This document shows positions 1 to 64,000 of a stretch of 64,000 nucleotides of DNA, piece by piece. The stretch is from Tupaia tana. Its lineage: Eukaryota > Chordata > Mammalia > Scandentia > Tupaiidae. The number at the start of each line of letters is the position of its first letter. Positions within the stretch are counted from its first letter, which is position 1. The stretch lies in NCBI GenBank assembly GCA_026018925.1, contig JAKSZU010000025.1, positions 20,997,391 through 21,061,390 on the forward strand, in the 5' to 3' direction. Both the position numbers and the translations under genes were made by a program. The notes under the pieces were generated by a model. The model worked only from the letters and a program-made list of their open reading frames with translations, had not been told where the DNA came from and made no database searches.

Positions 1-62
1 GTCTCTACGTGAGTGCATGCACACTATAGCAAAAATATCTCTCAAAAACAAAAGAAAAAAGA
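1..62 (+). mobile_element. 3' tail of a tRNA-derived SINE (cut by window edge)
   Basis: The window opens inside the SINE tail. The block ending in CACTATAGCAAAAATATCTC followed by an A-rich stretch matches the end of the full-length plus-strand copies further on. The head lies outside the window. Confidence 0.8.
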
Positions 63-65
63 AAA

Positions 66-920
66 CTGATAGCACTGGCTGTAATGTTTAAAAGGCCTGA
101 AGCAATAATAACTTGTCTCAATACTAGCTTTGCTAGATTGAGTGCAGTTTTGCTTAGTACAAGTTAATTTCATAGTTTCCTTTTTCACCAGTGATCACCA
201 AGGATCCATGTCCTACTGCCAATAAAATAATACTTCATTTGTTTCTTGAGATAATTATTTGTGCACTAGAACTTGTAGAAGGCAGCTTTGTAGCCTATAG
301 CTATCTTTTCTCCACTAGAACACTCTAAATTTGTTAACTTTTAGCAATTACTTCTGTACTGGACAATTATCTTGCTAACCCAATCAATTTGTTCACATTT
401 TCATCACGGCAAAGTATTTTCGCTGTGTAAAAATATGCCTGCTTGGATACCTGGTAGAGGTCAAATGTCCATTTAGAGTTGCTCTTTTTGACTTATGAAA
501 TTATAAAACCCTAATGAATTCTTTAGTGGTATCTTTTATAATAACATTTCACCACTTCTCTCAGGCTTCATTTACCATAGCGAAGGGTTTTAAATAGCTT
601 TAGAGAAGTGCATATTTTATTTCCCGTGAATTGCTACAGGTGGGGACAGGTTACAGAATATTGCTAATACCTCTTAGTCCTGTGAGTTGGTCTATTAGAT
701 TCCCAGTGGTTTGCTGTAGGCAGGAGGTGCTTAAACCTGGGGGTGCAATTTTAATTGCTAACACTTCCTAAAGGCAGGTGAAGGTGAGCAAGTACGAGAA
801 AGAGAAAAGGTCAGGAACACTAACAGTACTTTTTCCCTGAGCCTTAGCAGAAAAATGTGGAAAATAGGAGATTTCCATTGTGTTTTCCAGAAGATGCTTC
901 AAAGGATTGCTATATTTTAG
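66..920. other. AT-rich stretch without gene or recognised repeat
   Basis: I see no coding frame of note and no repeat family that I recognise here. It could hide very old transposon remains that only a profile search would show. Confidence 0.5.
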
Positions 921-924
921 GCCT

Positions 925-1560
925 GAGATTATTTTTTTTGTTTTTATTATTATTATTTTTATTATTATTTATGAATTCAGTCACTATTCATCATTCAGAT
1001 TGTAAAGAGACTTTACCCAGCATGATACACATCTCAGTCCAGTTGAGAATACTATACACATCTTCATCAACAAATAAGAAACTATATCTGTGTCTCGTAA
1101 ATATCTTACCTGTTTTCCTCCCAAATTTCCTTTCCTGCACTCTTCCCCTCCCATACTCTCTTCCACTTTGTCTCTAGTGTCCATATAATTTTTAATGCTT
1201 TTATGTCCTCCAGTCTTGCAGTCTCTACCATAGAGTACAGACAGTCTGTAAATGTTAAGTGGAGACATACAATGTCTCTCTTTCACAGCCTGACTTGCTT
1301 TACTCAGTAACAAATCTTCCATATTTGTCCACTTTCTATCAAATTCCAGGGCCTTGTTTTTTTTTTTCTTTTTTATGGCTGAATAATATTCCATGGAGTT
1401 TATGTGCCACACTTTTTCAATCCATTCATCTGTTTGTAGACATTTGGATTGGTTTCATGTATTAGCAATCATGAAGAGTACTGCAATAAATATAGTTGTG
1501 CAAGCATTTTTTCAACTGAGCATTCGCCTGTCCTTTGGGTAGATTATAAGGACATGAGGA
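925..1560 (-). mobile_element. L1 LINE 3' end (ORF2 C-terminus and 3' UTR), truncated
   Basis: On the minus strand the frame contains the L1 ORF2 C-terminal signature MEYYSAIKK, followed by words like LLLSKASQ, matching the family's EYYAAIKK...ILSKLSQ. The + strand has the usual antisense landmark ATATTCCATGGAGTTTATGT and ends near CCTTTGGGTAGATTATAAGG. The T/ATT-rich run at 929-970 is the antisense poly(A) tail. Nearly all of ORF2 is missing (5' truncated), as for most L1 copies. Confidence 0.85.
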
Positions 1561-1594
1561 GTATGGAAAAGACTTGGATTTCTGCTAATTTTTA

Positions 1595-1886
1595 CCTTCC
1601 ACATTTTTTTTTTTTTTTTGGAGAGATTTCTGCTATAGGGCGTGTGCGCTCGCCAGACAGACAGAGAGAGACATAGAGACAGAAAGCGAGAAATCGCCCC
1701 CCAGGGGGGATGGTCATGCCACAATCCCTTCTCCTCCATTCTCCTCTCGGGATCTTGGGCACGCACGCACACGTGCCCGGCGTGAGTTTTAAGTCACCGG
1801 GTCCGGGACGCGAACCGCGGTCGACTACGTGGGAGTCCAGCGACATAGCCATTACGCTAACTGCTGGTTCCCCCTTCCACATTTTT
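1595..1886 (-). mobile_element. Young long-form tRNA-SINE with 14-bp target-site duplication
   Basis: The SINE body is 1609-1872, reversed: poly(T), then the CTATAGGGC tail block, the TC/GA-rich part, the GGAGAAGGGATT core, and the tRNA-like head with an intact B-box-like region at the right end. The 14-bp duplication CCTTCCACATTTTT lies at 1595-1608 and 1873-1886. Many CpGs survive, so it is recent. Confidence 0.93.
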
Positions 1887-2114
1887 GAGACATTCTCCCT
1901 ATAACTAGCAAGATAAGTTGACACAGAAGTGAGAAGCTGACACAGTCTTACAAGACAGTATTCCAAGAGAAGTGTGGAAAAACAGTGGGATGAATTCAGT
2001 AAAAACTTGAGAGTAAAAACTTGACTCAAAAGTGGTAGGATTTCAAATCTGGCTGATTTTTTTTTCACTTCTTCAAACTGAAAATGTGATGAGAATGACG
2101 TGTTCATAAAAAAT

Positions 2115-2348
2115 GAAAGCTAACATATATTGAACACTTAAATGTGTATCATTGCCTTCTTCACCTGTGTCAAACTTAACAAGTCTCTGAAGTCTGTCTT
2201 GCCATTATCTCTATTTCACGTGAGGAATTGGTGTTTTGCACTGCTTACATAGTTTGCTTAAAGTCACATCACTAATGAATGACAGTTAAAATTCAAATGC
2301 AAAAAGTCTCATTCCAAAGCTCATGTTCTTATCCATAATACTTTACTA
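2115..2348 (-). mobile_element. MIR SINE fragment
   Basis: The antisense MIR order is visible: a weak 'sequence like CATTATCTCTATTTCACGTGAGG', then AAAGTCACATCACTAATGAATG and ATTCAAATGCAAAAAGTCTC, ending near the CATGTTCTTATCCA block that matches the MIR tRNA head. It is strongly diverged, as expected for this ancient family. Confidence 0.65.
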
Positions 2349-2404
2349 ACCACCATGTTTAACACCAAGTTAGTCATTATGTGAAATACACATGAGTATT
2401 TATT

Positions 2405-2960
2405 TATGATTGCTGTGCAACAAAACATCACAAACTTAGCAGCTTTAACAAAAACAAAACAAAACAAAAACACCCATTATTAGGTCAGATTTAACATGTG
2501 GTACCTGGGATTTCTGCTCAGGAAATGATAGCTGTATATAAGAATATCAGGGTACCCAAGCTGAAATAAAAGGGTTAACTTAGTTAGTTTCTCATTTACA
2601 GGCTCCTAGGGAGGAAGAAAAAAAAAAAAGTCAGCTTCCCAGCTCTTTCTTGTGGTTGGCAGAATTTAGTTTCTTGCAGTTGTAGGACTAAAGTCCTTGT
2701 TTCCCAAAGAGCTTTACGCTGGTATTATCTTGGCTCCTAGAAATGATTACTCACAATAGGAGCTCACAACATGGGTGTTTGCCTCCCTCGGGCCAGCCAG
2801 TGTAGATATTTCTGACGTCCTCCTCTTCAGCAGTCAGAGAAATCCCTTTTTAAAAGAACTTACATGATGGATAGTCTCCTTTTCTTATAGACATACATGT
2901 CACACAACATAATTTGATCACAGGAGAAAAATACTTACTTTTCACTACTCCAAATACTAT
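2405..2960 (+). mobile_element. Old eutherian interspersed repeat, class not assigned
   Basis: The start (GATTGCTGTGCAACAAAACA followed by CACAAACTTAGCAGCTTTAA) resembles a common mammalian repeat whose consensus begins TTGCTGCATAACAAATTACC. An A/AAAC-rich stretch at 2448-2471 interrupts it. I recognise the pattern but cannot name the family; the right limit is approximate. Confidence 0.45.
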
Positions 2961-3138
2961 GTAGGATATCTGCAAGAAGGAATGAAAATTTTGACCACTA
3001 TCTTAGAATTCTGCCCACCAAATTGGGTGTTACTATCTCCAGTAGTTGTAGGTATTAAAGGTAATAAACTTATGTAATAAATTTAGCACCTTAATTAGTT
3101 TAAGACACTTGATATCAAGTAGCAATGATAATGATGAT

Positions 3139-3474
3139 TGCTATGGTTTAAGTGTTTGTATCTTCCTCACAGCATATATGCTCAAACTTAATAGTGAATG
3201 TGATATTAAGAGGTGGAGGTTTTAGAAGACTGAGTCCTCATGATTGAAATTAATGCCCTTAAAAAACAGACTGCAGAGAGACTCCTGACTCTTTCTGTCA
3301 TGTAAAAGTAGAATGAGAAAATGGTTATCTGTGAGACACTGGCCCTCAGACTCTGATCTGCTAGTGCCTCAGTCTTGGACTTCCTGGCCTGCAGAAACTG
3401 TGAGAGAAAAATGTCTATTGTTTATAAGCCACTCAATCTATGATATTCTGTACAGCAGCCCTGAAAGACTCAGT
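3139..3474 (+). mobile_element. MLT1-type MaLR solo LTR
   Basis: It starts with TGCTATGGTTTAAGTGTTTG and proceeds through the MLT1 landmarks: TAAGAGGTGGAGG, GACTGAGTCCTCATGA, TTAATGCCCTTA, CTTGGACTTCCTGGCCTGCA, GAAACTGTGAGAGAAAAATG, CACTCAATCTATG and a 3' end near GAAAGACTCAGTTGA. Length and order fit an MLT1 LTR. No internal region is adjacent, so it is a solo LTR; no viral gene remains. Confidence 0.85.
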
Positions 3475-3768
3475 TGATAATGATGATGCAAAAAGAGATT
3501 TGTCTTCATTCCTAAGGGACAACTTGAAGCCCAACATAGGAAATAGAAATTAAAAGTTGAATAATCCTGAAAAAGAACAGGATTAAGTTGTGTGAGGACA
3601 GGGGTTCAGGTTTTATGACTGGTATCAATTTTAATAACTCAGCAACTCTACTTATGGAATACTTTTTGTTTGTCAAGTAAGGGCTAACTGAAGTTTTAAG
3701 GTGTAGAACCAGAACTAATACTATCCTTTTATTTCTCAGCCTTGTATTGCTATTTTATTGTATGAAAA

Positions 3769-4047
3769 GTATGTGCCTTGGGACTAGCAGTTAGAGTAAT
3801 AGCTATGTCACTGGAATCCCATGCAAGTGACCGCGGTTCAAGTCCTAGACCCAGTGGCTTAAACTCAACACTGGGCGCGTGTGCATATGTGCCCAAGATC
3901 CTGAGAGGAGAACAGAGCGGAAGGAATTGCAGCATGGCCATCCCCCTCAGGGGGTGATTTCTCACTCTCTGTCTGTCTTTCTGGTGAGCGCACGTGCCCT
4001 ATAGCAAAAACGTCTCCACAAAAAAGAAAAATTATGTGTCTTATCTC
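3769..4047 (+). mobile_element. Long-form tRNA-SINE
   Basis: The head GGACTAGCAGTTAGAGTAAT, a B-box-like GGTTCAAGTCC, the GGAGGAGAA-like core and the CCCTATAGCAAAAACGTCTC end are all present at about 3780-4032. An imperfect duplication (TATGTGCCTTG before, TATGTGTCTTA after) suggests the target site. Confidence 0.85.
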
Positions 4048-4259
4048 TAACTCTGTCTCATATCCTTGGAAAAAAACCACTGTCTTCCTGGCTTAAGAAT
4101 TCTGTTAGCTCATTTTTATATTATGAAATGCCAAACTACTTAGTATTAGTTCATACTTATCTACATTGTGTTATTATTAATTGAAACATCTCCTTATACA
4201 ACTTATGTAGCATCTGTGTGAAACATTACTTTAGAGATAAATAAATTATATATTTATAT

Positions 4260-4291
<32 letters not shown>

Positions 4292-4590
4292 TCATCCAAC
4301 AGCACCCCAAATATGTATAAGTGATCTAAAAGCCATTGCCATTGGCTAATATAAATTATGACCATACCAAATGAAACCTCAGTGTAGTACCTAATACATC
4401 ATGTTGAGGGAACCATATGGGAGCTCATAATTCTTTCTACTCCATATTTTATCACATTTTATGTAAAATCAAACTATAAGCAAGAATATAAGATGGGGTG
4501 TATTATGATGAATCATTAGATTCTGGGACAAAACAATAATTTTCAAGATATACAGATTTGTATATCAAGAGTCCTTGACATTAATGAGAA
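4033..4590. other. AT-rich, gene-free; contains a (TA)n microsatellite
   Basis: A (TA)n run lies at about 4264-4291. The rest shows no recognised repeat or coding frame. Confidence 0.6.
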
Positions 4591-4594
4591 TGAT

Positions 4595-4980
4595 AATTGT
4601 TGAATGAAGAAGAGCTTCCTTCCTTCATAAAACATACAATGATAACCTACTTTGTGTAGACACTGGTGATATGCAGCAGAGAAAAATTATCTCCTCTGAA
4701 GGAGATTATGCTGTTACATAAAATGAAACAAAGAAGTAAATCAATGGTTATATAGTGTGATTAGAATTGTGCTCAGAAAGCAATAGGGATAAATTTATTT
4801 AGACTAAATAAATAAAATGAATAACTAGATCTACAAATTGAATTGCATGCTATATAGTCCATTAAAGCAGAGACTATAGATTTATCTCGCTCTTCACTTT
4901 TTCTATACTCCCTGTCATACTACCAGACACGTAGTGGCCTTCTTCATATATTTCAAATAGATAAATGATAGATGACTTCT
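4595..4980 (+). mobile_element. L2/MIR-like LINE 3' remnant (tentative)
   Basis: Phrases such as GACACTGGTGATATGCAGCA with a nearby CTCTGAAGGAGATTATG recall the antisense L2 3' region ('...GGGATACAG...CTCATGGAGCTTACA'). A second L2/MIR-like word (ACCAGACACGTAGTGGCCTT) lies near 4921. Divergence is high; orientation and limits are uncertain. Confidence 0.35.
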
Positions 4981-5126
4981 CAGCAGATAAGGTATCTACT
5001 TAGTTAGTAGCATCTGCACTTGTTTTTTATAATTATTTTCATATAAAGCAACACTTTATCCACATCATTTTCTTCACAGGACCCAGTTTCAGGGATCTAA
5101 GAGTTTAGACTTAACTCCATCAGACT

Positions 5127-5330
5127 AATCCAGTGGTTCCCACCACGAGAGTATTTGCCCCTCAAGGGTCATTCAGCAATGTTTAGAGACATTTTTGCAA
5201 TAGGACAGAGGCATGGTAAGCTCCTGCTCTCTAGTGAGTAGAGCTCAGGGATTTTACTCTATATCCTGCAATGCAGAAAAGAGTACCCTTCCTGATCAAA
5301 ATGTCAGTAGTACAGATATTAAAAATCTTG
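5127..5330 (+). mobile_element. MER20-like hAT MITE
   Basis: The order CAGTGGTTCCCACCACGAG, TATTTGCCCCTCAAGGG, CAGCAATGTTTAGAGACATTT, TCTAGTGAGTAGAGCTCAGG, ATCCTGCAATGCAGAAAAG and CAAAATGTCAGTAGTACAGA follows the MER20 consensus as I remember it, nearly end to end. MER20 is a short non-autonomous hAT (Charlie) element. Confidence 0.8.
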
Positions 5331-5334
5331 GCTT

Positions 5335-5772
5335 AATCTCATTTTTCTAACCTAGGAATTGATTCAGGATGAGCATCTGATATAAATTCATCTAATCCAA
5401 CCAGAGACTGCAGGCTTTCCACAATTGCTAGGGGAAATGAGGCTCTGTGAAAACATCAATTAAATGAGGAAATATTAGGAGTTGAGAGCTAGAGAAACAA
5501 CTTAAAACCACAAAGGAAAAGTTTTACGTGATTAGGGTTTGACTCAAGGAGGTGAGCCAAGGGATAGAGATGACCATGATTTGAGCCAATAGATTAAACA
5601 TGCACTGAGGAATTTTGTATCTCTGAGCGCCTTACTCATGTAACTCAATGAATTTACTTTATATTAAAGTCCTGTGATTGTGATAAAATGAAACTGGACC
5701 CTTATCTCTCACTGCCAAGGCTTTATTGAGGTGTTACTTCTTTATCTCTCTACTTCTCTTACTCATGGAAGA
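5335..5772. other. No gene or recognised repeat
   Basis: I see only unassigned AT-rich sequence between the MER20-like element and the next SINE. Confidence 0.5.
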
Positions 5773-6066
5773 AATAAATAAATACTTTTTTTTTTTGGAG
5801 AGGTTTTTGCTATAGGGCACGTGCGCTCGCCAGACAGACAGAGAGAGACATAGAGATAGAAAGTGAGAAATCACCCCCCAGGGGGGATGGTCACGCCGCA
5901 ATCCCTTCTCCTCCATTCTCCTCTCGGGATCTTGGGCACGCACGCACACGCGCCCGGTGTGAGTTTTAAGCCACCGGGTCCGGGACGTGAACCGCGGTCG
6001 ACTACGTGGGAGTTCAGCGACATAGCCATTACGCTAACTGCTGGTTCCCAATAAATAAATACTTTT
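5773..6066 (-). mobile_element. Young long-form tRNA-SINE with 17-bp target-site duplication
   Basis: The body is 5790-6049 in reverse orientation, ending in CTAACTGCTGGTTCC. The 17-bp duplication AATAAATAAATACTTTT lies at 5773-5789 and again at 6050-6066. Tail block, GA-rich part and tRNA-like head are all intact and CpG-rich. Confidence 0.93.
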
Positions 6067-6082
6067 AACAACAGTAAACATG

Positions 6083-6330
6083 GAGCTAGTTCCATGGCCT
6101 AGTGATTAAAGTAGATGGCTCCTATATGGCCATCTGCATAGTTTGAGTCCAGACCCAGTAGCTTGAGAAACACTACCACTCTGGGTGCATGTGCATGCAT
6201 GCCCACAATCCTGAAAGGAGGGTGACATGAAGGAGAAGGGATTGTGGCATGACCATTCACCATTGGGATGCTTTCCCTGATTCTCTGTCTCTGGCAAGTG
6301 CCCACACCCTCTGACATAAAAATAAGAACA
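6083..6330 (+). mobile_element. Diverged long-form tRNA-SINE
   Basis: A tRNA-like head (GGAGCTAGTTCCATGGCCTA, B-box-like TAGTTTGAGTCC), the ATGCCCACAATCCTG segment, GGAGAAGGGATTGTGGCATG and the CCTCTGACATAAAAAT tail keep the family order. Many substitutions make it older than its neighbour at 5.8 kb. Confidence 0.75.
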
Positions 6331-6880
6331 GTGAAGTTAATATGCTTGATGTATATCTCCATCCATAGATTTGATTCCCCCGAAAAGGGGCACAATTTTT
6401 AGAAGAAATAAAAAAAATTGGGTAGATCAAGAGCACTCAAGGTGGGGAAAAATGTGCATCCCCCTGACCTTAACTGAAAAGATGTTAAGCATTAGGGCAC
6501 TAGAGAGAATGCCGGATAAAATAGGACCCTGTCTATGCCCTGTGATAAGAAGCTAAATATAGATAATATAAAGCAATCCTCACTGGGGAAAATATTTAAT
6601 CAGTGTGTCCATATGTATTTATTTATATACCATTAGTTTTCTTTGCTCTCTTTCAGCATGTATAAGAGTAACACGTATTTTGTTTTTTTAAATGCTGATT
6701 TATCTATCTCAACTATACTTAGAAATAGTAACTAATACTAGCAATAGAAACTGAGGGAAAAATCCTATAAACTAACAATCAAGAAGAATTAGAATATGTA
6801 ATCTACTTCATTTTATGCACATGGAGGGTCTGTTCTCAGGGTTCAGATTTGGGCATATGATTGTAAGTAAAGAAGCCAAT
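6331..6880. other. No gene or recognised repeat
   Basis: Unassigned AT-rich sequence; the short open frames are without recognisable features. Confidence 0.5.
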
Positions 6881-6884
6881 TCCC

Positions 6885-7068
6885 TAAAGCAAGGATTCTC
6901 TACTTTGGTGGAGTATTATAATTAGTTTGGGAGCTTTTCAAAAATCCCACTGCCAAGCCACACCCCAGAGCAATTAAATTGTAGTATTTGGGGTTCAGAT
7001 CCAGGCATCAGTAGATTTTAAAGCTCCCTGGGTGATTCCGATGTGCAATCAAGGCTGACAATCACTGC
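6885..7068 (+). mobile_element. MER5A-like hAT MITE
   Basis: GGAGCTTTTCAAAAATCCCA, CCAAGCCACACCCCAGAGCA, TTTGGGGTTCAGATCCAGGC, AAGCTCCCTGGGTGATTCC and GGCTGACAATCACTGCTTC follow the order of the MER5A consensus. This is a short non-autonomous hAT-Charlie relic. Confidence 0.8.
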
Positions 7069-7207
7069 TTCCAGTAGATATTATATTTTGATTATCTGAT
7101 TATATGAGTATGTATGTCCTGCATGAATGTGTCTGCTTTTTGACTTTCTGTTCCATTGATTTGTTTTCTGCTAGTGTTATAATTTTTTAAAAGGAATAGC
7201 CTGAACA

Positions 7208-7208
<1 letters not shown>

Positions 7209-7241
<33 letters not shown>
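7209..7241. repeat. (TG)n microsatellite
   Basis: About 16 uninterrupted TG units. It ends just before a mariner-like MITE. Confidence 0.97.
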
Positions 7242-7243
<2 letters not shown>

Positions 7244-7254
7244 ACATGTATATA

Positions 7255-7392
7255 CAAGAGATTCTTCAAAAAGCTCATGGGACATACGTATTATGAAAAA
7301 AATTACACATAAACTTAAAAACCTTTTGCACCTAAATAAATTTATATTTTTATTTCATTTTTCCACAGACATTTTGAAGTCCTTTTTCTGCA
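7255..7392. mobile_element. Short mariner-like MITE with inverted ends and TA flanks
   Basis: The left end reads CAAGAGATTCTTCAAAAAGC; the right end reads CATTTTGAAGTCCTTTTTC, its approximate reverse complement. TA dinucleotides flank both ends (7253-7254, 7393-7394). The middle (TTTTGCACCTAAATAAATTT) matches the second copy at 12,881-13,306. It has no coding capacity. Confidence 0.7.
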
Positions 7393-7540
7393 TATATACC
7401 TGTGTGTGTGTATGTGTGTACATCACACAGATATGCAAAGATAAATATACATATAATATATACACACATACGCTTCTTTATAAATTATACACACATGCTA
7501 CTGTATCAATATATTGTATATATTATACAACATCTACCAA
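7393..7540. repeat. TG- and TA-rich low-complexity stretch
   Basis: Short alternating purine-pyrimidine runs (TGTGTGTGTGTATGTGTGTA and TATACA words) fill this interval. An open frame across it is only a product of the repeat. Confidence 0.8.
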
Positions 7541-7670
7541 AAAGAGAAATTGAAAAAAGGTGAGATTAAAAAATAAATAAAGGGCCAGATTTCTAGTCTC
7601 AAAAAAAAAAAAAAATTCTCCTTTTGATTTCCTCTCTCTTCTCTCATTCTCATTTAAAAGAAGAAGAAGA

Positions 7671-7925
7671 GAGACCAGCAGATGGAATATGGTCATGTTG
7701 CTGGACTCCCATATGGCTGACCATGGCTTAAGTCCCGGACCAAGTGGCTTGAAATGCACACTGGTCACTTTGCACATGTGCCCAAAAATCCAGAGAAGAA
7801 AATGGAGGAGAAGGGATTGTTGCATGGCCTTTTCCTCTAGGGTTGTGATTTCTCACTTTCTTTTTCTCTGTCTTTCTGGTGAGCACATGTACCCTATAGC
7901 AAAAATCTCTAATAAATAAATAAAT
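7671..7925 (+). mobile_element. Long-form tRNA-SINE
   Basis: Head GACCAGCAGATGGAATATGG, GGACTCCCATATGGCTGACC, core GGAGGAGAAGGGATTGTTGC, and tail GTACCCTATAGCAAAAATCT followed by (AATA)n. Moderately diverged. Confidence 0.88.
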
Positions 7926-9185
7926 ACAAGAAAAAGAAGAAGGTGAAAACGAGTTCTACAAGAGATGCTAATGGAAGGTTTTCTGAATCCACAGTAGCAA
8001 AAGGAATTTTAGGAAAGCTTCTTTTTTAGACAACTATTCCTGCCTTCATGCAACATTGCCTGAACATAAATCATTGCCCCACTCTATTTAATTAAACACA
8101 TTCTCTATATCATTCAGAAAGAATTCTGTGTGCCGCGTGCATGTCTTTTTTCCAGTATATAATCTCAGTTAAGTAATTCTTGTTTGCTTTTGTCCCAAAC
8201 AAACCCAGCAATTTTAAAATTAATATCCAGTATTTATTAAAGTAGTTAACACAAAGTGGCTATCAATATCACTCATTTTAGAGAAGAGTCGAGAGTGGTG
8301 GATGATTGTGTTAATTCGTTAATCAGATGGAAGACCTGATAACCATTAGCTATTGTCTGTGCAGTTAGCTAAGGGCTGCATATTCAGCAGTAATTAGTGT
8401 GTATCACACAACTGACTGACATGATAACAAACTGTCTTATTAAATGAATAAATAAAACAAATACTTCTTGCCCTCATAAATTCATTTAGGGTGCTAGACT
8501 TGTTCCCATTACCAAACCTCTTCCATGTTTGCCATACTTCTTAGTCTAGATCTTCTATGAGTTGCCTTGGGGTTGGTGAGTCTAACACTGCAGTTTCTCT
8601 ATGTCCTTTAGGATCTGATACCAAAAATTGCCTTGTTAATAAGTGATATGGCTGTTTAGAAAGAATGTGTTACCTTTACAGGTAGTTTTTAATCATCCCT
8701 TTAACTACTACAAAGTGGTGCAGACCTATTGGGGTTATGGAATATTTCTGAATATGAAAGCTACATTTCTAAGATAGCTACTTTATAAGATGGTAGAAGC
8801 CATTTCTTTCATGAATTTACTCAAATGACATTCCCCAAAAGAATAATACATGAGAAAAGTAGTCATTGCTCAGCATTTTCCACTATGGAACCAAAGATTT
8901 GAAATGTAAGCATTTTATTATATGGCATATTTCTGATTAAGAATCGTAAAATTATTTTTTTTAAAGTACCATAAAATAAAATGGAGGATTTATAGGAAAA
9001 TTTTTGGAAGTTATATTGGAATGGGTCAAAAGAATGAAGCAAGAGTTACGAAGGAGAGTTGTCCTTACTGAGACCCCATTAAATGCATTTGCCCTCTGGC
9101 TTACTAAGAACACAGCTGTCACTGTCTTTGATGGCTGCCTTAAGAATCAAATCTTTTTGTGGCTTAAAATCCACCTGGCACACAC
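7926..9185. other. Gene-free, no recognised repeat
   Basis: About 1.26 kb of unassigned AT-rich sequence. It lacks SINEs, so it may be either old unique sequence or a decayed LINE. Confidence 0.5.
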
Positions 9186-9189
9186 TCTT

Positions 9190-9425
9190 GAATTTAATAA
9201 TAATGATTAACATTCATTGAATCTGCACTATGTACTAGGCAGTGTACTAAGTGTTTTAAATAACAACTGATTACTACTCATAAATGTCAACAACCCTGTG
9301 CGGTAGAGCTATTATCATTTCCATTTTACATACTAGGACACTCAAGCTGAGAACATAAAGTAGCTTTCTCAACTAGAAGGTGGTAGACCAAATATTTTTA
9401 AAATTTCTGGTTCTGAGACTGACCC
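9190..9425 (-). mobile_element. MIR SINE
   Basis: Antisense MIR core is clear: ACATTCATTGAATCTGCACT, ATGTACTAGGCAGTGTACTA, AACAACCCTGTGCGGTAGAG, CTATTATCATTTCCATTTTA, followed by ACTCAAGCTGAGAACATAAA and CTAGAAGGTGGTAGACC. Confidence 0.85.
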
Positions 9426-10129
9426 TGTTAATAACTTTCTTAGTCATTCATTTGGAAAAGGAGAGAAAACAGAGAGAGAATATTTTTCTCTAAGTCATAT
9501 CTAGCCAAGAAATAATTAGATTCACTGAATATTACTTTTCTGTGAACAAAAGCTTAATTAATCTTTCATAAAAGTAGTAAATCATATGCAAATTATGAGA
9601 ACAATGAGTAAGACATCCTTAATGTCAGGGGCAAACATATTTTTGTGTTTGAAACATGCTAGAAAATTTTCTTTTTGCTTTCATGAAAAGTCAAATCAAG
9701 ACTATATTCTTTTTTCCTCTCTCTATATATTTTGCTCTTACAGTGGTGAGCAGACTTTTATTTTAACTCTTTACTAACTTCCAGTGCACAGATATTCATA
9801 CAAACTGTCTGTAGAATTATGCACATCATAAAGAGTATCTGCTTTTCTCCTTGCAATTTCACGAAGCAAACAAAGCCATTCAGAACAATTCTGAGGACAG
9901 AGTATATGATTATTCTCATTAGGGTGGCTTTGTATTATATTTTTTCTTCTTTACTATTTATTTTTCTCTGTTCACCCTTTTTATTTCTTCTTCAATTTGA
10001 TTATTCTGAAAATCCTTTGACTAAAAATGGCTTTATTTTTTTCAGCTATGCAGATGATTTTAGGTATCTAATTACAATGAAAGCAATGGTGGAACCAAGA
10101 GTTTACCAGATGGATAGACAAATAAACAA

Positions 10130-10167
<38 letters not shown>

Positions 10168-10290
10168 AAGCACTTAGGGAGGCATTTTGAAATCAAAGAA
10201 AAATCTTCCTCTACTTACGAGCTCACAGACACTACCAGCAAGGTAATGCTTCCAGAAAGCACATATATCTTAGGGAAGGTGGCAAACAAG
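9426..10290. other. Gene-free; (TG)n microsatellite at 10,131-10,166
   Basis: Apart from a TG run of about 18 units, I recognise no repeat family and no exon. A short translated word YADD near 10,045 recalls reverse transcriptase but has no other supporting context. Confidence 0.55.
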
Positions 10291-10296
10291 AGTGTG

Positions 10297-10545
10297 ACAG
10301 GCTCAGTCACATGGCACAGTGGTAACACAGTGTTCTGCAAGGTTGCAAGCCACGTGACTGACTGTGGACTGAGATCCAGGGTCATTCTGAAACCACACCA
10401 GGTACACAGGTGGGTACCCCAGATGTTAGGAGCTCAGCAGAAAAGACACTGTGGTGTAATGAGACCATGCCAGGGGTGCCTCTCTCTCTCTCTCTCTCTG
10501 TGCCTAACATATGCATATCCTCCCTAACATTGAAAAAAGACAGAG
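10297..10545 (+). mobile_element. Possible older tRNA-SINE of a different subfamily
   Basis: An A-box-like stretch (CATGGCACAGTGGTAACACA) and a loose B-box-like GGACTGAGATCC are followed by a (TC)n tract at about 10,481-10,499 and an A-rich end. The order is that of a tRNA-SINE, but the body does not match the main family well. Confidence 0.4.
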
Positions 10546-10964
10546 AGAGCAAATGACAGAGAAAGTTTAGAAAAGTAGATGTAGAAGCAGAACAGAACAT
10601 GCTCTCAGAAAACTTCGGAAAGGACAATTTTAATGACTCAGAGGTCAATGCCACATGTTACAGAAAAAGAAAATGGGATGCAAACTGAAAAGGGTTTCCT
10701 TGAATTCAGCTGTTAGAAGGTCATGGCTGAGCACAAAACAACCCAGAAATGAGGAAGCAATGGGAGATGAGATCATGAGTGCATTGAGCAATACTAGGTT
10801 TTCATGGGGTTACCAAGTGAAGGAAATAAAGAAGGTGAAATTGTTTAACTGGAGAACGGTATGAACTAGGAAAGATCTTCTGAGAATAAGAGAACTTTTA
10901 CTGTGTGAGAGTAAGGTTGGTAAAGTACATACACTTAAAGGTCTGATGAGAAAGCCGGGATTAT

Positions 10965-11203
10965 TTGAAAGATTTTTGCTATAGGGCACATATGCTAGCC
11001 AGAGAGACAGAGAAACAGATAGTGAGAACTCACTTCCCAGGGGGATGGCCATGCCACAATCCCTTCTCCATTCTCCTCCCAGGATTTTGGGCACATACAC
11101 ATTCACACCCAGTGTGAGTTTTAAGCCACCAGGTCCAGGACTAAAACCACAGTCAGCCATGTGGGAGTCCAGTGCTGTAAATGTTACACCATCTGCTGGT
11201 CCC
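10965..11203 (-). mobile_element. Long-form tRNA-SINE
   Basis: Reverse copy with GATTTTTGCTATAGGGCACA at the left, TCCCTTCTCCATTCTCCTCC in the core, and ACACCATCTGCTGGTCCC at the right end. The core is a few bases shorter than in the young copies. Confidence 0.88.
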
Positions 11204-11560
11204 TGGGAAAATTATAAAATAATTATATAGCAATAACCACACTCCTCTATGTCTCACATTAAACATTTTTAAACAATAATCTTAGTGTTTCCCATTGTTA
11301 GCAAGATTTATTCTCATCTTGCCAATTATAGTGTCCCCCACATACCACAGAAACCATGTTTGGTATTTCTCTTACAACCATCATGGAACCATATACAGTG
11401 CAGAGCAAATAAGAAACATAAAGAAAATAACTACTATTTGAATTATGAAAAAAAATCCAAGTATAACATATACTTTATTCAGATTTCATTGTAATTGTTA
11501 TAATCTGCTGTAAAGGGTAAGTCAAGTATGTATTTCAGAATAAGTATCAATTATCTACGA
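11203..11560. other. No gene or recognised repeat
   Basis: Unassigned AT-rich sequence. Confidence 0.5.
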
Positions 11561-11564
11561 TGTG

Positions 11565-11790
11565 TGGCAGGCTTTGTGTAAGTACCTTAGTCCTGACAGA
11601 ATTCATTCCTCCTGTACTGAGTGCTCTAGCTTCCTATTTTGTCAGATGCTTTCCTATCTCTTGGGGATATGGCAGTAAACAAAACAGACCACTTATCTGC
11701 TCTCATGGAGAGTATATTCTAATAGAATTACAGTGGCTGTCTGAAGAGGAGCACAAATAGAAAATAAAGAAATGTATTACCACAATACCA
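11565..11790 (-). mobile_element. L2/MIR-type 3' remnant
   Basis: GTGTGGCAGGCTTTGTGTAA, TTGGGGATATGGCAGTAAAC and CTCTCATGGAGAGTATATTC follow the order of the antisense L2-type 3' region ('GGGATACAGCAGTGAACAAAACAG ... CTCATGGAGCTTACATTCTA' pattern, shortened here). The exact family is uncertain. Confidence 0.55.
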
Positions 11791-12878
11791 GACAAAATGG
11801 TAGGACAGGCATCCATAGCTGGTTTTTCCTCTGCTTTTTGGAGGAAAGTGTCTTTGACAACTGGAAATGATCTAGGCTTCAGAGAAATGCTTGAGAAACA
11901 GCATTTTCAGAACAATGTTCTCGATAACCTGATCCACTCGCTGTGGAAGAGCTAGACTGAGTTTTATTTTCACGAGAGATCACAATAATGGATTTTGGTG
12001 TTACAGTAACAGTTTTCATTTAATACTGAACAATTGTTCTTTAGTTTGACTACACATATTTGGTGGAATTGTATCCTAATTCTCTGTGCAAAATTGCATA
12101 AATCTCACCAACATCTGTCTACTAAATATTCTCTCTCTTCATTCCATAGCAGAGCAGAGATACTTATACTAAGCATTCCTTATCCATGTTGGTGTTTGGT
12201 TAAAAAAAGAAATTGAGGTGAAGTTTGCATTTAGGGAAAAAAAAATACCTGACTTAGTGGATAGATCTGGCTGTTAGTTAATAGAGTTTATTTAGATCAC
12301 AAAAATAATAATTGTCTGTATACTATTACTTTCTTGCATAAATAGAAAGCAGGATTATGCAGCCACTAGAGGAATATTGCTTACCTGGCTGTGGTCAGCC
12401 AAATGGCATTTTTGCTATACAGAAAATTTGGAGCTTAAAGCTGCAGTGTGAGCAAAAGCAGAGTTTAAACACATTCTTTTAAAGGTCCTTTGCCCTGGGG
12501 ATGTCTACTGGAAATATAGAGTCACCCCACCTGGGAGATGTCGGAGTGCTCTGATTCATTTGTGCATCTGTGGTTTTGTCCCAGGGGAGTACATTTCCTA
12601 CATACAAACTAAAAACTGTGCCACTGTATAAAGCATTTCTCACTGTGACTTCTGTCAGGTTTAAGCCACATGAGCTAGTGTAGTGAAAAACAGTGTAAAC
12701 GAAGAGAATAATACCTAAGCATCTTCCATAAAGGGGAGCACTTGCAAGGAGGGAGGCGATGGTTTCCGTAGACTGCACAGGCCACTTGAGCCTGTAGATC
12801 ATCCCAACTCTTTGCATAGCGTAGTTTATGTGCTTATGGTTGAGAGAGCTCTGAAGACACTATGAGCCACTGTAAAAA
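11790..12878. other. Gene-free; one unrecognised 112-codon open frame (12,479-12,817, minus)
   Basis: The minus frame at 12,479-12,817 is the longest here. Its translation shows no domain, signal or composition that I recognise. No splice context or promoter supports it, so I do not call a gene. Confidence 0.5.
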
Positions 12879-12880
12879 TA

Positions 12881-13306
12881 CAAGGAGTCTTCAAAATTTT
12901 ATGGAAAATACATATCATGAAAAAACTATGCAAAGGGACCAGAATTTAGCATAATGGCTATGTCGCCGGACTCCCATGTAGTCGACCGTGGTTCAAGTCC
13001 CGGACCTGGTTGCTTAAACTCACGCCGGGCATGTGTGTGTGTGCGTGCCCAAGATCCCAAGAGGAGAATGGAGGAGAAGGGATTGTAGTGTGGCCACCCC
13101 CCCGGGGGGTGATTTCTCCCTTTCTGTCTCTATGTCTCTCTCTGACTTTCTGGCGAGCACACATGCCCTATAGCAAAAACCTCTCCAAAACCAAAACAAA
13201 ACAAAACAAAATACAAAAAAACTATGCCCAGATTTCAAATTTTTTGCACCTAAATAAACTTGTACTTTAATTAGATTTTCCTCATGGACTTTTTGAAGTC
13301 CTCTCA
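12881..13306. mobile_element. Mariner-like MITE split by a SINE
   Basis: The left half is 12,881-12,931 (CAAGGAGTCTTCAAAATTTT) and the right half about 13,227-13,306 (ending GGACTTTTTGAAGTCCTCTC). The two ends are inverted repeats. TA flanks lie at 12,879-12,880 and 13,307-13,308. It is the same family as 7,255-7,392, so the MITE is older than the SINE it carries. Confidence 0.75.
12920..13226 (+). mobile_element. Long-form tRNA-SINE nested in a MITE, 12-bp target duplication
   Basis: The body runs from about 12,935 (GGGACCAGAATTTAGCATAA) to the A-rich tail near 13,214. AAAAAACTATGC is repeated on both sides (12,920-12,931 and about 13,215-13,227). The tail is (AAAAC)n. The B-box-like GGTTCAAGTCCCGGACC is intact. 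Confidence 0.9.
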
Positions 13307-13606
13307 TAGATAATTTTCATTATTATTAATTCAACTTTAACCTGAATTCCATATTATTTCTTTTTTATAATTATTTTTTCTATCATAGACATTATCCATA
13401 TTGGAGGTAGGGGGAGAAAGATTGACTGTATTTTTCCGAATCTCCTTCTGGCCCACAAGTAAGAGAAAAAGAATTTGAAAATAAAAGTAGCAATAAAGAA
13501 TCTGTACTGCTCTGAAGGATCTTGCCATCCATAATGTTTAGTTTTGTATATTTTTTAGACCCAGTTTTCAGCTAATGGGGGTGGTACATAACATATTTTA
13601 CGGTTT

Positions 13607-13894
13607 ATAAAATACATCTTTTGAGGGCTAGCAGGTTGCATGCTAGTTAAGGCACTGGACTCCCACATAGTTGACTGTGATTCAAGTTCCAGACCTAGTT
13701 CCATGAAACTCATGCATACCCCAAATCCCAGGAGGAGTATGGAGGAGAAGGGATGTAGCATGGCCATCTTCCTTCTCCAGGGGGGTGACTTATTGCATTC
13801 TGTCTCTCTGTCTCCCTTGGCCTCTCCAGCGAGCACACACACCTTATAGCAAAAATCTCTCAATGAATAAATAACTAAATAAAATAAAATACAT
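13607..13894 (+). mobile_element. Long-form tRNA-SINE with 11-bp target duplication
   Basis: Head AGGGCTAGCAGGTTGCATGC, tail CACCTTATAGCAAAAATCTC then (AAATA)n. ATAAAATACAT occurs at 13,607-13,617 and at 13,884-13,894. The core is shorter than usual and diverged. Confidence 0.85.
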
Positions 13895-14397
13895 GCTTTC
13901 TTCTTTTAGTCCTTCTTTCCATCATCCTTGTTTACCTTCTTTCTTCTGTCCTTTTTCCTCCCATCCTTCTTTCCTTCAGAATATATTTGTTAGGTAGCAT
14001 TGTGTGCAAAACACTCTATTAGACGTGATTATGTTATTGGTTTGGCTTTGGAGGGCTTTACAGTCTGACTACCAAAGTTTTGTCTACATCAAGAATTTTA
14101 ACTTACCGACATTTTCTCTTTCGTGCAAAGCTGAGCTCATTTGCTTCAAGATCAAGAGCCATCGTATCAGCTTCCAGCTGACAGCTCGATCATAGTTTCT
14201 TATTAAACAAATACGTTTAAATGAAAATATGTAAATTATATAATAATTATTTCTGTAATCTAATAAATTTAAGGTTAATGGTGAGGAAACAAACTCATCT
14301 GTTTTTCCATTGCTCAGAACCAGTGGTTTGTTTTGTCCTTAGGGTAATGGAAGGTGGGGGTCCTATGCATATGAAGAGAAACCTAAACTTGGCAGAA

Positions 14398-14505
14398 ATG
14401 TGTTGTGGTAGCTTCCTTGGGCTGCCACAAAAAAACTGTCACAACGTTGGTGGCTTATTAAGAAAGCAGAACTTATTCTCACAGAGGCCCACAAGTGTAA
14501 ATTCC

Positions 14506-14513
<8 letters not shown>
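14398..14513 (+). mobile_element. Left part of an old eutherian repeat split by an L1
   Basis: TTGGGCTGCCACAAAAAAAC, TGGTGGCTTATTAAGAAAGC and AACTTATTCTCACAGAGGCC follow a common mammalian repeat whose consensus reads 'GGCTGCCATAACAAA...TTTATTCTCACAG'. The right part resumes at about 15,183. I cannot name the family. Confidence 0.6.
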
Positions 14514-14514
<1 letters not shown>

Positions 14515-14546
<32 letters not shown>

Positions 14547-15182
14547 TATCCCCTATGTATGGTTTTATTGATTAAAATAATTCATAAGTGAGCTTTTAAA
14601 ATTTGTTAATAGATTCAATTTTTTTAAAAATATTTTATTTAATATCACTTATCATCATTATTATTAATTTTTAATTTGACCAGAGATAGAGAAAGGGAAA
14701 GTGAGAAGACAAGCCACCAGGTCCATGACTTGAACCATGGTCAATCATTTGGAGTCCATTGCCTTAACCACCATGCCACCTGCTGGCCTCTATATATACA
14801 TCCAATTGCTGTATATCATCACAGCTTATAAAATTAACTTTTCCAGCATGCATATGCTTCATATTAGTTCAGTTAAAGATATTATCATACACATTATCAC
14901 CTACAGATAATTTTCCATATTTGTGTCCCTTAAATATTTCTCTTTCTTTTTTCTCCTCAAATCCCTTCCTCTCACCCTCTCCCATTTCTGATCCTACTCC
15001 CACATCGTCTCTAATATCCACAATTGTTCTCCATGATTTTATAGCTTCCAATCTTTCAGTTTCTGCTGTAGAGTGTGAACATTAGGTATATATTAAGTGG
15101 GGACATACAACGTCTCTCTTTCATAGTCTGGCTTGCTTTGCCTAGCAATAAAACGCCCATATTCATCCACTTTTTATCACAT
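14515..15182 (-). mobile_element. L1 3' end with antisense poly(A) tail, carrying a short SINE
   Basis: Poly(T) at 14,516-14,543 is the reversed tail. The stretch 14,860-15,180 matches the L1 3' end at 1.15-1.35 kb (AGTGGGGACATACAACGTCT here, AGTGGAGACATACAATGTCT there; GGCTTGCTTTGCCTAGCAAT). A short SINE (14,683-14,789) sits within. Confidence 0.75.
14670..14790 (-). mobile_element. Short-form tRNA-SINE inside the L1
   Basis: Reverse order: TTTAATTTGACCAGAGATAG tail, GA-rich part, then straight to the tRNA-like head (AAGCCACCAGGTCCATGACT, TTAACCACCATGCCACCTGC). The roughly 110-bp middle block of the long form is absent. This defines the short class. Confidence 0.8.
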
Positions 15183-15515
15183 GCCAGGGTCTTGGCAGAG
15201 CTGAAGCCCCAACAAAGGCTCCTGGAGTGAACGCTTCCTTGCCTTATGCAGTTTCTGGTGGCTGCAGGTGTTGCCTGGTTTGTGGCAGTATACAAGAACA
15301 GTCTCTGCCTTCGTCATCACATGGCTTTCCTCCTGTGGTCCTGCGTGTCCTTTTCTGTCTTTTATAAGACTATGCTCACCAGATTTAGGGCCTAAGCTAA
15401 GCTATTGTGATCTTATCTTTGTCCTTAATTATCTCTGCAATGACTCTATTTCTAAATAAAAACACATTACAAGGTTGTAAGAAGACATGAATTTTCAGGG
15501 GACACTATTCAACCT
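15183..15515 (+). mobile_element. Right part of the old repeat split by the L1
   Basis: TCATCACATGGCTTTCCTCC, GTCCTTTTCTGTCTTTTATA, TTATCTCTGCAATGACTCTA and GGGGACACTATTCAACC continue the same consensus that starts at 14,398. The pair shows a nested insertion. Confidence 0.6.
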
Positions 15516-15519
15516 ACTT

Positions 15520-16410
15520 CCTGTGTCAATTTGCAAAGTGAGAATTTTAGAATTGGTAAAATGCTGTGATATTCCACTAAGATTTCCCTTCAGGAAAGGG
15601 GGAGTGACTAGACATGTTAGACAAATCGATAGTTACAAATGGGAACTGTCTCTGCTGATAAGAGTCACCTCATCCACGAATCCCTGAATAGTTGCACCCA
15701 ACGACCAACGAAGAGAGGAGGAGGTATAAACAGTCAACCGCCATGCTCTTACTCAAGGTAGTTTTCAAACAGACATCATGTCTTTAGTGTTCAATGCATG
15801 ATCAGTCTAGGTTTCTGCCGAGATTCATTGCATCTTCACCTGCCCATCCACTTAATGCCTCACCATCCTTCTTTCCACTCCTTCCTTTCCCTTGACGGCT
15901 GCCCAATCCCACTTCCAAGAGCATTCACATATTTATCTCTCAGATCCTACTTTGTTTGTTTCAGATTCTACTTCCTGGAGAATCTATCCTTTTATCTAGA
16001 AGATACAGGTACACAAAATAATACTAGCCTTGATTGTCTGTGATGTCATCTGATACATTTTTATTCTATTCTGTTCCATCTCAATATATTCCATTCTTCT
16101 GTTCTGTTGTCCATTTTATTAACAAAAATGCATGTCAAGATATACTGAAGGGATGCAATAAGCCGTAATTTGAAAAGAAATTAAAAACAAAAATAAAACA
16201 AACATAAAAACCCCACTATTCTTTCATACTTGTTCTGAAACTAAAGTGCATCCTTTTCATCACAAAGTTCTTTTGGCTCCATAGAGGCAAATCTTCGTTT
16301 ACAAATACATTAATAATAGTCTTATAGACCATAAAAACAATAACTTGTGTTATTAAGTTTTGCTAAAATATTATTATAATTTCTAGAAATGCATGTATAA
16401 GTGCATGTTA
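15520..16410. other. Gene-free, no recognised repeat
   Basis: Unassigned sequence. The stretch 15,790-16,020 is C/T-rich and could be an old LTR or DNA transposon, but no family is recognised. Confidence 0.45.
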
Positions 16411-16413
16411 AAA

Positions 16414-16710
16414 ACATAACTAGGGGGGAACCAGCAGTTAGCGTAATGGCTATGTCGCTGAACTCCCACATAGTCGACCGCGGTTCGCGTCTCGGACCCG
16501 GTGGCTTACAACTCATGCCAGGCGCATGTGCGTGCATGCCCAAGATCCTGAGAGGAGAATGGAGGAGAGGGGATTGCGGTGTGACCATCCCCCCTGGGGG
16601 GTGATTTCTCGCTTTCTGTCTCTATGTCTCTCTCTGTCTGTCTGGCGAGCGCACGCACCCTATAGCGAAAAACCTCTCCAAAAAAAAAAAAAAAAAAACA
16701 CATAACTAGG
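16414..16710 (+). mobile_element. Young long-form tRNA-SINE, first of three in a row
   Basis: The body is about 16,425-16,699 with head GGAACCAGCAGTTAGCGTAA, an intact CpG-rich B-box-like GGTTCGCGTC, and a pure A tail. ACATAACTAGG is duplicated at 16,414-16,424 and 16,700-16,710. Confidence 0.92.
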
Positions 16711-16915
16711 GGACCAGCAGATAAGGTAGCAGTTAAATCACTGAACTTCCACATGGCCAACCTCGGTTGGAGTCCCGGACCCAGTGACTTGAAACTCATA
16801 CTGGGTGTGTGTGCATGCACGCCCAGATCCCAAGAGAAGAAAGGAAGAGAAGGGATTGCGGTGTGACCCTTCCCCCCTGGAAGGTGATTTATCACTTTCC
16901 CTCTCACTTTCTCTG

Positions 16916-16962
<47 letters not shown>

Positions 16963-17012
16963 GGTGAGTATATGCACCCTAAGACAAAAACATAAATAAA
17001 AATAAATAAATA
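16711..17012 (+). mobile_element. Long-form tRNA-SINE with expanded (TC)n, second of three
   Basis: Head GGACCAGCAGATAAGGTAGC, core AGAGAAGGGATTGCGGTGTG, then about 16-17 TC units at 16,917-16,950, and tail GCACCCTAAGACAAAAACAT with (AAAT)n. The TC region of the SINE has grown into a microsatellite. Confidence 0.88.
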
Positions 17013-17016
17013 ACCA

Positions 17017-17262
17017 GGCCCAGCTTGGCAGCATAATCAATAGTGAACTGAACTTTAGACCTTTCTGGAAGCCCTGTGGTTGAGCACAAGTTCAAATCCC
17101 CTGGTCAATTTGAAAAATGCCAGACTTGTGTGCACATGCCAAGGATTCTGAGGAGCTGGAGGGCTCAGGAAAGGGGTTCTCAGTGTGACTTTCTCTCTCT
17201 TTCTTTTTCTATCTCCATGCACACACATGAAGTCTCATTCATGAATAAATAAGATACTCAAA
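17017..17262 (+). mobile_element. Diverged tRNA-SINE, third of three
   Basis: GGCCCAGCTTGGCAGCATAA-like head, CACAAGTTCAAATCCCCTGG as B-box-like region, then GCCAGACTTGTGTGCACATG, GGGTTCTCAGTGTGACTTTC and a (AAATA) end. It lacks the CTATAGCAAAAA tail. It may be an older relative of the main family. Confidence 0.6.
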
Positions 17263-17432
17263 TAAGTTGACAAGTTACAGTTATGCAAAAGCCTTCATAT
17301 AGATGTGTCTAGCCTCTTTATTCATGACTGTCAAAACTGCAAAGAACCGAGATATTCCTCAGTAAAATAATGGGTATAAATAAACTGTGACATAACCAGA
17401 TGATGTCATATTATATAACATTTTAAAAAAGT

Positions 17433-17695
17433 GAAGACTGGAAGATGGCTCAGTGGTTTCATCACTGGATTCCCCTATGGCTGTCCGTGGTTCAAGTCCC
17501 AGACCCAGTGGCTTGAAACTCACACCAGACACCATTTAAAATCCTGGGAGGAGAGTGGAGGAGAAGAGATTGTGGTATGTCCATTCACTTGTGGGTGATT
17601 TCTCATTTTCCCTCTCACTGTCTCTGCCTTTCTTTCTCTTTGGTGAATGCCTGTGCCCTAGGGCAAAAACCTTTAAAAAATACAAGAATAAATAA
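17433..17695 (+). mobile_element. Long-form tRNA-SINE
   Basis: GGAAGATGGCTCAGTGGTTT head with B-box-like GGTTCAAGTCCCAGACCC, core GGAGGAGAAGAGATTGTGGT, tail TGCCCTAGGGCAAAAACCTT. Confidence 0.82.
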
Positions 17696-18141
17696 AAGAA
17701 ATGAGCTTCCATAATCATGGAAGAATCCTCAGTGTATATTACTATGTAAAAAAAAAAAGGCACTATGAAATTTACATATGGTATGATTCCAAATATAGGA
17801 CATATTTGCAAAGACAAAACTATGGACACAGAAGAGAACAATGACTGCTGGAATTTGAGATGAGAAGGGATGGACAAAAAATATTTTTTAGGGCAGTGAA
17901 ACTATTCTGTATGATACTACGATGGGGATATTGAGGCTATGTGTGGTGGAGGCCAGGGAATATATTGCAATGCTTAGTATTTTCTGCTCAAATTTATTAT
18001 GAGTGGTCAACACCTCAAAAATGAGTCTATTAAAATAAAAAAGGTCTTAGATCTTAAATAAATTTATTTAACAACTCCCAGACAGTTTCAAAGAGATTTT
18101 TTTTTAAAAGGCATACAGAGTTAAATAACAAAGAATGCCAG

Positions 18142-18401
18142 GACCAGCAGGTGGTTTAGTGCTTAAGACTCTGGACTCCCACCTGGCTGACCCAGTGGCT
18201 TGAAACCCACTCCAGGCATGTGTGTGTGCGCGTGTGCGTGTGCCCAAAATACCAAGAGGAGACGAGGAGAAAACACTACAGCATGGCCTTCCCCCTGAGG
18301 GGAGGTGGGCTGATTTCTCATCTTCTCACTTTCTGTCTCTCCCTTTGGCAAGCACACACATCTTGGAGGAAAAAATATTTCTCAATAAATAAATAAATAC
18401 A
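18142..18401 (+). mobile_element. Long-form tRNA-SINE lacking its B-box
   Basis: The head GGACCAGCAGGTGGTTTAGT runs through CTCCCACCTGGCTGACC directly into CAGTGGCTTGAAACC. The roughly 20 bases with the B-box-like GGTTCAAGTCC are deleted. The tail is CATCTTGGAGGAAAAAATAT and (AAAT)n. Confidence 0.82.
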
Positions 18402-18454
18402 GAGAATATCTTTAGAATTTCTTGTTTAAAGGACGTTAATTTTACACATTAGAA

Positions 18455-18700
18455 TTGGTTCCTGGCACAGAGTAACACGCTGTTCAGGAGTAGTGGGATT
18501 CGATGTGGTCAGTGGGGTTTGAAACCCCAGCCAGTCAGTCTGCCATATTCCAGGCATGTGCCCAGGATCTGAGAGAATGGAGGACTGAAAGAAAGGGATC
18601 ATGGCACGACCAGACCTTATGGAGGGTGCTCATCGCTCTCCTTTCACAAGTGTGCTGCGTGAGTTCTGTCATGAAGAAAGGGAATACAAGAAAAAATAAG
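18455..18700 (+). mobile_element. Very diverged tRNA-SINE (tentative)
   Basis: GGTTCCTGGCACAGAGTAAC, then GTGGGGTTTGAAACCCCAGC as a degenerate B-box region, GGCATGTGCCCAGGATCTGA and GAAAGGGATCATGGCACGAC keep part of the family order. The end is unclear. Confidence 0.5.
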
Positions 18701-19002
18701 TTTTTAAAACAAAATAAATGATCAAAAAGAGCTGATTAAAGGACAGCAAAGATTATTCTGCTAATGTATACATCCCCATGTCATTTATCTAAAACAAACT
18801 TTATATGTCTTAAGTATCTGACAACAGAGGAAGCCTTAAATAAAAGATGATGTGTAGTATTTAGCAGCATTTTCCCATTAATTAAAACAAGAGTGCACAA
18901 GAGAATTAATGAAGGAATAAGTAAAAATCAAAGGGGTGCATTAATTTTTAATGACCTGAAATGACTTAAGTATTTGTTAATAAGCATTTATGATAACAAT
19001 TC

Positions 19003-19012
19003 TTCTCTCTCT

Positions 19013-19056
<44 letters not shown>

Positions 19057-19288
19057 TCCTGTATGTGCACTGGCTACAGACAGAGAGAGAGAGAGAGATG
19101 AAAAGTGAGAAATCACCTCCCAAGGGTATAATCATGCTACAATCTCTTCTCCTCCATTTCCCTCTATGGATTTTGGTCATGCATGCACATATGCCAAGCG
19201 TGTTTTTCAGGCCACTATGTCTGGACTTGAACAATAAGCCATGTGGGGTCCAGCCACCTTAACCACCAAAAAACTGGCTAGCCCCTGA
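19003..19288 (-). mobile_element. tRNA-SINE (minus) preceded by a (TC)n microsatellite
   Basis: The SINE is about 19,052-19,286: CTCCCAAGGGTATAATCATG, TCTTCTCCTCCATTTCCCTC, GGACTTGAACAATAAGCCAT, ending AAAACTGGCTAGCCCC. TC repeats at 19,003-19,049 lie where the A-rich tail would be. Confidence 0.78.
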
Positions 19289-19289
19289 A

Positions 19290-22205
19290 AACAACAATCT
19301 CTCCAGCTGCCAACAGACTAAAGAAAAAGCCATGGCCTGAAATAGCCAAAATAAGAAACTATTTCAAAATAGATTTTTTCTGGAAAGGCCTTTTTATTCG
19401 CCTTTCAAAAATGATGTAGTATTTAAAATTAAGCATTTATATATAATCTTTGGGTCCATAAGTAACAAAGAGCAAGGAGTTGTAGAAATTGCTGAGCAAT
19501 TGAATAATATGGGTTTTTGTGTATATACGTGTATGTCGTTAGATACTAGATCGGAAGATTTATACATATATCTGAAAATAGAGATTCAAAAGTTCAAAAT
19601 CCACTGTAAAAGATAACATAATAAGAACATGTACGTCACAGATTAGTTTGCCCAAAACATTCAAGAAAGAAAAGGAATTTTATGAAATTTTCTGTAAACC
19701 ACTGGCTGGAAAAGTTGAAGCTAAAAATTAGATTGGATAAAAATAAAAAGAATAAAATCTGTACAGTATATTTCTTTGGGCATTAGGAATTCTTTAGATT
19801 TCTACCTATTTTTTCTTGAAATCTTGATTGAACAGGTTTGATTTCAAAGCATCAGTTTTAATGCATCCTGGAAGTGCAAAGGGCTGAGACAGACCGTCAG
19901 GTGCCATGTATCCCAAATGAGCTGAAAACAAAGTGGGATGAAGCTAAATTCCAACTCTTATTTTATCTCCTGGTGTGTCTATATGACACATAACATTAGC
20001 TCATGCCCTTACACTGCACATTAATATTTCATATATTTCTCTCTGGCTTGTTTCACCCTGTATAATCTTGAGTCTTCTCTTGTCCCTGTCACAGATAGGA
20101 AATAAATGCAAAAATGTTTGTCAGTTGTGTGAGTGTGTATAGCAACAGGTAATCAAACTGTAATATCTAATATAAAAGGAAAAGAGAAAACAAGGCATTA
20201 GAAGACAACACAATATAATGTATATGACTTTGTCTCAATATTCATCAACTTCTTTACCAGCCCTCAAAATAGCAATTATCTTTCTCGACTTCAGGTAACA
20301 GCATAGTTTCCAAAACAGCCATCTGGATCAGTAAATGGTTTTTCTGATTTAGAGTAAAAGTTGCCACCACCCCTCCATAAATGAGCACAAGTCACCAGCA
20401 ATTTTTATCCCCAAGTCATTAAAATAAAACAAAGCAATGATTACATAAACACACACACACACAAACCAACAACAACAACTAAGTAAAACAACACAAAGTG
20501 CCAAATGCATATACCCCAAGACACACTCCCAGCCCAGGATCCAAACCCTGAATTCAGGATATTGAGCCTTCAGTAATTCATCTTCTTAAAAATCCTGTGT
20601 GATATTGGTTACCCTAGCACAATGTCAAGGCTGTCACAGTGACTCTCTCTTGTTACCCAAAGCAGAGACACAGAGCCCAGAAAGGTCCTGGTACTCTGAT
20701 AAACTCCTCTGAGAAAACAGCACGTATGTCCAAGATTTCAATTCTCTTGAAATCAATACACTTCCAAATATCTCTAGGAAGCCAGGCCTCTTGCGAAGCA
20801 GACTGTTCTTTCCAGATGTGCAGCTGCCTTACCTTGGGTACTTTAGCACTTAGCGGTCGATTAACTGTTACAAGAACTGATTGCCCTAAAGAAATAGGTC
20901 CTTATCTTTTCAGCCCAGCAAGCCGAGGGTCGGTGAATACGAAGGGGAAAAGGCTCTGACAGGACTTGGCCATCTTGCACATGAGGTAAGAGGAGGAGGA
21001 TGATATGGTAGAGAAACAGGATTTGGTTGGATACCTTATTTTCCTTCCTGTCTGTGCTCAGATTTTAATATTTTACAATTCTCTTTATTCATCTTTCTTC
21101 TTCCTTAATGCAAAAATACTATATACCCAGCTAAAATCCTCCACGATAAGCAGCAGCGGTAAGCTCCTCTGCAAAATAAAAGCTCCCCCCAGGCACATTA
21201 AAAGCGAGGTAGAAATTGGTTAATATTTCTCCATAAGCTGTTTTATTCAATGCTGCTTTACTCAACACTGTGGATTCTCCCCTGGGAGGTCGTAACACTT
21301 ACTATAAGTACGTTTGCACACCATGAAATCACCGTCAACTGAGCTAGCTGTAAATCAATTAATTCTTTGCATGGCCTATGCCTTATTTAAAATATAAAAT
21401 CAGAAAAATTCATGTTTACATAGAACATTTATAATATATTAGCACTATTTTCAGGATGAAATATTTTTGACTTAGGAAAGTGGTGCACTGAACGTTTACA
21501 AGGAAAAACATTTTTTTTTTTTTTTTTTACCCCAAAAGAATTGTATCGTTTCAAACTTTCATGAGGTAGAAGGAATTGCTCGGAGTGAAAAGTTTCTTTT
21601 ACTTTTGTTTTTTTTTGCTTCTTAAACAACTTCACTTAGAAACATTTAAGTGTCACTTCTTTAAAACCGACCCTAATGATTTCACATGTTTTCTAAAAAT
21701 ATTTGTTATCTTTAGTCTCTGGGTGTTCTGTAACTACATGCCCTCACTCACAGGACTTCTCGCTATCACTATTTACCCTCCAGGAAGTAGAATAAACAGT
21801 AGATGAAGGCATCTCATGCCTTCCCTAATTCAAACAGAAATTAGTTTGACATTTACCATATGGAAAAGGGATTGACGTGATCCAAATGATTAAGTGAAGA
21901 CCAGACTCTGTCCATGACCTCTAAAGGCATGCGTTATTTTATCAACTACTGAGTCAGGACAGTGCGGTCATTTCAGGCAGAGTCTATGGAGCCAGACCCC
22001 CTCGGTTTATATTCTGTTGACTCCACTCATTTCTTAACTCAATTGTAGAGAGTTGACAAAAAAAATAAAAAGCTGTTTACTGATGACAATGTATATAGTA
22101 AGGTCTTTGTCTTAACTGATATGTATGGTATTCTTGCTAGGAAAAGCCATGTTGTACACTGTAAAGGTATATGTGATTAAATATAAATCAAAATTTAAAA
22201 AATAA
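19290..22205. other. 2.9 kb SINE-free, gene-free stretch
   Basis: No gene, SINE or LINE that I can name. It has a small (AC)n at 20,449-20,462 and a poly(T) at 21,510-21,529. A 106-codon plus frame at 20,639-20,959 is unrecognised. A possible MIR scrap (GGAGCCAGACCCCCTCGGTT) lies near 21,989. Low SINE density makes it a place to look for conserved non-coding DNA. Confidence 0.45.
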
Positions 22206-22213
22206 ATAAATAA

Positions 22214-22495
22214 AGGGAACCAGCAGTTAGCGTAATGGCTATGTCACTGGACTCCCACGTAGTTGACCGTGGTTCACGTCCCAGACCCGGTGGCTTAAAA
22301 CTCACGCCAGGCGCATGTGTGTGCATGCCCAAGATCCCAAGATGTGAATGGAGGAGAAGGGATTGCGGCGTGACCATCCCCTCTGGGGGGGTGATTTCTT
22401 GCTTTCTGTCTCTGTGTCTCTCACTGTCTGTCTGGCGAGCGCACGCGCCCTATAGCGAAAACCTCTCCAAAATAAATAAATAAATAAATAAAAAT
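22214..22495 (+). mobile_element. Young long-form tRNA-SINE with (AAAT)n tail
   Basis: Head GGGAACCAGCAGTTAGCGTA, GGGGGTGATTTCTTGCTTTC, CGCACGCGCCCTATAGCGAA and an (AAAT)n tail. AAATAAATAAA also precedes the head, so the target was probably an AAAT-rich site. Confidence 0.92.
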
Positions 22496-23150
22496 AAATA
22501 ATTCAGTAGGTATGATTTGGATATCAGATACCAACAACATACCAGAGGGTTTGGTTCCAGACCATAAATGGCCTTCTAAAAGGTGTTTATTAATCTGTAC
22601 TTTATCTTCTAGCAGTTTGGAGTTTCCGCAAATGTCAAATATAAAAATATATGACCATATTTTCATTACAGAAAAATCATTTTAGTAGCACTGTTATAAG
22701 AGTTTTCCGGGGAAGAAAGGTTTTATAAAGTATAAGGAAATTATTTTACTGATATACCTTGAATATAAATGGATGTACTAGAATTAAAAAAAAATACATA
22801 AGGTAAATGAAAAATCTTTAAAAATTTGAGCCATTTGCAATGAATTGGAAGAAGAAAATAAATACCATAGAGGAAGGCCCCAGCCAATGAAGTGCCTGTT
22901 TGCTGACTTCCTGAAAAATAAAAAGCAAAGACTAAGCATGCCTAATTTTAGTATTTTTCAATTTCCATGGTATAAATATTCCTATGAAGAAAATGATTAG
23001 GTGCCCACAAGAGTCACTGAATATTGAGTTGGGAAGAGATACAACCAGTTCTCACAAGTCAAAGGAGAAAACCCCAGCACATGTGAACCCAGGACCAGAG
23101 GCTGGCATGACTAGGTTGATTAGAATGTTATTACAAGGGGCAAGAATTGG
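22496..23150. other. No gene or recognised repeat
   Basis: Unassigned AT-rich sequence between two SINEs. Confidence 0.5.
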
Positions 23151-23151
23151 G

Positions 23152-23418
23152 ACCAACAGTTGGCATAATGGCTACGTAGTATGTATGACTCCCACGTAGT
23201 CGACCACGGTCCAAGTCCAGGACCTGGTGGCTTAAACTCATTCCGGATGCGTGTGTGTGCATGCCCAAGATCCCAAGAAGAGAATGGAAGAGAAGGGATT
23301 GTAGTGTGGCCTGTGACCACCCTCTCCACTCGGGGGGTGATTTCTCACTTTCTGTCTCTGTCTTTCTGGCAAATGCACATGCCCTATAGCAAACAATCAA
23401 ACAAACAAACAAAAACCT
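23152..23418 (+). mobile_element. Long-form tRNA-SINE with small insertion in the head
   Basis: Head GGGACCAACAGTTGGCATAA, with an extra TAGTATGTATG-like stretch between A-box and GACTCCCACGTAGTCGACC. The core is GGAAGAGAAGGGATTGTAGT and the tail (CAAA)n. Confidence 0.87.
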
Positions 23419-23419
23419 T

Positions 23420-24840
23420 CCAACAACAAAAAAAAAGGTAAAATCTGTTGTAAAACTATTTCCTGTCTTGCAGACACAGATGTCCATTTTGGAAGCCAGT
23501 AATGGATAGAACTGATGAGAAAGTAAAACGTGGTGTTTGCTGTGATGGTAACCCTAGTAAAAACTGACGAATGACTGAGCTGAGGCAGCATTGATGGGAA
23601 ATGCAATGCTGGGGCATCATTTAAATGTAGTCATAATGCCAAAGGAAAGAAATAATTGATGAGAACTGATTTGTAGAAGAGAAAGAAACCAAGTACGTTT
23701 TTCAGATTTTTTTTTTTTTTTTTTGGATGGTTTGTTTTGAATGGTATCATTAGTCAAGGTAGAGAAACCATGGTTAAGTGGGGGAATAGAAATATAGGCA
23801 TTAAAAATAAGAATAAATTAAGTTTTTAATATACTGAGTTTCTATGTCCATAGCATTGGAGATAACCTATGGAGGGTTGTACTCAGCTGAGCTAAAATGC
23901 GTGGATGGAGTGTCACTAAATTGAGACCAAAAAAAAAAACATTACTAATGGTGAGAAGAAAACAGATAACACTATAGGAAAAAAATCAAAAATGCAAGAT
24001 GACTTCTAGAACATCTTGGTTACATGAAAAAAAATGGTAAAAGATAAAGCCAGAAATATGTTTCTTGTGTAGCTTGGATAAAGACTAAAATACTAAAATG
24101 AAAGAATTAGAGGATGGCGGTGGAGATGTTGGAAGAAAGAAATATGATCTAAGAAGAACTTTATAAAAAAATATTGTAATTCATGAGATGATTTAAAACA
24201 AGGGGAATCAAAAATAGTAAGTCCTAAGAGGGTGTTTGGAGTAGTTTGGACTTTAGTAAGAAGTAAAAATATGATGAAACTGATGGTATTTCAAAACAAG
24301 TGACTATGTGAGACCACCATTTTCTTTTTATGCAGTAAAACCACTGACTTGAAGGAAACGTACTCTTTGCTGGTCCAGATGTTCAGAACTGAAATAGCAG
24401 CCAGCAATGATACTATTTTTAAATGACTGTGAAGCATACAATTTTAGAAAGAGAAAAATAAGGCAGGAAATGCCATGCCTATTAGTAGATTCGGATCTTA
24501 GACTGTTTGGGTTGCATGTGAGTTAAGCTAATGTGTATAATGGAACTTAGAGCCAAACAGAGTTGGTTCAGGGGAGAAAAATAGCTGTGATATTGCATCT
24601 ATCTGCTTTATCATGAAATTTTGTTTATTTTTCCCCATTCTGCAATCAGACCTGATGTTTTGTTTTGCTATAAAATATAAAAATCAAAGTGCAGCCTTGT
24701 TGAGATCTTCTAATATCTTTAGTAATAACTAGAGGTGTTTCTTTTCTCCTAGATGGCATGTCTTTTAGAAAGGATGGTTTAAAGTTGATCTCGAACACAG
24801 TATACATTAGAACAAACATAACATTTATTTTATTCTAATT
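23420..24840. other. Gene-free, no clear repeat
   Basis: Holds a poly(T) at about 23,708-23,725. Stretches at 23.9-24.3 kb read like old LINE-type A-rich sequence, but I cannot assign a family. Confidence 0.45.
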
Positions 24841-24844
24841 TTTA

Positions 24845-25104
24845 AAATTTTACCAGAGGTAATGTGTACTTGCTGGAGAGAGAGAGAGAGAGAGAGAGAA
24901 ACAGACAGAGAGAAAGTAAGAAATCACTCCTCATAAGGAATGGTCAGGTCATAGTCCCTTCTCTGTTTTTCCAGTCTTTCAGGATTTGGGTCACACAGGC
25001 ACACACACATTACATATTTTTCAAGTCTGTGCCCAAGAGTCAAACCACGCAGTCGGTCATTTGAAACATAGCTTCTTTAACCACCTTATTATGGACTGGC
25101 TGAA
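24845..25104 (-). mobile_element. Diverged long-form tRNA-SINE with (GA)n
   Basis: Reverse order: GTGTACTTGCTGGAGAGAGA with a GA run at 24,876-24,899, CATAGTCCCTTCTCTGTTTT, TTTCAGGATTTGGGTCACAC, GTCAAACCACGCAGTCGGTC, ending TTATTATGGACTGGCTG. Confidence 0.78.
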
Positions 25105-28100
25105 AATATCATTTTTAGAAGTTTGTTATTTGTACCATAAATAATACCTTGAATATTACTGCTGTGTCTAATTTACAAGTATTTGTATCATTTAGACATT
25201 ATCACTTGGCCTGAATGGATACACTATGTTTTACTGTCATTTTTAGCTATAATATTTATAATTTGGAACAAAATGTCCCCTTGATTTGTTTTTTTAATTT
25301 TAGTGTGTTTTGATCACAGTGTAAAAATTTTTAATGAGAAATACTTCCTTCTCTAGTTCCTTTAACCTTAAATTATCTGTTCCTTTTGGGAAATTATTTT
25401 GCAATCATTACTAAGATTTTATTCACAAATGATGTGGACTATGCTGGTGATAAGGTATTTTTTAGCATGTTGGTTACTTTGATTATTGTTTACCTTTGCA
25501 GGATGAGAATTTATATATTTTTCTTACTAATGATACTTAGAATTATAACCTATTAGTTATACTCGCCAGATATGAAGCTTAATCTTATCATTTTGATTTC
25601 ATAGTAAAACCAAGTGCTTGGTTCCGAATACTGCTTGCTAAATGAATGTTGAAAATGATGGCATGCAGTTCCTACAATATCTTTTCTACTTTTCTTCATA
25701 TCTCTCAGAAAATTTTTGCATTTTATATAAATTATATCCTTGCAAATATTTTTGAAATTTTCCAATTCTACTACAATTTGAACACATCTTTGCTCATAAC
25801 TTTTTTCAACTGCCATTCTGGTTGGCTGGAGTTTGCCTTCCTGACTCTATTTTAGAGGTTTACTCCCCCACAGTTCTCATTAGCACCTTTACTTGAAGAT
25901 AGATTCAGGAAGAGAAAGCAGGCGTTATTTAACTCAATCATTTTCCTTTTGCTGGAAGCTATCATTTGAAACAAGCAAGCAAAAGGAAAAAAAAACTACT
26001 AGAAAAACTGTGTGCATATGTATGGATTTCAATAACCCAAGTTAACCCTGGTAGCATTTACTTGGATAGTTGAAAATTGGTGACGATAATAATATAGTGA
26101 TTAGATCTCACTAATAATCTAAAGGAAACTACAATTTATCCAGCCCCTACCAAGAAATAATATTGAAAAATTAAAATGTTCCAATTTGCAAAGGAAGGAT
26201 AATAGAATCACAGATAAAGTATGGTAGATAATAAGACGGAGAAATTAAGAAAAATAATCTCGATACGGAATCAGACTTTTTTAAAAGTACTAACATGAAA
26301 GCGTATGTCTTCCTTAGACTCATCTCATCAAGCATTTCCATCTTAATGCCATCCTCTAACTATAAATTTATCATTTAAATAATATTTGGTTTAGATTTAA
26401 AGACTTTGAGAGAGTTTTTCTGGATTTGCATTAAATATTTACATATATATTTTAGTCGTGGAGTAGGTATGATAGTTTGAATGACTAATGAATTAGTAAT
26501 ATGTTTTTCAATAGAGCTATTCCCCTGGGTATGTGAAATATCAGCTGACTTGCATTTATACTGAGTATATTCCACAAGGAAAGAAATCTTAACCTGTCAC
26601 AGAGGGTGAAGAATTTGAGTTGTCAATGGTAGTCACCAGAGTTGATGGTAGCTGTGAATGTGTAATTCTGCCACAACTTAGAGTTATCTCATAAACAATA
26701 TTAGAACAATCATTGTTTCAAAACTCATTATTTTTAATGCTTACAAAAATCAGTGGGTATATACTAATTTACAATGTATAAAGAATTTTCATGAATTCTA
26801 TCTTAGTTCATTTTTGCTTCTACTCTGTAAGTCATAGTACAGTCTGTGTGTTGAAACCGATTTTATTCAGTAGTATTAATTAGTATTCCCACTTGATGGA
26901 AAAAGTACAAAAGTTCAAGAATTGTTAGTGATTAAGCCACCTGTAATGGGCTTAAATGCCAGCATTCTGGCTCCAAATCCTTGTAATTTCTCTGTAAAAG
27001 TAGAAGGGTGTAAAAGAAAATGTCTACTGGTTACTTGGAAAAAAATTTGAATATGAAAAACACAAAGTAATGATTAATGTTGGCAATGGTAAATATGCTT
27101 ATTTCCTTGCTATTATGTACTGCATAAATGCTTTGAAAAACCACCTCATATCCCACAAAGATGTACAACAATTATATATAAATAAAAATTATAATAAAAA
27201 TATTTTAATAAAAAGTCTCCATCCTGTTTATATTAGACTTTCAAATAAAATCTATAGAAAACAGAGATTGGGAGTCTGAATATTAAATAATACCAAACAA
27301 TGGAATGCCTAATTCTAGTTAAGACTTAAAATGTTAAAAACCATGGCTCCCAGTCATATACCAGAAACTAACCACATAAACTAGAAAAGTGTATGTTTTT
27401 AAATCTGTAAGAAAGTTTAAGAATAAGGAAACCTAACTAAATACATTTCAGAGTAAGGCAAGTTGTTTACAGAAGGAAAAAAAAAATTAAAAAGTCTCTC
27501 AAGAGTTCTTATCCCTGAACAGAATAGGCTAGTGAGAAAATAAGGAACCTGATAAAGACTGAAGTAAGGAAAAGTCAAACTGAGTGTTAATAATTCTTTA
27601 ATTTCTGAATGTATAATAATATGGCAGATTAAAATTTCAGAGATTCCCAATCACAGGACAAGTCTCTACTACTCTTCAATTCTCTTTCACAAGTTTTGTT
27701 AAATACTTGAGTTTAGAATGTCAAAATATAGAAGCAGGTAAAACAAACAAACAAACAAACAAAAACTGGGAAAAATCCATACAAGGCACTTTGCTATTCA
27801 ATTCTAGGAATCCAGAGCTGGGACCGTTGCAACCAGGAGAGTTGAGTAAAATCTAAGAAATTGTTGGCATTCATCTTCAGTTCACCTTCAGAAGGCTGAG
27901 GGCCAGACTTGAGAAATAATGAAAACCCTTTTTAGCATTTAGAGTAAAATATCCATCTTCTGTTTACCAGGGAGTGGGGGAATCAGAAGCATAGAAAAAA
28001 TTCCCTGGAGCAGTAAGTGACCAGAGAACAAGGAGGACACTAGAGTAACTTTAAAACTGAGAAGCTGAACTGTATAATGGACAGATGTCATCTATAAAAT

Positions 28101-28121
28101 AGATAGATGGATGATAGATAC

Positions 28122-28160
<39 letters not shown>

Positions 28161-28300
28161 CAAATAGACATTCAAATGAGCATGTAAATGCAATATATAT
28201 TTTTATAAAAATATATATTAAAGACAGGAACAGATGTGGTCAAGATATTGAAATCATATAGGAACTTGAAAATAACCATATGGTTTTATAGAAAATATTG
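25105..28300. other. 3.2 kb gene-free stretch with a (GATA)n microsatellite
   Basis: No SINE and no coding exon seen. It contains an (AAAC)n run at about 27,740-27,762 and a (GATA)n run at about 28,118-28,160. The remainder is unassigned AT-rich DNA. Confidence 0.5.
28118..28160. repeat. (GATA)n microsatellite
   Basis: About ten GATA units, preceded by imperfect GATA/GATG units from about 28,098. Confidence 0.95.
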
Positions 28301-28309
28301 ACAAAATTT

Positions 28310-28445
28310 GCAAAACGATAACAAGGGGCTGGAATTTGTAATAATGCTGGAAGCCTTAATGAGAGCAATTAGACAAGAAAACACAATTAAAGACATTCAA
28401 ATTCAAAAGTAGAAAATAGAGGTAATAGCCAGATACATTTTCTCA
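28310..28445 (+). mobile_element. L1 ORF2 reverse-transcriptase fragment
   Basis: The plus strand reads through words equivalent to VIMLEALMRAIRQE followed by IKDIQIQK, matching the L1 RT segment that usually reads [23 protein letters not shown]. It ends in a stop just after. Only about 45 codons remain. Confidence 0.7.
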
Positions 28446-28449
28446 TATA

Positions 28450-29185
28450 TTGAGTAGATTCCCAACTTTTGTAAATGAAGGGAATGCTTCATTAATTACA
28501 AAAGAAGGCAATTTCTTATATTACCTGTGTTTCTTCTAAACAACTGTAGACATGTTATTGTGGCCACTTTCTGTATCTAACTTCAAAGGTTACATTGGCC
28601 TTGTTGTCATTATTTTCTGACATATGATGTCTTTGTAAGTAATGGCAATTGGTAGCAGCATGGCTTATCAAGTATCCTATTAGGAGAGAAATAAATATGT
28701 CAACTACTTCACTATCCTCCAGATGGTAACTCTTAAAAGAGTTCATGTTATCAAGCACAAAGGCTATTAAATAGCTTTATGATAATGGAAAAAGAAGTGC
28801 TTATAAAAAATACTAAGTATCCTTAGCCACAATTCTTACATTTCCATTTTCAATCTACTCTCTCTTTTTTTTTAAACCATCCAACTTGGCATATATTTCT
28901 TTTTCTTTCATGACTTTGTTTTCTTTCACACATTATTGGGTAATGTTTATAATTTGTTAAACTCACTCAGTGTTAAATTTGTAGCAGAGCACTAGAAATA
29001 AAAGAGAATATTTTAAGGCTTAATTTATTATGTAAGAAAACTATCACAAAATCAGATTTTTAACCTAGCTATGATGTGCAGTGGGATTTAGCTCCTGTAA
29101 ATTTGTAATAATAGCACCTATGAATAAGACTATGTTTTCTATTAGAAAAATGTAGATATACCAAAGAAGACATGTTATTATTATT
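28450..29185. other. No gene or recognised repeat
   Basis: Unassigned AT-rich sequence. It might include more decayed L1. Confidence 0.45.
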
Positions 29186-29189
29186 AATT

Positions 29190-29434
29190 TTTAATTTTTT
29201 TTTTTTTTTTTTTTTTTTTGCCAGAAGGCATGTGCACTCACTAGAGAGAGAGAAAGAGGGAAGGAGAAAGAGAAAGTGAGAAAATACTCCCTATGGGGGA
29301 ATATTCAAACCACAGTCTCTACTCCTCCATTTCTTCCTCCTTTTGGGATTTTGGACACCTATGCACATGGACTCTAAATGAACTCTACGGATGATCATGT
29401 GAGATCCAGCAGCCTTAACCGTGTCATAGACTGG
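29190..29434 (-). mobile_element. tRNA-SINE with long poly(T) (reversed tail)
   Basis: About 26 T at 29,194-29,219, then AGAAGGCATGTGCACTCACT, a GA-rich part, TCTACTCCTCCATTTCTTCC, and TTAACCGTGTCATAGACTGG at the right end. Confidence 0.8.
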
Positions 29435-29940
29435 CCTTAAAATATTATTTAATGGGATTTTCATTATAGAAAACTACTTTTATAAAACCTGGCAATATTT
29501 TTATATCTATACGTCTCTTTTTCTATTTCCTCATACACACATAGAAAAAGTTTTGATTTTAAAATTGATTTTTAATGAGGCAAATCCCTCAGATTTAGAA
29601 TAGAATCCCTAAAGGCTCTCTATCAATTGCTTTCGATTAAGCTAATGACTTTTTAAATGAATTATTTTAGGGAAAAGAACTAATGAACTTACAACCATCC
29701 TTTTCACCCTACTTTAAAAATCTTCAGGCAAGAAATGCTTTATGGCAGGATACTTTATTCAATTTCTAAGAAAAGTACTTTCCAATTATTACAAAATAAA
29801 TAAAATGGGCTCCAGACTAAGAATGACTTCTTTGTGTCTTGGGGTTTCTCAAGTTACTTCTGTTGAAAGCCATGAAAAGCAGTTCTGAAGGGTGTGTTAT
29901 ACTAGGAAATCTGAAGATGGACAGACAGAATAGGAGAACA
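29435..29940. other. No gene or recognised repeat
   Basis: Unassigned AT-rich sequence leading to a short L1 fragment. Confidence 0.5.
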
Positions 29941-29944
29941 AAAA

Positions 29945-30060
29945 AGAACCAAGAAAATGCTCAACTTAATGGTAGGAACAAGTCTGGAAATACCAATAAT
30001 AATGGTGAATGTTAACTTCCAGGAATTAAATGGGAAGATGGGACCATAGTAACACTGCAA
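29945..30060 (+). mobile_element. L1 ORF1/ORF2 junction fragment
   Basis: CCAAGAAAATGCTCAACTTA, ATGGTAGGAACAAGTCTGGA and AATACCAATAATAATGGTGA match the L1 region just before and at the start of ORF2. The same words occur on the opposite strand at about 30,850-30,895, at the 3' end of the antisense ORF1 fragment. Confidence 0.65.
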
Positions 30061-30705
30061 ATTCAACAGAAGAGAGATGAATTACATGAGACTGAACGAG
30101 TGAAATAGAATTTTATGATTTTTGACTAAAGCATTACTGCTTTTCTTTTGTTCTTTGTTTTCCAGAATTAAGGATCTTTATTTTCTTTTGAGCTATTGAT
30201 AAGTTCAGCAATTTGTCAACTTATTTTTTAAATTTAAACATAAACTTTTTTCCCTTCCTGATCCCTCTGGAATTGGAAAATATTTTTGAGTATTCTTATT
30301 TTATAGCAGAATGGTTATTTGCATAAGTTTAATAATATCTGTTGCCTTGCATTAGAAATTGGAAACACTGGTTATTGCCAGGGCTTTGACTGGAATATCA
30401 TATCTGAAGATATGACCAGAAAGATAAGGAACTAAGGTTGATCTCAAGAAAGCCAACAGAAGCTCTTAAAAGGATTGCCTGGTCCCATAAACAGTACTGC
30501 CTTGCAGGAACATAAAGAATGTCACTTCCTTAGGTGCCCAAAAAACCTTTAAGTACAGAACTTAAAGGTACAGTCAGTTGATGAAATTCTGACTTAGCAG
30601 CCTTGGGAGGATTTTTAGAGTCTGATCTGAAGTTCTTTATAAAAGGTTCCAGCAAAGTCAACTAAACCAATGAGAATTCTTATGGGGGTTTGTGCAAATA
30701 ACTGT
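30061..30705. other. No gene or recognised repeat
   Basis: Unassigned AT-rich sequence before the left 145-bp direct repeat. Confidence 0.5.
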
Positions 30706-30709
30706 GTCT

Positions 30710-30852
30710 ACACAGTATCTTATCAAAAATACTTGTTTGATAAATTAACTATAAATTGTGAATAAAAAGCTAGTCCTTTTATTTATATCTTTATACAGTC
30801 ATTAAACAAGCATCAATTTAATTCATATGCATGCAGTTTATTGATATTTCCA
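30710..30852 (+). repeat. Left copy of a ~145-bp direct repeat flanking an L1 fragment
   Basis: From TGTCTACACAGTATCTTATC to CATATGCATGCAGTTTATTG this stretch is nearly identical to 32,918-33,058, with only a handful of differences (for example AAAAATACTTG against AATAAATACTTG). Confidence 0.92.
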
Positions 30853-32280
30853 GACCTGTTCCTATCATTAAGTGAGCCATTTTCTTGGGTGTTTTTTATT
30901 CTCTTATAATTGTGCATCTGACTTTTTAGTTTTCCTGGCATAGTACTCCCTTCTGAACCTCTTGAAGAGATGTTCTAGAGTTGGTAAATTCTTTCAGATT
31001 TTGTTTATCCAAGAATGTTTTTATCTTTTTTCCTCATATGAAGGATAATCTCAATGGGTATAGTATTCTTGGTTGAAATTGTTTTTCATTTAATGCTTTC
31101 ACTATATTTTCCCATTCCCTTCTTGCCTGCATTATTTCCGATGGGAGGTCTGATGTTAGCCTGATGGGGAGACATGTGTAAGTAACTCGATATTTCCCTC
31201 TTGTCAATTTTAGTATTTTGTCTTTGCTTGTGGTTTTGGCCAATCTGGCCGTGATGTGTCTTAGAGAGGATCTTCTTGGATTGATTCTGTTTGGGAGTCT
31301 ACGTATTTCTTGGATCTGAATATTTGAATACCTTGCTAGGTTTGGAAAATTTTCTTCCAGTATTTCATTAAATAAATTATCAATGCCCTTATTATTTTCC
31401 TTTCTTTTCTGGAATACCAATTATTAGGACATTGGGGCATTTGATGGTATCCTGTATTTCTCATATATTATCCACATTTTTCTTGGTTGTTTTCTCAGTC
31501 TTTCTGATGCTTTTTTCTAAGTCAGAGACTTTGTCTTCTATGTTCGCAATTTGATCTTCTGTGTAACCTAATCTACTCTTAATACTCTCGAGGGAGGTTT
31601 TCATTTTCTTTATCACATTCTTCATCCCTAACAGTTGCTTGATTCTATTTTAAGGTGCCTATTTCTTCTTTCAACTCATCAAAAGTACTTCCTCACTTCC
31701 TTCAGGAGCTCATTGCCTCCTTTTTCTTGCATCTCAATTAGTTTGGTTACTACAAATATTTCGAGTTGCTTATCTGACATATGCACAACTTCCCTTGTGT
31801 AGTCTGTGGGTGATATGGAATTAACGTTTTCCTTTGTGGAAGAGACATTTTGTTGGTTGCTCAAATTTCTTATGCCTCTGTGATTGTTCCTACTCATCTG
31901 GCAATCTATATGTTCCTTCCTAAATTATTCAAGGTGTCTCTGAGCATTCAGAGGTGTGCAGGAGTAGAAAATTGGCGATCTCTCTTCTGCTCTGCCTCTC
32001 TGTTGTTTGACAGTACCCTGCACTGTTGTCACTGGTCCTGGGTAGCCCAAAGTCCTCCCTGCTTCTAAAGAACAGGTATGACTCCAACTGAGCTGTTGAA
32101 CTTCACTTTAGGAGCAAAGAAAATATTTGAGCCATTTTATATGAAACACCAAAGTTCTGAGAGTCCAAAGGCCAGTGGGGTGGGGGGGGGGTGTGTGCAG
32201 CTGGAGATGGACCACAGGTCCTGGCCATTAAGGCCTGCAGCCACAGGTAGCCTGGTGTCCAGCAAGCTGCTCTCTTGAAC
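30853..32280 (-). mobile_element. L1 (or HAL1-like) 5' part: 5' UTR plus disabled ORF1, ORF2 missing
   Basis: Reading the minus strand: 5' UTR at about 31,900-32,280, then ORF1 starting with MSRNNHRGIRNL near 31,897, passing through frameshifts. The conserved C-terminal half at 31,034-31,420 contains NLFNEILEENFPNL, IQIQEIRRLPNRI, TYTCLPIRLTSDLPSE and FQPRILYPLRLSF, all typical of the L1 ORF1 RNA-binding (transposase_22) protein. The C-terminal end continues in another frame to about 30,925. The copy stops at the start of ORF2 without a poly(A) tail. ORF1p normally coats L1 RNA; this copy is broken by at least two frame changes. An old 3'-truncated L1 or a HAL1 are both possible. Confidence 0.85.
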
Positions 32281-32429
32281 CAGTCTTCATTTCAGCAACT
32301 TACTCTTTAATCTCAAGTCTCTCCATATATTAAAAGTGGCTAATTATACTTACCTTAAGCAGTTGTCAAAAAAAATAAGGTTTAAATTTAGGTAAAGCAC
32401 AATATTAAAAGTAGTTTTCTTCTATATTC

Positions 32430-32490
32430 ATCTATGTATTTCCATCACCTAGAACAGGACTCAGTACATAGTAGCTATATCATTTCCTAT
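32430..32490 (+). mobile_element. MIR/L2 3' scrap
   Basis: CACCTAGAACAGGACTCAGT followed by ACATAGTAGCTAT resembles the 'AACAGTGCCTGGCACATAGTAGGTGC' end of MIR/L2, shortened here. Only about 60 bp. Confidence 0.45.
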
Positions 32491-32499
32491 TACTTTATA

Positions 32500-32935
32500 A
32501 ATAAGTTATCACTAATTAAGAAGCTAAGACAATACAAGTTTATTATCTTACAATTCTGGAGCTTAGAGGTTCTAAAATGAATGTTGTGAAATTTTTTTTT
32601 CTGTGAAGTTTCTAGGGAAATATCTCTTCCTTGCCTGTCTTAGCTTCTAAAGCTTGTAGACACTACCAAGCGTGTGTCCTTAGCTCTTTGCCCTTTTTTC
32701 TCATCATCCATACTTTACCTCCTACTCTGACAGTGACTCCAACTCCTCTGTCTGTCTCTTGTAAGGACCTTTGTGATCATATTGGGTCCACATTGCCAAT
32801 CCTGAGGAATTTTCCATCATAATGTTCTTAATATGCAAGTCCCTTTTTCTATAAAAGGTGATATATTATTCATGGGTTTGGAGAATTAGGGCATAGCATT
32901 TTTGAGGAGCCATTACTCTGTCTACACAGTATCTT
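32500..32935 (+). mobile_element. Old eutherian repeat, class not assigned
   Basis: AAGTTTATTATCTTACAATT, CTGGAGCTTAGAGGTTCTAA, TCTTCCTTGCCTGTCTTAGC, CTTGTAAGGACCTTTGTGAT, CATATTGGGTCCACATTGCC and GAGGAGCCATTACTCTGTCT follow the same general repeat layout as 14,398-15,515. The end abuts the right 145-bp repeat. Confidence 0.6.
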
Positions 32936-33058
32936 ATCAATAAATACTTGTTTGATAAATTAACTATAGATTATGAGTAAAAAGCTAGTCCTTTTATTTA
33001 TATCTTTATGCAGTTATTAAACAAGCATCAATTTAATTCATATGCATGCAGTTTATTG
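32918..33058 (+). repeat. Right copy of the ~145-bp direct repeat
   Basis: Direct-orientation match to 30,710-30,852, displaced by about 2.2 kb. It is followed by a different sequence (AAAGCCTGACTTGG), so the match ends sharply. Confidence 0.92.
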
Positions 33059-33277
33059 AAAGCCTGACTTGGTAGAATACAAATAGAAAACAACTTCTTT
33101 TCTCACAGCACTTAATTACAAACCATTTAAATCACTTGTTTTTCTCCTGACTCTGAAAGAAACTTTGGCAGGTATCATAGATTTTTCTGTTTATTCTCAA
33201 ATAATAAAAAAATCCCTCCAGCCACCATTAAGTAACACAAATAAAGTATATTTTGGGCATTAAAACATTTAAATGTA

Positions 33278-33535
33278 GGGACCAATAGTTAGCGTAATGG
33301 CTATATTGCTAAACTCCCATGTATTCGATCATGGTTCAGGTCCTGGACCTGGTGGCTTAAACTCACACCGGGCACATGTGCGTGTGTGCCCAAGATCCAG
33401 AGAGGAGAATGGAGGAGAAGGGATTGTGGCATGGCCATTCCCCCTGGGGATTGATTTCTCACTTTCTGTCTCTCTGTCTCTCTCTGTTGAGTGCATGCAC
33501 CCTGTAGCAAAAAACCTCTCCAAAAAAGTTTTTAA
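33278..33535 (+). mobile_element. Long-form tRNA-SINE
   Basis: Head GGGACCAATAGTTAGCGTAA, B-box-like GGTTCAGGTCCTGGACC, core GGAGGAGAAGGGATTGTGGC, tail CACCCTGTAGCAAAAAACCT. Confidence 0.9.
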
Positions 33536-33709
33536 TGCAATGTGATATCAGAATTTTTATATATTTGACATTTTTCTTACCCTAGTTTATATCATACTAG
33601 GCCAGAACACCTGCAATAGAGATTAAGAAGTCATAATTATTTTTCTCTCTCTTTCTATCCTCTTTCTAGAATGGAAAAGAAAAGCTAGGCTATAAAATAT
33701 TTTAATGAA

Positions 33710-34040
33710 GAAGCTCACCATGTATAATGTCTTGCTGGTACATTCTTGAAGGGACAGATGTAAAGGCTGGCTTGCTTTTAGGGAGGTGTTTACAAATTCT
33801 TTGGAAAACCACCACGGGAATAGCTCTTGGTCACAGTTTTCAGTGGTATGAATGATGTCTTGCCCATATGGCCGTATAAAAGTTCCACCACAACCTCCTC
33901 CATTTTGTCAGTCTACCTTCTCTTTAAAGTCTCCTCTCATTTTTCCCCCTCCTAAGAGTCCTCTTGTGCAGAATACTTCTAAAATAAATCACTCAGTCTC
34001 CTTCCTCATCGGACCATCATTTGGTTCATGAGAAATGCAC
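33710..34040 (+). mobile_element. Possible solo LTR (tentative)
   Basis: A TATA-box-like TATAAAAG at 33,875-33,882 is followed about 100 bp later by a polyadenylation signal AATAAA at 33,983-33,988, with a C/T-rich stretch between. This spacing is that of a U3-R-U5 layout. I see no family match and no clear ends, and no viral gene next to it. Confidence 0.3.
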
Positions 34041-34344
34041 AAGCATCCCTGCCTCAAAATAGATAAAATGTTCTCGGAATTTTCCATATTCTGCCATATG
34101 GCAGGAGTAACTTTAGCTTTAGACTCTCAGCCAAAAAATTTCTGTCATGATTCAGATGCCAGTATCTGTCTCTCAAATCCCAAGGGAAACGTATTATAGA
34201 TTCTCCAAAAGAATTTCCTATGAATTCTTCTGATTTGGATTCTTTTTATCATTCTGTCTCAAGAAGTCTTCATTATTGTATTTTCAATCTCTAATGAAGT
34301 TTTTAGCTTGGAAAGGATAGGGAAGTAATAGATTAACATTATCA

Positions 34345-34580
34345 GTAGAAATGGCATGATGGTTAAAATGCTGTACTTCCACACGGCCAACTATGGTTCA
34401 AGTCCCAGACCTAGCAGATTGAAAATCATGCTGAATGCATGTGTGTATGTGCCCAAAATCTCAAGAGGAGAATAGATGGGATGGGGTTGCAGCATGGCCA
34501 TCTCCCTTTGGAGTGATTTCTCGCTTTCACTCTCACTGTCTCTCTCCAGTGAGCGTGCATGCCCTATGGCAAAAATCTTT
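34345..34580 (+). mobile_element. Diverged long-form tRNA-SINE
   Basis: Head AAATGGCATGATGGTTAAAA, B-box-like GGTTCAAGTCCCAGACC, AATCTCAAGAGGAGAATAGA and tail TGCCCTATGGCAAAAATC. Confidence 0.82.
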
Positions 34581-34773
34581 TTAAAAAATTTAAAAACATT
34601 TCCAGTATGTGTTTCAAAATCTCTAGCATATTTAAAGATCGGTCTTATGTTTCATTTTATAATACATGCAATTTCAAAAATGATGGCGTTCTGACATTTT
34701 TATATCATTGCCAACATACTAAAAGTAAATAATCCCAATTTACATTATTTTTTCACTTACATGGAATGAAATA

Positions 34774-35070
34774 AAGGGCAACTTTTTTTTTTTTTTTTTT
34801 TCTTTTTTTGGAGAGGTTTTTGCTATAGGGCGCGTGCGCTCGCCAGACAGACAGAGAGAGACAGAGAGATAGAAAGCAGGAAATCACTCCCCAGGGGGGA
34901 TGGCCACGCCGCAATCCCTTCTCCTCCATTCTCCTCTCGGGATCTTGGGCACGCACGCACACGCGCCCGGCGTGAGTTTAAGCCACCAGGTCCGGGACTC
35001 GAACCGCGGTCGACTACGTGGGAGTCCAGCGACATAGCCATTACGCTAACTGCTGGTCCCAAGGCCAACT
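34774..35070 (-). mobile_element. Young long-form tRNA-SINE, best-preserved B-box
   Basis: The body is about 34,787-35,060. Read on the minus strand the B-box region is GGTTCGAGTCCCGGACC, a perfect tRNA-like box, and the A-box-like part is AGTTAGCGTAATGGCTATG. A near-identical ~10-bp target duplication (AAGGGCAACT / AAGGCCAACT) flanks it. Confidence 0.93.
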
Positions 35071-35449
35071 GTTTTTAAAAACCCAGCTCTAGAATCAAAC
35101 TATTATACATGAAGTCAAGCTTAAGGCAAGCCATTTTACTCTTAGTTGTGTCAAAGTGCAACAGTTGGTAGATCAAAGACCGCTCATTGCTGCATATTCA
35201 AAAGAGCAAGAACCCGAAAACAATTGAACACCCAATATAGTTCTAGGAAAAGACAAAAAGGGAAGAACCAGAGAAAAGAGAAAAATTAAATAAGACTGAA
35301 ATTATTATGTATTTGTGAATTGTTGAAAAAAAAATAACAGGATGGAAATGATGACCAGAGAAATCAAGAGAAGTTCTTTTGAGAGGATAATATTTATGTT
35401 GAAAGCATAATGGTAAAGACAGCTAATTATAGAAAGAAAAGAACAGTAT

Positions 35450-36330
35450 CCCATTTTTTTATTTATTTTAATTAATCAGCAAATATTGGAAGAGTACTTG
35501 TTATAGAACAGGTACTGTCCTAAATTCAGATATTGAATATGCAGCTATGAACTAAGTAAATAAATTAATCTCATAGTGGATTTATTTTTACAGATAATTT
35601 GATAAATATATAAATAACAAATATAGAATTTGTCTTCTGGTTATGTGAGCTATGGAGCAAAATTAAAGTATGAAGGTTTGAGAATTCTGTTAATGAAGAC
35701 GGATATTGATACAATTACATCTACAGTATCCATTACAATACCCAGGGAATAGCACAAATCCCTGAGGATTTATGTTCTGGGAACAGAAAGAAGGCAAGAC
35801 AAAAATATTTGAAGGATATTAAGTCAGAGAAGTATATAGGGCCATATCCTGCAGTACCCTGGAGACCAAAGATGGATACTGGCTACATTCTGGGCCAGTT
35901 AAACCCCCCAGGTGGGAAGGCTTTAAAAAAAAAAAAGGAGAACGTAATCAACTTTATTTGTTGAATGATGACTCTTCCAACCACGTGAAGACTAGACTGT
36001 GCGGAAGTTGAGGTGATTTTGGAACAAAGAATTGGATGATTATTGAAATAATTCAGAAAAGAGTGTCTTAGACCAGAATGTAGAGGTAAATATGGAAGTG
36101 CTAGGAATCTATGTATGTTTTATGGGTAGAGTCACGTGATTTGGTGATGGGCTGAATGTGAAGTACTAGAAACACAGGAATGAAAGACGTCATGGTTTGG
36201 GGAGGATGTCAAGTAAGTGGAGTAATATGAGACCGTCTATGGTTAGGGAGAAGGTGGAACTATAGGGATTCATTAATATTGTTTGAACATATCTACTAGC
36301 TACTCACCTGGGGATAAGTAATGGACAAAA
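35450..36330 (+). mobile_element. Old LINE-like remnants (L2-like, tentative)
   Basis: GGTACTGTCCTAAATTCAGA, TTGAATATGCAGCTATGAAC and later GGGTAGAGTCACGTGATTTG, GGTGATGGGCTGAATGTGAA and AGACGTCATGGTTTGGGGAG recall widespread old mammalian repeat sequence. I cannot fix the family or the limits. Confidence 0.35.
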
Positions 36331-36641
36331 GATTATAAAAATATTGAGTTAAGAAGATGTAAATATTTAAATATTGAAAGCTCTATGTGTTATTTGATGC
36401 TATTTAATACCGAAATCCTAGGTGCAGTCCCCTAGGGAGTACGTACAGAAAGAGAAATCAAGAGACCCAGTGGCTGGGGTCTAGGGCAATACAACATTCA
36501 GAGGTTGGAGAAATACAGAGAAACCAGTGTTGCAAATTGAAATGAGGAACTTAGATAATTAGAAAATTATCATTTTTTTTTTAAAAAACCAACTTATGTT
36601 AATAAAGTTAAAATTTTAAGAGATTAAACATCAAACAACTA

Positions 36642-36719
36642 TTAGGTCATCTGGAAAGTCATGATGTATATTTCTGTTTTTCTATCCAAAAATGCATCCT
36701 GACTTTTCCAATGACCTAA
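36642..36719. mobile_element. 78-bp MADE1-size mariner MITE
   Basis: It begins TTAGGTCATCTGGAAAGTCA and ends TGACTTTTCCAATGACCTAA, which are inverted repeats of about 20-26 bp with few mismatches. TA dinucleotides flank both ends (36,640-36,641; 36,720-36,721), the mariner target. Size and the TTAGGT...ACCTAA ends resemble MADE1/Hsmar-type MITEs, but the inner end sequence differs from the human MADE1 that I remember. Confidence 0.8.
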
Positions 36720-36954
36720 TAGATCAAGACTGAATAAATAAATGGAAAGCTTTGAATTTGAATAGTAAAATTTATTTCCTTGCAAGAAGAAATAAGGTTG
36801 CCTGAGTATCCTTTTAGAATGATGTAGAACACCTATCTATTCATTGTATCTGAGGTCATATTACATACTCTACAATAGAGTACTGATTAACTGTTAGAGT
36901 ACTGATTAACTCTAAGTTGCTGACTTAGATATTACAGATATTACTTCTTCTTTA

Positions 36955-37171
36955 AAGGATTTTGCCATAGTGTACATGTGCTGGCTAGACACAGAGAGAG
37001 ACAATGAGAGTGAAAGTGAGAAATCACCTCTCGAGGGGATGGCCATACTGCAATCCTTTCTCCTCCATCCTCCTCCTGGGATTTTGGGAAAGCATACACA
37101 TGTGCCTTTTGTGATTTTCAGATGGTCCCACAGCAATCTCTTCTCCATTCTCCTCTTGGGATTTTGGGCAG

Positions 37172-37210
<39 letters not shown>

Positions 37211-37298
37211 GCGATTTTCAAGCCACCAGGTTCAGGATTTAAACCACAACAACCATGTGGGAATGTAGCACCTTAACCACCACACCACCTGCTAGCCC
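36955..37298 (-). mobile_element. tRNA-SINE with internal duplication and (AC)n
   Basis: The core unit (TCTCCTCC..TCCTCCTGGGATTTTGGGAA) appears at about 37,058-37,091 and again at about 37,139-37,171 (TCTTCTCCATTCTCCTCTTG then GGATTTTGGGCA). The second copy ends in an (AC)n run at 37,173-37,208. The tRNA-like head is at the right (ACCACACCACCTGCTAGCCC). Confidence 0.83.
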
Positions 37299-37299
37299 A

Positions 37300-38005
37300 C
37301 AAACTAATACCTAACTTTTTGTTCCTTTGTTGTTGTCAATGTTAATAGTAAATTACAACCTAATATCTAGTCCCCAAATATTCCCCGATTCTTTATAAAC
37401 TGTTAGATAGATAGCAAGAGTGCTTTTTTTTATGCATTTATGTGAAGACAATCACTAATGTTAGAGAATTCTATAGAGAAAGTTGAAGAGCCACATTGTA
37501 ATGGGTAGAATTAAGAGAATGGCTGTGTTTTCTGTCACGCTGACACTTACTAAATATTCCTCTGCAAAAAACGGCAGATAAAGCAGTGCATCTCAATCTA
37601 CTTCTTGAGAGATTTTTTTTCCAATCTGTTTTTTATTCATATTTGTATTATAGAGTAAAAATAAATTACTAGAAAATACATATGACATACAGCCTTCATA
37701 TTTTTATTACATACATGTACATAATATTCTTGTGCCACAGGTCTTTGAAAAATTCCCAATCATGTATCAACAATTCCCATCTTTCCTTCAACTTAATCCT
37801 AATGGATATAGGTCAGAAGATTACACAGTATGTCTGTACTTCTACCAAGCACCCCCTTTCCTACACTACCTTTACACAAACTAAATTTGATAATAAATAT
37901 TACATAATTTTATTGGACTTACTCCCTTCCAGTCTCTTATACCTGTTAGGCATGACTCTATAGAAAGACCTGCAGACAGTAACTGTACAAGCCTTAGAAG
38001 TATGT
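37300..38005. other. No gene or recognised repeat
   Basis: Unassigned AT-rich sequence with a 93-codon plus frame (37,682-37,963) that shows nothing recognisable. Confidence 0.5.
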
Positions 38006-38007
38006 CA

Positions 38008-38096
38008 AGGGGGGGCAATAGATGGCGTGCTGGTTGAGGTGCTGAACACTCCCACATGGCCGACCATGGTTTGAATCTCAGACCTAGTGGCTTGAT
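38008..38096 (+). mobile_element. tRNA-SINE head only (3' truncated)
   Basis: GGCAATAGATGGCGTGCTGG, CACTCCCACATGGCCGACCA, GGTTTGAATCTCAGACC and AGTGGCTTG are the head of the short form. The TC-rich tail is missing. Confidence 0.8.
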
Positions 38097-38146
38097 TTTG
38101 GTGACTCATTCACAGAACTGATGAAGTAGGTAATAATTAATGTGCT

Positions 38147-38181
<35 letters not shown>

Positions 38182-38200
38182 ATGTGTGTGTGTGTGTAGC
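38147..38200. repeat. (TG)n microsatellite
   Basis: TG repeats with one CATG interruption near 38,180. Confidence 0.96.
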
Positions 38201-38204
38201 ACCT

Positions 38205-38835
38205 AAGTGAGGGGTTATGCCAGTTACAGAAGAGTGACACATGATACACGGTTTCCCAAGGACAATGTATTAAAGATACTACCTTTTCTAACAAGTAAAT
38301 GCAACTTCAGAGGGAGTCAGCCCTATAGTGTGCTAATTCCTTAATGTCTGTGTTTTAAGCACATCCTCAACGCACTGAGGAAAGCTTTGTAAGTAGGTTT
38401 TGGAGATGAAGATAAGACAGAGTAAATTAAGGAAGAAGAAGACACATTCCTAAACTGATCCATTTCCAATGTTCCTTTGAATTCCCTCCCAGCTACCCCT
38501 ACCTGCTGCATTGTAATGACTGGTGTTCACCATTTATGCAGAGCTGTCCATAATGTGCTCAGAAGTGCTCAATATCTTCCATCTGTAAGACCACCCGGTA
38601 AAACACCACCCAATTTGTAGTTCGTGAAGTACTATCATTTGTCTAAAAATGATTGTATACAAACTTATAATATTTTTGTCAGCTGGTTATAGAAAATTTG
38701 TATTGTACCATGAGTTGACAATATCCAATACCAAAAAGTCCATAAAAACTTTTTTTTTTTCAGAAATATAAGGGAGCAAAAGCCTTGCCTATGTCAGTGA
38801 AAATTATACACAGTAGAATTTAGAAAACAAAATTT
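38205..38835. other. No gene or recognised repeat
   Basis: Unassigned sequence before the next young SINE. Confidence 0.5.
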
Positions 38836-39116
38836 AAAAAGTTTATCTTGGGACCAGCAGTTAGCGTAATGGCTATGTCTCTGGACTCCCATGTAGTCGA
38901 CCGCGGTTCGAGTCCTGGACCTGGTGGCTTAAACTCATGCCAGGCGCATGTGCATGCATGCCCAGGATCCCAAGAGGAGAATGGAGGAGAAGGGATTGTG
39001 GCGTGACTATCTCCCCAGGGAGGGATTTCTCGCTTTCTGTCTCTCTGTCTCTCTCTGTCTGTCTGGTGAGCACATGTGCCCTATAGCAAAAACCTCTTAA
39101 AAAAAAAGTTTATCTT
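38836..39116 (+). mobile_element. Young long-form tRNA-SINE with 14-bp target duplication
   Basis: The body is about 38,850-39,102. AAAAAGTTTATCTT precedes it (38,836-38,849) and follows it (39,103-39,116). The B-box-like GGTTCGAGTCCTGGACC is intact. Confidence 0.94.
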
Positions 39117-39117
39117 A

Positions 39118-39665
39118 TTTTACACCATACTAATTCAACACGGTAGCTAGCAGAACAGATTATATTTATTATGATTTCTGTTATATTTGCTAAGTTAACA
39201 CTACATCATTACTTTTTTTTTTTTAATTTGCCAGTGGAAACAGAAACAACTTATTAACATCAACTATCTCAAGATTTATCTGTGAATACAGTAAGACTGC
39301 TCTGTGATGCTACCAGAGCTACTTTATTTGTCAAAGAATTCTTGCACGGGAGGGAACAAGAAAGATGATCTCATCCTTGTCAGTTATTAGATGCTGCAGT
39401 ACTGAATAGATTGCTTTCTCAGGGTTATATGAAATGCAAGATGAGAATATTTATTTGGTTGCTCAGAGGTATACACATACCTGTATATGATAATGGGGCT
39501 AGAGGCATCAGTGAGACTGACTGCATATAACAGCATTAAACTATTTGCGTGCATGAATCTATTGGAATGATAATAACTATATAACAATTCTGGGTATGAG
39601 CAGTAAACACCAAAGTATAGTAGTGACAAGTGTCCACATGTATATAGATGTTAATGTATCCATAT

Positions 39666-39698
<33 letters not shown>

Positions 39699-40175
39699 AG
39701 TGGAAAGGAGACAAAGAGAAAGAGACCTTTAAAACATTAGAAATAATCGCACAAAGGTCCTTATTTTTAAAATTAGGACATTTAAGCTCAGAGGGAATTA
39801 AATACTTGACCAAGGTCCCAAATAACAGCCTGTGTTTAATTGACACAGTTTTAAGTATGCCTACTTAATGAGAATGAAGTATGAAGGAAAGAAGAGAGAA
39901 AGGAATGTGTGTGGGGGGAAGGAAGGATGAAGTGGGCGAGTGGAGCTTGGGGGGTGCTTAGCATTTAATCATGGTTGCAAAATTATACTTAGCATAACTT
40001 TTTTTATTATATGTTCTCATGATGTAAAAGGTTTAATAAGTATGAATAATTTAATTTTATAGGTGATTTAAGTAATTTTACTAACCACATTCTTATTTTG
40101 GTCGATTGGATTAGACAATGCTTTCTCTTTATAAAAAAATATTATTTGGTTAATTTTATTTAATATTATATTATT
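39118..40175. other. Gene-free; (AC)n at 39,667-39,696
   Basis: The AC run has about 15 units. Short open frames around it are repeat artefacts or unrecognised. The rest is unassigned. Confidence 0.55.
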
Positions 40176-40297
40176 ATTTAAATTTGATCAGAGAGAGAGC
40201 AGGAAAGTGAGAAAGCAAGCCACCAGGTCTGGGACTCATATCACAGTCGGCCATTTGAAAGTCCAGCACTTTAAATACCACTCCACCTATCAGCCCC
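40150..40297 (-). mobile_element. Short-form tRNA-SINE
   Basis: Reverse tail AATTTGATCAGAGAGAGAGC, GA-rich part, then AAGCCACCAGGTCTGGGACT, CACAGTCGGCCATTTG and CCACTCCACCTATCAGCCCC. Confidence 0.82.
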
Positions 40298-40340
40298 AAG
40301 ACAATGGTTTTCCAAATATTTTTTTAAAAAAATACATATC

Positions 40341-40590
40341 TGAGGCCAAGAGGTGTCATACTGGTTAAGGTGCTGGACCCCATGTGGCTGATTCTGCAGT
40401 TCCAATGCTGAACCCAGTGGCTTGAAAACCACACTAGACACGTGCATGCATGCCCAGCATCTAGAGAGGATAATGGAGAAGGAGTTGAGGCATGGCCATA
40501 CTCGAGGGGGGTAATTTCTCAGTTTCTCTTTCTGTCTCTCTCTGTTTCTCTCCAGCAAATGCTCAGGATCTATGGTAAAAATCTGAAAGA
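40341..40590 (+). mobile_element. Diverged long-form tRNA-SINE
   Basis: Head GAGGCCAAGAGGTGTCATAC, then TTAAGGTGCTGGACCC, CACGTGCATGCATGCCCAGC, and GGATCTATGGTAAAAATCTG as tail. Confidence 0.82.
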
Positions 40591-40974
40591 AAAAAATGTC
40601 TAAATTCATTCTAATAAATTAAATCTTCTGGTCTCAAATACTCTTAATCATTTTAAATTATACATGAATACAGCAACACTGGTATTGACCACATTTTCCT
40701 CTGACAATTTAGATTACAATGAGAAAACAATGATGTGTATCATTCATCAGAAATTAGAAATTAAAACCTATAAATATTGCAGCAAACTATGGGTTAACTG
40801 ATAGATATTTTGCTACATTTAGTACTATTTTGCTTTCTTTTCCTTTGATATCATTCCTCTCCTAATTCTCCTCATCAAGCATTTATTGAAAGAGCACTCC
40901 TTACACAGAATTATCTGAGATACTTGTTAATTTGCAGATTTTATCCACACTTACCAAAGTATAACCTCTCCTGG
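40591..40974. other. No gene or recognised repeat
   Basis: Unassigned AT-rich sequence between SINEs. Confidence 0.5.
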
Positions 40975-41189
40975 TGTGGGGTTTAATTTTTTTAAAGAAT
41001 TATTTTATTTAACTTTATTTATTTATTTTAATTTGGTAAGAGAGGGACAGGGTGAGAGGGAGAGAAAGAAGGAGAAAGAGTAAGAAAGCAAGTCACAAGG
41101 TCCGGGACTTGAACTGCCATCAGTCATGTGGGAGTCCAGTGCCATTGGCCACTCTGCCACTTGCTGGCCCTGTGGGGTTTGAATTTTTA
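40975..41189 (-). mobile_element. Short-form tRNA-SINE with target duplication
   Basis: The body is about 41,003-41,169: TTTTAATTTGGTAAGAGAGG, AAGTCACAAGGTCCGGGACT, CACTCTGCCACTTGCTGGCC. TGTGGGGTTTAATTTTT before and TGTGGGGTTTGAATTTTT after are the near-identical target duplication. Confidence 0.87.
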
Positions 41190-41321
41190 ATATAAACTCC
41201 TCAAGTTATACTTAAACAGGGAAACATTTTAAAACCTCAAACATAGTTGCTACAAATTGTACCAATTTATTTATTCACATGAAGTGGATAAGCAATAAAA
41301 GAAGAAAAAAAAGAAAATCTA

Positions 41322-41505
41322 GGGGACCAGCAGGTGGTGTAGTGGTTAAGGTGCTGGACACTCCCACATAGCCGATCACGGTTCGAGTCCCAGATCTGGT
41401 GGCTTGCTGTCTCACTTTCTCTCTCTCTCTCTCTCCCCTCATGTCTCTCTCTCTGGTCAAATTAAAATAAATGAATGAATAAATAAATTAAATTAAATAA
41501 ATAAT
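41322..41505 (+). mobile_element. Short-form tRNA-SINE, reference copy
   Basis: GGGGACCAGCAGGTGGTGTA, GGTTAAGGTGCTGGACACTC, GGTTCGAGTCCCAGATC, GGCTTGCTGTCTCACTTTC, a (TC)n tract, then CTCTGGTCAAATTAAAATAA and (AAAT)n. It shows the complete short layout: tRNA head, TC tract and a GGTCAAATTAAAA end. Confidence 0.9.
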
Positions 41506-42080
41506 TTTTAAAAAGAAAATTTAATAGGTTATTCTTCTGGTTATTTCCATTTTACAGTAAGAGAGCTAAAAAGAAAAAAAGAGAAATGCATACAAGGTGT
41601 TCATTTTGTAGAATTTAGATTCTTTTACATACAAAATGATGCCCAGCTTATTATTCCTGGCAGATTTGGAAGTTCTTGGTACTAAGGATTTTTGATGATA
41701 GAATGACAAAAAAGTCAATCGTTTCTGACAAGACTAATACAACATCTTTTATTAAGCAATTCTAAAGACGTTGTAAAATGTCAATTAATGTTGAAATCCC
41801 ATTAGTATATTAATTAGAACGTAGTTAAAATCTGCCACAGAGATTGTAAAACAAACAAATCAAATAATTCACAATTATCCACCCATGGTAATAAATGAAT
41901 TTTCATTTGGCTCAAGGGAGTTGGCACACGACTAGTGAGTGTTAATTCAGTTTTTCCTTTGTTGTTTAATAAAAAATGTAGTATGACCCATCTCACAGTT
42001 AATCAGCAGAAATTAAATAGTTTTAGTACTCCTTCTTTTACTGATTCTTTCTTCAATTTTCTCTTTCAATTATAAACTTC
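41506..42080. other. No gene or recognised repeat
   Basis: Unassigned AT-rich sequence. Confidence 0.5.
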
Positions 42081-42084
42081 TTTT

Positions 42085-42235
42085 TATGATAGTGTACATG
42101 GGCAAATGAGAAATGAGAGAGGGGGATGAGTACTATCCACCAGGTCTGGTCTCAGGGCGACCCCTCTCCTCCAACACATAGGATCCTGGAAATTTATGTG
42201 CTGCCCTGTATGTTTAAGGAATTTAAACCCTGGTT
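42085..42235 (-). mobile_element. Heavily decayed tRNA-SINE (tentative)
   Basis: GATAGTGTACATGGGCAAAT, CCCCTCTCCTCCAACACATA, GGATCCTGGAAATTTATGTG and TTTAAACCCTGG keep the reversed order of the long form, with many changes. Confidence 0.4.
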
Positions 42236-42269
42236 ATTATGTGTGCTCTAACTTTCCTTGAGCTAAACA

Positions 42270-42410
42270 CAATGTCTGCAGACTAAATCGTTCATTTGGT
42301 CTTCTAAATCCTGACACAACTTTGTTGCTTAGTAATAAGTAGCAACCAACGAAGCAAGTTAAATTGGAGAGCAGAGGGCCAGCCAATGGTGTGTTGATTA
42401 GAGTGGCTGG
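42270..42410 (+). repeat. Copy 1 of a dispersed direct duplication
   Basis: TCTGCAGACTAAATCG, TCTTCTAAATCCTGACA, ATAAGTAGCAA and GAGGGCCAGCCAATG recur in the same order at 44,128-44,265. The match includes non-SINE sequence and continues into a SINE head. Confidence 0.8.
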
Positions 42411-42868
42411 AGTTCCACACCTTGCATGTTGAAGAACACCTGAGGTGAAGATGGATGTATGCCGGGACCAGCAGTTAGCGTAATGGCTATGTTGCTGGAC
42501 TCCCATGTACTCAACCATGATTTGAGTCCTGGACCTGGTGGCTAAACTCACTCTGGGCACATGTGCATGTGTGCCCAAGATCCTGAGAGGAGAATGGAGG
42601 GGAAGGGATTGTGGCATGGCCATCCCCCCTGGGGGGTGATTTCTCGCTTCCTGTCTCTCTGTCTCTCTCTCTGTCTTTCTGGTGAGTGCAAGCACCCGAT
42701 AGCAAAAACCTCTAAAAAAAAAATGGATATATGCCCAAAATCCCAAAAGGAGGGAGAAGTGGGGGAGAAGGGATTGTTGTGTGGTAATCCCCCACAGTGG
42801 GGTATTGCTCACTTTCCTTCTGTCTCTCTATTTCTCTCTGGAAAGTATGTGTGTCCTTTAGCAAAAAC
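42378..42868 (+). mobile_element. Older long-form tRNA-SINE split by a younger one
   Basis: The head part is 42,378-42,463 (GGGCCAGCCAATGGTGTGTT). The body resumes at 42,724 with ATATGCCCAAAATCCCAAAA, GGGGGAGAAGGGATTGTTGT, and the tail TCCTTTAGCAAAAACATAAA. Both halves together make one SINE. Confidence 0.88.
42451..42735 (+). mobile_element. Young long-form tRNA-SINE nested in the older SINE, 13-bp duplication
   Basis: The body is 42,464-42,722. The target duplication is ATGGATGTATGCC (42,451-42,463) and ATGGATATATGCC (42,723-42,735). The target was the older SINE. Confidence 0.92.
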
Positions 42869-43260
42869 ATAAATTAAAAAAAAAATCAGGTCTATAAAAT
42901 CAAAGCTGGTAAGGCCTTGAAAATAACCTTCACTTTGCTTAAATTGCATACATAAACAAATCTTAATTTGAGCCATTTCTTGTAAATGCTTGTATTAGTG
43001 AAAAACAGAATGGAAGTTTAGCCAGTCAGAAGCAACCAAGTGACTCATGACTAAAGACTTTCTAGCAGGACAGGTCTAATAAGGCAACTTTAAACCATTA
43101 TCAATCAAATCAACCCCCAAGTTTATTTGCATTATTTCCCCATTCATTCTAAAAAAGGAATCTTAGAAGTTTATAGGAAAATGGTATTAAAATGTGAGTT
43201 TATTTTTGTCCAAAAAAAGGTGAGTGTATTTTTGTGAAAAAAATTTTAAAATCATGAATC

Positions 43261-43397
43261 CTTTTTTTTTTTAGGTTTTTGCCATAAGATGTATGTGCTC
43301 ACCAGAGAGAGACAGAGAGAGAGAAAATGAGAAGTTATTCCCAGAAGGGATGACCACCCACAATGCTTTCTCCTCCATTATCCTTTTGGAATTTTGG

Positions 43398-43438
<41 letters not shown>

Positions 43439-43541
43439 CACCCAGAGGGAGTTTCAACCCCCTTCAGGTCTAACACTTGAACCACAGTTTTGTCTAAGTG
43501 AGAGTCCAGTGCCTGAACCACCATGCCATCTGTTGGCCCCA
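43261..43541 (-). mobile_element. tRNA-SINE with (AC)n expansion
   Basis: TTTTTGCCATAAGATGTATG, AGTTATTCCCAGAAGGGATG, CTTTCTCCTCCATTATCCTT, an AC run at 43,398-43,436, then CACCATGCCATCTGTTGGCC. The AC run replaces the CACGCACGCACACGC part of the SINE, so the microsatellite grew from the SINE itself. Confidence 0.87.
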
Positions 43542-43701
43542 TACTTTTTTTTAATACCACACATTTTCCATATCTTGAAGTTCCTTCATACAAAAGCCCA
43601 TGTGAGGTCCCTGACCACTTCTGATGTACAGCTACCAGGTTCATAAATTGCTTTTTGCCTAAATAAATTCTCTGCAGTTTTATGGTACCTCAGTTTCCCT
43701 T

Positions 43702-43736
<35 letters not shown>

Positions 43737-43810
43737 CTTAAAGTGGCCTTACTACATTGCCATCTTCTTGTTTTAGTTTCCCTAGTAGCTGGAACTACAG
43801 TGAGGAGACA
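43702..43810 (-). mobile_element. 7SL/Alu-monomer-like fragment after a poly(T) run (tentative)
   Basis: About 36 T (43,702-43,737), then AAAGTGGCCTTACTACATTG and AGTTTCCCTAGTAGCTGGAA followed by CTACAGTGAGG. This recalls antisense 7SL/Alu sequence ('...CTCACTATGTTGCC...CTCCCGAGTAGCTGGGACTACAGG', here shortened), with the part between reduced. It may be a FLAM-type element, an Alu-like SINE, or a 7SL pseudogene. Confidence 0.5.
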
Positions 43811-44105
43811 ACAGACCCAGTTTTTAGGTGACCTGGTAATTGAATAAGAGCATTTAATGGTTTAGTAATAATTTATTGAGCTGTTACATGTTATAATTGG
43901 CACTATAGTCTCACTTGTAAAATGAAAACAAACATGCATGTTTTAAAAAATGCTGTGGCAATTATACGAGGTCTTGCTTGTGGAAAAAAATTACTTTTTA
44001 AACAATGTCTGGCTAGAAATCACGTATTTTACATTTGTATATGCACTGAGTTGAAGAAGACTCCAATAGCCAAAGCTAAGTCCATCGCCAAGATTTTTAT
44101 TTAGT
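43811..44105. other. No gene or recognised repeat
   Basis: Unassigned. TTATTGAGCTGTTACATG and CTTGTAAAATGAAAAC are faintly MIR-like but too weak to call. Confidence 0.4.
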
Positions 44106-44127
44106 CTGCAGAGATGTCTTAACTACC

Positions 44128-44265
44128 TCTGCAGACTAAATATTTCAGCTGATCTTCTAAATCCTGACATAACTTTGTGTCAGTTATAATGATATAAGTA
44201 GCAATAGATGAAGTTAATTGAATTGGAAGCCAGAGGGCCAGCCAATGACATAGCGGTTAAGGTGG
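44128..44265 (+). repeat. Copy 2 of the dispersed direct duplication
   Basis: CTGCAGACTAAATATTTC, ATCTTCTAAATCCTGACATA, AAGTAGCAATAGATGAAGTT and GAGGGCCAGCCAATGACA match 42,270-42,410 in order and orientation. Confidence 0.8.
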
Positions 44266-44330
44266 CTGGATCTCAAATAGGCTGAAGAATCATCAGGAAG
44301 GCACATGAGAGTCTACCCACCTCCCCCCAG
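44234..44330 (+). mobile_element. tRNA-SINE head, truncated
   Basis: GGGCCAGCCAATGACATAGC, GGTTAAGGTGGCTGGATCTC and AAGGCACATGAGAGTCTACC are the start of the same SINE type as at 42,378; the rest is missing. Confidence 0.65.
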
Positions 44331-44440
44331 TAGCCTGTGGAATGATATGAGATATGCTGGAAATATTTCCATGCATAACATGTGAATTTGAAACAAACAA
44401 GGTCATCATTTCATTATTCATATTAAAAAAGGGCACCGTT

Positions 44441-44705
44441 GGGACCCCCAAAAGGCATGAGGGTTAAGGTACTGGATCCCACATGACCAAGTCCATGGAT
44501 TGAGTTGGAGACCTAGCAGCTTGAAAATTATGACAGGTGTGTGTGAATACATGCACAAAATCCCAAGAGGCTCCTAGAGGAAAAGGAATTGTAGTGCAGT
44601 CATTCCCACTGTGGGGTGATCTTTCACTTTCCCTCCCTTTGTGTTTCTCCAGCAAGTGCATGCGCTCTATGGCAAAAATCTGAAAAAAAAAAAAAAAAAA
44701 GAAAA
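44441..44705 (+). mobile_element. Diverged long-form tRNA-SINE with poly(A)
   Basis: GGGACCCCCAAAAGGCATGA head, CAAAATCCCAAGAGGCTCCT, TGCATGCGCTCTATGGCAAA and about 18 A at the end. Confidence 0.8.
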
Positions 44706-44861
44706 ACCCTGCAGATACTAAGACAAATTCTATTACCTAAATTCTAATGGATGTGATTATTTTGAGTTATAACTAAATTTAACAAAATTATTATTAAATC
44801 AAATATTTCGTAAAATAGAGTTGTTAGAGTGAAAACTATTTTATAACCTTAGGATTTTTTT

Positions 44862-45115
44862 TTATCTTGTAGAGGGCATGTTCGGTCACCAAAAAGAGAT
44901 AGAAAAGCAGAAAGACAGGAAGAGGGAGAAAATACCCTCTCCAAGGAGGACGTGGTCACATCGCAATTCCTTTCTCCTCCATCTCTCCTTCCTTTTTGGA
45001 TTTTGGATGCGCACATGCACCAGGTATGTTTTTCAAGCCTTCAGGACTGGGATTTAACCCCATGGTCGGTCATGTGAGATCCAGTTGTCTTAAATACCAT
45101 GCCACTGGCTGGCTC
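44862..45115 (-). mobile_element. Diverged long-form tRNA-SINE
   Basis: GGCATGTTCGGTCACCAAAA, TTCCTTTCTCCTCCATCTCT, TTGGATTTTGGATGCGCACA, CATGGTCGGTCATGTGAGAT and TGCCACTGGCTGGCTC keep the reversed order. Confidence 0.82.
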
Positions 45116-45140
45116 TATTATATTCTTTAAAAAAAAATCA

Positions 45141-45403
45141 GGACCAGCAGTTAATGTAATGGCTATGTCGCTGAATTCCCATGTAGTCGACCGCGATTCG
45201 TGTCCTGGACCCGGTGACTTAAAAGTCATGTCGGGCGCATGTGCGTGCATGCCCAAGATTCCAAGAGGAGAATGGAGGAGAAGGGATTGTGGCGTGGCCA
45301 TCCCCACTGGGAGGGGGGGGGTAATTTCTTGTTTTCTGTCTCTATATCTCTCTCTATCTGGTGAGCACACATGCCCTATAGCAAAAACCTCTCCAAAAAA
45401 AAA
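45141..45403 (+). mobile_element. Young long-form tRNA-SINE
   Basis: Head AGGACCAGCAGTTAATGTAA, CGACCGCGATTCGTGTCCTG, core GGAGGAGAAGGGATTGTGGC, tail TGCCCTATAGCAAAAACCTC and A-run. Confidence 0.92.
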
Positions 45404-45404
45404 G

Positions 45405-46117
45405 TAATAATTTATCCATCATCTTTTTGTTTATTTATTTATTTATTCATTTTATACTTATGGGCACAAAACTACATGTGGAGGACATTTTTAGTAAGGA
45501 ACTAACATATATGATCAGATTTTTAGGGCATAGAGCAACATTTTTTTAATGAGATTTTCATGACAGACTTGAGTAAAGTGACTTTATACTCTGCATTTGT
45601 CTAACTGACACAGAAATAATAAATTTCCTTGATTTCATGTTCAATTTAATATGAATAAAGGCTATAAGGAGAAGTTTTAACTATCATTAGCATTACTATA
45701 TGACCACAAACACACACCAATAAAATGTGAATACAATTTTCATTCATCTTTGTTGCAAAAAAGACAAACGCACTGATGATTTTCTGTAATATGTTATAAT
45801 CTACTACCTAATTGCCTGAAATGTTTTCCAGGGTGAAATTAGTTTTACTTGACAATACCTTTTTTTTTTCTACATCTGAGCAAATAGACTTTGACCTCCC
45901 AGAAAAGTTTTTCATACATACTTGCTGCAATTTTTCACTCTTTGGTAATTTAGATTGCAGCAATAGCAAGTGGATTTGAAGAGCTGTGGTCGGATGTAAA
46001 AGGTTCAGTTGGCCAAAATCGAAATCTCTGGCTATCTCTGTGATCATTGGGAGGGCTACAAGAATAAGTGATTCCATGGCAGTGAAAAGAACATCTTAAA
46101 TGTTTTATATAGTTTTA
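45405..46117. other. Gene-free; unrecognised 89-codon minus frame (45,808-46,077)
   Basis: The minus frame at 45,808-46,077 shows no domain I recognise, and I see no splice or promoter support. The rest is AT-rich and unassigned. Confidence 0.45.
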
Positions 46118-46375
46118 AATTTTTGAGATATTTTTGCTGTAGGGCACACGTGCCCGCCAGAGAAACAGTGACAGAAAACAAGAAATTACCCACCCCAGGG
46201 AAATGGCTTCATTGCAATCCCTTTTCCATTTTCCTTTCATGACTTTGGGCACAGATGCACACATGCCTGGTGTGAGTTTAAGTCACCACATCTGAGACTC
46301 AAACCGCAGTCTACTACATGGGAGTTCAGCGACGTAACCATTACGCCATCTGCTGGTCCCAGAATATCTTTGCTG
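46118..46375 (-). mobile_element. Long-form tRNA-SINE
   Basis: TTTTTGCTGTAGGGCACACG, TCCCTTTTCCATTTTCCTTT, GAGACTCAAACCGCAGTCTA, CATTACGCCATCTGCTGGTC. The flanks GATATTTTTGCTG / GAATATCTTTGCTG may be a target duplication or partly SINE tail. Confidence 0.88.
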
Positions 46376-46571
46376 CTAAGAGAGAGTTTAGATAGGCTTA
46401 TTCATGGCCATGTCCATTTAATTGATGCCTCTTCAAGGTTTATACTGTGGTCTTGACAAATGTTGTTCTGAAAATAAATAACTAGAGAGATCTTTAACTC
46501 AGTCACTGAATTTTGTGCACATATGTAGAACCAGGGGTTAGCAGAGGGAAGAGAGTAAGTACTTTATACAT

Positions 46572-46799
46572 AGAAGATCTGGGGTCATGGGACCAGCAGT
46601 TGGAGTATTGGTTATGTCTTTGGACTCCCATGTATTAGACCGCAGTTCAAGTCCTGGACCCAGTGCCTTAAACTTATGCAGGGTTTGAATGCGTGTGTGC
46701 CCAAGACCCCTAGAGGAGAATGGAGGAGAAAAGATTATGGCTTGGCCACCCCGGAGGGTGACAAAAAAAGAAGAAGAAGAAGAAGAAGATCTGGGATCA
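46572..46799 (+). mobile_element. 3'-truncated tRNA-SINE ending in (AAG)n, 16-bp target duplication
   Basis: The body is 46,588-46,783. The head GGGACCAGCAGTTGGAGTAT is complete, but the TC tract and CTATAGC tail are replaced by GACAAAAAAAG and (AAG)n. AGAAGATCTGGGGTCA (46,572-46,587) matches AGAAGATCTGGGATCA (46,784-46,799). It is the last SINE before the satellite, about 170 bp from its edge. Confidence 0.92.
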
Positions 46800-46965
46800 A
46801 GTCCTTTTTTACTCCTTGTGAGCTGAGAAACTCTAACAGGTTTGCTTTGAAACTCAGTGTTGCCATCTGTAGTAAGGACATAAGAGAAAAATACTGGGTT
46901 CAATTATAAATAAGGATCCCAAAGTTTCTCTGTCTTTAGAATTATGAGCTTGATTCCAATATTCT

Positions 46966-49900
46966 TAGTAAATAAAGAACACAGCACACCCCAGCTTTAA
47001 TCCACAGAACACCCCACTTTAAACAACAGCACAGCTCACTTTGACTGAGAGCACACCTTGGCACCACTCCACACATCACTAAGACACAAAGCATAAAAGT
47101 GTGACCTACAGCGCATCCAACATTGACACAAACCTTACTGGGACCCACAATAATAGTCATTGATCTATACAGCATACCCCAATTTAACTCAGAGTACTCC
47201 CCATTTAAACAACAGCACAGCCCATTGCAACACACAGCATACTTCAGTGAGACCACTGCACATATCACTGAGACCCAAAGAACAAATCTGAAAACCTAAA
47301 CACACCCCACTCAGACCCAAAGCTCACTGGCACCCAGAGCAAAATTTTTTGTTACACAGCACACCTCAATTTAACACAAAGCACACTCCAATTTAACCAA
47401 CAGCACAGCCCACTGTGACCAACAGCACACCTCAGTGAGACCACTGCACACATCACTGAGACAAAAAGCATAAAAGTGTGACGTCAAACACAATGCACAC
47501 TGACACAATCCTCATTGGGACCCACAGCAAAACTCATTGAGTTACACAGCACACCCCACTTTCACCCACACCACATCCTAATTTAACCAATACCTCAGCC
47601 CACTGTGAACCACAGCAAATGTCATTGAGATCACCACACATCACTGAGACGCAAAGAACAAATCTGTGATGCACAGGACACCCCACACAGACCCAAAAGT
47701 CACTGAGACCAACAGTCTAATTCATCGAGGTACAAAGAACACCCCACTTTAACCCATAGCACACACCACTTTGACCAACCGTACAGCCCACTGCAAATGA
47801 TAGCACACCTCAGTGAGACCACTACACATATCACTGAGAACCAAAGCACAGCAGTGGGACCCAAATCACACCCTTCTCTGAACCAAAACTCACTGGAACC
47901 CACAGCAATATTCATCGAAATACACAGCACACCCCACTTTAACCCACAGCACATCCCAATGAAACCCACAGTATGCCTCGGTGAGACCACTGCACACATA
48001 AATGAATTCCAAAAATAAATCTGCAACCCACTTCAATCAGACCCACTGCAAATTTCTTTGAGTTACACAGCACACCCCACTTTAACACACAGCACACCCT
48101 ACTTTAACAAATAGCACAGTCTGCTACGATCTACCACACACCTCAGTGAAACCACCATACACATCACTGAGACCCAAAGAACAAATCTGTGACCCAGAGC
48201 ACACCACACACAGACCAAAACCTCAGTGTGACCCTCAGTCAAATTCATTGAGTTACACAGCACAGCCCATTTTAACCAACAGCTTACCCCACTTTAACCA
48301 ACAACACAGCCCACTGTGATCCACCGCATACTTCAGTGAGACCACCACACACATCACTGAGACCCAAAGAATTAAAGTGTGACCCAGAGCACACCCCACT
48401 CTAAAACAAACCTCACCAGCAAACACAGCAATATTGAGTTACCCAGCACACTCCACTTTAAACTAGAGCACACCCCATTTAACCAACAGCACAGCCCACT
48501 GTGACACACAGCACAACTCAGTGAGACCACTGCACACATCTCTGATACCCAAAAAACAAATCTGTGACCCACAACACACCGCATTCAGACACAAACCTCG
48601 CAATTACCCACAGCAAAATCCGTTGAGTTACACAGCAAACCCACTTTAACCGAAAGCGCAACACACTTTAAACAACAGCACAGCCCACTGTGACCAAAGA
48701 ACACCACACTGAGACTACTACACACATCACTAAGACCAGAAGAACAAATCTGTGACCCACAACACTCTCCACTCACACTCTAACCTCACTAGGACCCAGA
48801 AAAAAATCATTGAATTACAAAGCACACGCCACTTTAAGCCAAAGATAAACCCAATTTAAGCCACAGCACAGTCTACTGTGAACCAAAGCACACATCACTA
48901 GGACCAGTACATATAAAACTCAGGCACTAAGAACAAATCTGCGACCAGGAACACACCCTACCTTCACTGGGTCCCACAGAAAAATTTATTAAATTTTAAA
49001 GCAAGCCCCACTTTAAGCCAAAGCTCAACTCACTTTAAGCAACAGCACAACCCACTGTGAGCTAAAGCACACCTCACTGGATCCACTGCACTTATGATTC
49101 AGACACTAAGAACAAATTTGCGACCTGCAACACACCCAACTCACATCCTATTTTTACTGGGACCCACAGAAAAATTTATTGAGTTATGAAGCAATCACCA
49201 CTTTATGCCAAAAGCTCAACCTACTTTAAACCACAGCACAGCCAACCTCACTGAGACCACTACACATATCACTCAGACCCTAAGAATATATCAGCTACCC
49301 ACAACACACCTCACTCTCACCCTATCTTCACTTGAACCCACAGCAAAACTTTTTGAGTTTCAAAGCAAGCCCCACTTTAAGCCAAAGCTCGACACACTTT
49401 AAACAACAACACAACCAACTGAGATTCAGAGAACACCTCATTGAGACCACTACACCCAACACTCAGACCCGAAGAACAAATCTGCAACCCACAACACTCC
49501 CATCTCACACGCTAAACTCACTGGGACTCACAGAAATATTCACTGAGTTATAAAGCAAACCCCATAGTAAGCCAAAGGTCAACACACTTTAACCACTAGT
49601 ACAGCTCTCTGTGAACCAAAGCACACATCAGTGAGACCACTACACACATCATTCACACATTAAGAACAAATCTGTGACCCACAACACTCCCCACATACAC
49701 AATAACTTCACTGGGACATACAGGTATATTCATTGGGTTATACAGCACACCGCACTGTATGCCTCAGCACACCTCACTTTAAACCAAAGCACAGCTTACT
49801 GGGACCAACAGTTCACATCACTGGGAACACTGTACACTTCATTTAGACCTTAAGAACATATCAGCTACCCCACAACACACCCACTAACACCTTAACCTCA

Positions 49901-50550
49901 GTAGGACCCACAGCAAAATTCATTTGGTACAAAGCAAACCCCACTTTAAGCCAAAGCTCAACCCACATTAAACCTCCGCACAGCCCACAGTGAACCAAAG
50001 ACCCCCTCACTGAGACCACTACAAACATCACTCAGACCAGAAGAACAAATCTGTGACCCACAAAACTCTGCACTCACACCCGAAACTCACTGGGACCCAC
50101 AGAAACATTCACTGAATTACAAAGCATACCACACATTAAGCCAAAGTTCAACCCATTTTACACCACAGCACAGCCCACTGAACTGAAAACCAGCCCACTT
50201 AGACCACTACACAAACATTCAGACCCAAAGAACAAATCGGCCACCCACAAAATTTGCCACTCACGCTAACATCAGAGAGAACCTCAGTAACATTCATTAA
50301 TTTTCAACGCAGACCCCACTTTAAGCTAAAGGTCAACCAAATTTAAACCACAGCATAGCCAACTTAGAACCAAAAGCCAGCTCACTGACACCACTACACA
50401 CAACATTCAGACATGAAGAACAAATCTGCCACCCACAAAAATCCCAACTAAAACTGTAACCTCACTGGGAACCTCAGCAACATTCATTGATTTTCAAAGC
50501 AAAAACAAGTTTTAACCAAAGCTCAACCCACTTCAAACCACAGCACAACA
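46966..50550. repeat. Diverged, monomeric edge of the satellite
   Basis: The ~188-bp period is still visible (ACACAGCACACCTCAATTT near 47,355; the corresponding CACCCCACTTT near 47,547 and 47,737), but neighbouring units differ at many positions. Unit landmarks here are GAGTTACACAGCACACC and CACATCACTGAGACCCAAAG. No higher-order pattern is obvious by eye. Confidence 0.85.
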
Positions 50551-53336
50551 CACAGTGAACAAAAAAAAAAAAAACAAAAAAAAAAAACTGAGACCACTAC
50601 ACACAACATTCAGACTCAAAAACAAATGAGCCACTGACAAAATTACCCACTCACACCCTAACATCTGTAAGAACATCAGCAACATTCATTTATTTTCAAA
50701 ACAAGCCAAATTTTAAGCCAAATCTCAACACAACTTAAAAGACAGCACAACCCACAGTGAACCAAAACCAACAAACTGATACCACTAAACATAACACTCA
50801 GACCCGCAGAACGAATTTGCCAATGACAAAATTAGCCACTCAAACATTACGTCAGTGAGAAACCCAGAAACATTCATTGATTTTCAAAGCAAAACAAATT
50901 TTAAGACAAAGCACAACAAACTTCAAACCACAGCAGGCCCACTGAGAACAAAAAACCAGCCAACTGACAGGACTACACAAAACATTCAGACACGAAGAAC
51001 AAATATGCGACCTTCAAAAATCACAACTAACACCATAACCTCACTGGAACCTCAGCAACATTCATTGATTTTCAAAGCGAACCCCACTTTAAGCCAAAGA
51101 CCAACTCACTTAAAAACACAGTACAGCCCACTGTGACCTGAAAACCAGCCCACCTAGACCACTGAATACAACATTCAGACCCGAAGAACAAATCTGCCAC
51201 CCAAATATTTCCCACTCACACCCTAATGGCAGTAAGAACCTCAGCAACATTCATTGATTTTCAAACAAACCCCATTTCAGCCAAATCTCAACCCAATTGA
51301 AACCACAGCACAGCCCACAGTGAACTGAAAACTAAAAAACTGATACCACTACAAACAACATTCAAACCCCAGGTATCAATCTGCCACCCACAAAATTCGC
51401 CCTTAACACCCTATCATCAGTGAGAACCTCAGCAACATTCATTGAATTTCAAAGCAAACCCCACTTTAAGCCAAAGCCCCACCCATTTCAAACCACAGTA
51501 CAGCCCACTGTGAACCAAAAACAAACCCACGTCGACCACTGCACACAAAACTCAGACCCGAAGAACAAATCTGCCACCCAAAAAATTCCCACTCACAACC
51601 TAACTGCAGTAAGAACCCCAGCAACATTCATTGATTTTCAAATAATCTCCATTTCATCCAAATCACAACCCAATGGAAACCACAGCACTGCCCACAGTGA
51701 ACCGAAAACCAACAAATTGATTCCACTACACACAACATTCAGACCTGAAGAACAAATCTGCCACCCACAGAATTCCCCACTCACACCGTAACCACAGTAA
51801 GAATATCAGCAACATTCATTGATTTTCAAAGCAAACCCCATTTCAGCCAAATTTCAGACCAATTGAAACCACAGCACAGCACACAGTGAACGGAAAACCA
51901 AGAAACTGATACCAGTATACACAACATTCAGACCCCAAGTACCAATCTACCACCCACAAAATTTGCCCTTAACACCCTATCATCAGTGAGAACCTCAGCA
52001 ACATTCATTGATTTTCAAAGCAAACCCCACTTTAAGCCAAACCCAACACACTGCATACCACAGTACAGCCCACTCTGAACTGATAACTAGTGCAGTTAGA
52101 CCACCGCACACAACATTCAGACGCGAAGAATAAATCTGCCACCCACAGAATTCCCCACTCACACCCTAACCGCAGTAAGAACATCAGCAACATTCACTGA
52201 TTTTCAAAGCAAATCCCATTTCAGCCAAATCTCAAAGCAATTGAAACCACAGCAGAGCACACAGTGACCCAAAATCCAACAAACTGATAACACTACACAC
52301 AACACTCAGACCCGAAGTACCAATCTGCAATCCACGGAATTCGCCCCTAGGGCCCTATCATCGGTGAAAACCTAAGAAACATCGATTGGTTTTCAATGCA
52401 AACCCCACTTTAAGCCAAAGCCCCACCTATTTCAAACCACACTGCAACCCACTGTGGACCGAAAACAAGACCACGTAGACCACTGCACACAACATTCAGA
52501 TCCAAAGAACAAATCTGCCACCCAAAAATTCCCCACTCACAACCTAATGGCAATAAGAACCTCAGGAACATTCATTGATTTTCCAAACAAACCCCATTTC
52601 AGCCAAACCTTAACCCAAATGAAACCACAGAGCAGCCCACAGTGAACCGAAAAGCAACAAACTGATACCACTACACACAACATTCAGACCCGAAGTACCA
52701 ATGTGCAATCCACAGAATTTGCCCCTAGGACGCTATCATCAGTGAAAACCTAAGCAACATTCACTGATTTTCAAAGCAAACCCCATTTAAGCCAAAGCCC
52801 CGCCCATTTCAAACAAGAGTAGAACACACTGTGAACTGAAAACAAGCCCAGTTAGACCACTTCACAAAACACTCAGACCTGGAGAACAAATCTGCCACCC
52901 AAAAAATTCCCCACTCACAACCTAACGGCAATAAGAACCTCTGAAACATTCACTGATTTTCAAAGAAACCCCATTTCAGCAAAATCTCAACCCAATTGAA
53001 ACCGCAGGACAGTCCAAAGTGAACTGAAATCAAACAAACTGATACCACTACACACCCTATTCAGGCAACAAGTACCAATATCCCTCCCACAAAATTCGCC
53101 CATAACACCCTATCATCAGTTAGAACCTCAGGAAAACACATTGAATTTCAAGGAAAACCCCTCTTTAATCCAAAGCCCAAACCACAGTATGCCCCACTGT
53201 GAACAGAAAACCAGCCCACTTAAACAACTGCACACAACAATAACAAGCGAAGAACAAATCTGCCACCCACAGAATTCACCACTCACAAGCTAACGGCACT
53301 AAGAACCGCAGCAGCATTCATTGATTTTTAAAGAAA
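50551..53336. repeat. Transitional zone of the satellite
   Basis: Units now carry ATTCATTGATTTTCAAAGCA, typical of the inner array, and begin to alternate between CCCCACTTTAAGCC (type A) and CCCCATTTCAGCC (type B) starts. A small A-rich run (about 50,561-50,588) interrupts one unit. Copies are less alike than those after 53,337. Confidence 0.75.
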
Positions 53337-56300
53337 CCCCATTTCAACCAAATCTCAAAGCAATTGAAACCACAGCAGAGCACACAGTCAACCCAAAGCC
53401 AACAAACTGATACCACTACACACAACATTCAGACCCAAAGTACCAATCTGCTATGCACAGAATTCAGCCCTAACACCCTGTAATCAGTTAGAACCTCAGC
53501 AGCATTCATTGATTTTCAATGCAAACCCCACTTTAAGCCAAAGCCAAAACCACAGTATAGCCAACAGTGAACCGAAAACCAGCCCACTTAGACCACTGCA
53601 CAAAACATTCAGATGCGAAGAACAAATCAGCCACACACAGAATCCCCCACTCACAACCTAACAGCAAGAAGGACCTCAGAAACATTCATTGATTTTCAAA
53701 GCAAAGCCCATTTCAGCCAAAGATCAACCCAATGGAAACAACAGCACAGCCCTCAGTGAACCGAAAACCAACAAACTGATTCCACTACACACAACATTCA
53801 GACGCCAAGAACGAATCTGCCACCCACAAAATTTCCCACTCACAACCTAACAGCAAAATGAACCTCAGCAACGATCATTGATTTTCCAAACAAACCCCAT
53901 TTCAGACAAATGTCAACCCAATTGAAACCACAGCACCACCCACACTGAACCGAAAAGCAACAAACTGACACCACTACACACAAAATTCAGACCCCAAGTC
54001 CCAATGAGCCACCCACAGAATTTGCCCCTAGCACCCTCTCATAAGTGAGAACCGCAGCGATATTCATTGCTTTTCAAAGCAAACCCCACTTTAAGCGAAA
54101 GCCCCACCATTTCAAAGCACTGTACAGCCCACTGTGAACGGAAAACCAGCCCACTTAGACCACTGAATACAACACTCAGACCCGAAGAACAAATCTGCCA
54201 CCCAAAAATTTCCCACTCACACCCTAATGCAGTAAGAACGTCAGCAACATTCATTGATTTTCAAATAAACCCCATTTCAGCCAAATCTCAACCCAATTGA
54301 AACCACAGCACCGCCCACACTGAACCGAAAAGCAACAAACTGACACCACTACACACAACATTCAGACCCCAAGTCCCAATCAGCCACAAAAAGAATACGC
54401 CCCTAGCCCCCTCTCATCAGTGAGAACCTCAGCGACATTCATTGCTTTGCAAAGCAAACCCCACTTTAAGCCAAAGCTCTACCCATTTCAAAGCACTGTA
54501 CAGCCCACTTAGACCACTGAATACAACATTCGGACCCAAAGAACAAATCAGCTACCCCAAAATTTCTCACTCACATGCTAATGGCAGTAAGAACCTCAGA
54601 AACATTCATTGATTTTCAAATAAACCACATTTCAACCAAATCTCAACCCAATTGAAACCACAGCACTTCCCACACTGAACCAAAAAGAAACAAACTGACA
54701 CCACTACACACAACATTCAGACCCCAAGTCCCAATCAGCCACAAAAAGAATTCGCCTCTAGCCCCCTCTCATCAGTGAGAACCTCAGCGACATTCATTGC
54801 TTTTCAAAGCAAACCCCACTTTAAGTCAAAGCCCCACCCATTTCAAACCACTGTACAGCCCACTGTGAACCGAAAACCAGCCCACTTAGACCACTGAATA
54901 CAACATTCAGACCCGAAGAACAAATCTGCCACCCAAAAATTTCCAACACACACCCTAATGGCAGTAAGAACCTCAGCAATGGAAACCACAGCACAGCCCA
55001 CAGTGAACCGAAAACCAACAAAGTGATTCCACTACACACAACATTCAGACGCCAAGAACGAATCTGCCACCCACAAAATTCCCCACTCACAACCTAACGG
55101 CAAATTTAACCTGAGCAACGATCATTGATTTTCCAAACAAACCCCATTTCAGCCAAATCTCAACCCAATTGAAACTACAGCACCGCCCACACTGAACCGA
55201 AAAACAACAAACTGACACCACTACACACAACATTCAGACCCCAAGTCCCAATGAGCCACCCACAGAATTCGCCCCTAGCACCCTCTCAACAGTGAGAACG
55301 TCAGCGATATTCATTGCTTTCCAAAGCAAACCCCACTTTAAGCCAAAGCCCCACCCATTTCAAAGCACTGTACAGCCCACTGTGAACCGAAAACCAGCCC
55401 ACTTAGACCACTGAATACAACACTCAGACCCGAAGAACAAATCTACCAAACAAAAGTTTCCCACTCACACCCTAAGGCATTAAGAGCCTCAGCAACATTC
55501 ATTGATTTTCAATGCAAACCCCACTTTAAGCCAAAGCCCAAACCACAGTATAGCCAACTGTGAACCGAAAACCAGCACACTTAGACCACTGCACAAAACA
55601 TACAGACGTGAAGAACAAATCAGTCACACACAGAATTCCCCACTCACAACCTAACAGCAAGAAGGACGTCAGAAACATTCATTGATTTTCAAAGCAAAAT
55701 CCATTTCAGCCAAAGCTCAACCCAATGGAAACCACAGCACAACCCACAGTGAACTGAGAACCAAGAAACTGATTCCACTACACACAACATTCAGACGCCA
55801 AGAACGAAACTGCCACCCACAAAATTCCCCACTCACAACCTAACGGCAAAAAGAACCTCAGCAACGATCATTGATTTTCCAAACAAACCCCATTTCAGCC
55901 AAATCTCAACCCAATTGAAACCACAGCACCGCCCACACTGAACCAAAAAGCAACAAACTGACACCACTACACACAGCAATCAGACCCCTAGTTCCAATCA
56001 GCCACCCACAGAATTCGCCCCTAGCACCCTCTCATCCGTAAGAACCTCAGTGACATTCATTGCTTTTCAAAGCAAACCCCACTTTAAGCCAAAGCCCCAC
56101 CCATTTCAAGGCACTGTACAGCCCACTGTGAACCGAAAACCAGCCCATTAGACCAATGAATACAACATTGAGACCCAAATTTTCCACCCAAAAATTTCCC
56201 ACTCACACGCTAATGGCAGTAAGAACCTTAGCAACATTCATTGATTTTCAAATAAACCCCATTTCAGCCAAATCTCAACCCAATTGAAACCACAGCACCG

Positions 56301-57766
56301 CCAACACTGAACCGTAAAGCAACAAACTGACACCACTACACACAACATTCAGACCCCAAGTACCAATCAGCCACCCACAGAATTCACCCCTAGGACCCAC
56401 TCATCAGTGAGAACCTCAGCAACACTCATTGCTTTACAAAACAAACCCCACTTTAAGCCAAAGCCCCACCCATTTCAAACCACCGTACAGCCCACTGTGA
56501 ACCGAAAACCAGCCCACTTAGACCACTGCATACAACATTCAGACCCGAAGAACAAATCTGCCACCCAAAAATTTCCCACTCACACCCTAATGGCAGTAAG
56601 AACCTCAGCAACATTCATTGATTTTCAAATAAACCCCATATCAGCCAAATCTCAACCCAATTGAAACCACAGCACCGCCCACACTGAACCGAAAAGCAAC
56701 AAACTGACACCACTACACACAACATTCAGACCCCTAGTCCCAATCAGCCAACCACAGAATTCACCCCTAGCACCCTCTCATCAGTGAGAACCTCAGCGAC
56801 ATTCATTGCTTTTCAAAGCAAACCCCACTTTAAGCCAAAGCCCCACCCATTTCAAAGCACTGTACAGCCCACTGTGAACCGAAAACCAGTCCACTTTGAC
56901 CACTGAAAACAACATTCAGACCCGAAGAACAAATCTGCCACCCAAAAATTTCCCACTCACACGCTAATGGCAGTAAGAACGTCAGCAACATTCATTGATT
57001 TTCAAATAAACCCCATTTCAGCCAAATCTCAACCCAATTGAAACCACAGCACAGCACACAGTGAACTGAAAACTAAAAATGTGATACCACTACACACAAC
57101 ATTCAGACCCCATGTATCAATCTGCCACCCACAAAAATTTCCCTTAACACCCTTTCATCAGTGAGAACCTCAGCAACATTCAGTGATTTTCAAAGCAAAC
57201 CCCACTTTAAGCCAAAGCGCTACCTATTTCAAACCACCGTGCAGCCCACTGTGAACTGAAGACAGGCTCACTTAGACCACTGCACACAACATTCAGACCC
57301 GAAGAACAAATCTGCCACCCCAAAATTTCCCACTCACACCCTAATGGCAGTAAGAACCTCAGCAACATTCATTGATTTTCAAATAAACCCCATTTCAGCC
57401 AAATCTCAACCCAATTGAAACCACAGCACAGCCCACAGTGAACTGAAAACTAAAAAACTGATACCACTGCACACAACATTCAGACCCCAGGTGTCAATCT
57501 GCCACCCACAAAATTCGTCCTTAACACCCTATCATCAGTGAGAACCTTAGCAACATTTATTGATTTTCAAAGCAAACCCCACTTTAAGCCAAAGCCCCAC
57601 CCATTTTAAACCACAGTGCAGCCCGCTGTGAACTGAAAACAAGCCCACTTAGACCACTGCACACAACGTTCAGACCCGAAGAACAATTCTGCCACCCAAA
57701 AAATTCCTCACTCACACCCTTACTGCAGTAGGGACCTCAGCAACATTCATTGATTTTGAAAGCAAC
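53337..57766. repeat. Higher-order repeat copy 1 (24 monomers, ~4.43 kb)
   Basis: It aligns unit by unit with 57,767-62,213. Anchor pairs are 53,751/58,181 (offset 4,430), 55,601/60,049 (4,448) and 57,721/62,168 (4,447). The offset changes chiefly because of a 22-bp deletion in this copy near 54,510. Confidence 0.93.
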
Positions 57767-60700
57767 CCCCATTTCAGCCAATTCTCAAAGTAACTTAAAC
57801 CACAGCAGAGCACACAGTGAACCCAAAGCCAACAAACTGATACCACTACACACAACATTCAGACCCGAAGTACCAATCTGCTATGCACAGAATTCGCCCC
57901 TAACACCCTATCATCAGTTAGAACCTCAGCAACATTCATTGATTTTCAATGCAAACCCCACTTTAAGCCAAAGCCAAAACCACAGTATAGCCAACAGTGA
58001 ACCGAAAACCAGCCCACTTAGACCACTGCACAAAACATTCAGATGCGAAGAACAGATCAGCCACACACAGAATTCCCCACTCACAACCTAACAGCAAGAA
58101 GGACCTCAGAAACATTCATTGATTTTCAAAGCAAAACCCATTTCAGCCAAAGATCAACCCAATGGAAACCACAGCACAGCCCTCAGTGAACCGAAAACCA
58201 ACAAACTGATTCCACTACACACAACATTCAGACGCCAAGAACGAATCTGCCACCCACAAAATTTCCCACTCACAACCTAACAGCAAAATGAACCTCAGCA
58301 ACGATCATTGATTTTCCAAACAAACCCCATTTCAGACAAATGTCAACCCAATTGAAACCACAGCACCGCCCACACTGAACCGAAAAGCAACAAACTGACA
58401 CCACTACACACAACATTCAGACCCCAAGTCCCAATCAGCCACCCACAAATTCGCCCCTAGCACCCTCTCATCAGTGAGAACCGCAGCGATATTCATTGCT
58501 TTTCAAAGCAAACCCCACTTAAAGCCAAAGCCCCACCATTTCAAAGCACTGTACAGCCCACTGTGAACCGAAAACCAGCCCACTTAGACCACTGAATACA
58601 ACATTCAGACCCAAAGAACAAATCTGCCACCCAAAAATTTCCCACTCACACCCTAATGGCAGTAAGAACCTCAGCAACATTCATTGATTTTCAAATAAAC
58701 CCCATTTCAGCCAAATCTCAACCCAATTGAAACCACACCACCTCCCACACTGAACCAAAAAGCAACAAACTGACACCACTACACACAACATTCAGACCCC
58801 AAGTCCCAATCAGCCACAAAAAGAATTCGCCCCTAGCCCCCTCTCATCAGTGAGAACCTCAGCGACATTCATTGCTTTTCAAAGCAAACCCCACTTTAAA
58901 CCAAAGCTCTACCCATTTCAAAGCACTGTACAGCCCACTGTGAACTGAAAACCAGCACACTTAGACCACTGAATACAACATTCGGACCCAAAGAACAAAT
59001 CAGCTACCCCAAAATTTCTCACTCACATGCTAATGGCAGTAAGAACCACAGAAACATTCATTGATTTTCAAATAAACCCCATTTCAGCCAAATCTCAACC
59101 CAATTGAAACCACAGCACTGCCCACACTGAACCAAAAAGCAACAAACTGACACCACTACACAAAACATTCAGACCCCAAGTCCCAATCAGCCACAAAAAG
59201 AATTTGCCTCTAGCCCCCTCTCATCAGTGAGAACCTCAGCGACATTCATTGCTTTTCAAAGCAAACCCCACTTTAAGCCAAAGCCCCATCCATTTCAAAC
59301 CACTGTACAGCCCACTGTGAACCGAAAACCAGTCCACTTAGATCACTGAATACAACATTCAGACCCGAAGAACAAATCTGCCACCCAAAAATTTCCAACA
59401 CACACCCGAATGGCAGTAAGAACCTCAGCAATGGAAACCACAGCACAGCCCACAGTGAACCGAAAACCAACAAACTGATTCCACTACACACAACATTCAG
59501 ATGCCAAGAACGAATCTGCCACCCACAAAATTCCCCACTCACAACCTAACGGCAAATTGAACCTGAGCAACGATCATTGATTTTCCAAACAAACCCCATT
59601 TCAGCCAAATCTCAACCCAATTCAAACTACAGCACCGCCCACACTGAACCGAAAAACAACAGACACCACTACACACAACATTCAGACCCCAAGTCCCAAT
59701 CAGCCACCCCAAGAATTCGCCCCTAGCACCCTCTCAACAGTGAGAACGTCAGCGATATTCATTGGTTTTCAAAGCAAACCCCACTTTAAGCCAAAGCCCC
59801 ACCCATTTCAAAGCACTGTACAGCCCACTGTGAACTGAAAACCAGCCCACTTAGACCACTGAATACAACACTCAGACCTGAAGAACAAATCTACCAAACA
59901 AAAGTTTCCCACTCACACCCTAAGGCATTAAGAGCCTCAGCAACATTCATTGATTTTCAATGCAAACCCCACTTTAAGCCAAAGCCCAAACCACAGTATA
60001 GCCAACTGTGAACCGAAAACCAGCACACTTAGACCACTGCACAAAACATACAGACGTGAAGAACAAATCAGTCACACACAGAATTCCCCACTCACAACCT
60101 AACAGCAAGAAGGACCTCAGAAACATTCATTGATTTTCAAAGCAAAATCCATTTCAGCCAAAGCTCAACCCAATGGAAACCACAGCACAACCCACAGTGA
60201 ACTGAGAACCAAGAAACTGATTCCACTACACACAACATTCAGACGCCAAGAACGAAACTGCCACCCACAAAATTCCCCACTCACAACCTAACGGCAAAAA
60301 GAACCTCAGCAACGATCATTGATTTTCCAAACAAACCCCATTTCAGCCAAATCTCAACCCAAATGAAACCACAGCACCGCCCACACTGAACCAAAAAGCA
60401 ACAAACTGACACCACTACACACAGCAATCAGACCCCTAGTTCCAATCAGCCACCCACAGAATTCACCCCTAGCACCCTCTCATCCGTAAGAACCTCAGTG
60501 ACATTCATTGCTTTTCAAATCAAACCCCACTTTAAGCCAAAGCCCCACCCATTTCAAGGCACTGTACAGCCCACTGTGAACCGAAAACCAGCCCATTAGA
60601 CCAATGAATACAACATTGAGACCCAAATTTTCCACCCAAAAATTTCCCACTCACATGCTAATGGCAGTAAGAACCTTAGCAACATTCATTGATTTTCAAA

Positions 60701-62213
60701 TAAACCCCATTTCAGCCAAATCTCAACCCAATTGAAACCACAGCACCGCCAACACTGAACCGTAAAGCAACAAACTGACACCACTACACACAACATTCAG
60801 ACCCCAAGTCCCAATCAGCCACCCACAGAATTCGCCCCTAGGACCCACTCATCAGTGAGAACCTCAGCAACACTCATTGCTTTTCAAAACAAACCCCACT
60901 TTAAGCCAAAGCCCCACCCATTTCAAACCACCGTACAGCCCACTGTGAACCGAAAACCAGCCCACTTAGACCACTGAATACAACATTCAGACCCGAAGAA
61001 CAAATCTGCCACCCAAAAATTTCCCACTCACACCCTAATGGCAGTAAGAACCTCAGCAACATTCATTGATTTTCAAATAAACCCCATTTCAGCCAAATCT
61101 CAACCCAATTGAACCACAGCACCGCCCACACTGAACCGAAAAGCAACAAACTGACACCACTACACACAACATTCAGACCCCTAGTCCCAATCAGCCAACC
61201 ACAGAATTCACCCCTAGCACCCTCTCATCAGTGAGAACCTCAGCGACATTCATTGCTTTTCAAAGCAAACCCCACTTTAAGCCAAAGCCCCACCCATTTC
61301 AAAGCACTGTACAGCCCACTGTGAACCGAAAACCAGTCCACTTTGACCACTGAAAACAACATTCAGACCCGAAGAACAAATCTGCCACCCAAAAATTTCC
61401 CACTCACACGCTAATGGCAGTAAGAACGTCAGCAACATTCATTGATTTTCAAATAAACCCCATTTCAGCCAAATCTCAACCCAATTGAAACCACAGCACA
61501 GCACACAGTGAACTGAAAACTAAAAATGTGATACCACTACACACAACATTCAGAACCCATGTATCAATCTGCCACCCACAAAAATTTCCCTTAACACCCT
61601 TTTATCAGTGAGAACCTCAGCAACAGTCAGTGATTTTCAAAGCAAACCCCACTTTAAGCCAAAGCGCTACCTATTTCAAACCACTGTGCAGCCCACTGTG
61701 AACTGAAAACAGGCTCACTTAGACCACTGCACACAACATTCAGACCCGAAGAACAAATCTGCCACCCCAAAATTTCCCACTCACACCCTAATGGCAGTAA
61801 GAACCTCAGCAACATTCATTGATTTTCAAATAAACCCCATTTCAGCCAAATCTCAACCCAATTGAAACCACAGCACAGCCCACAGTGAACTGAAAACTAA
61901 AAAACTGATACCACTGCACACAACATTCAGACCCCAGGTGTCAATCTGCCACCCACAAAATTCGTCCTTAACACCCTATCATCAGTGAGAACCTTAGCAA
62001 CATTTATTGATTTTCAAAGCAAACCCCACTTTAAGCCAAAGCCCCACCCATTTTAAACCACAGTGCAGCCCGCTGTGAACTGAAAACAAGCCCACTTAGA
62101 CCACTGCACACAACGTTCAGACCCGAAGAACAATTCTGCCACCCAAAAAATTCCTCACTCACACCCTTACTGCAGTAGGGACCTCAGCAACATTCATTGA
62201 TTTTGAAAGCAAC
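57767..62213. repeat. Higher-order repeat copy 2 (24 monomers, 4,447 bp)
   Basis: Unit starts that I can place are 57,767, 57,956, 58,137, 58,325, 58,513, 58,700, 58,889, 59,077, 59,266, [fused], 59,594, 59,779, 59,967, 60,147, 60,336, 60,525, 60,705, 60,894, 61,082, 61,270, 61,458, 61,647, 61,835, 62,024 and then 62,214. Types A and B mostly alternate, giving 12 dimers. Units 9 and 10 are joined by a ~48-bp deletion. Confidence 0.93.
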
Positions 62214-62402
62214 CCCCATTTCAGCCAATTCTCAAAGTAACTTAAACCACAGCAGAACACACAGTGAACCCAAAGCCAACAAACTGATACCACTACACAC
62301 AACATTCAGACCCGAAGTACCAATCTGCTATGCACAGAATTCGCCCCTAACACCCTATCATCAGTTAGAACCTCAGCAACATTCATTGATTTTCAATGCA
62401 AA

Positions 62403-62960
62403 CCCCACTTTAAGCCAAAGCCCAAACCACAGTATAGCCAACTGTGAACCGAAAACCAGCACACTTAGACCACTGCACAAAACATACAGACGCGAAGAAC
62501 AAATCAGCCACACACAGAATTCCCCACTCACAACCTAACAGCAAGAAGGACCTCAGAAACATTCATTGATTTTCAAAGCAAAATCCATTTCAGCCAAAGC
62601 TCAACCAAATGGAAACCACAGCACAGCCCACAGTGAACCAAAAACCAACAAACTGATTCCACTACACACAACATTCAGATGCCAAGAACAAATCTGCCAC
62701 CCACAAAATTCCCCACTCACAATCTAATGGCAAAAAGCACATCAGCAACGATCATTGATTTTCTAAACAAACCCCATTTCAGCCAAATCTCAACCCAATT
62801 GAAACCACAGCGCAGCCCACACTGAACCGAAAAGCAGCAAACTGACACCACTACACACAACATTCAGACCCCAAGTCCCAATCAGCCACCCACAGAATTC
62901 GCCCCTAGCACCCTCTCATCAGTGAGAACCTCAGCGACATTCATTGATTTTCAATGCAAA
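62403..62960. repeat. 558-bp trimer, copy 1
   Basis: Three units that resemble units 13-15 of the higher-order repeat. It is repeated immediately at 62,961-63,518; both share private changes such as GGCAAAAAGCACATCAGC and CCGAAAAGCAGCAAACTG. Confidence 0.85.
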
Positions 62961-63518
62961 CCCCACTTTAAGCCAAAGCCCATACCACAGTATAGCCAAC
63001 TGTGATCCGAAAACCAGCCCACTTAGACCACTATACAAAACATACAGACGCGAAGAACAAATCAGCCACCCACAGAATTCCCCACTCACAACCTAACAGC
63101 AAGAAGGAACTCAGAAACATTCATTGATTTTCAAAGCAAAATCCATTTCAGCCAAAGCTCAACCAAATGGAAACCACAGCACAACCCACAGTGAACTAAA
63201 AACCAACAAACTGATTCCACTACACACAACATTTAGATGCCAAGAAAAAATCTGCCACCCACAAAATTCCCCACTCACAACCTAATGGCAAAAAGCACAT
63301 CAGCAACAATCATTGATTTTCCAAACAAACCCCATTTCAGCCAAATCTCAACCCAATTGAAACCATAGCACAGCCCACACTGAACCGAAAAGCAGCAAAC
63401 TGACACCACTACACACAACATTCAGACCCCAAGTCCCAATCAGCCACCCACAGAATTCGCCCTTAGCACCCTCTCATCACTGAGGACCTCAGCGACATTC
63501 AATGATTTTCAAAGCAAA
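62961..63518. repeat. 558-bp trimer, copy 2
   Basis: Direct tandem copy of 62,403-62,960 with scattered single-base differences (for example ATTGATTTTCTAAAC in copy 1, ATTGATTTTCCAAAC here). Confidence 0.85.
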
Positions 63519-64000
63519 CCCCACTTTAAGCCAAAGCCCCACCCATTTCAAACCACTGTACAGCCCACTGTGAACCAAAAACCAGCCCACTTAGACCACT
63601 GAATACAACATTCAGACCCGAAGAACCAATCTGCCACCCAAAAATTTCCCACTCACACCCTAATGGCAGTAAGAACCTCAGCAACATTCATTGATTTTCC
63701 AAACAAACCCCATTTCAGCCAAATCTCAACCCAATTGAATCCACAACACAGCCCACAGTGAACCAAAAAGTAACAAACTGACACCACTACACACAACATT
63801 CAGACCCCAAGTACCAATCAGCCACCCACAACATTCGCCCATCACACCCTATCATCAGTTAGAACCTCAGGAAAACTGGTTGAATTTCACTGCAAACCCT
63901 GCTTTAAGCCAAAGCCCAAACCACAGTATAGCCCACTGTGAACCGAAAACAGCCGACTTAGACAACTGCACACAACATTAAGATGCGAAGAACAAATCTG

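What the first reader, a model, noticed from the sequence alone, without database searches (positions are those of the whole stretch)
53337..62213. 24-monomer higher-order repeat of ~4.45 kb in two consecutive copies
Anchor words recur at offsets of 4,430 to 4,448 bp across the whole length, and I could place 24 unit starts in copy 2. Units within a copy differ much more than the same units between copies. This is the hallmark of a higher-order repeat as in primate alpha satellite, made here from an unrelated monomer.
Basis: seen in the sequence. Interest (0 to 1): 0.9.

Follow-up and report, generated by a model that had tools for sequence, protein, structure and literature searches.

The report
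Twice-repeated 24-unit mammalian satellite block
At the edge of a satellite DNA array, most likely in a mammal, a block of 24 different ~189-base units occurs twice in a row, as in human centromere DNA; it is a clear example of a known kind of structure and it preserves traces of the exchanges that built it.

Summary
The copies align end to end at 97.75% identity. In-register units average 97.8%, the other 23 registers at most 82.2%, neighbouring units 70.6%. In the tree 20 of 24 pairs are each other's closest relatives. These are the figures of an alpha-satellite-type higher-order repeat.

Two limits apply. Only two copies plus one further unit (62,214-62,402) are visible: before 53,337 and from 62,403 the order differs, so an amplified 24-mer array is not shown. 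Unit 1 carries the trace of an unequal crossover, and the substitution rate changes inside the block (2.31% to 0.64%), implying a later exchange or conversion.

The block lies in a satellite array that starts at 46,979 and runs off the window. Its outer units are the most divergent and keep a 22-bp ancestral repeat most clearly, resembling the layered flanks of primate centromeres. Host: probably a placental mammal (L1 ORF1), not identified. New member of a known kind; centromere function untested.

The parts
46979..50128 (+). Outer, most divergent layer of the array (a 10-bp start piece and 17 units, m01-m17); 22-bp sub-repeats most visible here
   Evidence: units m01-m17 61-80% to the HOR-derived monomer consensus; m01-m09 57% to HOR units, 69% to each other; 22-bp unit score 232 for the outer consensus vs shuffled mean 93, sd 9, n=30
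50129..53336 (+). Intermediate layer: 17 units (m18-m34), mostly alternating A and B types from about 51,082; not in 24-mer order
53337..57766 (+). 24-mer copy 1 (4,430 bp), units AbCABABABCABbCABABABABAB
57767..62213 (+). 24-mer copy 2 (4,447 bp), same order
62214..62402 (+). Third copy of unit 1: 99.5% to copy 2 unit 1 (1 difference in the first 209 bases); copy 1 has 12 differences from copy 2 over the same 209 bases
62403..64000 (+). Array continues to the window end but not in 24-mer order: bCA, bCA, B, A and a 104-bp partial unit; the first b resembles unit 13 (98.9%); the two bCA triplets are 96% alike
53503..53545 (+). Stretch at the end of unit 1 and start of unit 2 identical in copy 1, copy 2 (57,933-57,975) and the third copy (62,380-62,422): inferred place of the unequal crossover
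54814..55141 (+). Truncated units 9 and 10 (157+171 bp); same lengths in copy 2 at 59,266-59,593, so an older, shared deletion
55321..55561 (+). Support interval of the substitution-rate changepoint between copies (best 55,436): 44 of 1,905 sites left, 15 of 2,330 right, unit 1 excluded
   Evidence: 1 of 500 permutations reached the observed likelihood gain (p = 0.004)

Best explanation
This is the edge of a centromeric or pericentromeric satellite array, probably of a placental mammal, built by nested tandem duplication. A ~22-bp unit gave a ~189-bp monomer; monomers diverged into A, B, b and C types, mostly alternating as 377-bp dimers; then out-of-register (unequal) crossover between two related unit-1 sequences 24 units apart duplicated the block. 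SHOWN by sequence: the unit-by-unit pairing, the single end-to-end alignment, the third unit 1 nearly identical to copy 2's, the rate change at about 55.4 kb, and the outward fall in similarity. INFERRED: the crossover in the shared stretch at the end of unit 1; a later gene conversion, or an exchange among three or more copies, in units 12-24; weaker homogenisation at the array edge as the cause of the gradient; the chromosomal position and any kinetochore or heterochromatin role.
For: In-register 97.8% against at most 82.2% in the other 23 registers and 70.6% between neighbours; 20 of 24 pairs are two-member clades in a 69-row tree. Unit 1: copies 1 and 2 differ at 12 sites, the last at 53,502, copy 2 and the third unit 1 at 1 of 209, as expected if the exchange fell at the end of unit 1. 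Left border abrupt at 100-bp resolution: 75-88% before 53,337, 94-100% after except one gapped bin of 80%. Polarised changes fall on both copies alike (units 2-11: 23 in copy 1, 18 in copy 2, 1 ambiguous; units 12-24: 7, 8, 2). Changepoint 2.31% to 0.64%. Similarity to HOR units rises inward: 0.57, 0.64, 0.72, 0.76. No coding signal found: 3 of the 14 array frames of 90 or more codons listed were scanned, with no Pfam match at E up to 0.1.
Against: Only two copies are visible. Four of 24 pairs (units 1, 5, 6, 18) are not clean in the tree; unit 1 is predicted by the crossover, the others are not explained beyond low divergence. No exact CENP-B core site in the array. Nothing here places the window at a centromere. 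No relatives outside the window were found, in collections that are not mammalian; the own-genome search did not complete.
Confidence: 0.8

Rival explanations
1. The pair is the outermost part of a longer, multi-copy 24-mer array that resumes beyond 64,000; the irregular stretch after 62,402 is a variant or an interruption. (Compatible with the best explanation; it differs in extent.)
For: The rate change inside the block is what a crossover among three or more copies would leave; the paper reports for the human X only 1-2 divergent copies at the border of the HOR array.
Against: From 62,583 on, the 7 units compared match copy 2 units at 86-96%, in the range of paralogous units within a copy.
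Confidence: 0.35
2. The second copy is an assembly artefact: two haplotypes, or mis-expanded repeats, laid in tandem.
For: Only two copies; 1.6% substitutions is within reach of a very diverse genome. No reads are available.
Against: No N in the window. The 24-to-1 junction occurs twice, with a third unit 1 nearly identical to copy 2's, and divergence is 12 of 189 in unit 1, then 2.3%, then 0.6%, which a simple haplotype duplication does not predict.
Confidence: 0.1
3. The apparent pairing is only the ordinary 377-bp dimer periodicity of the array seen at a long offset.
For: The dimer is strong: 377 is the leading lag within the block.
Against: Even shifts other than 0 reach only 0.72-0.80, and all 23 other shifts 0.71-0.82, against 0.978.
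Confidence: 0.02

Closest known systems
Primate alpha-satellite higher-order repeats and their older flanking layers (Shepelev et al. 2009, PMC2729386: abstract and passages seen; review PMC8122249: passages seen)
   Same: Neighbouring units ~70%, adjacent blocks up to 97-100%; alternating monomer types; abrupt border; older, more divergent units outward
   Different: Unit ~189 bp (alpha ~171 bp); strongly strand-biased, A/C-rich; 22-bp ancestry; no exact CENP-B core site in this window; two copies plus one unit seen; no copy of the flank's SINE found in the outer layer
Mouse Y-centromere Ymin repeat (passages seen: PMC3899357, PMC8496272)
   Different: Different monomer length; the Ymin array spans ~90 kb and the sequence binds CENP-A; here two copies and no binding data
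Higher-order repeats surveyed in animals and plants (Melters et al. 2013, PMC4053949, passages seen)
   Same: Clear higher-order structure in 76 of 171 species with Sanger data; described as widespread
   Different: Their reads rarely showed units of three or more monomers; here 24

Membership tests
Higher-order repeat (structural definition) | Multi-monomer block whose monomers differ more from each other than from their counterparts in the next block | tested here: met
   70.6% neighbours, 97.8% counterparts; 23 other registers at most 82.2%
Higher-order repeat (structural definition) | Counterpart monomers pair in a tree | tested here: met
   20 of 24 pairs (4 of the 20 are identical sequences); units 1, 5, 6, 18 not
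Homogenised HOR array of an active primate-type centromere | Many consecutive copies of the block | tested here: inconclusive
   Two copies plus one unit, then another order to the window end; beyond 64,000 unseen
Alpha satellite | ~171-bp monomer related in sequence to alpha satellite | not tested
   Length is ~189; no alpha-satellite sequence was aligned
CENP-B-binding satellite | Intact CENP-B core TTCGnnnnAnnCGGG (motif recalled) in some monomers | tested here: not met
   Array part of the window only: 0 exact, 2 with up to one mismatch, 120 with up to two, all on the minus strand; of 2,000 letter-permuted motifs 22% and 1% do as well at one and two mismatches
Centromeric satellite | CENP-A occupancy or centromere location | not testable with these tools
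   Needs ChIP or FISH

The most novel reading that the evidence does not exclude
A ~189-bp mammalian satellite not matched by anything I could search has independently followed the alpha-satellite route: 22-bp ancestor, monomer, dimer, then long local HORs, with older layers pushed outward, and without an intact CENP-B site, so that the primate-style expanding-centromere model could be tested in another order of mammals.
Probability: 0.3. Interest if true: 0.6.

Novelty: new member of a known kind. Interest (0 to 1): 0.4.

Why it matters
This block lies in an array whose boundary with ordinary chromosome DNA is in the same window, and it keeps both an outward gradient of divergence and the trace of the crossover that made the 24-mer. 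The model of satellites growing from the inside by unequal exchange can therefore be checked base by base. Neither the structure nor the mechanism is new in kind; if the host is not a primate, a 24-unit block would be a long example (the survey rarely could see three or more).

Tried and rejected
Identifying the species failed: 5 sequence words from the common SINE found 0 papers; SINE words gave 0 matches in genome contigs and viral contigs, and a satellite word 0 in viral contigs; these collections are prokaryotic and viral, so this says little. A recalled 18-base Afrotherian SINE core, up to 4 substitutions, was absent from the window, which weakly argues against that group.

CENP-B box: 120 sites with up to two mismatches looked striking, but none is intact and the minus strand's G/T-rich make-up favours them; 1% of permuted motifs reach the same count. 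I do not claim a decayed box.

An 11-unit internal duplication (about units 12-20 against 1-9, 91%) is visible, but for units 5 and 6 a 13-unit shift fits better, so I leave the internal history open.

Coding potential: 3 of the 14 array frames of 90 or more codons listed were scanned and had no Pfam match; the longest stop-to-stop frame in the array is 151 codons. RNA families: 0 at gathering score; 19 weak matches at E up to 1, none in the array. tRNA genes: 0.

Full report
CHECK OF THE OBSERVATION. The window has 64,000 bases and no N. From 46,979 to the window end Tandem Repeats Finder reports tandem repeats with periods near 189 and 377. I refined a 189-bp consensus on the reported interval by iterative wrap-around alignment, seeded with the first 189 bases from 53,337, and segmented 46,979-64,000 with it: 93 pieces, of which the first (10 bp) and last (104 bp) are partial; the other 91 entered the comparisons. 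The two intervals align in one piece at 97.75% (4,453 columns): 71 substitutions and 5 indels, 98.4% without gaps.

MORE THAN CHANCE OR DIMER PERIODICITY. Over all 24 circular registers of copy 2 against copy 1, mean unit identity is 0.978 in register and 0.705 to 0.822 in the other 23. Neighbouring units average 0.706 (46 pairs); all pairs within a copy average 0.754 and 0.763. The partner is the best match for 22 of 24 units in each direction. In a maximum-likelihood tree of 69 units (m23-m91), 20 of 24 pairs are two-member clades, 4 of them identical sequences; units 1, 5, 6 and 18 are not. Unusual lengths are shared: 180 bp at positions 2, 13 and 16, and 157+171 bp at positions 9-10; 19 of 24 positions have equal lengths.

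ANATOMY. Unit types along the block read AbCABABABCABbCABABABABAB. A and B consensus units are 88% alike. A weaker internal duplication, about units 12-20 against 1-9 at 91%, is partly contradicted by better 13-unit matches for units 5 and 6. A 22-bp sub-repeat underlies the monomer: the outermost consensus scores 232 against a cyclic 22-mer (30 shuffles: mean 93, sd 9, maximum 108), the HOR consensus 123 (mean 95.5, sd 6.8, maximum 111), so the outer layer keeps it more clearly. The whole array is strongly strand-biased (GC skew -0.46 to -0.50, AT skew +0.31 to +0.42 per 2-kb bin beyond 48 kb).

LIMITS OF THE BLOCK. To the left, identity at this offset is 75-88% in six 100-bp bins before 53,337 and 94-100% in the bins after it, except one bin of 80% with a 22-base gap. 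To the right, unit 1 recurs at 62,214-62,402 with 99.5% identity to copy 2, but the next unit is closest to unit 13 (98.9%) and the following seven reach 86-96% to any copy 2 unit; there two bCA triplets are 96% alike. So the window shows two copies and one unit, not a long array.

HOW IT AROSE. Over the 209 bases from the start of unit 1, copy 1 and copy 2 differ at 12 sites, the last at 53,502, while copy 2 and the third copy differ at 1. This is what an unequal crossover between two related unit-1 sequences 24 units apart would leave, with the exchange in the stretch identical in all three (53,503-53,545). Outside unit 1 the 59 substitutions are not even: 44 of 1,905 sites left of about 55,436 and 15 of 2,330 right of it (support interval 55,321-55,561; 1 of 500 permutations as extreme, p = 0.004). 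With the fixed split units 2-11 against 12-24 the binomial p is 1.5e-5, but that split was chosen after seeing the data; the permutation value is the fairer one. A later conversion of the right part, or an exchange among three or more copies, would explain it; I cannot tell these apart. Changes fall on both copies alike, which argues against poor sequence in one of them. At a mammalian rate of about 2.2e-9 per site and year (recalled, not from a call), the two parts would be roughly 5 and 1.5 million years old; this is only an order of magnitude.

SURROUNDINGS. The flank looks like mammalian DNA: an L1 ORF1 piece at 31,034-31,420 (Pfam Transposase_22, E 3e-23; LINE-1 ORF1p structures, best E 1e-35) and many copies of one tRNA-like SINE (34 matches, the query copy included; 38 with the consensus). 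That the host is a placental mammal is inference from these. None of the 38 SINE matches lies in the array, where about 14 would be expected at the flank's density (my arithmetic on matches, not on copies), and no satellite match at E up to 1e-3 lies in the flank. Identity to the HOR units rises inward: 0.57, 0.64, 0.72, 0.76 for units m01-m09, m10-m17, m18-m22 and m23-m34.

COMPARISON. A review gives ~70% between units and up to 97-100% between adjacent blocks for alpha satellite (PMC8122249, passages); older, more divergent layers outside and an abrupt border are described in PMC2729386 (abstract and passages). Higher-order repeats are not confined to primates: 76 of 171 species in one survey (PMC4053949, passages) and the mouse Y (PMC3899357 and PMC8496272, passages). 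Human blocks as long as 52 units are reported (PMC12385485, abstract). In the titles and abstract beginnings listed by my ten paper searches I saw no description of this satellite, but the species is unknown and the library is partial, so this says little about novelty.

VERDICT. A real 24-unit higher-order block in two copies, at the edge of a layered satellite array of an unidentified, probably placental, mammal. New member of a known kind. Centromere function, array extent beyond 64,000 and assembly correctness remain open; the own-genome search did not complete.

Noticed in passing
46,979-64,000: No copy of the flank's abundant SINE lies in the array (0 of 38 matches), even in its most divergent part; older layers of primate arrays are described as often disrupted by transposon insertions.
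   Followed up: partly
46,979-64,000: Strong strand asymmetry (A/C-rich plus strand) over the whole array, of unknown cause; it probably also underlies the excess of near-CENP-B words on the minus strand.
   Followed up: partly
50,558-50,588: A short A-rich stretch within a 202-bp unit of the intermediate layer.
   Followed up: no
1-46,978: An abundant tRNA-like SINE of about 260 bp with a CT-rich part and A tail, which I could not name; a consensus was made from 31 of the 34 matches.
   Followed up: partly
31,034-31,420 (-): Fragment of L1 ORF1; 984-1,454 (-) looks to me like the end of L1 ORF2 (recalled resemblance), but had no Pfam match.
   Followed up: partly
54,506: Copy 1 unit 7 lacks 22 bases present in copy 2, the length of the ancestral sub-repeat.
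   Followed up: no
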